A DNA stretch of 64,000 nt from assembly GCF_932294415.1 (NCBI RefSeq), contig NC_065535.1:8035001-8099000 (forward strand), given 5' to 3'. Position 1 is the first letter of the stretch; every line of letters begins with the position of its first letter. The position numbers were made by a program, and so were the translations under genes. Of the stretch, positions 1-64,000 are shown piece by piece. This stretch comes from Quercus robur (Eukaryota; Streptophyta; Magnoliopsida; Fagales; Fagaceae). The notes beneath the pieces were generated by a model. The model worked only from the letters and a program-made list of their open reading frames with translations, was not told the origin of the DNA and did no database searches.

Positions 1-861
1 CATCATATATCATTAAATTACATTACCTGTGACAGAGTCTTCTAAAAAAAGAAAATTACATATATCCTTGGAACATCATTATTTTACTTACTGGTGACTC
101 GTGAATATCATTACATTACTAGGGATTGTGAAAACATATAAACAAAACAAAATATCATTACATTACTAGGGTATAAAATAATTGCAAAAAATTGGGTGGG
201 CATGAGTCTCTGTATATGATAATCGACTTATCTTCCTCTGGTCTCCACTACTCTCTCTTTTCTTACCCATTAAACTTTTGGGGTGTAAATAAGAAAACCC
301 TGCAAGTTTCATTAATAATTAAGATGATGATTTTGATGAGTTTAAATAAGACCTCGATCTATAGGTTTTTCAAAGCAATTATCTAAAATTAAAATAAACA
401 AATCTTTCTTTTTTTTTCATGTGCAATGCTATGCACGTATTTGTACTGTATCTGCACATATATATAACTTGCTCTGTAATGGTACATAAATATAACTTAT
501 CTTCGTCCTTAATTTGAAGAAGAAAGTGAAGGTGAGAGGACAAACAACTAATTAAACAAAATTGTACAAACAGAGCATACATGGAAATTGGAATAGAGGA
601 GATAAAAATTATTTTCACCTAAATACAACCAAAAGCCTAATTAGGGAGTTCACATATCTCAAAGCATGAGATGCTCTCCCAAAGGATAGATTGTAAAACC
701 ATTAAAAACGTCAAATGATAATCGGAGAAACAGACCAATGCGGCTTTACAAAGAACAACTTGATGGATCTACAATAGATTATTTAGACTTGGAAATAGAC
801 AGAAACTAAATATACAGTACCAGTGCTTCCCTTTCACCACAAAGAGATGCTGAAATGTCTT
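1..861. other. 3' flank of ARI copy 1 (duplicated unit)
   Basis: AT-rich non-coding sequence. From about 190 on it matches the 3' flanks of the other three ARI copies (around 17,240-17,875, 21,850-22,674 and 30,060-30,714), for example in the shared stretch around 'gacctcgatctataggtt'. This shows that the duplicated unit extends past the coding region. The left end of the unit is outside the window. No other gene is supported here. Confidence 0.7.
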
Positions 862-2484
862 TCACTGGTGCATGTGACACATCTCGCAAGTTACATTTTC
901 CCAGGAATTGGCAAAAGTACACCGATCACAATACCAATGCTCTTCCATATAACTCTTGCCAGCTTCTTGCACCTCTGATAGGCCATTCTCTAATGCTCTA
1001 ACCAGCTTCTCAAAGTAATTTTTGGTAACTCCCGTTAAGCTCTTCAGCTTTAACTCGAACCCTTCGAAATTTACTGATCTCTCATCAGCATTAAGAAACT
1101 GCCTCACTTCCTTCTCTGCATATCCATGAAGCCTTTCAAGACCAGCCTCTGCTTCCCCTTGCAAAAACTCGAAAAGCTGCTTCTTAGCATCCTCAGCCTC
1201 AGGCAGATAGTACCCATATGCATAGGTCCACTTCAACACTCTTCTACATTCAACTATCTGTTGCCAAGCCTCCGCTATGAACCCCAGCTCAATTTGGGTT
1301 TTGCCATGTATCTCACTAAGCTGCTCAATCTGCTCGGTTTGCACTCTACCCAAGTCTGAAACAGCTTTTAGCCTTGACAAGTTATGAGCTGCCCATCTTT
1401 CATAGTAATGATTGTACTTTTGCACATGTCTCTTTGCCTCTTCTACCTCTTTTCTCTTGTCTTCCTTATAACCATTACAGTTGATATGATTATGCCAATC
1501 ACCAAGACATATCCAGCAAAACTGATAACGACAAGGTGGATGGCATGTCATATGCATACACCCCTCGTTTTTTTCAATTGGTTTTGCACACTTGGGACAA
1601 GGCTTTGTTTGAGCCAATATCCAAGTCTTGGTTTCAGACTCATCATCATTCTTTGCCATCCAATTAGCCACAGTTTCACAATCCACAGGTCGATGAGCAT
1701 CCTCAACACAATTCCAACAAAAACTAAAATCACAAGCACAAGTCACATCCCAACCTTGATTATCATCGAACTCAATTGCGTGCTCGCAACCCGGACCAGG
1801 ACACCACTTGATCTTCTTATTCTCCTCAACATAAGACCTGTACAGATAAGTCGAATACTTCTGCTTTTCCTCCTCAGAAACCAAACTATTCACCATGTCT
1901 CGATCAACAACCGCAGAACAAGACATGTCGGGGCACCTCAGCATCAAACATCCAGGACCATCGTTGATCGAAGTCCTAATATAACCTCGAAAACATTCGA
2001 CACAATAAGGATGACCACATGCGGCAGAGACAATTTCATCGCGTGTTGGGAACAAATCGAAACATATTCCACACTTGACTTCAGTACTGTCAAGTGGGAA
2101 TTCGATGATGGGTAATAAACCCAAGTTTTTTCTGACTCGATCTTCATCAGAAAACCATGCCTCGTGAACCTTAACAGCACTCCAATTATAGTGACGGAGT
2201 AAAATTGTTGCGACGGCTTTTGATACAGAGAGAACCGTGGCAACTTCTGCAATAGTGTTCTCTTGGCGTTCACGTATATCTGATTGCTTCAACACCGTGT
2301 AGTTTCGGTCTGGAGGACCTTCAAGACGAGGCCTTTTAGCAACAGGACTATCGGAATCAGAATCCATGGAATCCTCTTCTTTGATCAACGAGTCATAGTT
2401 ACAGTCGGTGTTGTTTGCATCTTCGCCGTAATAATCGTTGACCTCATTGTCGCTACCGATGTTGATCTCGTCGCCGGACTCCAT
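862..2484 (-). CDS. ARIADNE-type RBR E3 ubiquitin ligase, copy 1
   Basis: A single uninterrupted reading frame of 540 aa. RBR ligases take ubiquitin from an E2 onto their own catalytic cysteine and then pass it to the substrate. Domains in order: acidic N-terminus (1-45), a UBA-like helical segment (about 60-120), RING1 (C138/C141, C156-H158, C161/C164, C184/C189), IBR (about 210-270, ending HRPVDC), and Rcat/RING2 (C296 on). The predicted catalytic cysteine is C309 in GCMHM, aligned with the active-site cysteine of human HHARI. An Ariadne helical domain follows (about 340-505), then a C-terminal RanBP2-type zinc finger (CDRC...CEMC, 519-536). Length and order fit the Arabidopsis ARI7/ARI8 group. 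The start is the first ATG of the conserved MESGDEINI. A GTTAGGGTTTTC motif sits about 35 nt upstream in all four copies. The lack of introns is unusual for this group as I know it and suggests a retrocopy founder (inference). Confidence 0.93.
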   Translation of the reverse strand: MESGDEINIGSDNEVNDYYGEDANNTDCNYDSLIKEEDSMDSDSDSPVAKRPRLEGPPDRNYTVLKQSDIRERQENTIAEVATVLSVSKAVATILLRHYNWSAVKVHEAWFSDEDRVRKNLGLLPIIEFPLDSTEVKCGICFDLFPTRDEIVSAACGHPYCVECFRGYIRTSINDGPGCLMLRCPDMSCSAVVDRDMVNSLVSEEEKQKYSTYLYRSYVEENKKIKWCPGPGCEHAIEFDDNQGWDVTCACDFSFCWNCVEDAHRPVDCETVANWMAKNDDESETKTWILAQTKPCPKCAKPIEKNEGCMHMTCHPPCRYQFCWICLGDWHNHINCNGYKEDKRKEVEEAKRHVQKYNHYYERWAAHNLSRLKAVSDLGRVQTEQIEQLSEIHGKTQIELGFIAEAWQQIVECRRVLKWTYAYGYYLPEAEDAKKQLFEFLQGEAEAGLERLHGYAEKEVRQFLNADERSVNFEGFELKLKSLTGVTKNYFEKLVRALENGLSEVQEAGKSYMEEHWYCDRCTFANSWENVTCEMCHMHQ

Positions 2485-3728
2485 GGCTTAAAAATCAAAG
2501 CTTTGAGGGAAAATCGAAAACCCTAACAAAAGAGAGAGAGAGAGAGTAAAGGTGGGATTGTGTTTGGGTTTGGGTTTGGGTTTGTGTTTGGCCAGTTTGG
2601 GTGTGTACTTTGTTGAAGAACACTTTACTGATCAAAATGCCTTACAAAAGGAGTGAGAGATTTTCACGAAAATAGCAGCCCACTTGAAAAAGAGTTTAGA
2701 TGCTAATATACTACATATTGGTATTATCGATTACGATTCCTTTCTTAGTCCCAAAAAAGAATATTAAAAAGTCACCGGGGAAATAAAACCAACAGTAAAA
2801 GGTTAAAAATTTTATGACTACATATAAAATCACAATTTTTATCATAATTGACTATGTGTCAAATTATAAGTGGTGAAGAAAAAGTGTTGGTTTATATAAA
2901 AGTACAAACTATCAATTACAATCTGCCGTTTAGAATAATTGTGGCAAAAATTATAAACTTTTTTATATCGTACTAGAATTATATGTACAAGTCTTGTACG
3001 AAACAAAAACGTTTTACTTAAAAAAAAAAAAAAGAAAAAAAGAAAGAAAGAAAAAAGTGAAGGTATACAAAATGTTTTGAAAAAAATATTAGGGTTTATT
3101 TAAGTTTTTTTTATAAAATTATAAATAGTTGCAGATCCTACTTGCTTGAAATATATATTATTAGGTCATTTTCTATAATTTATATGATTTTGTTAACGAG
3201 TATCTTAAGATAGTTATTAACAAATTATTCTAGGAAATTTTTTATATCACTTTTATAGAAAATAGATAAAACTGTCAAAATATTAAGGTTATATTTTGTA
3301 ACAGTTTTTGTTTTCTATTTTCAAAAACTTGTTTTGGGAATATAAATAAAAAAAAAATTTCTTATATTTTTGAAATCAAAAACATATTAGGTTAGTTGAA
3401 ATTAAAAAAAAAAATGGTTTTTTGAAGAAAAAATAGAAAATACTAAAATATGTTATTACTAAAATTTGAACTCTAATACTAACTCATTAAATGAGATACA
3501 TTTATTAAATTAAATGTGTATTTTCATTGACTTTTGAAAATTATAAACAAAAAAACAGCATTTTGCATGTTTTTAGTTTCCTTTACAAATTGAGTTTTAA
3601 GAACTGGTTTTGTTTTTTTGTCCATTTTGGGTTGTCAAACAAGTTTTTTAGTTTAAAAAATAGAAAATTGTTTTTGGAAATAGAAAATAAGGAAAAAAAA
3701 AAAAAACAGTTACCAAACATACACTATT

Positions 3729-3777
<49 letters not shown>

Positions 3778-4053
3778 CCCTTTTCCTTTTCCTATAAAAA
3801 CTTTCATATAATGATTAACTAATAAATGCCCATAAGGCATCCGTTTACATTTCCCTAATTTATATTTTGATATTTAAAAATTGTGAAATACAGGAATCTA
3901 ATATATTAGGATTCATTGAATTTAATTAATTTTTTATGTTATAGGAATATTTTATGTTAGTTTGATTTACAAAACTAATTGACCATATTTAGGTCATAAT
4001 TAAACAAAAAGTATTGAATTTAATAATTATATTGGTTAACATCAAATGGTTAA
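2485..4053. other. 5' flank of ARI copy 1
   Basis: Presumed promoter and upstream part of the duplicated unit, matching 19,484-20,850 upstream of copy 2. It carries a TTTGGGT run (about 2,558-2,590) and AT-rich sequence. The site that in copy 2 holds a 266 bp MITE is empty here (around 2,935). No gene is supported. Confidence 0.65.
3730..3777. repeat. poly(T) tract, 48 nt
   Basis: Uninterrupted run of T in the ARI copy 1 upstream region. The corresponding part of unit 2 (about 20,578) has only a short T run, so this is a copy-specific expansion or the tail of an unresolved insertion. Confidence 0.9.
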
Positions 4054-4868
4054 TGTAAGGATCAGATTTGAATTCTTAGCCCAATGTATGAATGGACTTA
4101 GGCTCAAAAAGCCCAAAACAATGAATTTGTAAAGAATGAGTTGGAAAACTAGGCTCTAATGAATTAGACTAACTAGAAAATAGGTTTAGATGAAAGGAAT
4201 ATGTAAATGAACAAGTTTATAATCAAGAAAATCGTCCTCGGCAAAGTCCGAGGAGATCTGTTCTTATGTATATCTTTCGGGTTTGATTACAAAGTCAGTT
4301 CTAGATACTACAGTAATTTTCTCTCTTTTCCAATCCCCTTTGTCTCATTGCCTCCTTTTTCTTTTATATTGTCTCTCCTTTTCGTCTCCACCTTCCATGT
4401 GCATGCCAGACGGTCGATGTTGATACTTGTCCCATCAGCACTCCCTATAAGTCCTTATGTAGTAGCTGTAACACTAAAATCCACTGTTCAAGTATCACCT
4501 TCACATTAATGCGGCTAGAGAGTTAGCTGTAATGCATTTAATGCGAATGCAGCAACTTTTTCCTAAGATATTTTTAGGACTTCTCCTAGTCTGATCTCAC
4601 TGCAATACATATCTACACCAATGGAACTTCCTGGAACGTTACCCAAGACAACAGATAACCCCTTCAGACCTCGGTATTAGTTAGCTGAGGATGTGCTTAT
4701 CCTCAGCCTACCCCCTTGAGCTGTTATGACCAAGACTGATCTCTCTACTTACTATTGCAGTCTTTTCTGACAAAGATATCTCTTCCTCAGACAAACCCTC
4801 ATCCTCAGATTAGGCCACAGCCCCAATATATAAATAGATAAAGAACTTCTAGGCCCAATATCCCTACA
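4054..4868 (-). repeat. 3' LTR of the Ty3/gypsy element
   Basis: 815 bp copy at the left border, which is the 3' end in element orientation. It aligns end to end with 15,019-15,836 and carries the TG...CA ends. The differences are mostly transitions. Confidence 0.93.
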
Positions 4869-5415
4869 ATAACCCCTCGGGATTCTTCTTTCTGGCTCCT
4901 TTACAAGAAAAGAGGATTTCAATGTCACCTTAGTCAATCCGTGCCTATCACGCATCACTCCTGTCTGCACAAACACCTTTTTAACTGCCCGAGACACGCT
5001 CCTGACGCTTCTTCTTACGAGATGCGCTCCTCATTAAATTTTGATGGCCTCATATGCCCTACATTCTACGGTGTGATGCAAATCCAACGGCTGAGAACTC
5101 TGCTGGGACTTGGGCGGGAACTTTCCCGCTCTATAGCTCTCTCTTTGATATAAATACCCCTCAAATCAACTTCTCCTCTCACTTTAGCATTCATACCGTT
5201 CCAGCGCACATACCTTGAACCTGCTCACCTTTCCAACTCACTTAAGCCCTTTACAAATACCAAAGGCTTGTCCGAGGACCCCTTTATTCTTTCTATAAGT
5301 CTTCTCGAACTTTTACTCTTTATTTTTCTATACGCTCTTCTTCTCTTTGCGTTCTTTCCTCTTCGTCTCCACTTCCCTTTCTCAATCTTCTTAGTTTCTC
5401 CCTCCCTTTCCAAAA

Positions 5416-7980
5416 ATGGATAGATTCAAGAGTTTGGTAAAGTCTGAGGAGGGAATGGAGAACTTTAGGGTTCGGTACAAGATCCCTCCTAGGGTAGGTA
5501 TGAGGTACTGTAAGGAAGGGCAGTGATTTGAAGATAGGCGGGAGGGAGAAGTGGTAATCCCAATGATCGCTTTCATAGAAGGGGGGATGAGAATCCTTAT
5601 ACGCACGGTCACTAGGGATTACCTTAAAGCCCATAGATTAGCTCCCACCCAGTGTGCTCCCAACATGTTTAGGATCCTAGGTTGTGTCGACGTCCTAAAT
5701 GAGAGAATGGGTTTAGGCCTTACCCATCATGATGTAAACTGGATTTACAACCTCCACCACCTAATCGAACAGGGGTACTACCTGAAATCTAGTTACCCTG
5801 AGGTTAGGCTTATCAAATGCCTTCTCGACTCTAATAAAGGCCTGAAAAAGGATTTTTTGATCCTATCAGGGGAGTGGCACGATGGCCTCCTTTGTCCGAC
5901 GAGGGAGGGGAAACCAGGTGGGGTTCTAAGTCTAAATTCTCAATTTTAAAGTTATACCCTTCTCTTTTTCCTTAACTCTCATTTACCCAAATATTTCCTT
6001 TGATTTGCACTTTGCTAATGAATGATTCTTTTGTCCTTGTTGATGACTTTGTATACCCACACGCTGCTATGCCCAACTTCAACCTTGTAAACCGAGTAAG
6101 TTTGGACAAGATCTTGATGGTCGAGATCTTCGTCCACACAGACGGCCAGCTCAGAGCAGCTCATTTGATTTTGGACTATGTCCTGATCTCCAAGAGCTTT
6201 TTGGCGCCTAAGTGTGTCATCAAAGCTAGAGATCCTCGACTACAATGAATCAGCATAGCAGCCTCAGGTTTTCTGCTCTCCGGCCCTATTCCAAAAGGCA
6301 CACACGCTGCTGATCCTATACTTGAGGGCATACCGAAGGTAGCCTCGCCACCATCACAAGCCACCAGAGTAGCCACTTCTTCCCACCTTGCCAGCACTGA
6401 AGAGGAAGAAGTAGTTGACGTACTTGACTCCGAGGACGAATTTGAGGTCTTCAACCGAGCTTGGTTCCTAGAATCTTCAACTTTTGATCTCGGCCCTCCA
6501 TTTAGTTCGTTAATAAACGAGATGGCAATCCAGCACAAGCAAAGGTCCAATCTCCAAGACTTGCTGGAGTCCCAATGGGGGAAGGATGTGCCGGGGAAGG
6601 TTGCAAAGTCCAAGCCTCCCACCCCCCCACTTGCCTTACCCTTCCAGCTTGAACCTGCTAGATTAAAGAGGAAGAGGGAGCTTAAAGGCAAGAAGGTGAT
6701 GGACACTAGAAAAATCCACCCCTCCTAAGAGGATGAGGCCTAAAAAGTGGCCAAGAAAATTAAAATGAGGCAAAAGGGGGCTGAAAGAAGGAGTGAGCCT
6801 CAAGATATGCCCCCAGCTTGTCTTCATACTACAATGCTGGATGGGGCACCTCTGTTAGCCACTGCCTCTATTAGAGACTTCCAGGGGGGAACTACCGACT
6901 ACGTGGCCGATGCGGTGGAGCAGGCTTTGCTACTCCCCAAGGATATGGCTGACTGCGATCAATGAGGAGGCATAAGGTCTTCCTTAGCCTCAAAAGGTAT
7001 CTCGCCATGGTATGTCTTCTACTTAACCCCTTCTTCTTCTCTTTCTCCTTCATTCCTTTAATTGGTTTACTTACTTTCCTTTTCTAAACCCCCTTTCTTT
7101 CTTCAGCAGGCTGTTTAAGCCTCCTTCCGAGCAGAGGAGATTACCAACTACTACCATCGGCAAATGAAGGAAGAGGAGGGAAGGCGTAACTCCACTGTGG
7201 AGGCCTTCAATGTGGCCGAGTAGAGCAATAAAGAGCTCAAGAAACAACTACTAGAAGAGTAGAGAGAAAGAAAAAGTGCAACAGCAGCTTTTGATAGTGC
7301 TGAAAAACAGGCTGAGAGCTAGAGGGTGCTCCTTCGCAACGCCGAGGATTAGCTGGCCGCCTCTAAAACTCAAATCGTTGCGCTTAAGAAGAAATTGGAG
7401 GAGGTCGAGAAGGCGAAGGCACAAGCAGAGAGGGCTTGGGATCAGGCTGAGCACGATAGGTATAATGCCGAAATGGTAGAGACTGAGGAAGCCTTCAGGG
7501 CTGAGGTCCCGGGGGTATGTAGGACTTACTACTCCCAGACGTGGTATGAAGCTCTCAACCAGGCCGGCGTTGAGACTTTATCTGCGCTTGGGAAGGCAGA
7601 GAACGTCTACTACCCTCTACCATCCAGCAGTCTGTTCCCTCTGTTCCGAGGATTTATGCCGAGCCCAAGGTGGCAGAGGTGAGCAAGGACAGCACAATCA
7701 ATGTTACAACCTCCTCTGTCAACCTCTCCGAGGAGGCTGAGCAGCCCGGGGCTACTGAAAAAGAAAAGAACACCAATCAAGGGGTGGCCCCTGATGCAAT
7801 GAAGCGCCCAGCTACCTCCCAGGACCCTCATATAGAAAAAGAAGCATCTAAAACAATGGAGATTGTCTGGCTTCTCTGCCCCTGCCTGCCAAGTCTAATC
7901 CTGCGAGCAAGGGCCCTGAGGCCTCAGAAGCTGCATCTGCTCAGCCCATTGGAGGCCCTCCAAAGGAAAAGCTTGTAATA
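5416..7980 (+). pseudogene. antisense extra gene of the gypsy element (PF04195-like), degraded
   Basis: This region lies between integrase and the 3' LTR and reads on the strand opposite to gag-pol. The first part (about 5,416-6,250) resembles the 'putative gypsy type transposon' family (PF04195) that is common in plant genomes, with a stretch around DVNWIYNLHH. The later part (about 7,100-7,980) is rich in E, K, A and R and looks coiled-coil-forming. Antisense genes at this position are known in some Tat elements. The region looks broken several times. The protein's function is unknown even in intact relatives. Confidence 0.65.
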
Positions 7981-8599
7981 AAAAAGAAGTAGACTTAGTG
8001 TAGTTCTTCTTTTCGTTTTGTCTGTTTATTTTTCTTCTTTTTCTTTTACTTGAAACTTTTGTTTTAATTCCCAAAGTTTGTAAGGAAGTTGCTTATTTTG
8101 TACTCTATCTACCTAGCTTGAAGGCTTTGATTAATGAAAGTTGTGTATATTTTCTTTATTTCTATGATTCTTATATTAGTGTTGATATAACTTTTATCTT
8201 ATCTAATACTTAATAAAGGTAACAATGGGGTAAACCCCTTCTTACTAATCTATGTAAGTAACAAACAAGTTATCCCATCTCATATGGTCAGCTGCAAAAT
8301 AAGTTAAAACCCACTAAGTCCATTACCTCGGCAGGACATAACTTTAACTTTTAAGAACATACACAGTAATATAATATGTGTAGTTGTGTACTAGTTTGAA
8401 CCTACTCTGCTCTTTACTTATTGATAAGTTTAATGGAGCCAAGGGATAATCAACTCTTAAACAAATACTGGTAAGCCTGTAAATGTTTTAAGTGATGCTC
8501 ATGAATATCCAAGTGAGTTTGTTACCACTATGAAGATCTTTGTTGTTTAAAGAAGCTGATCATATTTGACATTTAGGTAATTAATAAGAGATATTTGTT

Positions 8600-9560
8600 T
8601 TACCTTAAGTATGTGGGATGAACTGAGGTTTTGTCTGGACATTTGTCAAAAATGATATGAAGTATTGGTGATTAAAGGACACTGATTTATCCAAAGCATG
8701 TGGTCCAAGGAGCCAAGCATAGCTAAGGTTCTGTTTGATACTTAGATAGATGTTAGGGAGTATTAATTTTTCCAAAGCATGTGGTCTGAGGAGCCAAGCA
8801 TAACTCAGATTCTGTTTAATACTTAGAACAGTGATTAAAAGATATCAATTTACCCAAGGTATGTAGTCCGAGGAGCCAAGCATGACTAAGGTTCTGTTTG
8901 ATACTTAGATAGATGTCAGGGAGCATTAATTTTCCCAAAGCATGTGGTCCGAGAAGCCAGGCATAACTAAGGTTATGTTTAATACTTAGAACAATGATTA
9001 AAAGATATCAATTTACCCATGGTATGTGGTCCGAGGAGTCAGGCATGACCAAGATTCTGTTTGATACCTAGATAGATGTCAGAGAGTATTAATTTTCCAA
9101 AGCATGTGGTCCGAGGAGCCAGGCATAGCTAATTTTCTGTTTAATACTTAGAGTAGTGATTAAAATATATTAATTTACCTAAGGTATGTGGTCCGAAGAG
9201 TCAGGCATGACCAATGTTCTGTTTGATACTTAGATAGATGTCAGGAAGTATTAATTTTCCTAAAGCATGCGGTTTGAGGAACCAGGTATAGCTAAGATTC
9301 TGTTTAATACTTAGAACAGTGATTAAAAGATATTAACTTATCCAAGGTATGTGGTCCGAGGAGTCAGGCATGACCAAAATTCTGTTTGATACTTAGATAG
9401 ATGTCAGGGAGTATTAATTTTTCCAAAGCATGTGGTCCGAGGAGCTAGGCATAGCTAAAATTATGTTTAATGCTTAGAACAGTGATTAAAAGATATCAAT
9501 TTACCCAAGGTATGTGGTCCGAGGAGCCAAGTATGACTAAGGTTCTATTTGATACTTAGA
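8600..9560. repeat. about 81-bp tandem repeats in the gypsy 3' region
   Basis: About eleven copies of a unit built around 'catgtggtccgaggagcc', spaced near 81 bp (about 8,699, 8,780, 8,863, 8,939, 9,020, 9,101, 9,184, 9,265, 9,345, 9,427 and 9,510). Two variants alternate. One has 'agcatgtggtc' preceded by 'agatagatgtcagggag'; the other has 'ggtatgtggtc' preceded by 'acagtgattaaaagat'. The true period is therefore a dimer of about 162 bp. Confidence 0.88.
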
Positions 9561-9883
9561 TAAATAGCAAAAATGCATGACATGCAACATAATAAACCCA
9601 AATAGGGTGAAGAAAACCTTCGTTAATAATAATATCTTCTAAGGTTATGTACATTCCAGGGGCGTGGTACAACCTTTTCCTCTAGATCCTCAAGATAATA
9701 CGCACTTATTCCGGCCATTGATATGATACGATATGGCCCTTTCCAGTTGGGACCCAATTTTCCCTACGCTAGGTTCTTTGCAGTTCCTATAACCTTTCTT
9801 AAAACCAAGTCTCCAACTGTTAGTGGCCTTAGCTTTACGTTGGCATCATACCCCTGCTTGAGATTGTGTTGGTAGTAGGCTAA

Positions 9884-10747
9884 TTAGACCATGTCATTTT
9901 CTCTACGCTCTTCAATTAAGTCCAAGCTTTTCTCCAATAGCCCATCGTTGCTGCTCGGAGTGAAAGAACTTGTTCTCAGCGTAGGGAATCCAGTTTCCAA
10001 AGGAATAACAGCCTCAGCCCTATAAGTCATTGAAAGGGGCATCTCCCCAGTGGACCTACGAGGAGTAATCCGATATGTCCAAAGGACGTGTGGCAACTCT
10101 TCCACCCACTTTCCATTTGCGTCGTCCAATCTCTTTTTAAGTCCATCTACTATGACCTTATTAATAGCCTTGACCTGTCCATTTCCTTGTGGATAGGCCG
10201 GAGTGGAATATCCGTTCTTTATTCCCAGATCACAACAGTATCTTCTGAAGGCTTTACTATCAAATTAAAGTCCATTGTCCGAGATGAGGGTGTGGGGGAT
10301 TCGAAATCATGTGACAATATTTTTCCAGACAAATCTTTTGGCATCCATGTCCTTGATATTTGCTAGTGGTTCAGCTTCAACCCACTTGGTGAAATAGTCT
10401 GTGTCAACCAACAAATACCTCTTCTTCCCTGTTGCCTTAGGGAAAAGGCCTACAATATCCAACCCTCATTGAGCAAAAGGCCAAAGGCTGGATAGAGGAT
10501 TGAGGACTCCTCCTGGTTGATGAATGTCTAGTATAAATCTTTGGCATTGGCCGCACTTCTTCACATATTCCTGTGCTTCTTTGTGCATATTTGGCCACCA
10601 ATAACCTTGTGTGAGGGCCTTGTGAGATAAAAATTTGCCCCCCGTGTGGCTTCCACAAATCCCTTCATGTATTTCTTCAAAGAGTAGCTCAACTGCTTCA
10701 GGGTGTACGCATAACAGGTATAGGCCAGAGAATGATCTTTTATACAA
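9884..10747 (-). pseudogene. gypsy integrase region
   Basis: Matches plant gypsy integrase, with a zinc-binding segment (H...GYWWPNMHKEA...CGQCQRF) and downstream core remnants. Part of the element at 4,054-15,836, and broken. Confidence 0.85.
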
Positions 10748-11111
10748 CTTTTAGTCCTAGACAGCCAAAATTGAAGAGCTTTTCTCCGTATCTTGTCGGC
10801 CTCAGATTACTCTCAGGCAGGACATCTTCCTTAAGGAATAGCACAATAGGGTCCATCCAGTTAGGCCTCACCCTTATTTGATGAACATGAACCACATTCC
10901 TTTCCGCTTCAGAGGGTTTGCATAAGTCCTCCACAAGGATTACCCGAGTTAAGCTCTGTGCCAAGGAGGTTACCAGTGTAGCGAGAGAGTTTGCATGTGC
11001 ATTTCTACTTCTAGGAACTTGTGATAAAATAAAAGACTCAAATTCAGACTGTAAGTGTCTAACCTGGCTCAAATATTCCTGCATTCTAGGATCTCTTGCT
11101 TCCAGCTCTCC

Positions 11112-11969
11112 CTAGACTTGGCCTACAATCAGCCTTGAGTCAGAGAATATCTCCACTGATTTTCCACCCATTTTTTGAACCATGGTCATCCCTACCGATA
11201 GAACTTCGTACTCGGCCTCATTGTTTATGGCCGAGAATCCCAATCTCAAGGATTTCTCAATTGTGATCTTCTCTGGAGATACCAAAACTAGCCCCACCCT
11301 AAATCCTCTATGATTAACTGCACCATCAACGTAGACCTTCAAGGACAAAGACTCTTGTAAGGAGATTACACTAACCAATTTTTCATCCATGTTTTGCTCC
11401 TTTAATCTATCTTCTGATGGGGTCTTGGCAAACTCAGCCACCAAGTCGATGAGGACTTGACCCTTGACAGAGGTGCGAGGCATATATTTGATATCAAAGG
11501 CCCCTATGATCGTGCCCCATTTTGCAATTCGCCTAGTGTAGTCAATGCTCCGAAGTAGAGATCTGACCGGGAGCTAAGTCAAGACAACAATCGTGTGTGA
11601 TTGGAAATAATGGGGGAGTTTACGCGTACCATGCACCACTGCTAGAATGACCTTCTCAAGTGGTAAGTATCAGACCTTGGCTTCATGTAGTGACTTGCTC
11701 ACGTAATGGACTAGCCTCTGCACACCACTGTCAACCCGGATCAACACCAAACTTACTGCGTGGGAGGCCACTACAATGTAAGCAAACAGAACCTCGTCCA
11801 CCTCGGGCTTAGACATAATGGGTGGTCGAGAAAGGTACTCTTTCAACTGTTGGAAAGCCAGGGCACACTCTTCGGTCCATTCAAATCCCTTCCATTTGTT
11901 CAAAAACTGAAAGAAAGGCCTACACCTGTCTGCTAACCGAGAGATGAATCTATTAAGAGCAGCAGTCAT
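11112..11969 (-). pseudogene. gypsy RNase H region
   Basis: Contains the RT/RNase H connection and RNase H type sequence, including YVDGAVNHRGFRVG and the NNEAEYEVL segment seen in plant gypsy RNase H domains. Part of the broken element. Confidence 0.83.
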
Positions 11970-12008
11970 CCCAGTTAGCCTCTGGACCTTTTTGGGATTC
12001 CGAGGTGG

Positions 12009-12793
12009 TTACAGGTTGTTGATTGCCTTGATTTGGTCAGAGTTGACTTCAATTCCACAGTGTGTGACCATGTAGCCCAAGAACTTCCCTGATCCGACAC
12101 CAAATGAACATTTGGAAGCATTAAGTCGCAGTTTGTGCCTCCTCAAGATCTCAAAAATATTCCTGAGGTCATTGACGTGCTCAGATTCCAACTTGCTCTT
12201 GACTACCATGTCATCTATATAAATCTCAACGTTTTTCCCTAACTGTGGTTCAAACATCCTGGTCATCATCCTCTGGTAGGTAGACCCTGCATTCTTTAAA
12301 CCAAAAGGCATCACCTTGTAATAGTAATTCCCAATAGGGGTGACAAAAGTTGTCATCTCTTGATCATCCAAAGCTAAAGGTATCTTATGTACCCTTGAAA
12401 GGCATCCAAAAAGCTCATCCAAGGATGGCCTACCATTATGTCCACCAGCTGATCAATCTGAGGCATGGGGAAGGAGTCTATTGGACAGGCTTTATTCAAA
12501 TTCGTAAAATCTACACATACACACCACTTCCCATTCTTCTTCTTTACCACCACCGTATTAGCCAACCATTCAGGGTAGAACACCTCTTTAATAGCCCTGG
12601 CCCACTTAAGCTTCATCACCTCGTCTTTGACAGCGTTAGAATGATCTTTAGATGAGCGCCGAAGTGGTTGCTTTTTGGGGGTGATGGAGGAGTTGACGTT
12701 CAAATGATGACAGATGAAGCTTGGATCCACCCCTGAAGTTTCATAAGCATTCCAAGCGAATACGTCAAGGTTCCTCTTAAGGAATTCCACCAA
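12009..12793 (-). pseudogene. gypsy reverse transcriptase region
   Basis: Shows MPFGLKNAGSTYQR and the polymerase signature YIDDMVVKS, both typical of plant Ty3/gypsy reverse transcriptases. Part of the broken element. Confidence 0.9.
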
Positions 12794-13033
12794 CTCCTCT
12801 TTCTCTTGAGGTGGTAGCTAAGCTCCAACTTAAAAAATAAATAAATAAATAAACTTCTCTGGATCACCACTTACTGTAAATTTCTCTAAATCTTCACATT
12901 TGGCATCCTTGGCTGGCCTCTTCACGGTTAATACCAGAGACTTTGACTACAATAAGCCACCCTCAACAGAAGCCGAGGCCTTAGCTGCTGGCTGATGCAA
13001 AATTGCAAACACAAGGCGTTGCCTAGCCATTGA

Positions 13034-13450
13034 TTAATCCCCTATTAGCTCTTCAATCCGATCTCTTGACAGATACTTCACTTTCTGATGTAGAGTTGAA
13101 GAAACAGCTCCTAGGGTATGGAGCCATGGTCTGGCCACAATGGTTGTGTAGGGTGAGTATGCGTCTACCACAATGAAGTCTACTTCCACCACCTCTGAGC
13201 CAGCCTGAACGGGCATCCTAATCTGGCCTTTTGGAATAACAATTTTCCTATCAAAACTTACCAAAGGTGAATCATAGATTGTCAAATCTTCAGGCTTTAA
13301 GTTCAGCCCCTTGTATAAGTCAAGGTATATGACTTCTACACAACTGCCCTGGTCTACCATTACTCTCTTAACGTCATACCCCCCTATTCTAAGGGTAACA
13401 ACCAAAGCGTCATTATGTGGTTGGATGGTTCTAATATTGTATTCGTTCAA
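13034..13450 (-). pseudogene. gypsy protease region
   Basis: Retropepsin-like segment with VMVDQGSCVEVIYLDL at the active-site position, lying between gag and reverse transcriptase as expected. Part of the broken element. Confidence 0.75.
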
Positions 13451-13890
13451 GAAACTCAGCGGTGGTCAGACCTCTATCCTAGCTCTCTTCGGCTCGGAGT
13501 GAGAATCCTCGCACGGTAGCCTAGCTACAAACATTACCCTAGAAAGGTGAGAACCAGTTCTCCCAGGCGCAGCAAAAATGACATTGATGGTACCTAGCGG
13601 GGGCCCTGAAGGAGTATTCCCCTGAGCCACTGACCTTGATTGGTCCCCTTATCCGTTGGGCCGATACAAAAATTGTTACAATTTCCCTTCCTTGACCAGT
13701 TGCTCTAGATGGTTCCACAGTGTTCTATAGTCCTCAGTGGTATGTCCCCTCTCTTGGTGGTATTAGCAGTGAAGTCTTTGGTTGCACCTCAAAAAGTCTC
13801 TACTTATTCTGTTCGGCCACTTGAAGTATGACTCATTTTTATCTTCTTCAAAACCTGATGCACTGATTCTCTAAACACAGCGTTAATCGC

Positions 13891-14859
13891 TTAAGGAGCT
13901 GCAGGCTCAAACTGCCCAGCAAAATCCCTCTGGGGTCTGTTATTGTTGTAATGGTCCGACCTGAAATCCCTCATCTCCTGAGGGATAACCTTGCCCTTTC
14001 CTTTGCTTTGCTGTTGGTCCTCTTCAACCCTCTTATACTTGTTAATCCGATCCATGAGTTGGCGTACACTGGTAACAGGCTTCCCAGTCAAAGATTTCCT
14101 TAAGCCATGCTTGGTAAGTAGGCCGAACTTGAATGTGCTGATGGCTACATCGTCAAAATCACCATCTATCTCGTTGAACATCTCCCAATATCTGTCCAAA
14201 TATGTTTTCAAGGTTTCTCCTTCTCTCATGGATAAAGACAACAAGGAAGTTAAAGGCTGAGGAACCCTGCTGCACGTAATAAAACGGAATCCAAACATCT
14301 AAGTGAGTTCCTTGAAGGAATCAATGGAACCTGCCCTCAGACCATCAAACCACCTCATTGCCATAGGCCCCAAACTGGATAGGAATACTTTGCACATCAA
14401 GGTCTCGTTCTTGGAGCGTACAGCCATTCTTTGATTGAAGTGGCTGACATGCTCCACAGGGTCTATTCTACCATTGTACATAGTGAATGTGGGCTAAGTG
14501 AACCGCCGAGGAAGTCTTCCTCCTTCAATCCAACTCGTGAAAGGTGACCTGGAAATTAGGTTGAGTAATTTACTCATAGTGTCATTTCCCAGGCCTACCA
14601 AGGACGAATTTCTGTTTCTGGGTTCATGATGATAGTTCTCATCATATGAGAAAGACTCGCTAGAAGGAGTCCTTGATCTACGCCTATAGCTGCCATCCTC
14701 TTCACCATCGGAAGAGAAGTCAGAATTGGATGGAGCTCGCTTTCGCCGTTCATGGTGCAAGCTTCTCTTTAGGTGATCAATTTCCTTCTGCATGACTTTG
14801 GTATCTTTCTCCTGAGAGAGATGGCAACCACCCCGAGAATGGCTCTTACCAGTATGCAT
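13891..14859 (-). pseudogene. gypsy gag region
   Basis: Retrotransposon gag-type sequence (for example SFKELT and the LTSLLSLSMREGETLKTYLDRY segment) with a charged, serine-rich N-terminal side. Lies just inside the 5' LTR. Part of the broken element. Confidence 0.8.
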
Positions 14860-15018
14860 AGTACGTACACTCTCCTCCCGATCTCTCCTTTACTCAAGTT
14901 CATGGAAGTGATCTTGACATTGAGACCCCATGGATTCTGCTCGGTTTAAACCTGAACTTGCCATAGTTAAACGTCAAACTCACTATCACACCAGTAATTT
15001 TCCACAGACGGCGCCAAT

Positions 15019-15836
15019 TGTAAAGATCAGATTTGAATTCCTAGCCCAATGTATGAATGGACTTAGACCCAAAAAACCCAAAACAATGAATTTGTAGAAA
15101 ATGGGTTGGAAAACTGGGCTCTAATGAATTAGACTAACTAGAAAATAGGTTTAGATGACAAGAAGAAGTAAATGAACAAGTTTATAATGAAGAAAATCGT
15201 CCTCAGCAAAGTCCGAGGAGATCTGTTCTTATGTATTTCTTTCGGGCTTGATTACAAAGTCAGTTCTAGATGCTACAATAATTTTCTCTCTCTTTTCCGA
15301 TCCCTTTTGTCTCATTGCCTCCTTCTTCTTTTATACTGTCTCTCCTTTTCATCTCCACCTTCCACGTGTATGTCAGACGGTTGGTGTTGATACTTGTCCC
15401 ATCAGCACTCCCCCATAAGTCCTTATGTAGTAGCTGTAAGGCTGAAATCCATTGTTCAGGCATCACCTCCACATTAATGCGACCAAAGAGTTAACTGCAA
15501 TGCATTTAATGCGGGGGAAGCAGCTTTCTCCTAAGATATTTTTAAGACTTCTCCCAGTATGATCTCACTGCAATACAAATCTACACCAACGAAACTTCTT
15601 GGAACATTACTCGGGCCAACAGATAACCCCTTTGGACCTCAGTATTGGTTAGCTGAGGATGTGCTTATCCTCGGCCCACCCCCTTGAGCTGTTATGACCA
15701 AGACTGATCTCTCTACTTACTATCGCAGTCTCTTCTGACAAATATATCTCTTCCTCGGACAAACCCTCATCCTCGGATTGGGCCACAAGCCCAATATATA
15801 AACAAATAAAGAACTTCTAGGCCCAATATCCCTACA
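15019..15836 (-). repeat. 5' LTR of the Ty3/gypsy element
   Basis: 818 bp copy at the right border, which is the 5' end in element orientation. It pairs with 4,054-4,868 and has TG...CA ends. The sequence just inside it (rev. comp. TGGCGCCGTCTG) resembles a primer-binding site. Confidence 0.93.
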
Positions 15837-16814
15837 ATTGACTTAGTGGTTTTTAAAGTTTTATGATATGAATGAAATCTTGGATTTGAAAGCTCTTACA
15901 AGCATCTTAAGGTTCCAAGGAATTATTCCTTGTAATAACTTGGTGTGTGGGGATGAGATGGAGGGATTGCATATACCTGAGAAAATAGTTAGATACTTGA
16001 AGAGATTTGAACACATTCATTCACCATATTGATTGTGACATAATTTTATATTATTGGAGATTGTGAAATACAAGAATCTCATATATTAGGATTCATTGAA
16101 TTTAATTAGTAATTATTTATGTTATAGGAATATTTTATGTTATTTTGATTTTACAAAACTAATTGACCATATTTAAGTCGTAATAAACAAAAGTATTGAA
16201 TTTAAAATTTATATTGATTAACATCAAATGGTAGTATGTGTAGGACGGAGGGATTGTATATACTTGAAAAAATAGACACTCAAAGAGGTCTGAATATATT
16301 TATTTATCATATAGATTGCATAATTTTTTTTATTATTATTGGAGAAGTTGTTACTTTCTATTGTGAATGTTTAATTCAACCATAATTTGTTTACTAATTT
16401 GTACATCTACAATTCAATTGAACAAAATATTGCATATTACATGTAATTCTTCATCTCTATAAGGGTAAAAGGGTACTCACGGAAATAAGCTCACTAGAAA
16501 TTCTTCATCTCTATAGGGTTAAGGGCATTCACGGAACTGAGCTTATTATAAAATGAGAGCTTTTGCTAATCAACCTGAAAAGATTGAATTATTTACTTTG
16601 GTATTGACTTAGTAGTCCATTTTAATCATTTTCCACAAATGGAAGACTTTAAAAGGAAAGTCTTTATTCAAGAATGACTTCATGTGGCCAAAGTGAGACC
16701 AAAGCGTACTTTTTATGGCACTTTGTATTGGAGTTGTCAAGCACCAAGTTTTTTCTTGTGCTATTCTATGATTGAATGTGCTTGTTTGAATGTAAAATAT
16801 TTTCATTAGGTAAT
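15837..16814. other. Intergenic part of the ARI unit with a local duplication
   Basis: Sequence shared with units 2 and 3 (about 20,855-21,200 and 25,500-25,770). A segment around 16,061-16,230 repeats the sequence found left of the gypsy insertion (about 3,880-4,050). The motif 'ggagggattg.atatac' occurs at both about 15,960 and 16,246. A local duplication of a few hundred bp therefore lies here. No gene. Confidence 0.6.
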
Positions 16815-17015
16815 CAAGATGCAGCCTAGATGTTTAGAGGCTCGGGATGAGTTGTATAGCCAAATATTCGAGATTCAACCCCACAAAGAATTTCCATGAA
16901 TTAGCAAATACACAATTTTGGTGTATGGGGTTGTGTATCCGTGGTTTACTCTTCAAGAGTACCATCCAAAGGACTCTACTTTGGTGAGGTTCCACCTCAT
17001 TGTAAGAAAAAAAAA
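16815..17015 (+). mobile_element. tRNA-derived SINE, unit 2 copy
   Basis: About 200 bp ending in an A-rich tail. It is homologous to the copies at 21,415 and 29,635, whose pol III box A and box B are clearer. It occupies the same place in three ARI units, so it was inserted before the unit was duplicated. Confidence 0.65.
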
Positions 17016-17437
17016 GTTGTTTCTGGTGTTCGATTGCTTCTTGTTCTTGAAAATATTATGAGAAACATTTTTAGGGGTTTGACTTGTATGAAAAATAAGA
17101 AAATTATAATAAAAAAAACTTGAAAATACAATAATCTCACAATACACAAAATCAACAATAACATCAACATGGAATCTTACAAAATTTAAGCCAATTTGAA
17201 AAGCTAGCGGTGATGGTGTAACTAGATTGGTACGGAACATTGGTTTTTCAGACTTACAACTCGACTTGTCTTCCTCATTTTGGTCTCCACTACATTACTC
17301 TCTCTTCTCTTACCCTTAAAACTTTTGTAGGTTATATAAGCAAAGCCTTACAAGTTTCACTAATAATTAAGATGATGATTTTGTTGAGTTTAATTAAGAC
17401 CTCGATCTATAGGTTTCTCCAACAATTATCTAGAATT

Positions 17438-17460
17438 TTTTTTTTTTTTTTTTGATAAGT
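17438..17460 (-). mobile_element. Micro retro-insertion: 7 nt plus poly(A), 17-bp TSD
   Basis: (T)16 followed by GATAAGT (minus strand: ACTTATC then A's), flanked by a perfect 17-bp direct repeat, AACAATTATCTAGAATT (17,421-17,437 and 17,461-17,477). The sister units lack it. It looks like an extremely 5'-truncated LINE-type insertion. Confidence 0.75.
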
Positions 17461-17772
17461 AACAATTATCTAGAATTAAAAAGATTTGTTTTAATTCCAA
17501 CAATTATCTAGAATTAAAACAAATCATTTTAATTTAATTTTTCATGAGCGATGCTAAATGCACTATTTATGAGTAATGCTATTCGCACATGTCAAAAATT
17601 ATTTTCACCTAATTACAACCAAAAGACTAATCAGAGAGTTCACATATCTCAAAACATGGATGCTCCCCAAAAAGAGAAAGGTTGTAAAACCATTAAAATC
17701 ATCAAAAATCGGGTAGATAGAGCAATCAGAGATTACAAAAAACAACTTAATGGATCTAAAATAGATTATATA

Positions 17773-17788
17773 TACTCTTCAAAAAAAA
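17773..17788 (+). mobile_element. Micro retro-insertion of 16 nt, 12-bp TSD
   Basis: TACTCTTC followed by eight A's, flanked by perfect ATAGATTATATA repeats (17,761-17,772 and 17,789-17,800). Units 3 and 4 show the uninterrupted site ('ctaaaatagattatttaaatt' type), so the insertion is specific to unit 2. Confidence 0.72.
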
Positions 17789-17875
17789 ATAGATTATATA
17801 AATTTGGAAATAGATAGAACCTAAATAAATAGTAAAAGTGCTTCCCTTCACCACAAAGAGATGCTGAAATGTCTT

Positions 17876-19483
17876 TCACTGGTGCGTTTGACACATCTCG
17901 CAAGTTACGTTTTTCCAGGAATTGGCAAAAGTACACAGATCACAATTCCAATACTCTATTAAAGTTTGCACCTCTGATAGGCCATTCTCTAATGCTCTAA
18001 CCAGCTTCTCAAAGTAATTTTTAGTAATTCCCGTTAAGCTCTTCAGCTTTAACTCGAATTCTTCGAAATTTACTGATCCCTCAGGATCTTTGAGAAACTG
18101 CCTCACTTCCTTCTCAGCATATTCATGAAGCCTTTCAAGACCAGCTTCTGCTTCCCCTTGCAAAAACTCGAAAAGCAGCTTCTTAGCCTTCTCACCCCTA
18201 GGCAGATAGTACCCATATGCATAGGTCCACTTCAACACTCTTCTACATTCAACTATTTGTTGCCAAGCCTCTAATATGAACCTAAGCTGAAATTGGGTTT
18301 TGCCATAAATCTCACCAAGCTTCTCAATCTGCTCGGTTATCACCGTACGCAAGTCTGAAACAGCTTTTTGCCTTGACAAGTTATTAGCTGCCCATCTTTC
18401 ATAGTAATGATTGTATTTCTTTACATGTCTCTTTGCCTTTTTTACCTCTTTTTCCTTATCTTCCTTATAACCATTACATTTCCTATGCTTACGCCAATCA
18501 CCAAGACATATCCAGCAAAACTGATGATTACAGGGTGGATTGCATGTCATGTGCATACACCCTGCGTTTTTTTCAATTGGTTTTGCACACTTGGGACAAG
18601 GCTTTGTTTGAGCCAATATCCAAGTCTTGGTTTCAGACTCATCATGGTCCTTCCCTATCCATTTAGCCACTGTTTCGCAAACCACTGGTCGATGAGCATC
18701 CTCAACACAATTCCAACAAAAACTAAAATCACAAGCACAAGTCACATCCCAACCTTGATTATCATCGAACTCAATTGCGTACTCGCAACCCGGACCAGGA
18801 CACCACTTGATCTTCTTATTCTCCTCGACATAAGACCTGTACAGATAAGTCGAATACTTCTGCTTTTCCTCCTCAAAAACCAAACTATTCACCATATCTC
18901 GATCAACAACCGCAGAACAAGACATGTCGGGGCACCTCAGCATCAAACATCCAGGACCATCGTTGATCGAAGTCCTAATATAACCTCGAAAACATTCGAC
19001 ACAATAAGGATGACCACATGCGGCAGAGACAATTTCATCACGTGTTGGGAACAAATCGAAACATATTCCACACTTGACTTCAGTACTGTCAAGTGGGAAT
19101 TCGATGATGGGTAATAAACCCAAGTTTTTTCTGACTCGATCTTCATCAGAAAACCATGCCTCGTGAACCTTAACAGCACTCCAATTATAGTGACGGAGTA
19201 AAATTGTTGCGACGGCTTTTGATACAGAGAGAACCGTGGCAACTTCTGCAATAGTGTTCTCTTGGCGTTCACGTATATCTGATTGCTTCAACACCGTGTA
19301 GTTTCGGTCTGGAGGACCTTCAAGACGAGGCCTTTTAGCAACAGGACTATCGGAATCAGAATCCATGGAATCCTCTTCTTTGATCAACGAGTCATAGTTA
19401 CAGTCAGTGTTGTTTGCATCTTCGCCGTAATAATCGTTGACCTCATTGTCGCTACCGATGTTGATCTCGTCGCCGGACTCCAT
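17876..19483 (-). CDS. ARIADNE-type RBR E3 ubiquitin ligase, copy 2
   Basis: Single frame of 535 aa starting MESGDEINI, with the same architecture as copy 1: acidic N-terminus, UBA-like segment, RING1, IBR, Rcat with the predicted catalytic cysteine at about C309 (NAGCMHM), Ariadne domain, and a C-terminal zinc finger (CDLC...CEMC). Residues 1 to about 260 are almost identical to copy 1. From about residue 265 on it instead follows copy 3, sharing HRPVVC where copies 1 and 4 have HRPVDC, and CNHQFCW and WRKHRKC. The protein is thus a mosaic of two paralogue types. All key zinc ligands and the catalytic cysteine remain, so it is probably functional. Confidence 0.92.
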   Translation of the reverse strand: MESGDEINIGSDNEVNDYYGEDANNTDCNYDSLIKEEDSMDSDSDSPVAKRPRLEGPPDRNYTVLKQSDIRERQENTIAEVATVLSVSKAVATILLRHYNWSAVKVHEAWFSDEDRVRKNLGLLPIIEFPLDSTEVKCGICFDLFPTRDEIVSAACGHPYCVECFRGYIRTSINDGPGCLMLRCPDMSCSAVVDRDMVNSLVFEEEKQKYSTYLYRSYVEENKKIKWCPGPGCEYAIEFDDNQGWDVTCACDFSFCWNCVEDAHRPVVCETVAKWIGKDHDESETKTWILAQTKPCPKCAKPIEKNAGCMHMTCNPPCNHQFCWICLGDWRKHRKCNGYKEDKEKEVKKAKRHVKKYNHYYERWAANNLSRQKAVSDLRTVITEQIEKLGEIYGKTQFQLRFILEAWQQIVECRRVLKWTYAYGYYLPRGEKAKKLLFEFLQGEAEAGLERLHEYAEKEVRQFLKDPEGSVNFEEFELKLKSLTGITKNYFEKLVRALENGLSEVQTLIEYWNCDLCTFANSWKNVTCEMCQTHQ

Positions 19484-19966
19484 GGCTTAAAAATCAAAGC
19501 TTTGAGTGAAAATCGAAAACCCTAACAAAAGAGAGAGAGAGAGAGAGAGAAAAAGTGGGATTGTGTTTGGGTTTGGGTTTGGGTTTGTGTTTAGCCGGTT
19601 TGGGTGCTTACTTTTGTTGAAGAACAACACTTTACTGATCAAAATGCCTTACAAAAGGAGTGAGAGATTACTCCACAAAAGTAGCAGCCCAGTTGTAAAA
19701 GAGTTTAGATACTATTATACTACATTACTTATTGGTATTATCGATTATGATTCCTTTATTAGTCCAAAAAAAAAGAAAGTTAAAAAGTCACCGGGGGAAT
19801 AAAACCAACAGTAAGAGGTTAAAAATTCTTAAAAATTCTATGACTACGTATAAAATCACATTTTTTTTGTCACAATTGACTACATGTCAAAATGTGAGTG
19901 GTGACGAAAAAGGGTTACTTTATATAAAAGTACAAACTATCAATTATAATCTACCACGTAGAATAA
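19484..19966. other. 5' flank of ARI copy 2
   Basis: Matches the flank of copy 1 but with clearly more differences than the coding 5' half. Contains a GA microsatellite near 19,530-19,550 and a TTTGGGT run. No gene. Confidence 0.6.
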
Positions 19967-20232
19967 GTGCTAGTTTGGATAGCACTTATTAGTGCTGCGT
20001 CTGCGTTTCTTCAGTTTTTTTTTTTTTTTTTTCCTTTTCAGCCGCAATGGTTGACCCGTTTTTCTGTGAATAGTGCACTTGTGCACTGTTCACGGGTCCC
20101 ACAAACTTCACTTTTTATCAACTTTTTCATTAAAAATGGGTCCCACCGTACTATTCACATATTTAAAAATTATTTTGTTACAATATTTTCAGTTTTCAGT
20201 TTCAGCAAAATAAGTTTTATCCAAACAGACCC
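19967..20232. mobile_element. MITE, TAA target duplication (PIF/Harbinger-like)
   Basis: 266 bp flanked by TAA on both sides. Ends resemble each other inverted (GTGCTAGTTTGGATAG versus GGGTCTGTTTGGATAA). Unit 1 has the intact empty site 'gaataattgtgg' (about 2,935) and unit 3 has 'gataattgtag' (about 24,864), so the borders are read directly. Non-coding. Confidence 0.85.
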
Positions 20233-21414
20233 TAATTGTGGTAAAAACTATAATTTTTTTTTTTATATCATACTAGAATTACTTGTACAAGTCTTGTAAA
20301 CGGAACAAAAATGTTTAAGTTATTAAAAAAAAGGTGAAGATGTACAAAATGTTTTGAAAAAAATCTTAGGGTTTACTTAAGTTTTTTTTTTTTTTTTTTT
20401 AAATTATAAATAGTTGCAAACCCTGCTTGCCCGAAATATATAATTATTAGGTCATTTTCTATAATTTATAAGATTTTGTTAATGAGTATCCTTAAGATAA
20501 TTGTTAACAAATTATTTTAGGAAAGTTTTTACATTGCTTTTATGGGAAATAAATAAAAAATGTCAAGATATTGATTGTTTTTTTTTCCTATAAAAACTTT
20601 CATACAATGATAAACTAATAAATGTCCTTATGGCATCCGTTAACATTTTCCTAATTTATATTTTGATATTTGAAAATTGTGAAATACAAGAATTAATCTA
20701 ATATATTAAGATTCATTGAATTTGATTAATTATTTATGTCATAGGAATATTTTAGGTTAGTTTGATTTACAAAACTAATTGACCATATTTAGGTCATAAT
20801 TAAACAAAAAGTATTGAATTTAATAATTATATTGGTTAACATCAAATGGTTGATTTAGTGATTTTTAAAGTTTCATGATATGAATGAAATTTTGGATTTG
20901 AAACCTCTTACCAGCATCTTGAGGTCTCGAGTAATTATTTCTTGTAATAACTTGGTGTGTGTGGGATGAGATAGGGGGATTGCATATATCTGAGAAATTA
21001 GTTAGATGTTCGAAAATGTCTGAATATATTCGTTCGTCATATTGATTGTGACATAATTTTTTATTATTGGAGAAGTTGTTAATTTTTATTGTGAATGTTT
21101 AATTCAACCATAATTTGTTTACTAATTTGTACATCTACAAATCAATTGAACAAATATTGCATATTACATGTAATTCTTCATCACTATAAGGGTAAAAGGG
21201 TACAATTGGAAGACTTTAGAAGGAAAGTCTTTATTCAAGAATGACTTCATGTGGCCAAAGTGAGACCATAGTGTACTTTTTATGGCACTTCGTATTGGAG
21301 TTGTCAAACACCAAGTTTTTTCTTGTGCTATTCTATGATTGAATGCGCTTGTTTCAATGTAAAATATTTTCATTAGATGAAAATATTTTTGGAAAAAAGA
21401 TTTGTTTTTTGATC
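20233..21414. other. Intergenic part of ARI unit between copies 2 and 3
   Basis: AT-rich sequence homologous to 2,940-4,053 joined to 15,840-16,800, and so the uninterrupted version of the site where the gypsy element inserted (about 20,845). No gene. Confidence 0.6.
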
Positions 21415-21619
21415 CATCAAGATGCAGCCTAGTGGTTTGGAGGTTAGGGATGAGTTGTATGCCCGAATATTCTAGGTTCAATCCCCACAAAGAATTTCTC
21501 TAAATTGGCAAATACACAATTTTGGTGGGTGAGGTTGTGTTTCCACAGTTTACTCTCTAGGAGTACCATCCAAAGGACTCTACCTTAGTGAGGTCCCACG
21601 TCATTGTAAAAAAAAAAAA
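21415..21619 (+). mobile_element. tRNA-derived SINE, unit 3 copy
   Basis: Box A-like TAGTGGTTTGG (21,430-21,440) and a perfect box B, GGTTCAATCCC (21,475-21,485), followed by a tRNA-unrelated body and an A-rich tail. This is the best-preserved of the three orthologous copies. Confidence 0.75.
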
Positions 21620-21961
21620 GGTTGTTTCTAGTGTTTGATTGCTTCTTATTCTCGAAAATGTTATGGGAAACATTTTTAGGGGTTTAACTTGTATGAAAAA
21701 TAAGAAAATTATAATAATAAAAAAACTTGAAAATACAATAATCTCACAGTACATAAAATCAACAATAACATCAACATAGAATCTTACAAAATTTGAGCCA
21801 ATTTGAAAAGTTACTGGTGATGGTGTAACTAGATTGGCGCGGCACATTGGTTTTTCAGACTTACAACTTGACTTGTCTTCCTCATTTTGGTCTCCACTAC
21901 ATTACTCTCCCTTTTCTTACCCTGAAAACTTTTGTAGGTTACATAAGCAAAGCCTTTCAAG

Positions 21962-22174
21962 GGTGTGTTTGGATACCGCTTATTTATTGAAAACTTATTG
22001 CTGAAAATACTGTAGAAAAATAATTTTTAAATGTGTGAATAGTGCTGTGGAACCCAAATTTTACTAGAAATCTACGTTTTGGTGAGTTTGGTAGTCCGTA
22101 AACAATACCCATGGAAACCACTAAAAAAATGCAAAACACATAGATTGAGCAAAACGCCCAATCCAAACTCATGC
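21962..22174. mobile_element. MITE in 3' flank of ARI copy 3
   Basis: About 213 bp present only in this unit. Units 2 and 4 read straight through 'gccttacaagtttcact'. Ends GGTGTGTTTGGATACC and (rev. comp.) GCATGAGTTTGGATTGG form an imperfect inverted repeat. The flanking duplication may be CAAG, but this is not certain, so the superfamily is open. Confidence 0.7.
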
Positions 22175-22674
22175 CAAGTTTCACTAAGAATTAAGATGAT
22201 GATTTTGGTGAGTTCAATTAAGACCTCGATCTATAGGTTTCTCCAACAATTATCTAAAAATAAATAAATCTTTTTAATTTTTTAATTTAATTTTTCGTGA
22301 GCAATGCTATATGCACTATTTATGAGTAATGCTATTCGCACATATTAAAAATTCTTTTTACCTAATTATAACCAAAAGGCTAATTAGAGAGTTCACATAT
22401 CTCAAAACATGGGATGCTCTGCTCTCCTAAAAGGGAAAGATTGTAAACCCAATAGTATCAACAATAATCGAATAGACAGAGCAATGAGAGATTACAAAGA
22501 ACAACATAATGGATCTAAAACAGATTATTTAAATTTGGAAATAGATAGAACCTAAATAAATAGTAACAGTGCTTCCCTTCACCACAAAGAGATGCTGAAA
22601 TGTCTTTCACTGGTGCGTTTGACACATCTTGCAAGTTACGTTTTCCCAGGAGTTGGCAAATCACAATTCCAATG

Positions 22675-24210
22675 CTATTTGAAAGTTTGCACCTCTGATA
22701 GGCCATTCTCTAATGCTCTAACCAGCTTCTCAAAGTAATTTTTAGTAATTCCCGTTAAGCTCTTCAGCTTTAACTCGAACTCTTCGAAATTTACTGATCC
22801 CTCAGGCTCAGGATCTTTGAGAAACTGCCTCACTTCCTTCTCAGCATATCCATGAAGCCTTTCAAGACCAGCTTCTGCTTCCCCTTGCAAAAACTCGAAA
22901 AGCAGCTTCTTAGCCTTCTCACCCCTAGGCAGATAGTACCCATATGCATAGGTCCACTTCAACACTCTTCTACATTCAACTATTTGTTGCCAAGCCTCTA
23001 ATATGAACCCAAGCTGAAATTGGGTTTTGCCATAAATCTCACCAAGCTTCTCAATCTGCTCGGTTAGCACTGTACGCAAGTCTGAAACAGCTTTTTGCCT
23101 TGACAAGTTATTAGCTGCCCATCTTTCATAGTAATGATTGTATTTCTTTACATGTCTCCTTGCCTTTTTTACCTCTTTTTCCTTATCTTCCTTATAACCA
23201 TTACATTTCCTATGCTTACGCCAATCACCAAGACATATCCAGCAAAACTGATGATTACAGGGTGGATTGCATGTCATGTGCATACACCCTGCGTTTTTTT
23301 CAATTGGTTTAGCACACTTGGGACAAGGCTTTGTTTGAGCCAATATCCAAGTCTTGGTTTCAGACTCGTCATAGTTCTTCGCTATCCAATTAGCCACAGT
23401 TTCACAAACCACTGGTCGATGAGCATCCTCAACACAATTCCAACAAAAACTAAAATCACAAGCACAAGTCACATCCCAACCTTGATTATCATCGAACTCA
23501 ATTGCGTACTCGCAACCCGGACCAGGACACCACTTGATCTTCTTATTCTCCTCGACATAAGACCTGTACAGATAAGTCGAATACTTCTGCTTTTCCTCCT
23601 CAGAAACCAAGCTATTCACTATGTCTCGATCAACAACCGCAGAACAAGACATGTCGGGGCATCTCAGCATCAAAGATCCAGGACCATCGTTGATCGAAGT
23701 CCTGACATAATCTCGAAAACATTCGACACAATAAGGATGACCACATGCGGCTGAGACAATTTCTTCACGTGTTGGGAACGAATCGAAACATATTCCACAT
23801 GTGACTTCAGTACTGTCAAATGGAAATTCGATGATGGGTAATAAACCCAAGTTTTTTCTGACTCGATCTTCGTCAGAAAACCATGCCTCGTGAACCTTAC
23901 CAGCACTCCAGTTATAGTGGAGGAGCAAAACTGTTGCGACAGCTTTTGATACAGAGAGAACCGTGGCAACTTCTGCAATAGTGTTCTCTTGGCGTTCACG
24001 TATATCTGATTGCTTCAACACCGTGTAGTTTTGATCTGTAGGACCTTCAAGACGAGGCCTTTTAGCAACAGGACTATCGGAATCAGAATCCACGAAATCC
24101 TCTTCTTTGATCAACGAGTCATAGTTACAGTCAGTGTTGTTTGCATCTTCGCCGTAATAATCGTTGACCTCATTGTCGCTATAGATGTTGATCTCGTCGC
24201 CGGAATCCAT
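22675..24210 (-). CDS. ARIADNE-type RBR E3 ubiquitin ligase, copy 3, C-terminally truncated
   Basis: The open frame extends upstream to 24,408, but the conserved start MDSGDEINI is at 24,210. That gives 511 aa. RING1, IBR, Rcat with the catalytic GCMHM cysteine, and the Ariadne domain are intact. The frame stops early at SEVQTFK: after 'aactttcaaa' a TAG appears where copies 2 and 4 continue. Just downstream, about 10 nt within the zinc-finger codons are also missing, so the rest (about 22,590-22,674) is out of frame. The RanBP2-type zinc finger is therefore lost. The RBR catalytic core could still work, but any ubiquitin- or protein-binding role of that finger would be gone. Residues 265 on match copy 2 closely. 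Confidence 0.88.
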   Translation of the reverse strand: MDSGDEINIYSDNEVNDYYGEDANNTDCNYDSLIKEEDFVDSDSDSPVAKRPRLEGPTDQNYTVLKQSDIRERQENTIAEVATVLSVSKAVATVLLLHYNWSAGKVHEAWFSDEDRVRKNLGLLPIIEFPFDSTEVTCGICFDSFPTREEIVSAACGHPYCVECFRDYVRTSINDGPGSLMLRCPDMSCSAVVDRDIVNSLVSEEEKQKYSTYLYRSYVEENKKIKWCPGPGCEYAIEFDDNQGWDVTCACDFSFCWNCVEDAHRPVVCETVANWIAKNYDESETKTWILAQTKPCPKCAKPIEKNAGCMHMTCNPPCNHQFCWICLGDWRKHRKCNGYKEDKEKEVKKARRHVKKYNHYYERWAANNLSRQKAVSDLRTVLTEQIEKLGEIYGKTQFQLGFILEAWQQIVECRRVLKWTYAYGYYLPRGEKAKKLLFEFLQGEAEAGLERLHGYAEKEVRQFLKDPEPEGSVNFEEFELKLKSLTGITKNYFEKLVRALENGLSEVQTFK

Positions 24211-24585
24211 GGCTGAAAAAACAAAGCTTTGAGTGAAAATCGAAAACCCTAACAAAGAGAGAGTAAAGGTTGGTTTGTGTTTTCGATTTTTTTTTTTTTT
24301 TTGCCAAAGTGTATGGCCAGTTTGCGTGTGCTTTGTTGAAGAACACTTTTTTTTTCTTTTTCTTTTTTGGCTGAATTTGTTGAAGAACACTTTACTGATC
24401 AATATCACAAAGATAGCAATTGAATAAAAAAAGAGTTTAGATGCTAATAAGCTACATTACTTATTGGATTATTGATTATGATTCCTCTATTAGTCCAAAA
24501 AGAATAGTAAAAGGTATCCGTGGAATAAAACCAACAGTAAAAGGTCAAAAAAATTCGTAAATACGTTAAAAAATAATAATAATAA
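24211..24585. other. 5' flank of ARI copy 3
   Basis: Shares the AAAACCCTAAC motif just upstream of the ATG with the other copies but is otherwise more diverged, with extra T-rich tracts. No gene. Confidence 0.55.
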
Positions 24586-24753
24586 TGCTAGACCATTGAA
24601 ATTGACACAAATTTGTGCCACAACTTACCACGTGGCGAGTTGTGATTGGTGAAGGTGTGATAGTGAGTCATGTGAGGACACACTTTCACTAATCACAACT
24701 CGTCAGACAACAAGTTGTAACACAAAGTTATGTCAATTTCAATAGTCCTAGCA
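24586..24753. mobile_element. Foldback MITE, 168 bp
   Basis: Almost the whole element is an inverted repeat. It starts TGCTAGACCATTGAAATTGA and ends with the complement of TGCTAGGACTATTGAAATTG, and the pairing continues through CGAGTTGTGATT(A/G)GTGAA near the centre. It is absent from the same place in units 1 and 2. Class undetermined because no clear target duplication was seen. Confidence 0.75.
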
Positions 24754-25902
24754 CTACTCTAAAAAAAACCACAATTTTTGTTACAATTGTATATATGGCA
24801 AACAGTAAGCGATGGAGAAAAAGTGATGGTTTATGTGAATAGACGGTTAATCACAGTCTACAACATAAGATAATTGTAGCAAAAATTATAGATTTTTTTT
24901 TTTTAATGTTTATTAGAATTATTTGTAAGTCTTGTAAACGAAACAAACATGTTTTAGTTATTAAAAAAGAAAAAAAGAAAAAAAAAGGGAGTAAAGGTAG
25001 ACAAAATGTTCTAAAAAAAATTCTTAGGGTTTATTTAAGTTTTTCTTTTTTATTACAAATAGTTGCAGATCCCTATACTTGCCCAAAAAATATAATTATT
25101 AGGTCATTCGATATAATTTATAAGGTCTTACTAACGGTTGCCCTTAAAACAATTGTTAACAAATTATTTTAGGAAAGTTTTTACACTATTTTTAAGGAAA
25201 ATAGAAAAAACTGTTAAAACATTAATTTTTTTTTTTTTTACCCATAAAACTTTCTTAAAATGATTCACTAACAAATGACCCTAGGATATCCGTTAACATT
25301 TCTCTAATTTATATTTTGATATTTGAAAATTATGAAATACAAGAATCAAATATATTAGGATTCCTTGAATTTAATTAATTATTTATGTTATAGGAATATT
25401 TTATGTTAGTTTGGTTTTACTAAACTAATTGACCATATTTAGGTCATAATTAAACAAAAAAGTATTGCATTTAATAATTATATTGATTAACATGACTTAA
25501 GTTTCATGATATGAATGAAATTTTGGATTTGAAACCTCTTACCAACATCTTGAGATCCTAAGGGATTGCATATACCTAAGAAAATAGATACTCGAAAATG
25601 TTTGAATATATTCGTTTGTCATATTGATTGACATAATTTTTTATTATTGGAGAATTTGTTAATTTCTATTGTAAATGTTTAATTCAACCATAATTTTTTT
25701 ACTAATTTGTACACTCCAAATCAATTGAACAAATATTGCATATTACATGTAATTCTTCATCTTTATAAGGGTAAAAGGGTATTCATGGAACTAAGCTCAT
25801 TAGAAATGAGAACTTTTGCCAATCAAATTGAAAAGATTGAATTATTTACTTTGGTTTTGAATTTGTCATCCATTTTATCATTATAAAAAATGAAAGACTT
25901 TA
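24754..25902. other. Intergenic part of ARI unit between copies 3 and 4
   Basis: AT-rich, homologous to units 1 and 2, with small deletions (for example around 25,490). No gene. Confidence 0.55.
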
Positions 25903-26933
25903 AGAGTCCGTTTGGTTGAAGGGATATGAAAAAGTAGAATGATAGAAAATTAGAAGGGGATAGAAAAGTGAGAGGATATAAAAAAATTTAGTTTTCTCTC
26001 ATATATGTTTGGTTGGGGGGATGGAAAAGTAGAGAGATGGAAAATTATGAAAAATGAAGTTGATATAAATTTACAATTATGTCCCTATTAAATAAAACAA
26101 AAGACAACACAATTTTTTATACACTTATTTCAAAAAAAATTATATATGGACACTTCACTTTTTTTTTAAGTTATTATTTTATAATGCAGAAGTCGGATCC
26201 AAAACTGGTGAAAAAAAAAAAAAAATGAGGAGCTAACTATGGAAGAAATTGATAAAAACAAAAGATAGAAGAAGACAAAAAGTGAGATGAGCAAAAAAAA
26301 AAAAAAAAAAAAAAAAACCAAACAACGAAGTGAACGAACAATGAATAGAAAAAACAGAAAAATAAAAAGATGAAAAATACAAAACGAGGGGTGAAAACAA
26401 GAAGAAGAAGAAAAAGAAATAATTATTAAAAAAAATAAAAAGAAAAAAGTGATGAACAACGTGAACTAAAAAACAAGAAATATTACTAAGTTGGTTGAAG
26501 CAAAGTCAAATGCCAATGGTTACCTAAGATTTTCATGTTCAACGTTACAAAAAGAGGGGCAAAAATGTAATTGAATAGGTTGAAATAAAGTCCCCCAAGT
26601 TTCCTTTCCAAATTAGAGAGATGGGATTTTAGTGGGCCCGGTGAGAAACCTAGGCCCCACCAAAATTTCCTTCCACTCTCCCTCCCAACCAAACACCTCT
26701 CTCACCTTTTTTTTTTTTTTACATAAATGCACTTTTAGTCTCTACATTTTGAATTTTTTTCATTTTAGTCCCTATATTTTTTTTTACCACTTTTAGTCCC
26801 TAAACCAATGAACGCTCTTCATTTAAGTTCTTGAAGCACCATTCCGCCACCAAACTAACGGGGAAATTGACAAATGAATAAAATAATAAATTTTTTTCCA
26901 CGTTGGACAATAAAATAAAATTTTTTTTTTCGT

Positions 26934-27147
26934 CACCAAGTACGTATTGTCTCTTTTTTTCGTGTTTTTGCTAGCCTTTGCAATCAAGGTGTTGTCCATC
27001 TTGCCCGATGTCAAGCCTACAAGCACGAATCCCATGCTAGGTGCCTTGACTCAAACCATCATATATACTTGTCGCATGGGTTTTGCTTACTTAGTCATGC
27101 TCTCTGTCATGTCCTTCAACCTTGGAATCTTCATAGCCGCCCTGGCT
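26934..27147 (+). pseudogene. COPT/Ctr copper transporter fragment, left arm
   Basis: Translates to FFVFLLAFAIKVLSILPDV...MLGALTQTIIYT...GFAYLVMLSVMSFNLGIFIAA. This matches the second and third membrane segments of plant COPT proteins, including the MxxxM copper motif (MLSVM). The start codon, the methionine-rich N-terminus, the first membrane segment and the final GxxxG helix motif are absent. It is a captured gene piece, not a working transporter. Confidence 0.82.
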
Positions 27148-27746
27148 TCCATTTCTAACAAGTACCCGAAATATACAAAAGCATAAACCAAATTATTCAC
27201 CAACAAGCACATCCCAATATTTCCAATCATTATAAAATCCTATACCTGGAAAACAACACACACACACACAGTGAACAAAAAATAGGGAACTGTAGGGAAA
27301 ACATATAGTTCATTTGCTAATTGCTAGGATCCACTCACTCACATACCAGCTGTTTTTATAAACTAGGGACTATATTAGGTCCCAACCTCACTAGGTAAGA
27401 AAATACTTATACGGGAGAACACACTCATAATTGGTATATATATACCAAAAAACATAATGAGAATAAAAATAAAAAAATTGACAGCAAAATGAAAAGGCCA
27501 TTACAGACTTGTGTTAAAGCAGAAACAATTAGCCAATACCCCTACCCCTGTTACTACATAATTCATAGCAGACTTAGGGGAATGGTTTCAAAGTTCAAAC
27601 TCATGTTTAAGTAATATGTGGATTTTCATAGTTTGTGGGTAGGCATTAAAATTGTGATGTGTTAACAGAAAAACAGTTGCTAAAATTTCTGCTGCATTAA
27701 ATTTATGCTGCTAAAATTTCTACTGCAAATAAAACCTGCTGCATTG

Positions 27747-27783
<37 letters not shown>

Positions 27784-28164
27784 AGTAATACAAATAAAAC
27801 CTATTGCATTGAAAAAATTATGCTACATTGATTATACATATATAAGGTTATCACTTTCTACAAAACAAAGGGCATTGTTCCATAGTTAACCCTATCACCA
27901 TTACCATCACTTTCTACAAAACAAAGGATATTGTTCCATAGTTGACCCTATCACAATTACCATCACTTTCTACAAAACATTGGGTCCTAGCAATTAGCAA
28001 ATGAACTATATGTTGTCCCTGCAGTTTCCTATTTTTTGTTCACTGTGTGTGTGTGTGTGTTTCTAGGTATAGGATTTTATGAGGATTGGAAATACTAGGA
28101 TGTGTTTGTTGGTGAATAATTTGATTTATGCTTTTGTAATTTTTGGGTACCTGTTAGAAATGGA

Positions 28165-29198
28165 AGCCAGGGCGGTTATGAAGATTCCAAGGTTGAAGGA
28201 CATGACAGAGAGCATAACTAAGGGGGTGTTTGGATGGCCTGTTTCCATAATTCATAACTCAAAAATGGTGGGACCCATAGCGAGAAGTCTGTTTGGCACC
28301 ACCATCACCCTGTTTCCATAACTCTATTTCCATCACTCAATTTTCTGATTTTTGAGTGATGAGTTATGGAAACTGAAAACATATTTTAGCTGTTTTCAGT
28401 TTCCATAACTCATAACTGAATGACATTTTTGTAATTAAACACATATAGAGGACCCATTAGTCATAACTCAGCTGCACCTTTTGACCAATCTACTTTTTCT
28501 TTCTTTCTTCTCCTGGGTTCGGTCTTAGGTGTCTTCTCTTTTTTCTTTTTTTTTTTCCTGGGTTCGGTCTCAAGTGTCTTCTTTTTTTTCTTTTTCTTTT
28601 TTCCTTTCTTCTCCTGGGTTCGGTCTCAAGTGTTCTTCCTTCTTCTTCTTTTTTTTTTTTTTTCCTTCTTCTTTCACTAGGTTCAGTTTCTGGGTTCTCT
28701 TTTTTCTTTTTCTTTTTCACTGGGTTCGGTGATCTGGGTTTCTTTCTTCTTCTTCTTCTTTTTTTTTTTTTTTTTTCACTTGGTTCGAGTGATCTGGGTT
28801 TCTTCTTTCTTTTTTTTTTTCTTTTTTTTTTCCTTTCTGTTTCGGGTTTCTGGGTACTGGGGAAAAAAAAAAGCTACATTGACTGACAAGTATGGAGCCC
28901 ACAAATAGTGTGAAAAATATTGAGTGATGGTAACTAAGTGATGGTGCCAAACGGGTGTAGTATTTTAAAGTGATAAGTGATAAGTGATGAGTGATGAGTG
29001 ACGGAAATTGAGTGATGAAAAATATGCATCCAAACATAACCTAAATAAGCAAAACCCATGCGATAAGTATATATGATGGTTTGAGTCAAGGCGCCCAACA
29101 TGGGATTCGTGCTTGTAGGCTTGACATCGGGCAAGATGGACAACACCTCGATTGGCTAGCAAAAACACGAAGAAAAGAGCCAACACGTACTTGGTGAT
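28165..29198 (-). pseudogene. COPT/Ctr copper transporter fragment, right arm, split by a MITE
   Basis: Inverted copy of the left-arm fragment, on the minus strand in two parts (29,045-29,198 and 28,165-28,221) separated by the MITE at 28,222-29,041. It begins TKYVLALFFVFLLA and is slightly different from the left arm, with a small deletion after FLLA. Confidence 0.8.
28222..29041. mobile_element. PIF/Harbinger-like MITE nested in the right arm
   Basis: 820 bp with TAA on both sides (28,219-28,221 and 29,042-29,044). The left arm supplies the unoccupied version ('actaagtaagc'). Ends GGGGGTGTTTGGATGG and (rev. comp.) GGTTATGTTTGGATGC. The interior is CT/TTC-rich, with subterminal 'gagtgatg' repeats. 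Non-coding. Confidence 0.85.
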
Positions 29199-29634
29199 GG
29201 AAAAAAAATTATTATTTTATTGTCCAATGTGGAAAAAAAATTATTATTTTATTCATTTGTCAGTTTCCCCGTTAGTTTGGCGACGGAATGGTGCTTTAAG
29301 GACTTAAATGAAGAGCGTTAATTGGTTTAGGGACTAAAAGTAGTAAAAATAAAATGTAGAAACTAAAATGGAAAAAAGTCAAAATGTAGGGACAAAAAGT
29401 GCATTTACGCCTTTTTTTTTTCACCCTTCCTATTTCACCTCCAACCAAACGAAGCTTAAAAGTAAAGTTGTTTAAGAATGACTTCATGTGGCCAAAGTGA
29501 GACTAGAGTGTACCTTTTATGGTCCTTTGTATTGGAGTTGTAAAGTACGAAGTTTTTTCTTGTACTATTCTATGATTGAATGTGTTTAATCAGTGTAAAA
29601 TATTTTCACTAGGTGAAAATATATTTTTTTTATC

Positions 29635-29842
29635 CATCAGGGTGCAACTTAGTGATTTGGAGGCTTGAGGTGAGTTGTAGACTCAAATATTCTGGGTTCA
29701 ACCCCCACAAAGAATTTCCTTGAATTAGCAAATACACAATTTTGGCAAGTAGGGTCATGTATTCATGGTTTACTCTCTGGGGGTACCATCCAAAGGGCTT
29801 TGCCTTGGTGAGTTTCAACGTCATAAAAATAAAAATAAAAAT
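29635..29842 (+). mobile_element. tRNA-derived SINE, unit 4 copy
   Basis: Orthologous to the SINEs at 16,815 and 21,415. Box B-like GGTTCAACCCC is near 29,695. Ends in an A-rich tail. Confidence 0.68.
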
Positions 29843-30714
29843 TGTTTCTAATGTTTGATTGCTTCTTGTTCTTGAAAATGTTATGGGAAACATTTTTAGG
29901 GGTTTGACTTCATGAAAAAAAATAAGAAAATTATAATATAAAAAAACCTTAAAAATACAATAATATCACAATACACAAAATCAACAATAACATCGACATA
30001 GAATCTTACAAAATTTGAGCCAATTTGAAAAGCTACTGATGATGGTGTAACTGATTAGTGCGGCACGTTGGTTTTTCAAACTTACAACTCAACTTGTGTT
30101 CTTCATTTTGGTCTCCACTACATTACTCTCTCTTTTCTTACCCTTAAAATTTTTGTAGGGTACATAAGCAAAGCCTTGCAAGTTTCACTAATAATTAAGA
30201 TGATGATTTTGGTGGGTTTAATTAAGACCTCGATCTATAGGTTTCTCCAACAATTATCTAAAATTAAAACAAACCTTTTTAAATTTTTTATTAAATTTTT
30301 CATGAGCAATGCTATATGCACTATTTATGAGTAATGCTATTTGCATATTTGTACCATAATTGTACACATTATGAGTAATGCTATCTACTTATCTTTGTCC
30401 TCAATTCGAAAAATAAAGCTAGGGTCAGAATACTCAGAACAAACAATTTATTAAACAAAATTGTTTAATCAGAGCATGGAGTAGAGGAGATAAAAATAAT
30501 TTTCACCAAAAACATATGGGACGATCTCCAAAAGATAAAGATTGTAAAACCATTAATATCAACAATAATCGGATAAATAGAGCAATGAGAGATTACAAAG
30601 ATGAAAGAACAACTTAATGGATCTAAAATAGATTATTTAAATTTGGAAATAGATAGAACCTAAATAAATAGTAATAGTGCTTCCCTTCACCACAAAGAGA
30701 TGCTGAAATATCTT
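29843..30714. other. 3' flank of ARI copy 4
   Basis: Homologous to the 3' flanks of copies 1-3, including the 'gacctcgatctataggttt' stretch. No independent gene. Confidence 0.6.
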
Positions 30715-32319
30715 TCACAGGTGCATTTGACACATCTCGCAAGTTACGTTTTCCCAGGAATTGGCAAAAGTACACAGATCACAATTCCAATACTCGAAAG
30801 TTTGCACCTCTGATAGGCCATTCTCTAATGCTCTAACCAACTTCTCAAAGTAATTTTTAGTAATTCCGGTTAAGCTCTTCAGCTTTAGCTCGAACTCTTC
30901 GAAATTTACTGATCCCTCAGGCTCAGGATCTTTGAGAAACTGCCTCACTTCCTTCTCAGCATATCCATGAAGCCTTTCAAGACCAGCTTCTGCTTCCCCT
31001 TGCAAAAACTCGAAAAGCCGCTTCTTAGCCTTCTCATCCTCAGGCAGATAGTACCCATATGCATAGGTCCACTTCAACACTCTTCTACATTCAACTATTT
31101 GTTGCCAAGCCTCTAATATGAACCCAAGCTGAAATTGGGTTTTGTCATGCATCTCACTAAGCTCCTCAATCTGCTTGGTTATCACTGTACGCAAGGTTGA
31201 AACAGCTTTTTGCCTTGACAAGTTATTAGCTGCCCATCTTTCATAGTAATGATTGTATTTCTTTATATCTCTCTTTGCCTTTTCTACCTCTTTTTTCTTA
31301 TCTTCCTTATAACCATTACAGTTCCAATGATTATCCAAATCACCAAGACATATCCAGCAAAACTCATAATTACAAGGTGGATTGCATGTCATGTGCATAC
31401 ACCCTCCTTTTTTTTCAATTGGTCTTGCACACTTGGGACAAGGCTTTGTTTTAGCCAATATCCAATTCATGGTTTCAGATTCATCATGGTCCTTCGCTAT
31501 CCAATTAGCCACAGTTTCACAATCCACAGGTCGATGAGCATCCTCAACACAATTCCAACAGAACATAAAACCACAAGTACAAGTCACGTCCCAACCATGA
31601 TTATCATCGAACTCAATAGCGTACTCACATCCCGGACCAGGACACCACTTGATCTTCTTGTTCTCCTCGACAAAAGACCTATAAAGATAGGTCGAATACT
31701 TATTCTTTTCCTCGTCCAAAACTAACTTATTAACCATGTCTCCATCTATAGCCGCACAACAAGTCATGTCGGGGCATCTCAGAATCAAACATCCAGGACC
31801 ATCGTTGATAGAAGTGCTAATATAATATCGAAAGCATTCGATACAATAAGGATGACCACATGCGGCTGAGACAATTTCATCACGTGGAAACAAATCGAAA
31901 CATATTCCACACATGATTTCACTGTCACATGGAATTTCGATGATGGGTTTATCAAATAAGCCCAGGTTTTTTCTGACTCGATCTTCGTCAGCAAACCATG
32001 CCTCGTGAACCTTACTAACACTCCAATTATAGTGACGGAGTAAAACTGTTGCGGCGGCTTCTGATACCGAGAGAATCGTGGCAACTTCGGCAATAGTGTT
32101 CTCTTGGCGTTCACGTATATCTGATTGCTTCAACACAGTGTAGTTTTGGTCTTTAGGCCCTTCAAGACGAGTCTTTTTAGTATAAGAATCATCGGAATCC
32201 ATAGAGTCCTCTTCCATGATCAAGGAGTCATAGTTGCAGTCAGTGTTGTTTGCATCTTCGCCGTCATAATCGTTGACTTCATTGTCACTATAGATGTTGA
32301 TTTCATCGCCGGAGTCCAT
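30715..32319 (-). CDS. ARIADNE-type RBR E3 ubiquitin ligase, copy 4
   Basis: The frame opens upstream at 32,346, but the conserved start is MDSGDEINI at 32,319, giving 534 aa. Complete architecture: acidic N-terminus, UBA-like segment, RING1 (CGICFDLF), IBR ending HRPVDC, Rcat with predicted catalytic cysteine at about 307 (GGCMHM), Ariadne domain, and C-terminal zinc finger (CDLC...CEMC). This is the most diverged member of the array, with many replacements and small indels in the N-terminal 150 residues. It probably represents an older branch. All zinc ligands I checked are present. Confidence 0.92.
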   Translation of the reverse strand: MDSGDEINIYSDNEVNDYDGEDANNTDCNYDSLIMEEDSMDSDDSYTKKTRLEGPKDQNYTVLKQSDIRERQENTIAEVATILSVSEAAATVLLRHYNWSVSKVHEAWFADEDRVRKNLGLFDKPIIEIPCDSEIMCGICFDLFPRDEIVSAACGHPYCIECFRYYISTSINDGPGCLILRCPDMTCCAAIDGDMVNKLVLDEEKNKYSTYLYRSFVEENKKIKWCPGPGCEYAIEFDDNHGWDVTCTCGFMFCWNCVEDAHRPVDCETVANWIAKDHDESETMNWILAKTKPCPKCARPIEKKGGCMHMTCNPPCNYEFCWICLGDLDNHWNCNGYKEDKKKEVEKAKRDIKKYNHYYERWAANNLSRQKAVSTLRTVITKQIEELSEMHDKTQFQLGFILEAWQQIVECRRVLKWTYAYGYYLPEDEKAKKRLFEFLQGEAEAGLERLHGYAEKEVRQFLKDPEPEGSVNFEEFELKLKSLTGITKNYFEKLVRALENGLSEVQTFEYWNCDLCTFANSWENVTCEMCQMHL

Positions 32320-33254
32320 GGCCGAGAAAACAAAGTAAAAATACACTAGAGCGAGATAGAAAACCCTAATAAGATATCCCTTAAGCGAAGTGTTTAAATA
32401 CGATTAGGATTATGATTCCTTCACTAGTCAAAACAGAATAGTAAAAGGTTAGATAAGGTATAAAAATAAATAAATAAATAAGGAGAATTACACTATTTAA
32501 AAAAAATAATAATAATAATAATGGAGAAGAATTACACCGTTGATTTGCAATATTGGTCTTTTTTGAAGTTTAAATAGAGAGCACTATTTGAGCCTTATGT
32601 TGACTTCGATTAGTTTATTTACTTACCTATGTTTAACAGAAAAATGATACGGTAATTTTTAAAAATTATTTTAAAAAATTACACTTAAGCATAGGTCTAA
32701 CCTGACCCAAATAAATGGGTTTTTCCCTTCTTCTCAATTTGCTTGGCATACCCAACACTAACAACGCAACCCATCTCTGAAACTCAAATTTTAAAATCTG
32801 ACCTGGATATTGGTTCATGTCTTTCAACTTTCTTTAAACAATATTTAATGAACCGTTGATATTGAGAAAGTCTTAAAATAGAAAGAAAAAAATTAATGAA
32901 ATTCGTCACAGCTCATTAGTCTCCTTTCTAAAACCTTATCTTAACCTTTTCTTGCACTTTCCTACACTTTCCTATTATGAAATTGAAACAATGATAAGCG
33001 AAGTGAACCCCAAAAATTTTAACTTGAAGGATTTGAAAATTTGAATTTTATAATTTGAAAGATTTGAAAAGCTAAATAGAGGTTTGCAATTTGAAATCGG
33101 ACTTGGTTTAGGTCCAATGCATCTAGTGCACTGGACCAGATCAAATAGTGACACGTGTCCAAAAGTGGACATACGTCATCATCTCAACAGATCTAGTATT
33201 ACTGACACTGGACCTAAGTCTGACCCTCTGAAATCAGTTCTCATTTAAAGCTTA
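32320..33254. other. Upstream of ARI copy 4; no gene
   Basis: AT-rich. The conserved AAAACCCTAAT motif sits 40-50 nt upstream of the ATG. Similarity to the other units fades quickly, so the array probably ends here. Contains one small inverted-repeat element (33,108-33,217). Confidence 0.55.
33108..33217. repeat. Small inverted-repeat element
   Basis: 110 bp beginning TTAGGTCCAATGC and ending ACACTGGACCTAA, that is, with inverted ends TTAGGTCCA. Probably a short MITE. The target duplication is unclear. Confidence 0.45.
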
Positions 33255-34431
33255 TGGCCTGTTTGGATGTTAAAAAATGGAGGGGGAGTAGAGTAGAGGG
33301 AGGGAGAGTAATCCGATTACCTTGTTTGGAAGATTTTTAAGGAAGGAGGGGGAGGGATTTGGAGGGGTTTCAACTCTCTCTAACCCCTCATTTTTAATTC
33401 CCCCAAATTGGAGAAATTTGGAGGGAGAGTAAAGTAGATAAATTATTGTCAAAGTAAATTCCCTAATTTATCCTTTCTAAATTAACAAAATTACACACAG
33501 ATTTTATAAATAATGTTTGATTGTTTCCTGAGAAAATTTAAGCATTGACTTCCTGTTTGTTTCCATAGAAAAAAACCCACATCCGGTCCAAGTCTTCTCC
33601 TTCATCAATTGGAAAATCCAACCCCGTCTCTAGATGCATCCTCATATTCCTCGCGAAAGCCTAAACCTCATCAGTGATTTTGATGCCACCAAAACCACGC
33701 TCCTCCAAAACCGATTCCGATTCCATCTCCGATTCGAACGAGTCGGCGTTCATCTTCGTCGAAATCATGAGTGGAAGTTTACCTTTGTCTGACGTCCTCG
33801 ACTTGAAGAAAAGAGAGAAAAGTGAGCGATTTGAGTTTTCGATGATGGAACAAAGCATGGTGGCGCGTCGCTCCCATCGGGACCCGACACGAAGAAGCGA
33901 CGCGTGAGCTACTTCTATCAGTCCTCCGCCAGCAGGTCTATCGGCACCGCCGTCAAGCTCAACCGTGGCGACGCCGATATCGCTTTCAACTGGGCCGGTG
34001 GGCTCCATCCACCATGCGAAGAAGCTTGAGGCTTCTGGGTTTTGCTACGTCAATGATATCGTTCTGGGTTTTGCTAAGATTCAATGAATTTTTGAATTTA
34101 TTTTTATTTTTGTTAGAATTTATTTTGAGGTAATAGAAATTATTTTATAATAGTAGTTTTATACTTTTATAAGTAGTATTTGATGGAATTAAAATGTTGA
34201 TTAAATAATTATTTAATCTAATAAATTAATCATAAACTAATATTGTAAGTTCATTTTTAAAATAAGGGTAAATGTGTCTATTTAAATCATTTCCTCTCAT
34301 TTCTCTCTACTAATTCTAAAAACATCCAAACAAGGTGAAAAATAATTATTCCCCTCTACTCTCCTCCCCACTACTCTCCTCTCTTCTACTCCCCTCTACT
34401 CTCCCCTCTCTCTAAACTTCCAAACAGGCCA
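33255..34431. mobile_element. TTA-flanked Pack-type element carrying HDAC pieces
   Basis: 1,177 bp flanked by TTA (33,252-33,254 and 34,432-34,434). The inverted ends start TGGCCTGTTTGGA. The subterminal regions are purine-rich on the left ('gggagtagagtagaggg') and mirror a pyrimidine-rich right side. The middle carries GC-richer, coding-like host DNA (33,590-34,070), including histone deacetylase pieces. The 3-bp TTA duplication and ends suggest PIF/Harbinger. Confidence 0.85.
33858..34068 (+). pseudogene. HDA6-like histone deacetylase gene fragments
   Basis: Plus-strand translation reads [17 protein letters not shown], matching the N-terminus of HDA6-type RPD3 deacetylases. It is then joined directly to [19 protein letters not shown], from the catalytic domain roughly 80 residues further on. 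After AGGL a small (about 4 nt) insertion shifts the frame. The match then continues as [20 protein letters not shown]. Only parts of the enzyme are present, so it is not functional as a deacetylase. The two pieces were joined by deletion or captured without intervening exons (inference). Confidence 0.85.
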
Positions 34432-34445
34432 TTAGAGTTGTGCAA

Positions 34446-34591
<146 letters not shown>

Positions 34592-34744
34592 TTTGAGACG
34601 GACTTGAAATCAAATTTCATTTGGCTTTTGTTGGGTTTGTTCTTACTATTGCCATTTGTTACCTTTATGGACTTGAAATTAGATTTCATTTTGCTTTGGC
34701 TGAGTTTGTTCATACTATACTATTATTGCCAATTTTTATCTTTA

Positions 34745-35296
34745 GGGTCTTTTTGGTTGGAGGGGTGGAAAAATAAGAGGATAGAAAATATTTTAATTTC
34801 TCTCTTTTTTGTTTGGTTGGGAGTGGAAAAGTGAAAGGATGAAAAATTTGAATCTGTATAAATTTACTCATATACCTTTGTTAAAAAATGATGCCCAATT
34901 AAAACCAAAAAGTGACAAAAAAGAAAAAAAAAAGAAAAAAAGCAATCACCCAAATTTATTTAAAAATAAAAATCATGTCCAAAAAAAAATCTTCTAAAGA
35001 AAAACAAAAACACAAAAAAAAAAAAAAAAAAAAAAAAAACAACAACAACGTACAAAGCCCATGTGCTTGCACATGGACATTTTCGTCATTTCTCTATTAA
35101 ATTCCTCCCACCTAGTTTTCTTTTCATTTTGCTTTTTGATAGGCCTAAGGAAAAAACACTTGAGCCCCACCATCATTTTTCCCCCTCCCCCTCTCAACCA
35201 AACACTCTTCAAAAAGTTTTCTTTTTATTTTTCTTTTTCTTTTTTTATTTTTATTTTTTTTCATCATCCCTAAAATCCACTCTACCAAACACACCC
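34745..35296. mobile_element. MITE, TTA target duplication
   Basis: 552 bp flanked by TTA (34,742-34,744 and 35,297-35,299). Ends GGGTCTTTTTGGTTGG and (rev. comp.) GGGTGTGTTTGGTAGA. Same family as the outer MITE at 25,903. The A-rich middle is simple sequence. Confidence 0.8.
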
Positions 35297-35928
35297 TTAG
35301 AGTTGAATAAATAGATTTCATTTTGCAACAAGGTAGTTATTGTTGGTGGATTGAGATTGTTATTGTCAATGGTGTTTGGGCATGCCAAGCAGCTAGAGAA
35401 GAAGGGAAAAACTCATTTAAGAACCCCTTTCTATTTGGGTTTGGGTTAGGGCCATGATTACGTGTAATTTTTTAATAATAGAAATTTGCCACATCATTTT
35501 TATGTTAGACACATAAGCAAAAGAAAACTGACGGAAGTTAACTATACTAAAGGCACTCTCTTTTTATATTTAAGGGTCCAATAACACTCATTTGAAACTT
35601 TTGAGACTAAAAGGAGCAAGTAAACTTTAGGGACCAATAGTGAAATTTCACCTAAAATTTAAATCTTAGGGATTAGTTTGACAATTGAATCAAGGGCCTA
35701 AACTGAATGGTGGAAAACAGCCATATACAAAAACACAAGAATATTATACAGTGCGCTGTGAGAATTGTACACTAGAGTTTTATTTAACCTATTTCGATAA
35801 AAGACACTTGAAATGCCTGTCCCAAAATCAATTTATATAGAAAAATGGATTAAATGAATGATTACATCGGGCTAAAACACCTATCTACTAAAACACAAAC
35901 TATTCAGGATTTTACAAAACGCTCTTCT
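35297..35928. other. 3' flank of the SEC3 gene
   Basis: No gene seen. The sequence just left of the stop codon (35,929) is the presumed 3' UTR of the exocyst gene. Confidence 0.5.
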
Positions 35929-38900
35929 CTACAAGTTGGCCAGAAGATCTCTCATTTCTGAGACAGTGGGGATGTTCTCTGAGGGGTGGTAAATCTTGGC
36001 AACAAGTTGAACAAAACTTTCATACTTGTCTAGAAACTCCTTCTGGAAAAATATAAAACAACCTCCATTAGATATTAAAATCAACAAAAAAATGCTGAGC
36101 TCATTAATGGTGTACAGTGTATCCAAAATTTTGCTGATACAAACCGAATCCAAAACAGCATCTTAACTTCAATGAATACCTTATATAGATTTAATTCCTT
36201 AAAAGCCTTAAACAGATGAAGTGTAATCCAACATCAAAAACTACTTATGCGAATGTAGGATATCTACACGTTTTTATAGGTAGATAGTGGGAGAGGGGAG
36301 ATGTGGGGTTTAAACCACAAATATATGGCACCACAAAGAATGTCATTACCAAGGGGTCATTACCACTGAGCCATACTAAATGGCCTAAGATATCTACTTA
36401 GCAATCTTCTTATCCCTTCATAACTACTTCATTTATTTTTTCTTAAAAATAATTTTGGAGCTGAATCCCTTCATAACTACCTCAAATCATAAGAATCAGA
36501 AAAAATAAAATAAAATAAAATAAAAAATAAAGGACAACCAAGGGAAGAGGTAAAGGAAATAAAAGTCATTTAGGAGATTCACCACCTAACATGGCCGCAA
36601 AACTATTACCATCAAGACAACAATGATTCCTACTTATGATTGAATGTATCTTTGATAGTATAGGTCACAAGATTAATGATTATTGCTAGTAGAAATTAGG
36701 TTGGTCAGGAGGTTTTCTTTTGTTCCTTTGGGCATTGCACATTTTTAGACCAATATTCCATTTCAAAATTTGGTTCCTCTACACTTTGTCCTCCAATTGA
36801 TCAAAATATTAGATTTTTGAAACATCCAAATATCTATCTATCATAATGCCAAAGAACTCACAAAGGAGCCTTAAAATACTAAGCCCTGAACGTGCTTTAG
36901 AAAAGAAGATACAATTTACCTTGCATTTATCCCATAAAGAAGGCAACAGTTCCTCTGAAGTTAAATTCTTCTGCAACTTCTTATACATAGCACTGATGGA
37001 CTTGTCAACCTGTATCAAAGAAGCCACAACATTATTACCAAAGCATGTTTGAAACTACGGAAGGGATAATCTAACAGTAGCCACTTACCCCAGATAAAGT
37101 GGATTTTAACATTTTCCGGAGATCCATTTTTGACAACCCAAGCTGGAATGGGATCTGAAATTCGTGAAGGCACATGATTTGAGCCATAACATCAGGGAAA
37201 TTAGTAAACAAGTAGGTAATAGTAATTAAAAATAAAAAAATATAAATAAATAAAAATAAAAAAGAAGAAGAAGAAGAAGAAGAAGCTACCACCAATTAAA
37301 AGGCATAACAACCACTAGAAACAAACATTTTTTAGTTATGACATCTCTATTTAAAAGAAAACTAGAACAATATTACCTTTGTGGTGGAGCAATAAGTGCT
37401 TTCTGATGTAAGTTTTAACATGGAGAATAATACCATGGACAGTTTCGAAATTCCATTAAATAGAAGAATATGGCAGAAGTGTGTTGAATGACATTTATTA
37501 CTAACAAGGTCGTACCTAGTTAGTAATAACAAGTGTGGGGGAGAGAGATGCTGATTTCTGGACTTGAACATGTGACTTGTTAATTTTGGTGGAAGGCACT
37601 TGCCATCGCATCAAGGCCCAACCTCTAATCTAATTGATGCAACATTTTTTCTTTTTCTTTTTCCTTATAGATAAGGGGATTTGACCCCTTGAACTAAACC
37701 TTACACAAGGAGACGAATGCCACTGGGCCATAAGGCCATTGGCATGCCAAACTTGCTCCATAATCCCATACGTTGAAACAATATTCTTGGAGACATGTAA
37801 TATCCCTTTTAAGTTTATTAAGGATCAACTGGTCAGAAAAATTGGATATATATTAACAAACAAAAAAAAAAAGCTTTTAACTTAAACATCCCTTTTAATT
37901 TAAATTTATTTTTATAAATAAGATAACATCACTCAGACCAAGTCAGTGGCATTCATATAGTGTTTTGCTTCTATGCAAAGAACATGGGATGTTCTACAAA
38001 GCAAGTAATTTAAGATTTTCTAAGAAGCTAACAGATTGAACATGCTTAACAAATTATGAGCATAGGATGATACAATCACTAACACACTAACCTCTTCCGG
38101 CGTGATTGTGTACATCAAATCCTCGATTCTTCTAGCAAACTGGAAAAGGCGTTCAAATTGCTGCAGCATAACCCAAAAGTAAAATATTGAGGATGTGGAC
38201 ATTCCAAATAAAATGTCAAGGAATGCTCAAAAGTGGAAAAACTAGGAAAAAAAGGTAATGTAGGCACACTCACAGTGTAAATAATCACGCTGATATGACG
38301 AGTGCAAGCTTGCTCATAAGCTTCACTCGCCTGGTGATAAAATTTGGCTAATGTGGGCACCACATTGGCTAGGTCATACAAGCTGCACGTAACAGCTTCT
38401 AATCAGCTAAATGAACTAACTAGCGATTCCAAGCATATATTTTGCCCTTGAGAAACACTAAGAAGATCAAATTGTAACTGTGCTTGAGGAAAGGTAAACT
38501 ACCTATTCTGAAAAGCTGCATAGTTTTCTAACAGAAAAATATCAGCATATTTTGGATCTGTTTGTGCAATCTTCTCCAATGTAACAAACATTATGCTAAC
38601 CTGTAAAAAAACTTCCCAATGTAAGTGAGAACCAAAAATCCCTAACGCAAAAGTTCCATTAGAAAATCAAATCAACGAACCCAACATATTACATGCAATA
38701 AAATAACAAAATCAAACCAACATGCAAAATATATCATCTGCAATAATTATCATACTACCAGCAGCTCTAGTTACAGATTTGATTTGATAAAATATGTAAA
38801 TAAAAAATTAAAAAAAACACTGTATTTCTTGATGCAAAAAAGGTCAGGTGGACCAAGGTTATTAACAGCACTAAAATTCTTTCATCAGTATCAGTTCTTG

Positions 38901-41900
38901 TCTGGGTGAAGACTTGCAAAGGATAGGTTCACCACCATCTCCCATCATCACTTATCAGCAGAAAGCCAAAAAAATATTCCTTTCAAGGAAGCCAACAGTT
39001 GATAATTAACGAATTAATACTTTAATTCATTACTGTTTTTACTATTATTATTATTATTATTTTTTAGCTATGTGATAAAATCAATACATTGTTTGATGCC
39101 CTGTAGCACTCTCTACAACAATTTCATGAGTACATGTCTGAGAAGAAAGCACTCACAAATTTTGTGTATGCTTGATCTACCAAATCCCTAGATTGTCCCT
39201 GGATGTACTGCTCCATACGCGTTGCAAGAGTTGCAAATCTATGCAAAATAATGAGGACAATTTATTAATATAATGCCTCAAAAAAAATTATTTAATGTAT
39301 ATAAATTTAAAATTGATATTTACAATGTAATTATACTGTACAGTCATACATGCAAAACCATTTTAATTTCCCCAATCTCTACATTAATCAATCTGATATG
39401 AGCTTTTGGACCACAAGAAAATCCCGGACCCATCAAATAGTAAGGAAACTCAAAGAAACCACATAACCTTATAAAAGAAAGGGTTCTACACCCAAAAGGT
39501 AAAATTAATTTTAAGTATGCAAAAGCCAAGGACAACTTAATCATCAAGATAATAAGTCCAGGGGGATGAACAGTCACTTTTTCCAATTTATGACACCGCA
39601 TTCACAAACAGATAAAAGTGCTTCAACATCTAAGTGAACTGGTTACTTTTTTTTTTAAATAAATAAAACCTCATTTAATTCAAAGAATATTCAAATTTAA
39701 CCTATGGTCTTCATTTTAGAAGCAAATTAACTTTCTTCTACAAAACCATTCTAGCAGGAGTAATATCTTCAATAATTATGTTACACTTTTTTTTGTAAAA
39801 ATTTCAAACTGAGCATCAATAACAATTTAGAACATCTACTTATAAATAAATAAATAAAAATTTAGAATATTTGGGAAATATTTCTGAATCCAGTATACTT
39901 ATCAAAAAAAAAAATATTTCTGAATCCAGTATGTGCAGCCTAAAATATTGACAGGCAACAGATTATTGAAATAGTTTGAGTGAACATTACCACAAAACAT
40001 TTCTGCTAAATAAGAATTCCTCACTACTTCATGTATCACGATCCACAGTCAATTAATATGCAGAGATTACCAGCCTCAGTAACCATATGTTTTCAGGTTG
40101 TCAAATCAAGTTGCAAAGCATAACTACTCTTAGCTCATTACTTGCCAACTTTGTGACATCTTGGTACAAGGATATGTACACAAAGCACACCAAAATTAAG
40201 CACAAATCAAGCATCTCAAACATAATAGCAAAAGAAAACAAAGAGTAAGCATTTATCCACTCAAATAACGATTTGAGGAAACAAAGCTTGAGATCTGGAA
40301 TAGATTTTTCATGTCTCTCAAAAGTCCTAGCATTTTGCTAACACTAAAGACACCACATGATACAGAGGGGAATCTTGTTCCAAATCACACTATTGCTGCT
40401 TCTACCGAACCTGCCTTGCCAACTGACTAGAAGCTCCTCCACACCCTTTGGCATAACCCACAAGACCCCAAACAAAACAAATACAATACTCAAAAGTTCT
40501 TGACGGGGCAATTAAGAAGCAGGTGGTTTATAGTTTCCCCAGTTGATTTACATATTCAATACCAGTCTATGACAAGTATGGGTCTCCTAAGGTTATCAAT
40601 AGTCAAGAATTTCCCCAAAGTTGCAGTCCAAAGAAAAACTGCCACCTTAGTAGGGACTTTAGGCTTCCACAAACTTTTCCAAGGGAAGGAAGACCAGGTC
40701 AATGGGTGTCAGAGTTTATAATAGGATTTGTTACCTATCAAAAAAAAAAAGAGTAGAGTTTAATAGGATTTGACCTCAAACACATTTTATCTCTTTTTTT
40801 TTTTTAAAGTAATAATGTTTGATTGAAATAGAAGATTACTTCGTGTTCACAATGATGAACACAAAGTATTTTTAAAAATTACAAGAAATAGAAAAAAAAA
40901 TTGAATAGAGTTTGAAAACTCAAAAATGGAAGTACAATGTGTAAAACCCCATGTGCGAGACCATTCAAACAAGGTACGAATCAACAAGGACTTCAATTGA
41001 TTTAGAGGTCTCGCAATGTCCTCAAACATATGGCTATTCTGTTCCCTCCACGCTATATCAAATACAATGGAGTAAGATTTCAAACATCCAAATAGTGTTT
41101 CCCAAACCAATTTCTCCATCCAAATAACAGGTCTGCTACATTCAATGGCATCACCCACTGAACCTCAAACATCTTAAATACTTTACTCCACAAAGCATAA
41201 GCAACGTTAAAATGGAGCAATAAATGATCCACCATTTCACCAATACACTGACACATACAGCATCATCATCATTAGTAAGAATCTTACTCCAAGCTGATGT
41301 CCACACAAATAAAAGACACCCCCCTTGGAGCATTGACATGCCATATACTCTTCCAAGGGAATGAGTTAAAATAAGTACCACGAATAGCCTTGTAATAAGA
41401 GAAAACATCAAACGTACCACTCCCATTCTATCCCACATGACACTTGTAAGTAAATAAGGCCTAGAAAGGATTCCAATGATGTGTATCCACTCCACTCTGG
41501 TATATCGGACTAGAATAAATAAGATCTATAAAAGTTGCCATGAATTCCAGCTCCTAATCCTGAATTGTTTGGAAAAAACTTTTTTTTGATTGGTGAATTG
41601 TTTGGACAAAAATGATATCCTAGTGATGAGTTTAGTGGCCTGCCATTGATGCCTCCGTATCAAATGCTATTCAAAATAATTAAGGGAACTCCTTTAGCAG
41701 TTGTCCCCCACACCAGGAATCACGCCTCGTACAAGTTGACAGCTATTTAGAATCCTATCTTGGAGAAGTTGATCAGAGGCTAGTGGGGTGGAGGAAACTC
41801 TATCTCTCTAAAGGAGGTCGGTTGACTTTATTTAAGAGTATGCTTTTGAGCCTTCCTACTTATTAATCATCTTTGTATACTCTTCCTACAAGTGTGGCTA

Positions 41901-44900
41901 ATAGGATTGAAAAGTTGCAAAGGGATGTTTTAAGGGGTGTTATGGGGGATATGTGGGATAGTGAATCCATCAAGACCAGGACCAGGACCATTAAGAATAT
42001 TTTTATTAAAAAAAAAAAAGAAAAAAACTTTATCTATCAGCAGAAAGTTACAGAATTATAAATTCAGTACACAGAAGACTGAAAGTTAAACATATACAAT
42101 GAAGATATTCCATTGCTTCTACATCTATCAGCTAACCGGAAAATGTAATGTACAAATTTCCAATTGCCATAATCACAAGAAGTTGTTAATTTGCATCAAA
42201 CAAAATAAGGATAAGCAAGGTTTCTACTTTACCTGGGGATGTATGAGAGGACACCCATCTGCCTAACATTGCGCTCATTTCTTTCAATCTGGTGACAAGC
42301 TTCATCCACAAACTGCAACACAATTCACAAGTTAAATAGGTAAAGATCATGCTCTTAATGTATATGGCGATAATCTGTTTCTCCTTGAAAGTTAAATCTT
42401 ACTCGACTGAACTGCATGGAAATTCTTGACTCTAGGTCACCAAGCAAGAGACGTACAAATCCCGCTGCATCGGCTTTCTGACCTGAGAGATAGCGCTCAG
42501 TGATTCCATGCATTGATATGCAACGTAAAGGATCAATCTTGTAAGCCCAGTCTACCACAGCATAAAAGTCTTCCTGAAATTCATATATATTGGCATCTTC
42601 GGTCAAAACAAAATTATCTTGCAACCTCCAAACAGTGCCTAGTACTAAACAGCAATTTTACAAGTAAAACATAGAAGACAGTAATGAAGAAGATGCAAGC
42701 CACTTAACAATCCTCATCCAACAACAACAAAGCCTTAGTCCCAAAACTTTGGGTTTAACAACATTCATCCATGTTATAGAATTTCAGCTCAGAAAAAGAT
42801 ATATAAAATCTTACAATTAAGGTGTTATAAAACACATGGGTTGCTTCACTCAAGTATATTTGGGTTCTCTGCCGTTGTCATTTTAAATTTTTCTAGCACA
42901 GTTCAGAGAATACTCACTTGTCCAACCATCATCCCTTCATCACCCCTTCTATTAAGTTGACAACATGGCTATCATATCCAAACATACGACCAGTAGTTAA
43001 AATTTGACCACATAAAACCCCCCTAGTCTTTAGACTTCGGAAATAGAATTGCTTATTGACTAAGATACAAAGAAGCATTTAACTTCCCTCCATACACAAT
43101 TTTCATTACAATCCTAAGACCAACCAGGCACCACCATGTAAACTTAGAATCCCATTGACAGCAGCAACAACCTTGCCTGACATGGATCTCCACTGGACAC
43201 CTATCAAAATTGTGCATATGATGACAAATCACCCTTCCAAAAGTAAGATTAACCACCAGGGATTACATTCCACTTCTAAGCTCCACAGTGTTCAGTCATA
43301 CATGGAGATCCTGAACCTGATTGGATGATTATAATAACAGATATAACAGAAAGATTGGCTTCAAGTTTTGGCCAAAGAACAGGATCTGAATTCTAAAGTG
43401 GCATCTACAAATTAAGGAATTCTTCTCTTTCCAAAGATGCATGGAAGCTTTTTTGATGGAGTCAACATGTTATAACAAAACAAAGCAACTGCAAATAGCC
43501 AAAGGCACATGTGGGGACATGAACATAATTAAGCAGTATCTTGTGCACATTACTTGGATTCCATCAAGTAAATCCTGAAGAGATTCATTTAATGCCGCAA
43601 GCTCCGCTGAAGTTTTACCTACAAAATCAAATAATTTATTTGAAGTCACAGTTTGAAAACTAAGAGCAGCAGATCTTCAGCATACATTAGACAAACATAA
43701 ACAGGAGTGACAGCAGATTGGGGGAAAATACCAGTTTTACTGTCATTGTCATCAATATCCATAATTCCCAAATCATCATCATTGGCATCATCATCATTAT
43801 ATCCTGTTTTATTACCATTGACAAGACCTCCTGGAGGAACAAGTGCAGGAACTTCAAAGCACATGAAGTGCGCAAAAAAAGAACTCTGCAGTTTGCACCA
43901 TAAAATGGATCTTTATACTAGTATAGTTTGGATTTCAAAACATGTGTACAAAATTAGGACTCTGACCTCATCTACAAGGAGTGGGATAAAAATTGTCAGC
44001 ATTTTGGCATAAGCCTCAGAGACTGTAGAAGTGTCTGCAGCATTCACATTTTGACCAGAACCTGTGGAAGCTTCCAGCCACACAGTTGGATTTCTCGACG
44101 CTTTTGTACTGGCACGAAGCTCATTGGCAAATTCACGAGCCTGTAAATGAATTATAGAAATTCGAGACCATATATTTAGAACCATCACACCAAGTTTCAG
44201 AGAAGTCAGTAAATAAATTAAAACCATAAAAGATGCAAGAGACAATTTGATCTGTAATCTTCATGGTTCCCCAAATAGTAGAATGTTGAAGATAGCAAAT
44301 GCACATAATAGATTTCTCTTTTCTCAAGGTGGGAGAAGGGAAAATACGGGTTTTTCCTATATAACTGTTCAGCTTCTTAAAAATGAATGATTGCCCTGCA
44401 GAGAAAGTTGCAGTTATCAAAGAACTCAGCAAAGTCACTAAACATAAAACCATGGTTACATAGTTGACACAAAAAACCATATCAATAAAGTGTTTATAGA
44501 CTTATAGGGTATTTGGGAGCCAACTGACAAATTATCTACACAGATAGAGATAGCTGGAAACTTGATTTGCTTTGTGTGGAAACTAGCTAAACTTCCTTAA
44601 CTCCCACTCATATGTATAGACAGCATGGCAGTTGGAAAGAAGTACAACATACCAGACTACTGTAATATTGGTAGTTTTAACCACATGCAACATTAGCCCA
44701 GTTTCAACCATGTTTGATAAATGTTGGCCTGTCACCCAATTTTGTAGTCTACATCCGTTACAAAATTATACCATCATGGCTAGCCATACTGTACATGTCC
44801 TAAATTCTGATAGGGTATTGGTCATGCCATCCACAATAACCAATCCAGGCTATCCAGCTGCTAATATCTTCCTCTAGACAAGACAATACCCAATCTATCT

Positions 44901-47900
44901 AGTAGGGTTTTGTTTTGAGTAAGATGTTTTCTACAGGTGTAGATTTTTTTCTTTCAAAAAACGTTGATATTAAAATCTGTCAGATAAGACTCTTCCAGTC
45001 GGGGCAAAGATAGGATAGGTGCAGCAAAGCAGGCAAAATTGTTCCAACATCCAAGGACAATGTAACTGAAGTTTTGCAGCTGCAAACGTAAAAGTTGAAA
45101 CAACTCTACACGACCAAGCAAGGCCGCTAACTGAACCCGAGGAACCACACTTGGATAGGTTCAATTCTCAAATGTTTCAATATTGAACCAGTTGACTGGT
45201 GCAGAAACCTAGCCTACCCATGATAAACCATAAGGATTACAAGAAATCATAGCATCTAAGCCTTCACTTAATGAAAAAACATAAGTAACTGAAACTTAGT
45301 TGTACAACCTTCGCACGGATAAATATTTTGAAAGTATACTAAAAAAACACAGTAAGATCAAGACGATGTTATAAAAGATTTGTGATCATTCACCTCCCGA
45401 CGAAGAAGCAAGTTAAGGGAGCCACAATAAGCTTTTCTCAGTGAACCCAGGCAATTCTTATCAAGACTCTGCACATTCAAACAGGTAAAATAATAAGAAA
45501 GAAAAAAAAAAAACTTGGCATAGCATTTGAAATTTACAGCAATGTCTCAAAATGACCTTTAGATGTTGTAGAAGGCGAGCATATGTCCTGCATTTGTACC
45601 TCAAGTCAGCATGATCGGGCCTCTTCAACTGTCCCCGCTGTTCAATAAATCATAGAAGCAATACTTATAATTCCAAATTAATGAATATTATGATCACTTC
45701 CAAGATTTAAACAACATGAGGGTGGCGGGAAAAAGAGTACCTGAGAAAAGTAACTCTTGTCACTTATCATGAAATCCACCAAGCTGGCAAAGTAGTTGCT
45801 CAAGAACTCAGAAGCTCTCCTGACAAATGTGCTTTTCAACTTTTCAAGTTCTGCTCGCTTCTCTCTAACCTGTGAGAGTTTCAGCTACTATCATTAAAAT
45901 GAGCCAGTTTTGCAGAATAAAGATATTCAAAAAGACTTTCTATGCTAGAAGTCATAAAGAATGGCATTTACAATGAAAGTAAGAAATTAAGTCATAATTG
46001 GGTTCATTCTTGAATCCCACAATTGGTATGGTACATTTACCCGCTAGGCAGCTACTATAAATATGCTGCCAAGATGCTCACATTTGATGTAGGAACCAAG
46101 ATTACAGAGAAACTTGTAATAGGGTACATATTCATAACTAAAAATTTGAATGATGAAAAAAAAAAGAAAAAGAGGCAAGAATTCCTGGGTCTATCTGCTG
46201 TGGAGTACAGACCTTCTGTAGGTCTAAAGGGATGGAAGTAAAGGGAAAGTTGTAGGTTGGGTCACAGGATTCTCTTGGCAACAAGTATCTTGAGGACTTT
46301 TGACAGGCTAGGATTAGGATTTAATGGTGGAGAAAGATTGGTCAAAGTTAGGGATTTAGGGTTTTGGTTTGATGGCAAAACAAGGAACAAAACTTAGGAT
46401 CTGTTTGGATACCGTTTATTGCTGAAAACTGAAAACTAAAAACATTGTAACAAAATAATTTTTAAATGTATGAATAATTCTTTGGTAGTAAACAGTATTT
46501 TGGGATTGTTTGGGAGCTATTTGATGGATGGCAGGTCTAGGGCTCTAAGATTTGGATTTTGAGGGAAAGATGGGAACACCATTCAGGTCTGGGTTTGCCA
46601 GAATAAGATTGAAAGTGCTGGAAATTTTTTGCTATGTAATAAACTTCATAGAAAAAAGAAAAAAGGTTTGACCCTCGTAAACATGGAGTATATAAGAATA
46701 TATCCGGGGGAAAAAAACAACAAAATGTTTTCTATGCAATTTTAATATAACAATAGAATCATGAAAACTCAAAGAAGAAACGGGTTTCACAGCCTTCGTC
46801 GACTCAAAGAAAATCAAATATAATTGCTTCAAATCCTCCATCGTTAACTCCCTTCCTTCAAATGTCCACCCATTCTGCTCCCACCAAATAAACGACATCA
46901 ACCAATGAAGAATAATTTTCAAATTGAAACCCTTCTTATTGGATGATAATGATACTTCCCAGATATAGAAATTCTTGATCAACAGAGGAACAATATCCAA
47001 CTCTCCAAAGCTTCATGTATTCCTCACCATCCTTTCCAACATGCCCACAGTTCAATCCCGTCTGTGGCATCACCCAAGAAACACCTACAAAGCAGTGTGA
47101 AATGTAGGAAACTAAAGGTCTTTACACATGCAACACCAATCCATAACCACAATACCCCTTTTATGAAAGTTGTCTATGGTAATCTTGCCCCTTGCTGCTG
47201 TCCAAACAAATTAGTTCACCCTTGGTGGTGCTTTAGCTCTCCAAAAACTTCTCCATGGAATATAACTATGACCCTATCACCTAGTTTTCCCTACGCATCG
47301 CACCTAGAGTTTCCTTAGATCACACCTTGGAGAGATTGCATCAAACAAACCTCAGCAGCATAATTGCTGCAAAACTCTCTTGAAACGTGTTCATTATTGA
47401 ATTAATAGCATTGATCAAATTATGGTAAACTAAAGCTTATGGAGGAATACTAGGCCAGGTTGGGAGATATTTGCAACCTACATTCAGTATATGGTGGACG
47501 AAGGGTAAGGTTCTAGCCTATGTTGCATGGACACGGACACGGATACGGACACGACACGGACACGGACACGAGGATACGGCAATTTTTGAAAAATAAGGAC
47601 ACGACACGGCGGGGACACGGCGGTTAAATAATTAATTAAATTTTATATTTAGGATATTTTTTAATATTTTTAGACATAAAATACATTTATGTCTAGAATT
47701 TAAATTATATTAGAATTATAAATAAGTAAACTAACGCCAAAAATAGTACAATAATACACATAAAATATTTAGAGTACAAATCAAAAGTTTAAATATGTTA
47801 CGTTCAAATACTAATACTAAAAATAATAGTCAAAATAATAATATAAATTATTTTCTTTTGGACCAATGGCATATCAAAGAAATCAAGACTGACATATGGT

Positions 47901-50900
47901 ACTCAATAGTTAAAATTTGAAATTGAATGTTTGAAACTGGCTTTCACGTGGGGTTGGCAGAAGACCCACAAAACAAAGAGGAAATATAAAAAAATATTAG
48001 AAAAGTTAAAATGAACGAAAAAGAAAAAGAAAACGTAAATGAAGCAGAAGAAGAAGAAGGCATCTGGGTGAGAGAGCAAAGAAAAAGAAAAAGAAAAAGA
48101 AGCAGAAGAAGAAGAAGAAGAAGAAGAAGAAGGAGAGAGGAGGAGCTCGCCGATCGGCCCGATCTAGCTCCGGCAAGCGACGGAGGGCAGCGGCAGCAGC
48201 AGCGGGCAGAGGTCAGAGGTCAGACATCTGTGATTTTTCTTTTTTTTTTTCACTGCTAGCGTGTCGGAGCCGCGTCGGAGCCGTGTCGGCGGCGTGTCGG
48301 AGAAGCGAAAAAAAAAAAAAAAAGAGACACTCGCCGGACACCGGAATCCGACGAGTCGTACCCGTTCCGGTGTCCGACACGTGTCCGACACCGACACGAC
48401 GCCAAAAATGGCGTGTCCGTGCAACCTAGGTTCTAGCATGGCATATGGTGTGGAAATCAAGCATTGCAGGAGTTGTTGCTGGAGTTGTATCTGTTCGTTC
48501 CTATTTGGAAATACCGAATGTTGGAGAATTCGACTGAGGAATATCAGATTTATACATGATTTTAATGATTGGAGAATGGAATCAATAGCATCTATGTTTC
48601 AAAATAATTTATATTTCAATGTCCCAAATGAAGGGCGTTAGAATTATGATTAAGTGATTAAATTTATCATTTCCTAACAACTTAAGCTTTTGGGAGAATT
48701 GGTAATTTAACATAGTGTCAAAGCAGGAAATCCTAAGTTCGATCCCTATCTTTAATCTACTTCTCATTTAAAATGTTAAAAATCCCACATGTTAGGCCCT
48801 CACTTATTACAAGTTAGGCCCAGATGTGAGGAGGAGTGTTAAATTTTGGTTAAGTAATTAAATTCACCATTTCCTAAAAACCTAAGCTTTTGGGAGAATT
48901 GCTTATTTAACAGAGGGCTTGAGGTGGAAGCTGACTACTAGTGGTAAGTTCAATGTTCAATTGTATTATGAAACTTTAAGAGGCGCCACTAGAGTAAGTT
49001 TCCCTTGGAAGAGCATTTGGTGCACTAAAACTCCAAAAAGAGTTACATTTTTTATGTGGATAGAGGCATGGGAAAGAATTTTGACATGCAACAAGCTTTC
49101 CAAGAGAGGCGAAATTTTGGAAAATTAGTGTTGTATGTGCAATAGTAGTGATGAAATTATGGATCATTTGCTGCTGCATTGTATAGTCACCCATAAGTTG
49201 CAGGTTTTTTTTATTTTATATTTTTGTGTTAGTCCTACTTATCTAGAACAAAGTTCTACTGGCTCATAATTTTTTTAAAAAAGAAAAAAGATGATAAACA
49301 AAGAAAATGGCAGAGTACATACAGCTCGCATGTTTGCATAGGTAGAATCCAAATTAGGTACTTCAAGGCCACGTAAAGCACCAGTTAACCACTCACATGC
49401 TTCAATATTTTGAAGCATGCGGGCTTCATCAAATGAACCTCCCGTCAAACATGCTGCATACTACAACCAAGGAAATGTCATCAGAAAGACCAAAAACAAG
49501 TTGTTCAAACTCAAACTAGTAATCCAATTGGAGAAAGTACCTCTGAAGGCACACGCAATCGTTCAAGAAGCTTATCAAGTTCCTCAATGAGAGCTTTGTT
49601 ATTCACAGATTGCATCTCCAAATTGTTATTGCGGGTTTCTATCTGGACACGAGTTAACAATATTTTCAAAATCATGCTAAATACATAAAATTGAGAAGTA
49701 AAAACAGAATTTAGGATTAAAAAAAATTAGCCGTGTAAGTAACATGGCATATAGAACAATCACTTTTTCAACAAACCCTAACAGAATAATTATTTAGCAA
49801 TTCAAATCAGATCCAGTAGTGGCAGCATAACTGCTTTTTTTTATCAACAAAATTACCACCATAAAAGATTTTTCTGCAACTATAATTGGAAAGTGAAAAT
49901 AAACATGTATGGGACATAAATAATTTATATTGAGAGAGAGAGAGAGAGAGAAACTAGAACACATGGAATGATCAACATCCTTATTAAAATAAATTTTAAT
50001 GCCAAGACAAAACACGGCCTTGACCAATATATATGTATGAACAGCTATGTTTTCTGGGAAGAAAGGAGGGGAGGCAAGGAAACTTTTTTTTTTTTTTTTT
50101 TTTTTTGAAATAAATAATAAAACTTCATTGAATGAAACTAATCAACTACAAAGAGCCAAAGCACACAGGAAGTGTGCTGAGGTAAACCTGAAAACAAACA
50201 AAACTAAGATGCAAGAAAAGTACAACTATCAAGTAAAGCAGGCAAGGAAGTAAAAGTGAAAACACTCAAAGCCATTGTCGACCCAAGCAAAGTATGGAAA
50301 AAGATAGTTTCAGGTCTTGAGTTGAACTTTTGGTTCCTTCATAAATTAGAGCATTCCTCTCCCACCAAATACCACACATTTCTATATTTACTTAACTTAC
50401 CCGGCCAGCTAGAGCAAGGAAACATTTTTATAACACATAACAACAAGCTAGACAAATAAATGGTGGGCACAATAAGTATGTTGAAGTCCTTACCGACTCA
50501 ATGTCCTCTCTCATGTGTCTAAGCTTCACATTAAAGATGCCTAACCATTCATCCATATCATCAACACAATTTGTGGCTGACTCAAGCCCATGCAATACCT
50601 GCAAGACCAACAATCAAAAAATAAATCACAATACATATCTGTCAACTTAAAGGACTTAATAAAGGAAAAACATAAACAGCACAACCATTCATCAAGTTCT
50701 CTAAAATGAGAACAAAAATTACCTCATCTATCAAAGGTTCACTTTCCAAAATGGCATGCACATTTGCTGCTTCCAAAGCCAGAAGCTCTCGCTTCAGCCT
50801 TTCGGAAAATGCCTCCGCCTCACCAATTCCCATGACATAACTGCAAATCATTTTTTAAGAAATATAACTAAAAAGGTGGTGCCACGGTGACAATTTGTCT

Positions 50901-53900
50901 TTCTTTCTAGTACTAACTGCAATTGGCATTTAAGGACATAAAAGAGTAAAATTATAACACTAAACTCTCAACAACTTCTTCATCAACCTAGAAAAATTTG
51001 GTAGCAATCAACTGTTCCTTCTTCAACAAGAACATGAAGCCCAACTCAAGCTCTAGGTCTACCAAGCTTTTTGGACCTTAATGCAATTAAAAGAAAAGAA
51101 AATAAGATCCTGCAAAGCTTCAACGGAAAAGAAAATAGATAAAAAAGAATGTGGCCCACTTGGCACTTTCATTAAGTACAAAATGACTTTGATATGGATA
51201 CTTCTTGAAAACTGCAGGGTCAACCAATGCCGACAGAATCACAAGACAAACTCTATACAAAATCTCTATGGCTAACAATGATTATTCAAATAAAACCTTG
51301 CATTGAAAAGAAACATTGAACCCCAAAAATGAAATCTGAATTTCAGTGGCCGAACCCCAAGAAATTAGTGTATCCATTAAAAACAAGAAAGGATGGAAAG
51401 AATGCAATCAATGCAGTCTTCCTCCTTTCATCAGACCCTAGGTTGACGTCAATGCATACCTTGGCTAGCTCACACATGTCTAACCCATTTCCAAATATCA
51501 GTGGCACGAAATTGTCAAGGACCTTAAAACCTTTTTCTTCTCATATAATGGAATTTCAATAGTCTAGTAAAATTGATATATATCTCAACTTGACCAAATA
51601 ACAATCAACAATAGTCATTCTTTATCAAATATCAATGAGACATCCCAAATTAACCAAACAACAATATAAGCCACAATTAAATAGATCCGATTCAGATCAA
51701 AGAATGCAAGCAATACGTACGTGCCCAAAAGAGCCTCCATATCCTCCTCCTCAGCCTGAGAAACAAGTTCTTTTTCAACGGTCACTTTCAAGTCACTTTC
51801 AGTCACTGTTGCCACAACAGGCCCGTCAGTTAGGTTCCTTTGAGTACTAACTGAGGGTGTGTTTTCCTATTCAGTGAAAAATTAAATGAAAGGGTTGTTA
51901 GATTGTGAATCCACATAAAAAATCAAACAGGTAGAACATCATTATACGCACCTTCGCCCAAAGAGCCATCTCCACAACATCTATTCCAACTACTTTAGGA
52001 AGACGACCCAGTACATCTTTACAGATGTTTAAGATACAAAGTAAAAGGCGGTTCCTACAAGAAAAGGTCCAAATCAATAATTAGCTACATGATAACACTA
52101 TAAAAGAGCATATCAAATCAAAAACCTATGCTATAATCCCAAAATAGTGCAAGAAAATTAACACTTGCATTTTCTAAAGAGAGAGATTCTAGAGAGGGGG
52201 GGGGGGGGAGAGTAGAGAAAGAGAGGGAATTCACACCTCAATCCAAATTCAAGAAATTTTACTATCAATCTATCTTTTTACAATGCATGTACATGGATAT
52301 TTATAGCCTAGGAGTTAGCTATTGTTGATGACATCATCCATAACTAACATTTATCACATGCTAGAATACAATTATAACATATTAATCACATGCAAGACTT
52401 AATAAAGCACATGACTTCTACTTCTAACAACTTCCTAAAATCTAGCTTGTGCATGTGCCATTAACTAATTTTCCCTCCAATTTTCAAATACCACAACAAA
52501 CTTGGCACGTGTGGATTTAGCTACAATTATCATATGGCACATGTGAAATTCAGCCCTTAGGCTTGGCTGGCCTTGTACCATGTCACTCCCTCGTGCCATG
52601 TCACCATGCCGCATCATCATCCATGTTATGAGTTATACTCCTACATCAATATTTTTAAGAGTGCATTGCTCCCATCATATTTACCTGTCATCAATATTGC
52701 GCATGGTCCACTGAGGTGGAGTAACACTTTGGCTTCTGAGGTTATCAAAACCCTATAAGAAGTTTGGTTAGAAGCTAAAAGACAAAAGAATGTGTGTACA
52801 TAATCAGAATCCAAATGTAATATAGAGTAAGAGATTTAACATTACCAGTGTAAACGTACATCCACTGGGGTCATTTGCTATAACCTCCACTTTTGATAGA
52901 TGTTTTAACTTGTACAACTTTGCAGGCTGCAAATGAAAGAAATTTTTTTCAAAAGTTATAATAAAATAGATCATTAGCAAAAAAATAAAATTTTACAGAA
53001 AATCATGAATAGGTAGGAAATGATGCAACTCATTTTCAATAGTTCTATTAACCAACTCATTACTGGCGATTATATTTCCTATCTTTTTCTATTTTATTTG
53101 AGTCGATCAGAATTGAAATTGCTTGCAAGATTTTGTTAGATCACACAAGCCTACAAATTGCCACAGCCAGCCTCATGTGCCTAAACATATAATCATGCCA
53201 GCCAACAAGTCAGTGTGGCAATGATCACACCTATACTGGGCTTTGGTGGAGTTTTGAGTTCCTATTACTGAATCTCCATTCACTATTAACCTTATAAATT
53301 TTGAAAACATTTTGAAAATTTTCCGAATATGAAAAAATATAAGAAATTCAATGTTTACCTCAAGAACTCCTCCAGTTGAATACTTCATGACTCGAAGAAA
53401 AGCTTTTATCCGCTGACCTTTTGATTTTGCTGCACAAACCACACACAATCACTAACAATGCCACACAAATTAAATACCAGAACCTAATCCTAGGAATCAA
53501 TTTAATAAGCTGTTAATCATATATGACAATGTACACCCATGTGGGGGTATATGTATATTACCTAAATCTATAACTTTTCATTTATCTAGATAAATTTCAG
53601 ACCGTAACCAAATCTCACGGTACCTTTCAATCAAGATGGAAAGCTCAAATTACACCTATTATGCATCAATTTTAAACTTTTATGTTAAGTACATATATAC
53701 CCAAATCCTTAAATTTCAAAAGTGCATTGGCAGTATTTAAAGTAATACTAACCAGTGCCAATATGATCCTCATCAATACCAGTGTTGCGAAAAAAAATTC
53801 ACCAAAACTAACAATTTTAACTTTTTACAGAATCATCCAATCAATAAGAACCACGGAAATCTAAAAGAATTACAATTAGGAGTATAATAGTTTATTAATT

Positions 53901-54517
53901 AAACTCATTCTCGCTTTCGACATTCAAAAACTAATTGAATTTCGATGAATGAGATAATCACATAGGTCAGAGGCTTTGGTAGTATTTAAAGTAATATTAA
54001 AGTGCTTCTGTTTAGTACAAACCGGGGACGATTTCGGTCCAATTCTTATGGTTCCCATTTTGATTAAAATGCTGCAACAAAGTTTACAACTTCACTTGTA
54101 CAATACATATATCTAACACTGGCATCGATGTGGAAACCAATCCAAGAGAGTGAGGATCCAAAACTAGAATCATCCAAACAATAAGAACCATTGAAATCTA
54201 AAAGAATCACAGCAATTGATAATTTTAACTTCATTATTTTAAGCTGAAGATGAAACTCAATTTCGCTTTTCGACATTCAAAAAACTAAATGAATTTTCGA
54301 TGAATCAGATAGAGAGAGAGAGAGAGAGAGAGAGATACGAACTTGAGAGAGCGAGAACCCTAGGTTTGGCCATTTGGCGGCCGAGTTTGCCGGATTTGCC
54401 CCAGATCCCTCGGCTCTTGGCGACGCGGATCGACATCACGATCTTCTGCTTGGTGCCTTCGATTGCGGCCTCGCAAGCTCGCCGCAGCTCATCGTCGTCC
54501 GCGCTCGATTTCGCCAT
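35929..54517 (-). CDS. SEC3A: Exocyst complex component SEC3 (SEC3A-like), 25 coding exons
   Basis: Exons (minus strand, first to last): 54343-54517, 53359-53429, 52846-52926, 52685-52752, 51952-52054, 51721-51866, 50723-50840, 50494-50598, 49541-49642, 49323-49460, 45741-45869, 45557-45637, 45394-45468, 43967-44140, 43732-43885, 43554-43618, 42403-42573, 42233-42312, 39157-39238, 38503-38600, 38274-38382, 38092-38160, 37089-37154, 36920-37009, 35929-36042. All junctions are GT-AG and the sum is 887 codons plus stop, the length I recall for Arabidopsis SEC3A. SEC3 is an exocyst subunit that helps tether secretory vesicles to plasma-membrane sites. The N-terminal part is the lipid-binding PH-like Sec3 domain. 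A helical, coiled-coil-prone middle follows ([19 protein letters not shown] on), then the Sec3 C-terminal domain. An acidic loop ([11 protein letters not shown]) lies near residue 560. Small differences from Arabidopsis: IIYTQF for IIYYQF at the exon 21/22 join and an extra H in KIYHPSE. Apparently intact. Confidence 0.95.
36268..36388 (-). mobile_element. tRNA-derived SINE in SEC3 intron 24
   Basis: Minus strand reads a box A-like TGGCTCAGTGGTAATGACC and, further on, a box B-like GGTTTAAACCCC. The spacing fits a short plant SINE head. The tail is not clear. Confidence 0.55.
36428..36464. mobile_element. Short insertion with 16-bp TSD
   Basis: 37 nt between two perfect copies of ATCCCTTCATAACTAC (36,412-36,427 and 36,465-36,480). 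Strand and source are unclear. Confidence 0.6.
37522..37632 (-). mobile_element. tRNA-derived SINE in SEC3 intron 22
   Basis: Minus strand shows TGATGCGATGGCAAGTGCC (box A-like) and ATGTTCAAGTCC (box B-like) about 40 nt later. Ends near GAGAGAGATGC. Confidence 0.5.
37655..37742 (-). mobile_element. tRNA-derived SINE in SEC3 intron 22 (second)
   Basis: Minus strand has TGGCCCAGTGGCATTCGTC (box A-like) and GGGGTCAAATCCCC (box B-like), followed by an A-rich stretch. It resembles the head of the SINE at 36,268. Confidence 0.55.
39897..39911 (+). mobile_element. Micro retro-insertion of 15 nt, 21-bp TSD
   Basis: ACTTATC plus eight A's, flanked by a perfect 21-bp direct repeat beginning AAATATTTCTG (39,876-39,896 and 39,912-39,932). 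Lies in SEC3 intron 18. The body is the same 3' end (ACTTATC) as the insertion at 17,438. Confidence 0.8.
40340..40710 (-). mobile_element. LINE fragment (zf-RVT region), SEC3 intron 18
   Basis: Minus-strand translation reads [20 protein letters not shown]...LTIDNLRR and then a stretch ending [10 protein letters not shown]. This is the reverse-transcriptase zinc-binding (zf-RVT) part of plant LINEs. It is interrupted and 5'-truncated. Confidence 0.7.
40731..40754 (+). mobile_element. Micro retro-insertion of about 24 nt, about 18-20 bp TSD
   Basis: TTACCTATC plus A's, flanked by AGAGTTTATAATAGGATTTG (40,711-40,730) and AGAGTTTAATAGGATTTG (40,755-40,772). The 3' end sequence resembles that of the insertions at 17,438 and 39,897. 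Confidence 0.7.
40840..41500 (-). mobile_element. LINE fragment (zf-RVT and C-terminal tail), SEC3 intron 18
   Basis: Minus strand encodes degraded zf-RVT sequence followed by [20 protein letters not shown] and [13 protein letters not shown], a typical C-terminal tail of plant L1-type LINEs. Stops and frame changes show it is dead. Confidence 0.75.
41574..41593 (-). mobile_element. Micro retro-insertion of 20 nt, 13-bp TSD
   Basis: AAAAAC, (T)8, GATTGG between two perfect TGAATTGTTTGGA repeats (41,561-41,573 and 41,594-41,606). On the minus strand it ends CCAATC plus A's. Confidence 0.62.
41740..41990 (+). mobile_element. LINE fragment (end of RT domain), SEC3 intron 18
   Basis: Plus strand reads [21 protein letters not shown] and [21 protein letters not shown]. 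This is the segment downstream of the polymerase core in plant LINEs. One in-frame stop is visible after LPTY. Orientation is opposite to the two fragments to its left. Confidence 0.75.
46640..47340 (-). mobile_element. LINE fragment (zf-RVT and tail), SEC3 intron 10
   Basis: Minus strand contains [16 protein letters not shown] and [10 protein letters not shown], followed by [22 protein letters not shown], so zf-RVT plus C-terminal tail. Degraded. Confidence 0.7.
47518..48428. mobile_element. Mutator-like element, non-autonomous, perfect 9-bp TSD
   Basis: 911 bp flanked by perfect GGTTCTAGC repeats (47,509-47,517 and 48,429-48,437). Ends are CTATGTTGCATGGACACGG and (rev. comp.) TAGGTTGCACGGACACGCC. 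Both subterminal regions are packed with ACACGG/GTGTCGG motifs. The interior has an AT-rich half, a GAA-type microsatellite (about 48,045-48,135) and a GC-rich patch (48,140-48,220) that might be captured DNA but is not recognised. No transposase. Confidence 0.85.
48438..49200 (+). mobile_element. LINE fragment (zf-RVT) interrupted by a TRIM, SEC3 intron 10
   Basis: Plus strand reads [10 protein letters not shown] before the TRIM and [20 protein letters not shown] after it, then [20 protein letters not shown] and [18 protein letters not shown]. This is zf-RVT sequence of a plant LINE. The Mutator-like element abuts its left end, so it probably landed in the same LINE copy. Confidence 0.72.
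48636..48912 (+). mobile_element. TRIM-like mini LTR element nested in a LINE
   Basis: Two direct repeats of 76-77 bp (48,636-48,712 and 48,837-48,912) surround about 124 bp. After the left repeat comes TAGTGTCAAAGCAGGA, similar to a methionine-tRNA primer-binding site. Before the right repeat is a purine tract, GTGAGGAGGAG. Flanks AAGGG/GAGGG are a near 5-bp duplication. No coding region, as expected of TRIMs. Confidence 0.75.
50084..50413 (-). mobile_element. 5'-truncated LINE 3' end, 10-bp TSD, SEC3 intron 8
   Basis: 330 bp flanked by GCAAGGAAAC (50,074-50,083 and 50,414-50,423). The left side is a 20+ nt poly(T), the poly(A) tail on the minus strand. The far end reads [15 protein letters not shown], a LINE C-terminal tail. 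A clean target-primed insertion. Confidence 0.8.
52150..52646 (-). mobile_element. Probable LTR fragment or solo LTR in SEC3 intron 4
   Basis: On the minus strand it starts TGTAGGAGTATAACTC and contains a TATA-like CTATAAATATCC (about 52,300), followed by CT-rich and C-run sequence as in plant LTR leaders. I could not find a convincing second border or target duplication, so extent and family are uncertain. Confidence 0.4.
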
Positions 54518-55639
54518 TTCCTGATTTCGATTTCAACTTTTTCTGGTATATGATTCAGATTTCACAGAGAGAGAGAGAGAGATAAACACACAACACAGAT
54601 GATGAAGGTGGAAAATGTCGGAATGAATGAAAATTGAAAAGTACAAATTAAATTTCGTTAACGTAATCAATGGGTCGGTGTTTTGGGCCTACGGGTTCGA
54701 TCTATACGTATCAAACCCGGGTGAATTTTGTTGCAGAGAAACAATATTTTTTTTATAACGGTTAAAAAAATATATCTTAAAAGGAGAAACTTTCTCCTAT
54801 CAAAAATACACTTTCCCCTTTTGGGTTGTTTTTCATTTTTATTCTTTTTTACGCTTTAAAATTTTTATTTTGACTATTTATGTTTAATTCTAATATCAAA
54901 TCATCTCTATCTTACCCTTCATTTAATAAAAATAGTTCAGTGCATACATCTAGTTCGGTCCCCCTAGCCAATCCATTTTTTTTATAAATTTGAATTTAGT
55001 TTTTTTTTAATTTTTCTTTTCTTTTTTTACTAGCCGACACAAGTACAATCAATCTATATGGACAAATTCGTTATATCGAATCGTTACGTCAAAATAAAAG
55101 TATTTGATTAATCTAAATTCATGTAATTTATTAATTATTAAAATTCTCTTCTGATCAACCGTCAACTTGAATGGGAATTTTTCTATATAATAATAACATA
55201 AAAGGGGAATGTTAAATTAAAAGATTAGTTTTATTATTTTTAAATAGTTTAAACTTTTGATATAATTGATAATTTAAAAATATTATAGTTTAAAGTTCTT
55301 TTATTAAAAATTTTTTAATCATAATATCTACTAAAAAAATTATGCAAAAACAAGGAATTTTAAAAGAATAGATTTTAAGTGAAAAATATTAAGATCTAAA
55401 AAGTCAAATAAAATCAATATTTTAATATATTAGAATAACTTATTTTGATTGTCTTCAAAATGCATGGAGCATGTCCTCCTTGGCTCTTTTAAGAGGACGA
55501 GTCCTCCAAAGTCCAAAGGACTTAAATGGATTATGAAAAATGGACAAATTATTAAATTATGGACTAACCAGTAGATACCACCAGGACTAATATTTGGTTT
55601 TCATTACCCCAATACCCCCACCACATCCAAAAATTTCTC
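54518..55639. other. SEC3 promoter side and intergenic AT-rich DNA
   Basis: The SEC3 start codon is at 54,517. The sequence just right of it, with a GA repeat near 54,568-54,582, is the presumed 5' UTR and promoter. Beyond about 54,750 the DNA is AT-rich with no gene seen. Confidence 0.55.
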
Positions 55640-56350
55640 TCTTCCAATCCACTCTTGGTGCAAATTAAATTCCTTGTCTAAATTCAATACTGAATATACC
55701 CCATCCCCATGGAGTAACATCTTTGATTTCACTATTTGGTTAGGGCATAATTCCCTAGTTTTTAAGGGTCAAAATATCCCTCCTCATATCCTAAGAAAGA
55801 ACTCTCTGTCCCATGCAATCAAATTCTACTTCTTAAGTAATATTCCAGCACAATCTATACACATCTAAACTCATATAGATATATTGGACACCAGCACAAA
55901 TCCCTCTCATTACTATTAACATAGGTGGAAGTTTCTAAAGGTAATCCTGGTAATTCAGGAGCCAACGGTATCATTCAGAACTGTAATGGTGAATTGTTAT
56001 GGGGCTTCTCTTTAAATTCAGGAATCTCCAATAATACAACAGTTGAGCTCTAGGCTATCCGGGAAGGTCTAATACAACAGATTGACTCTTTATTAGCTGC
56101 TAAATGGGTAAAAGACCCCAAACCTGGAATATACTCCTGAGTAGCATCTCAAAGGGAGAGAAATCTTATACGACACATACCCCAAACCTTTTTGTTGTAA
56201 TTTTTGTGCTGGGATTATATGAATTTTGTTTCATCTCGTAATGTGTGTTCAAATAATGCTCTTAATGTTTGTTGGATTATGCGTAGTCAGTTTATCTTTT
56301 GTTTTGTAAACAAGGGTATAGCTACTCTTGAAAATTTTGGATTGAGTCCC
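55640..56350 (+). mobile_element. LINE remnant (C-terminal part and RNase H domain)
   Basis: Plus strand carries a tail-like stretch (DFTIWLGHNSLVFKGQNIPPH), then EVSKGNPGNSGANGIIQNCNGELLWGFS. This resembles the RNase H domain (RVT_3) of plant LINEs. A T-rich run ends it near 56,375. Several stops; not functional. Confidence 0.65.
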
Positions 56351-56399
56351 ATTTCTATTCTTTTTTTTTTTTTTTTAAATTTATGAACAAAAAAAATGG

Positions 56400-56954
56400 G
56401 TAAAGGAGAGCAACCAAAGTTAGCATCTTTCACCTGGGTGTGACCATAATTACAATTTACCCACCGAGCCCAAGTTTACAGAAGCAAAGGATCTGGATGA
56501 GCCATAGTTGTGCATCCAACCCCATCAAGGACATTAGTGAGCATGAGCTAAGAACATAGAGTTAACATCCCACTTTTATGCACCCAAAAAAAAAAAAAAA
56601 AAAGTCCTCTTGGTGGACATGATTTCAATATAGAGAGCTTGTACGATGACAATTGGCGCAAAACATAAGTGTCACAAGAAGTGGGCCTAAGTAAGTAATT
56701 ATCAGACCCCAATGAGTCATAATTGTCTCAACATGTATGTTGTACAAACAGGAATCAACCTTCCTCTGAAATAGTTTTAGATTTTGGACTCTCTCCTCTC
56801 AAGAGAGAACTGCAAAGTACTACAAACAAAAAAATTAAAGCAAGGCAGTAACGTTTCCACGGTCAAGCAGAGAAATATTTGGTATTATTCGACCTCCAAG
56901 ACACTATCAGCCTCTTCTTTTAAGACAAGAAAAAAAAAAAAAAAAAAAAAAAAG
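56400..56954. other. Intergenic, 3' of the dirigent gene
   Basis: No gene recognised. Contains A-rich tracts (56,586-56,603 and 56,930-56,953). The right part is the likely 3' UTR of the minus-strand dirigent gene. Confidence 0.5.
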
Positions 56955-57521
56955 TCATAAGGGTATTATCTGTGATCGATTAGGAAATCTAAGTTGAAGT
57001 TTTACGTGGTAAGTTGATGCATCCACATCAGTTGGTAATTGGGTATGATCAGCCTGTGCAAAAACAGCAAACCCACGTGCAAAAGCAAAAGACCCAGTTC
57101 CACCTACCACAGTGAGTTCTTCTCTGTCCTTATGAGCAACATGCTTGGCCTCAACACTAAGGCTACCTGAATACTCTTTAGTGTCAAAGCTCAGATATAT
57201 GATATTGAAAGCCGAGTGTGCAAACTGTTCCACAGGAACTATGAAGCCCTGGGCTTTTCCCACAACCCTGGAAGTGTTTTCTGGTCCCTCTGTTAGCATA
57301 TGGTGGAAAATAAAGGCTTCAGCATCATCTGATTTTGTCACGGGTTGAGTGTTGGAGCTAGCAACTTGTGGTTGTTGTATGTACAAAGACAAGGCTAGCC
57401 AAGGTGGTTTTGTGTTATTCTTTGATGGCTTTTTGTGGGACATGGGAGAGAGCAAAGCCAAGAGAATGACTGCCAGTATGGCTAAGGAAACTGTTGTGCA
57501 AAATATGACTCTAGGAAGCAT
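56955..57521 (-). CDS. Dirigent-domain protein, intronless, 188 aa
   Basis: Dirigent proteins are secreted beta-barrels that steer stereoselective coupling of phenolic radicals, in lignan or related wall chemistry. Residues 5-26 form a hydrophobic signal peptide or anchor (VIFCTTVSLAILAVILLALL). A variable linker follows (27-68), then the dirigent motifs FIFHH (70-74), LTEGPENTSRVVGKAQG (76-92), a strand region (AFNIIYLSFDTKEYSGSLSVEA), and VVGGTGSFAFARG (138-150). N-glycosylation sequons: N35, N82 and N181. The segment of about 35 residues that in typical dirigents separates FYFHD from the DDxLTEGP motif is absent. FIFHH runs straight into the LTEGP block, as I recall from the DIR17-like branch. 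Catalytic-site residues of that missing part are therefore not present. A lone single-exon gene. Confidence 0.85.
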   Translation of the reverse strand: MLPRVIFCTTVSLAILAVILLALLSPMSHKKPSKNNTKPPWLALSLYIQQPQVASSNTQPVTKSDDAEAFIFHHMLTEGPENTSRVVGKAQGFIVPVEQFAHSAFNIIYLSFDTKEYSGSLSVEAKHVAHKDREELTVVGGTGSFAFARGFAVFAQADHTQLPTDVDASTYHVKLQLRFPNRSQIIPL

Positions 57522-58370
57522 CTTGCACCAACGAGATTGGAGTTGGGGTTTGAATTTGGTTTCTATAAGATCACTTTAATACTTCAATAGGTGAGATAAA
57601 CTTGCTCCTCATTGTTAATGGTTTTGGCCACCTAATCCACTCTTCCAATACCAAAACTGGTAAACCTAAACCAATTATGAATCTGCATGCTTTCCTGAAG
57701 AGTTAGTGGAACCTTATGGCTAAAATCCAAAATGTGGATCTCGAATGCACATATTTTGAGATGCATAAATCATATCTTCTCATTTTTTGCCCATTAGAGA
57801 AGAACAAAACAAAACCTCACCTTAAAAGAAATCTCTTCCTCATTATACTACCTTTGAATTCAGGGCACAAACATTTATGTTGGGATTCTCCACAGACAGA
57901 GCAAGTGTGCATTCTTGAGATTCCCCAGCACCTAAGAACAAATTAAAGATTAGCGTAAAATAATAATATAAAAAAATGGTCTTCCCCCTTCATATACACT
58001 GCATATGTGATGTATAATTTTTTGAAAAGACTAACCTCAAGTGATCAATTGAATGGACTGATATGGTTAATCACTTTGCCCCTAGCAAAATCAAACATCA
58101 TGTAGAAAAGATGATCCAAAGTCATGGAAGAAAGCAGCATTGAGACAATGGATGCATTTATCTATGAAAGTATGCCAATAGGCTATATATACACTTTATT
58201 TTTTGGTGCCAAAATCCTAGCAAGGTAACACCTCGGAATTGCTGAATGAACACAAGGCTATACAAGCCATTTGCATGCCTTATTGATACACAAAGACTTC
58301 AAAGCACAAGATATTTGACACAAACATTTTACAGTTCACAACTTATAATGAAATATAAAACGGCAGCATC
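57522..58370. other. Dirigent 5' flank; no gene
   Basis: Presumed promoter region. I see no motif I can name with confidence. Confidence 0.4.
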
Positions 58371-58431
58371 TCAGTGCAAACTGGCACCTCCAGGTACAGG
58401 ACCCTTTGGGATGTAAATCTTGCTGTGTCTT
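58371..58431 (-). other. Possible short terminal exon, unassigned
   Basis: After an acceptor-like TTTGCAG the minus strand reads RHSKIYIPKGPVPGGASLH and a stop. It could be the last exon of a gene lying to the right, but no further exons were found and the peptide is not recognised. It may be chance. Confidence 0.2.
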
Positions 58432-58499
58432 CTGCAAACTGGCAAGAGAGATTTTCATTAAATCAAACTTAGCCACTTAAGCTGCTAAGCAGCAAAAAT

Positions 58500-59850
58500 A
58501 AAATAAAAAAAGATTCCTGAAGACGTGAGGAATAGATTTTTATCATGTGCTAAGAATGCAAAACAATTAATTGAAAAACTACAATATTTCAATGGAATCC
58601 AACAATTATAAAGATAAATTATTTGAACTCTGAAATCCCAGGTCTTCTCTATTGCCAAATATTAGGTGACAAGATCTCAATCAGCAACAATCTAAGTTCA
58701 CAAATTATGACACAAAGTAAATGTATCTTAGAAGCTTGATAAAAAATTATAAATAAATAAATAAATTCATAAATGCATAAATGCATATAGAACACAAAGT
58801 TTGATCAGAAACTATGTTTTGTTTAAGCTACTTCAGGACACAAATTTTCTCAAGCCCATTAATTCAGGACACATATTCTCCATACTTTATCCATTTAATA
58901 GATGGCTAATTACCACTGCGCACCATTAGCATGATGGTCACTCCACAAGTACGAAGTTCTTGTGAGATGGGAGAGTAAGGTAAGAGCCGGGGTTCAAGTC
59001 TCCGAGAAGCTGCAAGAATCAGAAATAACCAATGAAGTACATTACACCAAGAATCAAAGCATAACTACTATCGCATCATGCTTAGGCAAAGAAAGAAGCC
59101 TCAGTTTAAGAATTCTACAAAAACATTACTATCAGTTAATATAATAAAACCTAAAAGGAATCTGAAAATAGAAAAAGGAACACCAAATTAATCCTTATCG
59201 GACTGATAGTGTAAGTGCACCATTCAATGCAAAGGAGCATAAATTTTCAACCAAAGCAAGTAATTTATCCATGGGAACTGAGATATTATTAGTTCCCTCC
59301 ACTTCAAACAAATTTACACCATTTGTGGATAATGTTTCTCTTTATAAGTCAATCTCATAGGACACATGGCACTTAAATAAAAATCAACCCAACAACATAA
59401 TGGCATCACTTTCCATGAGACTCTAAATGGGATATCTCCACAATCTGTATATATATGCCCACCAAATATATAAAATAAATAAATAAAGACAGGACAGGAT
59501 AAAGCAAGAGCCCGTATTATTTTTCCCTGGCAACCATTGGCTACAAACTTTGTTAATTTACCTGTCCTACAAAAATAAGAGGCATTACCATATTCGGATT
59601 GAATGAGCAAAAAATTAAACAAGACAGGACAGATGAAAAATAATTGCTAGGGAAATTTTAAACCCTCACCAGGTGGGACATTGAATTTATGGCTGCCCAG
59701 AAAAGCGAAGCCTAACAAAAACAGGCCCAAGAATTATAAAGAATTAAAAGAGCCAAAAATTGTACAATTCTTATGATTGCAAGAGAGAACGATGAAAGTG
59801 GGACAAAAAGAGAGCTTATCACTATATCAAACTCAGCCACTTCTGCTAAG
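58500..59850. repeat. Diverged tandem duplication, unit A
   Basis: Matches unit B (61,920-63,190) in several blocks in the same order. One is 'gaggaatagattttta' (58,529/61,950). Others are the 'attgccaaatattaggtgacaa' block (58,652/62,078), the 'caaaaaattaaacaagacag' block (about 59,607/62,947), and 'agagagcttatc..tatcaaactcagccac' (59,809/63,151). Identity looks moderate, so the duplication is old. A SINE sits inside this unit. Confidence 0.65.
58918..59015 (+). mobile_element. tRNA-derived SINE head
   Basis: Contains TAGCATGATGGTCACTCC (box A-like) and GGGGTTCAAGTCTCC (box B-like) about 50 nt apart, in unit A of the duplication and not in unit B. Confidence 0.55.
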
Positions 59851-59854
59851 TACC

Positions 59855-61914
59855 TGTTGATGCCCACATTGGCAAGGAGGCCAATAACAGGAAGAAGCCC
59901 AATAATATTGGAGAAAAAAAGTTAGTAAATTGAAAAGAAAACCATTAAGCACGAATGGCAGGAATAATGGACCATAAGCCTAAAAAATAGCAAAAGGGTC
60001 TCAAAGAAAACAAGTGAGCCCAAAGGAGCTCAGAAAAAGAAATGGTAAACCTATGGACATTATAAGAAATAGAAAACAAGAAAGAATGGGACAAAGAAGC
60101 CCAAAGTAAAGAATTAAGTAAATAAGGGGTTGGAGAAAAAGCCCATAAACCCCAAAATTAAAGGAAAAGCCCAGGAAAACCCAAAAGAATTAGCAAAAAC
60201 CTATGGGAATGAAGAATTGGAATGGGCCTAGGATGCCCAAGGAGATGAAACAGCTGAGGATGCCCAAAAGAATCAAATGGGCCAAGGAAGCCCGGAAGCA
60301 ATGAAATGGGCCAAGGAAGCCCAAAAACAGCATGAGTACTAGCCCAATAATAATGCTAGACTATTGGAATTGAGCAAAAGAAAAGCATACAGCAGGCCCA
60401 AAAGAGGCCCAGTAAGCACAAGTTAAATAATAGCATGGCAGGAATAACAGGATAGCATGGCAGAAGTATTAAATGACCCACAAAAAGGGTAAGGAATGGA
60501 TTAGAGAAGGAAAAGCCCACGAACAAACAAGACCCAGCCCAGGAAAGAAGTAAGATATAAAGAATGAAAGTTCAGAGACTCATTCACGCCATAAGAGGTC
60601 AAGAACAAGTAGCAGAATGTGCAGAAGAGCCCTCAGGTCATGACAAACACATGAACAGCAGACAAGCCATAGATACACATGGAAGTGGAACACACACAAG
60701 ACTCAGGCACCACCAACTTGTATCTAGCCAATACAGGAGTGATGGGCCATGAGTCAAAGGTAAGAGAATGTATGGTCTAGCGATGGGGAGAAAGGGAGAG
60801 CTTATTCTGGGGTTCCCGCTCAAGCTCTTTTGGGGGAAATGTTCTACTGGGATGACATGCCCCCCAAAAGAGGGAAAGATGAGTTAGAATCACTAGGTGC
60901 ATGCCATGAGGGATGGTGAGAAATAATACCCACCCTTATCCGTATGGGAATGCCACGGTGAACAAAAAAACAAAATAAGACTCTTTGTTTGGGAATGGGA
61001 TGTGGCACGGCCAAGACAGATAAGCAATGATGGCTGGGTAGCTGACAGACTAGTGGGTGATCTGAGAAGGACACCCACACTAGGACAAAAACGGTTAAGA
61101 GAATAGTAAAAACCCGACATGACAAAAACGATTAAGAAGTAAAATAGTAAAAACCTGACACAGCAGGTAGTATAAAAAGGGCCTTAGCCGTGCATGGGGG
61201 GACAGAACAAGGGAACAAGAGAGTGAAAGATAGAGCAAAAAACTTAAAAAGGAAAAAGGAATTAGAAAGAAAAGAAAAACAGAGAGTAAGTAAAAGTGTA
61301 ATAGTGGGCATGCAATAATAGGCTATTCCCTTCTCTCCCTCTAAAAGCCTACCATCTAGTAATAATTAAGGAATCTAAGGATAAGCCATTTAGGCACATT
61401 CTCTTAAAGTGGGTAATTTCCGTGGCAAAATTTTCCTATGAGATTGCCCACATTGAAGAGTGGTTCCCTTCCTAGACTTAACTCTATAGAGAAATCAAGC
61501 ATGGTAGACTGACCATTCTCCCTTTTTTATTTCATTGATCAAGCATTAGTGTGATTTTCATTTCCTCATTGTTATCATCCTAATCATGTTGCATTTATGT
61601 TGCATTTATATTATTGCATTGCATCTTCCTTTATTAAGATCATCATTTAATATTTTTTGTGTTCTGACTGACAGTAAGCATATTCTTTTTTATTTTTGTC
61701 ATATTACACCTGTCTGCCATGACTATTTTGTAACAGTTTCCTCTGCCGTTGGCATGTGACTAACGTTTTAGTGAAGGGGTTTTAGTTTATGCACAAGCTG
61801 GCTTGGGGTGGGTGTGTTGCAGTCAAACCAGTCCTAACTCTCATACCCAAAACCATTGGGCCATAGTGTGGTAGGAGGTAGCCCAACCCGCAGTTGCGAA
61901 AAAGGCCCACCACA
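59855..61914 (+). mobile_element. Solo LTR, about 2.06 kb
   Basis: Begins TGTTGATGCCCACATTGG and ends GGCCCACCACA (TG...CA), flanked by GTACC (59,850-59,854) and ATACC (61,915-61,919), a near 5-bp duplication. A strong TATA box, TATAAAAAGG, lies at 61,171-61,180, which sets the plus orientation. The first half is full of short 'aagccca' repeats. No second LTR or internal genes are in the window, so it is read as a solo LTR, probably of a large gypsy family. Confidence 0.75.
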
Positions 61915-61919
61915 ATACC

Positions 61920-63190
61920 CAAAAAGAAAATACCGGTTCCTGTAGACTTAATGAGGAATAGATTTTTAACATGCACAAAGAATGTCAAAACAGCAAATAA
62001 AAAGAACTACTATATTTCGGCATAATCCAACATATATAAAGATAAATACTTATAACACTAAAAGCCTAGCTCTTCCCTGTTGCCAGATTTTTGGTGACAT
62101 GGAAATGAATCAACAACAATCCAACATAACAAATAATGACACGAATCCAGAAATATAAAGTGAATTCCATGTAACTCCCTAAAAGTCCAACTACTGCTAA
62201 GAGAAGAGAAAGCAAAACCTGTATTTTTTTGCCTTTATAACCAAATTCAGGTCACACATGGCTATATTACTACCCCACACCAGGGGCAGAGGGGGGGGGG
62301 GGGGGGGCAAGTGCCCACCCTGAACTTCCAAATTTTTTCACTGCTAATATAGTACATATATCATTATGCCCTCCCTGACAAAAGAAGACACTAGGCGTAG
62401 TTGTGCACAAAAAGTAGATTCTACTGCTATAGGAAATCATGTGGGAGACCCACCTAATAATGATTTGGAAAAAAAAAAAAAAAAGATTCTACAGCAAAAT
62501 GAAATAAGAATCACACAACGTCATCCTACTGCCATAAGGAAATAGAAAATCATGTGGGAATGGGACCCACCTAATAATGATTATAAAAAAAAAAATTTTA
62601 AAAAAATCCTACAGCAAAACAAAATAGGAAAGATATATTCAAGACTATTGAGTGTGAACAAATCATGCAGTGGTTTCAAAATATGAAAAATCGTCGAGAG
62701 CAATTTAGTAAATTAAGCTAGGTGTGAAAAGACAAATTAAAGTTTAGATTTTATGTTAGATTCTATATGACAATTACATTAGCATATAGTTGTCTATCTA
62801 TTTTGTTATTAATATTGATTAGTTTTTTTACTTTTAATCTTGCCCCTCCAACCTAAATTCCTGACTCCGCCACTGCCCCACACCACTAAGAGGCATCACA
62901 GGATTAAATTGAGAATTCATTATTGAGGTTGCCAACACAAAATGACCAAAAATTAAATAAGACAGCAAGAAAAAGGAACAAAAATTACCATAGAAGTTTC
63001 AAAACCTCACTTAGGAGACTGGAACTTATAACTCGCCTAGGAAAAGCAGTCACACACCTATTAGAAAGGAATTAAAACAAGAAAAAACTATCCTTCAAAT
63101 TCTTGTAATTGTAGTAGAGGAAAATGAAGTAACATAAAAAGGGAGGAAAAGAGAGCCTATTGCCAAATCAAACTCCACTGCTTAAGTTGC
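61920..63190. repeat. Diverged tandem duplication, unit B
   Basis: Partner of 58,500-59,850 (see that entry). Carries the hAT element at 62,281-62,875 where unit A has none. Confidence 0.62.
62281..62875. mobile_element. Non-autonomous hAT element, perfect 8-bp TSD
   Basis: 595 bp flanked by perfect CCCCACAC (62,273-62,280 and 62,876-62,883). Ends CAGGGGCAGAG and (rev. comp.) CAGTGGCGGAG match the usual plant hAT terminus CAGNGGCGGA. A run of about 18 G's (62,291-62,308) has expanded inside the left end. No transposase. Confidence 0.88.
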
Positions 63191-63259
63191 ATACCACCAA
63201 AATGCAGCCTAAAATACACACAATCCAAGCACATTGTTTCTTTCACAAAGTCACTTCAA

Positions 63260-64000
63260 ATTTTTAGGGTCATAATTACCAAGCCAACCAACAATAAGGG
63301 AAAGAAAAGTTGGCATATTTGGGCTCAAGAGAACTAAATTGAACTAGAAAAACCGACTTTGCAGCAACACACACCTGAAAAAGCTCCCAAGGACCAAAAC
63401 CTATAACATAAGTCGAACAAATAATAGAATTAAGTTCAAGGAAATGGTATATTAAAAGACTCATAAGCAAAATATGAGATCAAGAGAGAAATTTAAAATT
63501 TCCTCTTCAGTAGACATATCAAGAATAAAATAGTCTTTGAACTAACCAGCATACAAAGAGAATTGCAGGAACTATGTAAGTGTTCATCACAAAAGAAAAA
63601 AATAAACATCATCCACACATAAAGAACTTTACACACTTATGCACCTCTAGTAGCAAATCGATTTATTCAAAAGTTTGCTGCAACAAAACCTTAATAAAAA
63701 TAAAAAACCACACCAAATCTATATTATAAATGGAACAAGGAACTAGTATTACTTTTGAGGGAACAATATATTAGATGTATGCACAAAAGGTGAAATCAAG
63801 AGAACAAGAGGAGTTCTAAAATTTAGACCCATAATTACCACCAAGCCAACAATAAGGAAAAGGAAAATTTACATATTTATTCTCCTACATAAGAAACAAA
63901 TTGATCTACAGAAGCTTGCTGCAACAAACACCTTTAAAAATAAAAATCCCACGCACCAAAATCTATTAAATAAATGGAACGAAGTCACACAAAAGAAAAA
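63260..64000. repeat. Short tandem duplication at right edge
   Basis: The block around 63,267 ('gggtcataattaccaagcc') returns at about 63,826 ('gacccataattaccaccaag'). The block around 63,676 ('gtttgctgcaacaaaacctt') returns at about 63,914 ('cttgctgcaacaaacacctt'). The period is near 555 bp for the first pair and 240 bp for the second, so it is a compound pattern cut off by the window end. No gene seen. Confidence 0.5.

Follow-up and report, generated by a model that had tools for sequence, protein, structure and literature searches.

Pack-MULEs and Pack-TYPE elements resemble the locus described here in that they are TIR-type elements, apparently non-autonomous, whose host gene fragment is richer in GC than the TIRs (parts of PMC8903248 and PMC4858842). 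In those elements the fragment lies once between the TIRs, whereas in our locus each arm carries a copy, the two facing each other, within a putative member of the Mutator group. The Mu killer locus of maize, like ours, holds two copies of one TIR region together with an inverted duplication of a neighbouring coding piece, and a hairpin transcript has been proposed for it (parts of PMC3440606). Rice inverted pseudogene pairs are also alike, with facing fragments, a potential stem of more than 100 bp and a loop of less than 2 kb, and two such pairs meet a small-RNA density cut-off (parts of PMC2708354). Our locus, known from its sequence alone, differs from both: its duplicated piece comes from a host gene, whereas Mu killer duplicates part of the mudrA transposase and silences MuDR, and, unlike the rice pairs, it sits in a transposable element. 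Mapped small RNAs are on record for the two rice pairs. MULEs with multiple long TIRs have rearranged TIR regions as well, some with gene fragments, but 48 of the 61 have their TIRs in tandem, and long inverted arms that include a captured gene, as seems to be the case here, are not described for them in the parts of PMC3310237 that we used. A literature search with the TIR strings of our element returned nothing relevant by title, and the sole match to COPT together with Pack-MULE was an orchid LTR study. Events of this sort are known already, and the locus is a neat instance of one.

Results

An inverted repeat with a copper-transporter gene fragment in each arm

The window is the whole stretch of 64,000 nucleotides of Quercus robur DNA that was analyzed; within it, the region of the repeat was compared by BLASTN with its own reverse complement. 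Positions 26721–29411 form a long imperfect inverted repeat with arms of about 610 bp and a loop of 646 bp, composed of the following features:

26721–27334, plus strand: left arm
26721–26931, plus strand: outer TIR part of the left arm; 28% GC; three TTTTAGTCYCTA repeats at 26733, 26763 and 26791
26932–27150, plus strand: captured COPT/Ctr fragment of the left arm, from a TM1-like stretch to part of TM3; 46% GC; Pfam PF04145
27151–27334, plus strand: inner part of the left arm outside the COPT fragment, about 180 bp
27335–27980, no strand: loop between the arms; 56-bp direct repeat (27850–27961) and an A run
27981–29411, minus strand: right arm, split by an 820-bp insert
27981–28221, minus strand: right-arm inner part, followed by the 3′ half of COPT copy 2
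29042–29411, minus strand: 5′ half of COPT copy 2, out of frame through a 5-bp deletion, followed by the right-arm outer TIR part

The arms were recovered as two BLASTN blocks, one pairing 26724–27094 with 29041–29407 (337/372 identities, 90.6%, E = 3e-147) and the other pairing 27090–27333 with 27981–28222 (225/244, 92.2%, E = 2e-98). Chance similarity was ruled out by a control of 50 dinucleotide shuffles of the element, in which the best inverted match reached 30.1 bits compared to the 510 and 348 bits observed. In a self-BLAST of the whole window, at E values up to 1e-10 and with at least 100 alignment columns, the sole other inverted match is a 174-bp self-palindrome at 24583–24756, just upstream of an ARIADNE-type gene; it is 75% identical to its own reverse complement and is perhaps a small MITE.

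When the arms were aligned with exact borders, leaving out the nested insert and one of its TSD copies, 558 of the 605 compared bases were identical (92.2%). The arms differ by 47 substitutions (36 transitions and 11 transversions) and 4 internal gaps, with 1 further gap at the end. The inverted copies announced by the initial annotation are thus present, but its figure of about 96% is too high, even for the COPT part. Identity amounts to 190/210 (90.5%) in the outer part, 202/214 (94.4%) in the COPT part and 166/181 (91.7%) in the inner part (chi-square p = 0.31); divergence is about equal in the three parts, as expected if they were duplicated jointly. Exact 21-mers common to both arms are 85 of 592 overall, and 57 of the 199 in the left COPT copy occur in the right arm.

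From the outside in, GC content of the left arm changes from 28% (TIR) to 46% (COPT) and then to 33% (inner part), and these steps fit a foreign insert. The corresponding values are 28% and 30% for the outer TIR part on the left and right, and 33–35% for the inner part. The outermost TIR bases of the two element ends are unlike each other. Together, the BLASTN blocks, the Pfam Ctr match detailed below and the exact-border alignment support the earlier description of a TIR-type element with a COPT piece in both arms.

Identity and state of the COPT fragment

The COPT frame of the left arm is open from 26932 to 27183 and ends at a TAA stop (27184–27186). Pfam Ctr (PF04145) matches its residues 33–72 (8.6e-9; 36.5 bits against a cut-off of 25.3). 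An MxxxM motif in TM2 and a GxxxG motif in TM3 mark the COPT/Ctr family; the first is found as MLSVM at residues 56–60, while GxxxG is absent anywhere in the left frame, as is the N-terminal part. No in-frame ATG lies between the in-frame stop at 26911 and the frame, whose first methionine is residue 35. Since it lacks GxxxG, a start codon and the N-terminal part, this is a fragment and not a gene. Its end at about 27150, which gives it a length of about 220 bp, was set by the Pfam match and GC content.

Hydrophobic windows showed residues 1–28 to be strongly hydrophobic, and residues 2–23 are helical in a single-sequence structure model of modest quality (mean pLDDT 77.5, pTM 0.51). This stretch presumably resembles TM1 of COPT proteins, and the piece therefore seems to span the TM1 region as well. 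The fragment had been described as TM2–TM3 with MxxxM; the Ctr match and MLSVM bear out its nature, while its extent has to be widened by the TM1-like stretch. A PDB sequence search with the fragment gave no match. A PDB fold search with the model gave 43 matches at E values up to 10, none at 0.001 or below and none described as a copper transporter, an outcome that neither helps nor harms the Ctr call.

In the right copy, the frame is lost through the 5-bp deletion, and the nested insert breaks this copy in two. The 3′ end of each copy faces the loop; the arrangement is therefore tail-to-tail (convergent) and not head-to-head as first annotated. In a transcript across the element, one of the copies would consequently be sense and its partner antisense.

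We then counted the differences between the copies by codon position. They are distributed 6/3/6 over the whole open frame (binomial p = 0.59) and 5/1/6 over the COPT part alone, where positions 1 and 2 account for 6 of the 12 changes (p = 0.23). Neither comparison gives a significant signal that the COPT frame is under purifying selection; in the 5/1/6 count, changes at positions 1 and 2 are slightly underrepresented, which is not significant with n = 12 changes. As codon-position counts are blind to selection on a hairpin, the absent signal concerns the protein alone.

Folding of a predicted transcript

A 2701-base RNA was folded in silico in both orientations. Predicted energies were −1252 kcal/mol for the plus strand and −1222 kcal/mol for the minus strand, against −599 ± 12 kcal/mol in 20 shuffles of the plus strand, with which the minus strand was also compared. 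With G-U pairs counted, the plus-strand fold contains 575 arm-to-arm pairs in 26 helices, 13 of them uninterrupted over at least 21 pairs and the longest reaching 64. The predicted structure is a long stem, often mismatched and interrupted by a bulge of 820 bases. That a transcript would fold into a hairpin, as the initial annotation had proposed, is thus upheld by the predictions for both strands. An Rfam scan of the whole window at gathering score gave no match.

Insertion history of the locus

The inverted repeat lies within a series of MITE-like insertions, the outer and second of which are read from the sequence:

25908–29455, no strand: outer MITE-like block holding everything else; hAT-type by TSD length and ends
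25900–25907 and 29456–29463: TSD of the outer block, TTAAGAGT and TTAAAAGT; 7/8 match, TTAARAGT
26003–26697, no strand: second MITE-like insert with similar TGTTTGGTTGG ends
25995–26002 and 26698–26705: TSD of the second insert, TCTCTCAT and TCTCTCAC; 7/8 match, TCTCTCAY
28222–29041, no strand: nested MITE-like insert in the right arm, 820 bp; TSD TAA at 28219–28221 and 29042–29044; ends GG...TGTTTGGATG

Four consecutive genes or gene copies for ARIADNE-type RBR E3 ligases lie on the minus strand of the window (865–2487, 17879–19486, 22678–24456 and 30718–32403), all four with IBR, Ariadne and UBA_ARI1 domains and long open frames. The spacers of two sister ARI genes served as empty-site controls. 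The outer block is missing from both of them (2/2 examined): the sequences that border it at 25.9 kb and 29.46 kb adjoin each other there, at about 16649 and about 21216.

The COPT element is flanked by T runs on both sides (14 T at 26707–26720 and 10 T at 29412–29421). With such flanks, the sequence would accommodate a 9-bp TSD, but this is uninformative. The element was probably inserted separately into the outer MITE; alternatively, the outer MITE-like block could have brought it along. The nested 820-bp insert, which we take to be a PIF/Tourist-like MITE by class, was inserted after the inverted repeat had formed. Frames of at least 120 aa (stop to stop) that overlap the element are two, both of low complexity and both in the nested MITE; among the shorter ones, the COPT frame was the one scanned for domains.

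The window has further features. A fragmented LTR retrotransposon lies between two ARI copies on the minus strand (about 9884–14889), with a reverse transcriptase match (PF00078, 1.7e-22) at 12012–12452; its frames at 9887–10264 and 13894–14298 look integrase- and gag-like by eye, with no Pfam match. A dirigent-like protein frame is found at 56958–57575 on the minus strand (PF03018, 4.3e-21), and a 140-bp CT microsatellite at 34448–34587 is translated as repeated LS residues in a program-made ORF.

Discussion

We interpret the locus as a non-autonomous, probably Mutator-like, gene-capturing element whose COPT-bearing half was inversely duplicated, which was inserted in a MITE and which is now decaying; we give this reading a probability of about 70%. 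Within it, the Mutator-like superfamily is the most likely assignment because the TIRs are long, about 210 bp for the outer part and about 610 bp when the captured piece is included. MULEs are said to differ from other DNA transposons by their long TIRs (parts of PMC3310237), and maize Mu elements have TIRs of about 220 bp and TSDs of 9 bp (parts of PMC3276141). The same capture and inversion might instead have taken place in a fold-back element or another TIR element, e.g., a hAT-like one, or in what would be the inner part of the outer MITE-like block. The T runs, which would mask any TSD, the unconserved outer TIR bases and the surrounding MITE-like inserts with their 8-bp TSDs all leave room for this, but a TIR length of at least about 210 bp agrees with Mutator-like elements according to the same two sources, and we regard such an origin as possible, if on the unlikely side. 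An assembly artefact, that is, a fold-back read or a haplotype misjoin, is hardly credible. Chimeric reads can produce inverted duplications, but the arms of a chimera would be nearly identical, whereas those observed here are separated by the 47 substitutions and 4 internal gaps, and one of them has a TAA-flanked insert of its own.

The locus might also be an active small-RNA locus, a young MIR-like or hairpin-siRNA gene by which a COPT gene of the host is downregulated in trans. The strong predicted fold, with its 13 helices of at least 21 pairs and up to 64 (G-U pairs counted), is what such a locus would offer, and there are precedents: inverted duplication of a target gene is a standing model for new MIR genes (parts of PMC10004981), next to the rice inverted pseudogene pairs and Mu killer. 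The idea of COPT silencing thus has good precedents in other systems. Against it stand the selection signal, which is not significant, the 820-bp insert that splits one arm, and the small share of exact 21-mers in the COPT part. Moreover, the rice pair described in detail is without small RNAs from its parental gene, as presented in parts of PMC2708354. Mu killer also calls for caution: plants in which MuDR is silenced by it have two short antisense transcripts, while its sense transcripts from read-through accompany failure to silence, a pattern that warns against a simple hairpin model (parts of PMC3440606). On balance we consider present activity in trans improbable. That a transposon-made hairpin with TIRs as promoters is becoming a small-RNA gene which tunes copper uptake via a resident COPT gene seems to us more improbable still.

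Returning to the decaying Mutator-like element, three observations suggest an element in decay more than a maintained silencer: selection on the frame gives no significant signal, a MITE has split one arm, and exact COPT 21-mers are few. Capture followed by inversion is the route we infer. A non-autonomous class II element would have acquired, beside one of its TIRs, a piece of about 220 bp from a plant COPT gene. This half, made of the TIR, the COPT piece and about 180 bp, may then have been duplicated inversely, perhaps via template switching during gap repair. The resulting element would have been inserted into a T run within the MITE between the tandem ARIADNE-type genes; later, a PIF/Tourist-like MITE would have hit the right arm, and the arms would have drifted to about 8% divergence. 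Transcription, if any, may start from TIR promoters or come from read-through of a neighbour, and would yield a long hairpin in which a sense COPT copy is followed or preceded by an antisense one. Transcription of the element and small RNAs from its arms are conjectural; the likeliest fate of a hairpin RNA would be processing into small RNAs that direct methylation of the element in cis.

The locus unites two steps through which small-RNA genes of plants are proposed to arise, namely transposon gene capture and the duplication of a gene piece in inverse orientation. If the arms gave no small RNAs, it would be one more case of element decay. If they did give small RNAs, the locus would illustrate how a regulator of a host nutrient gene can be made by a transposon.
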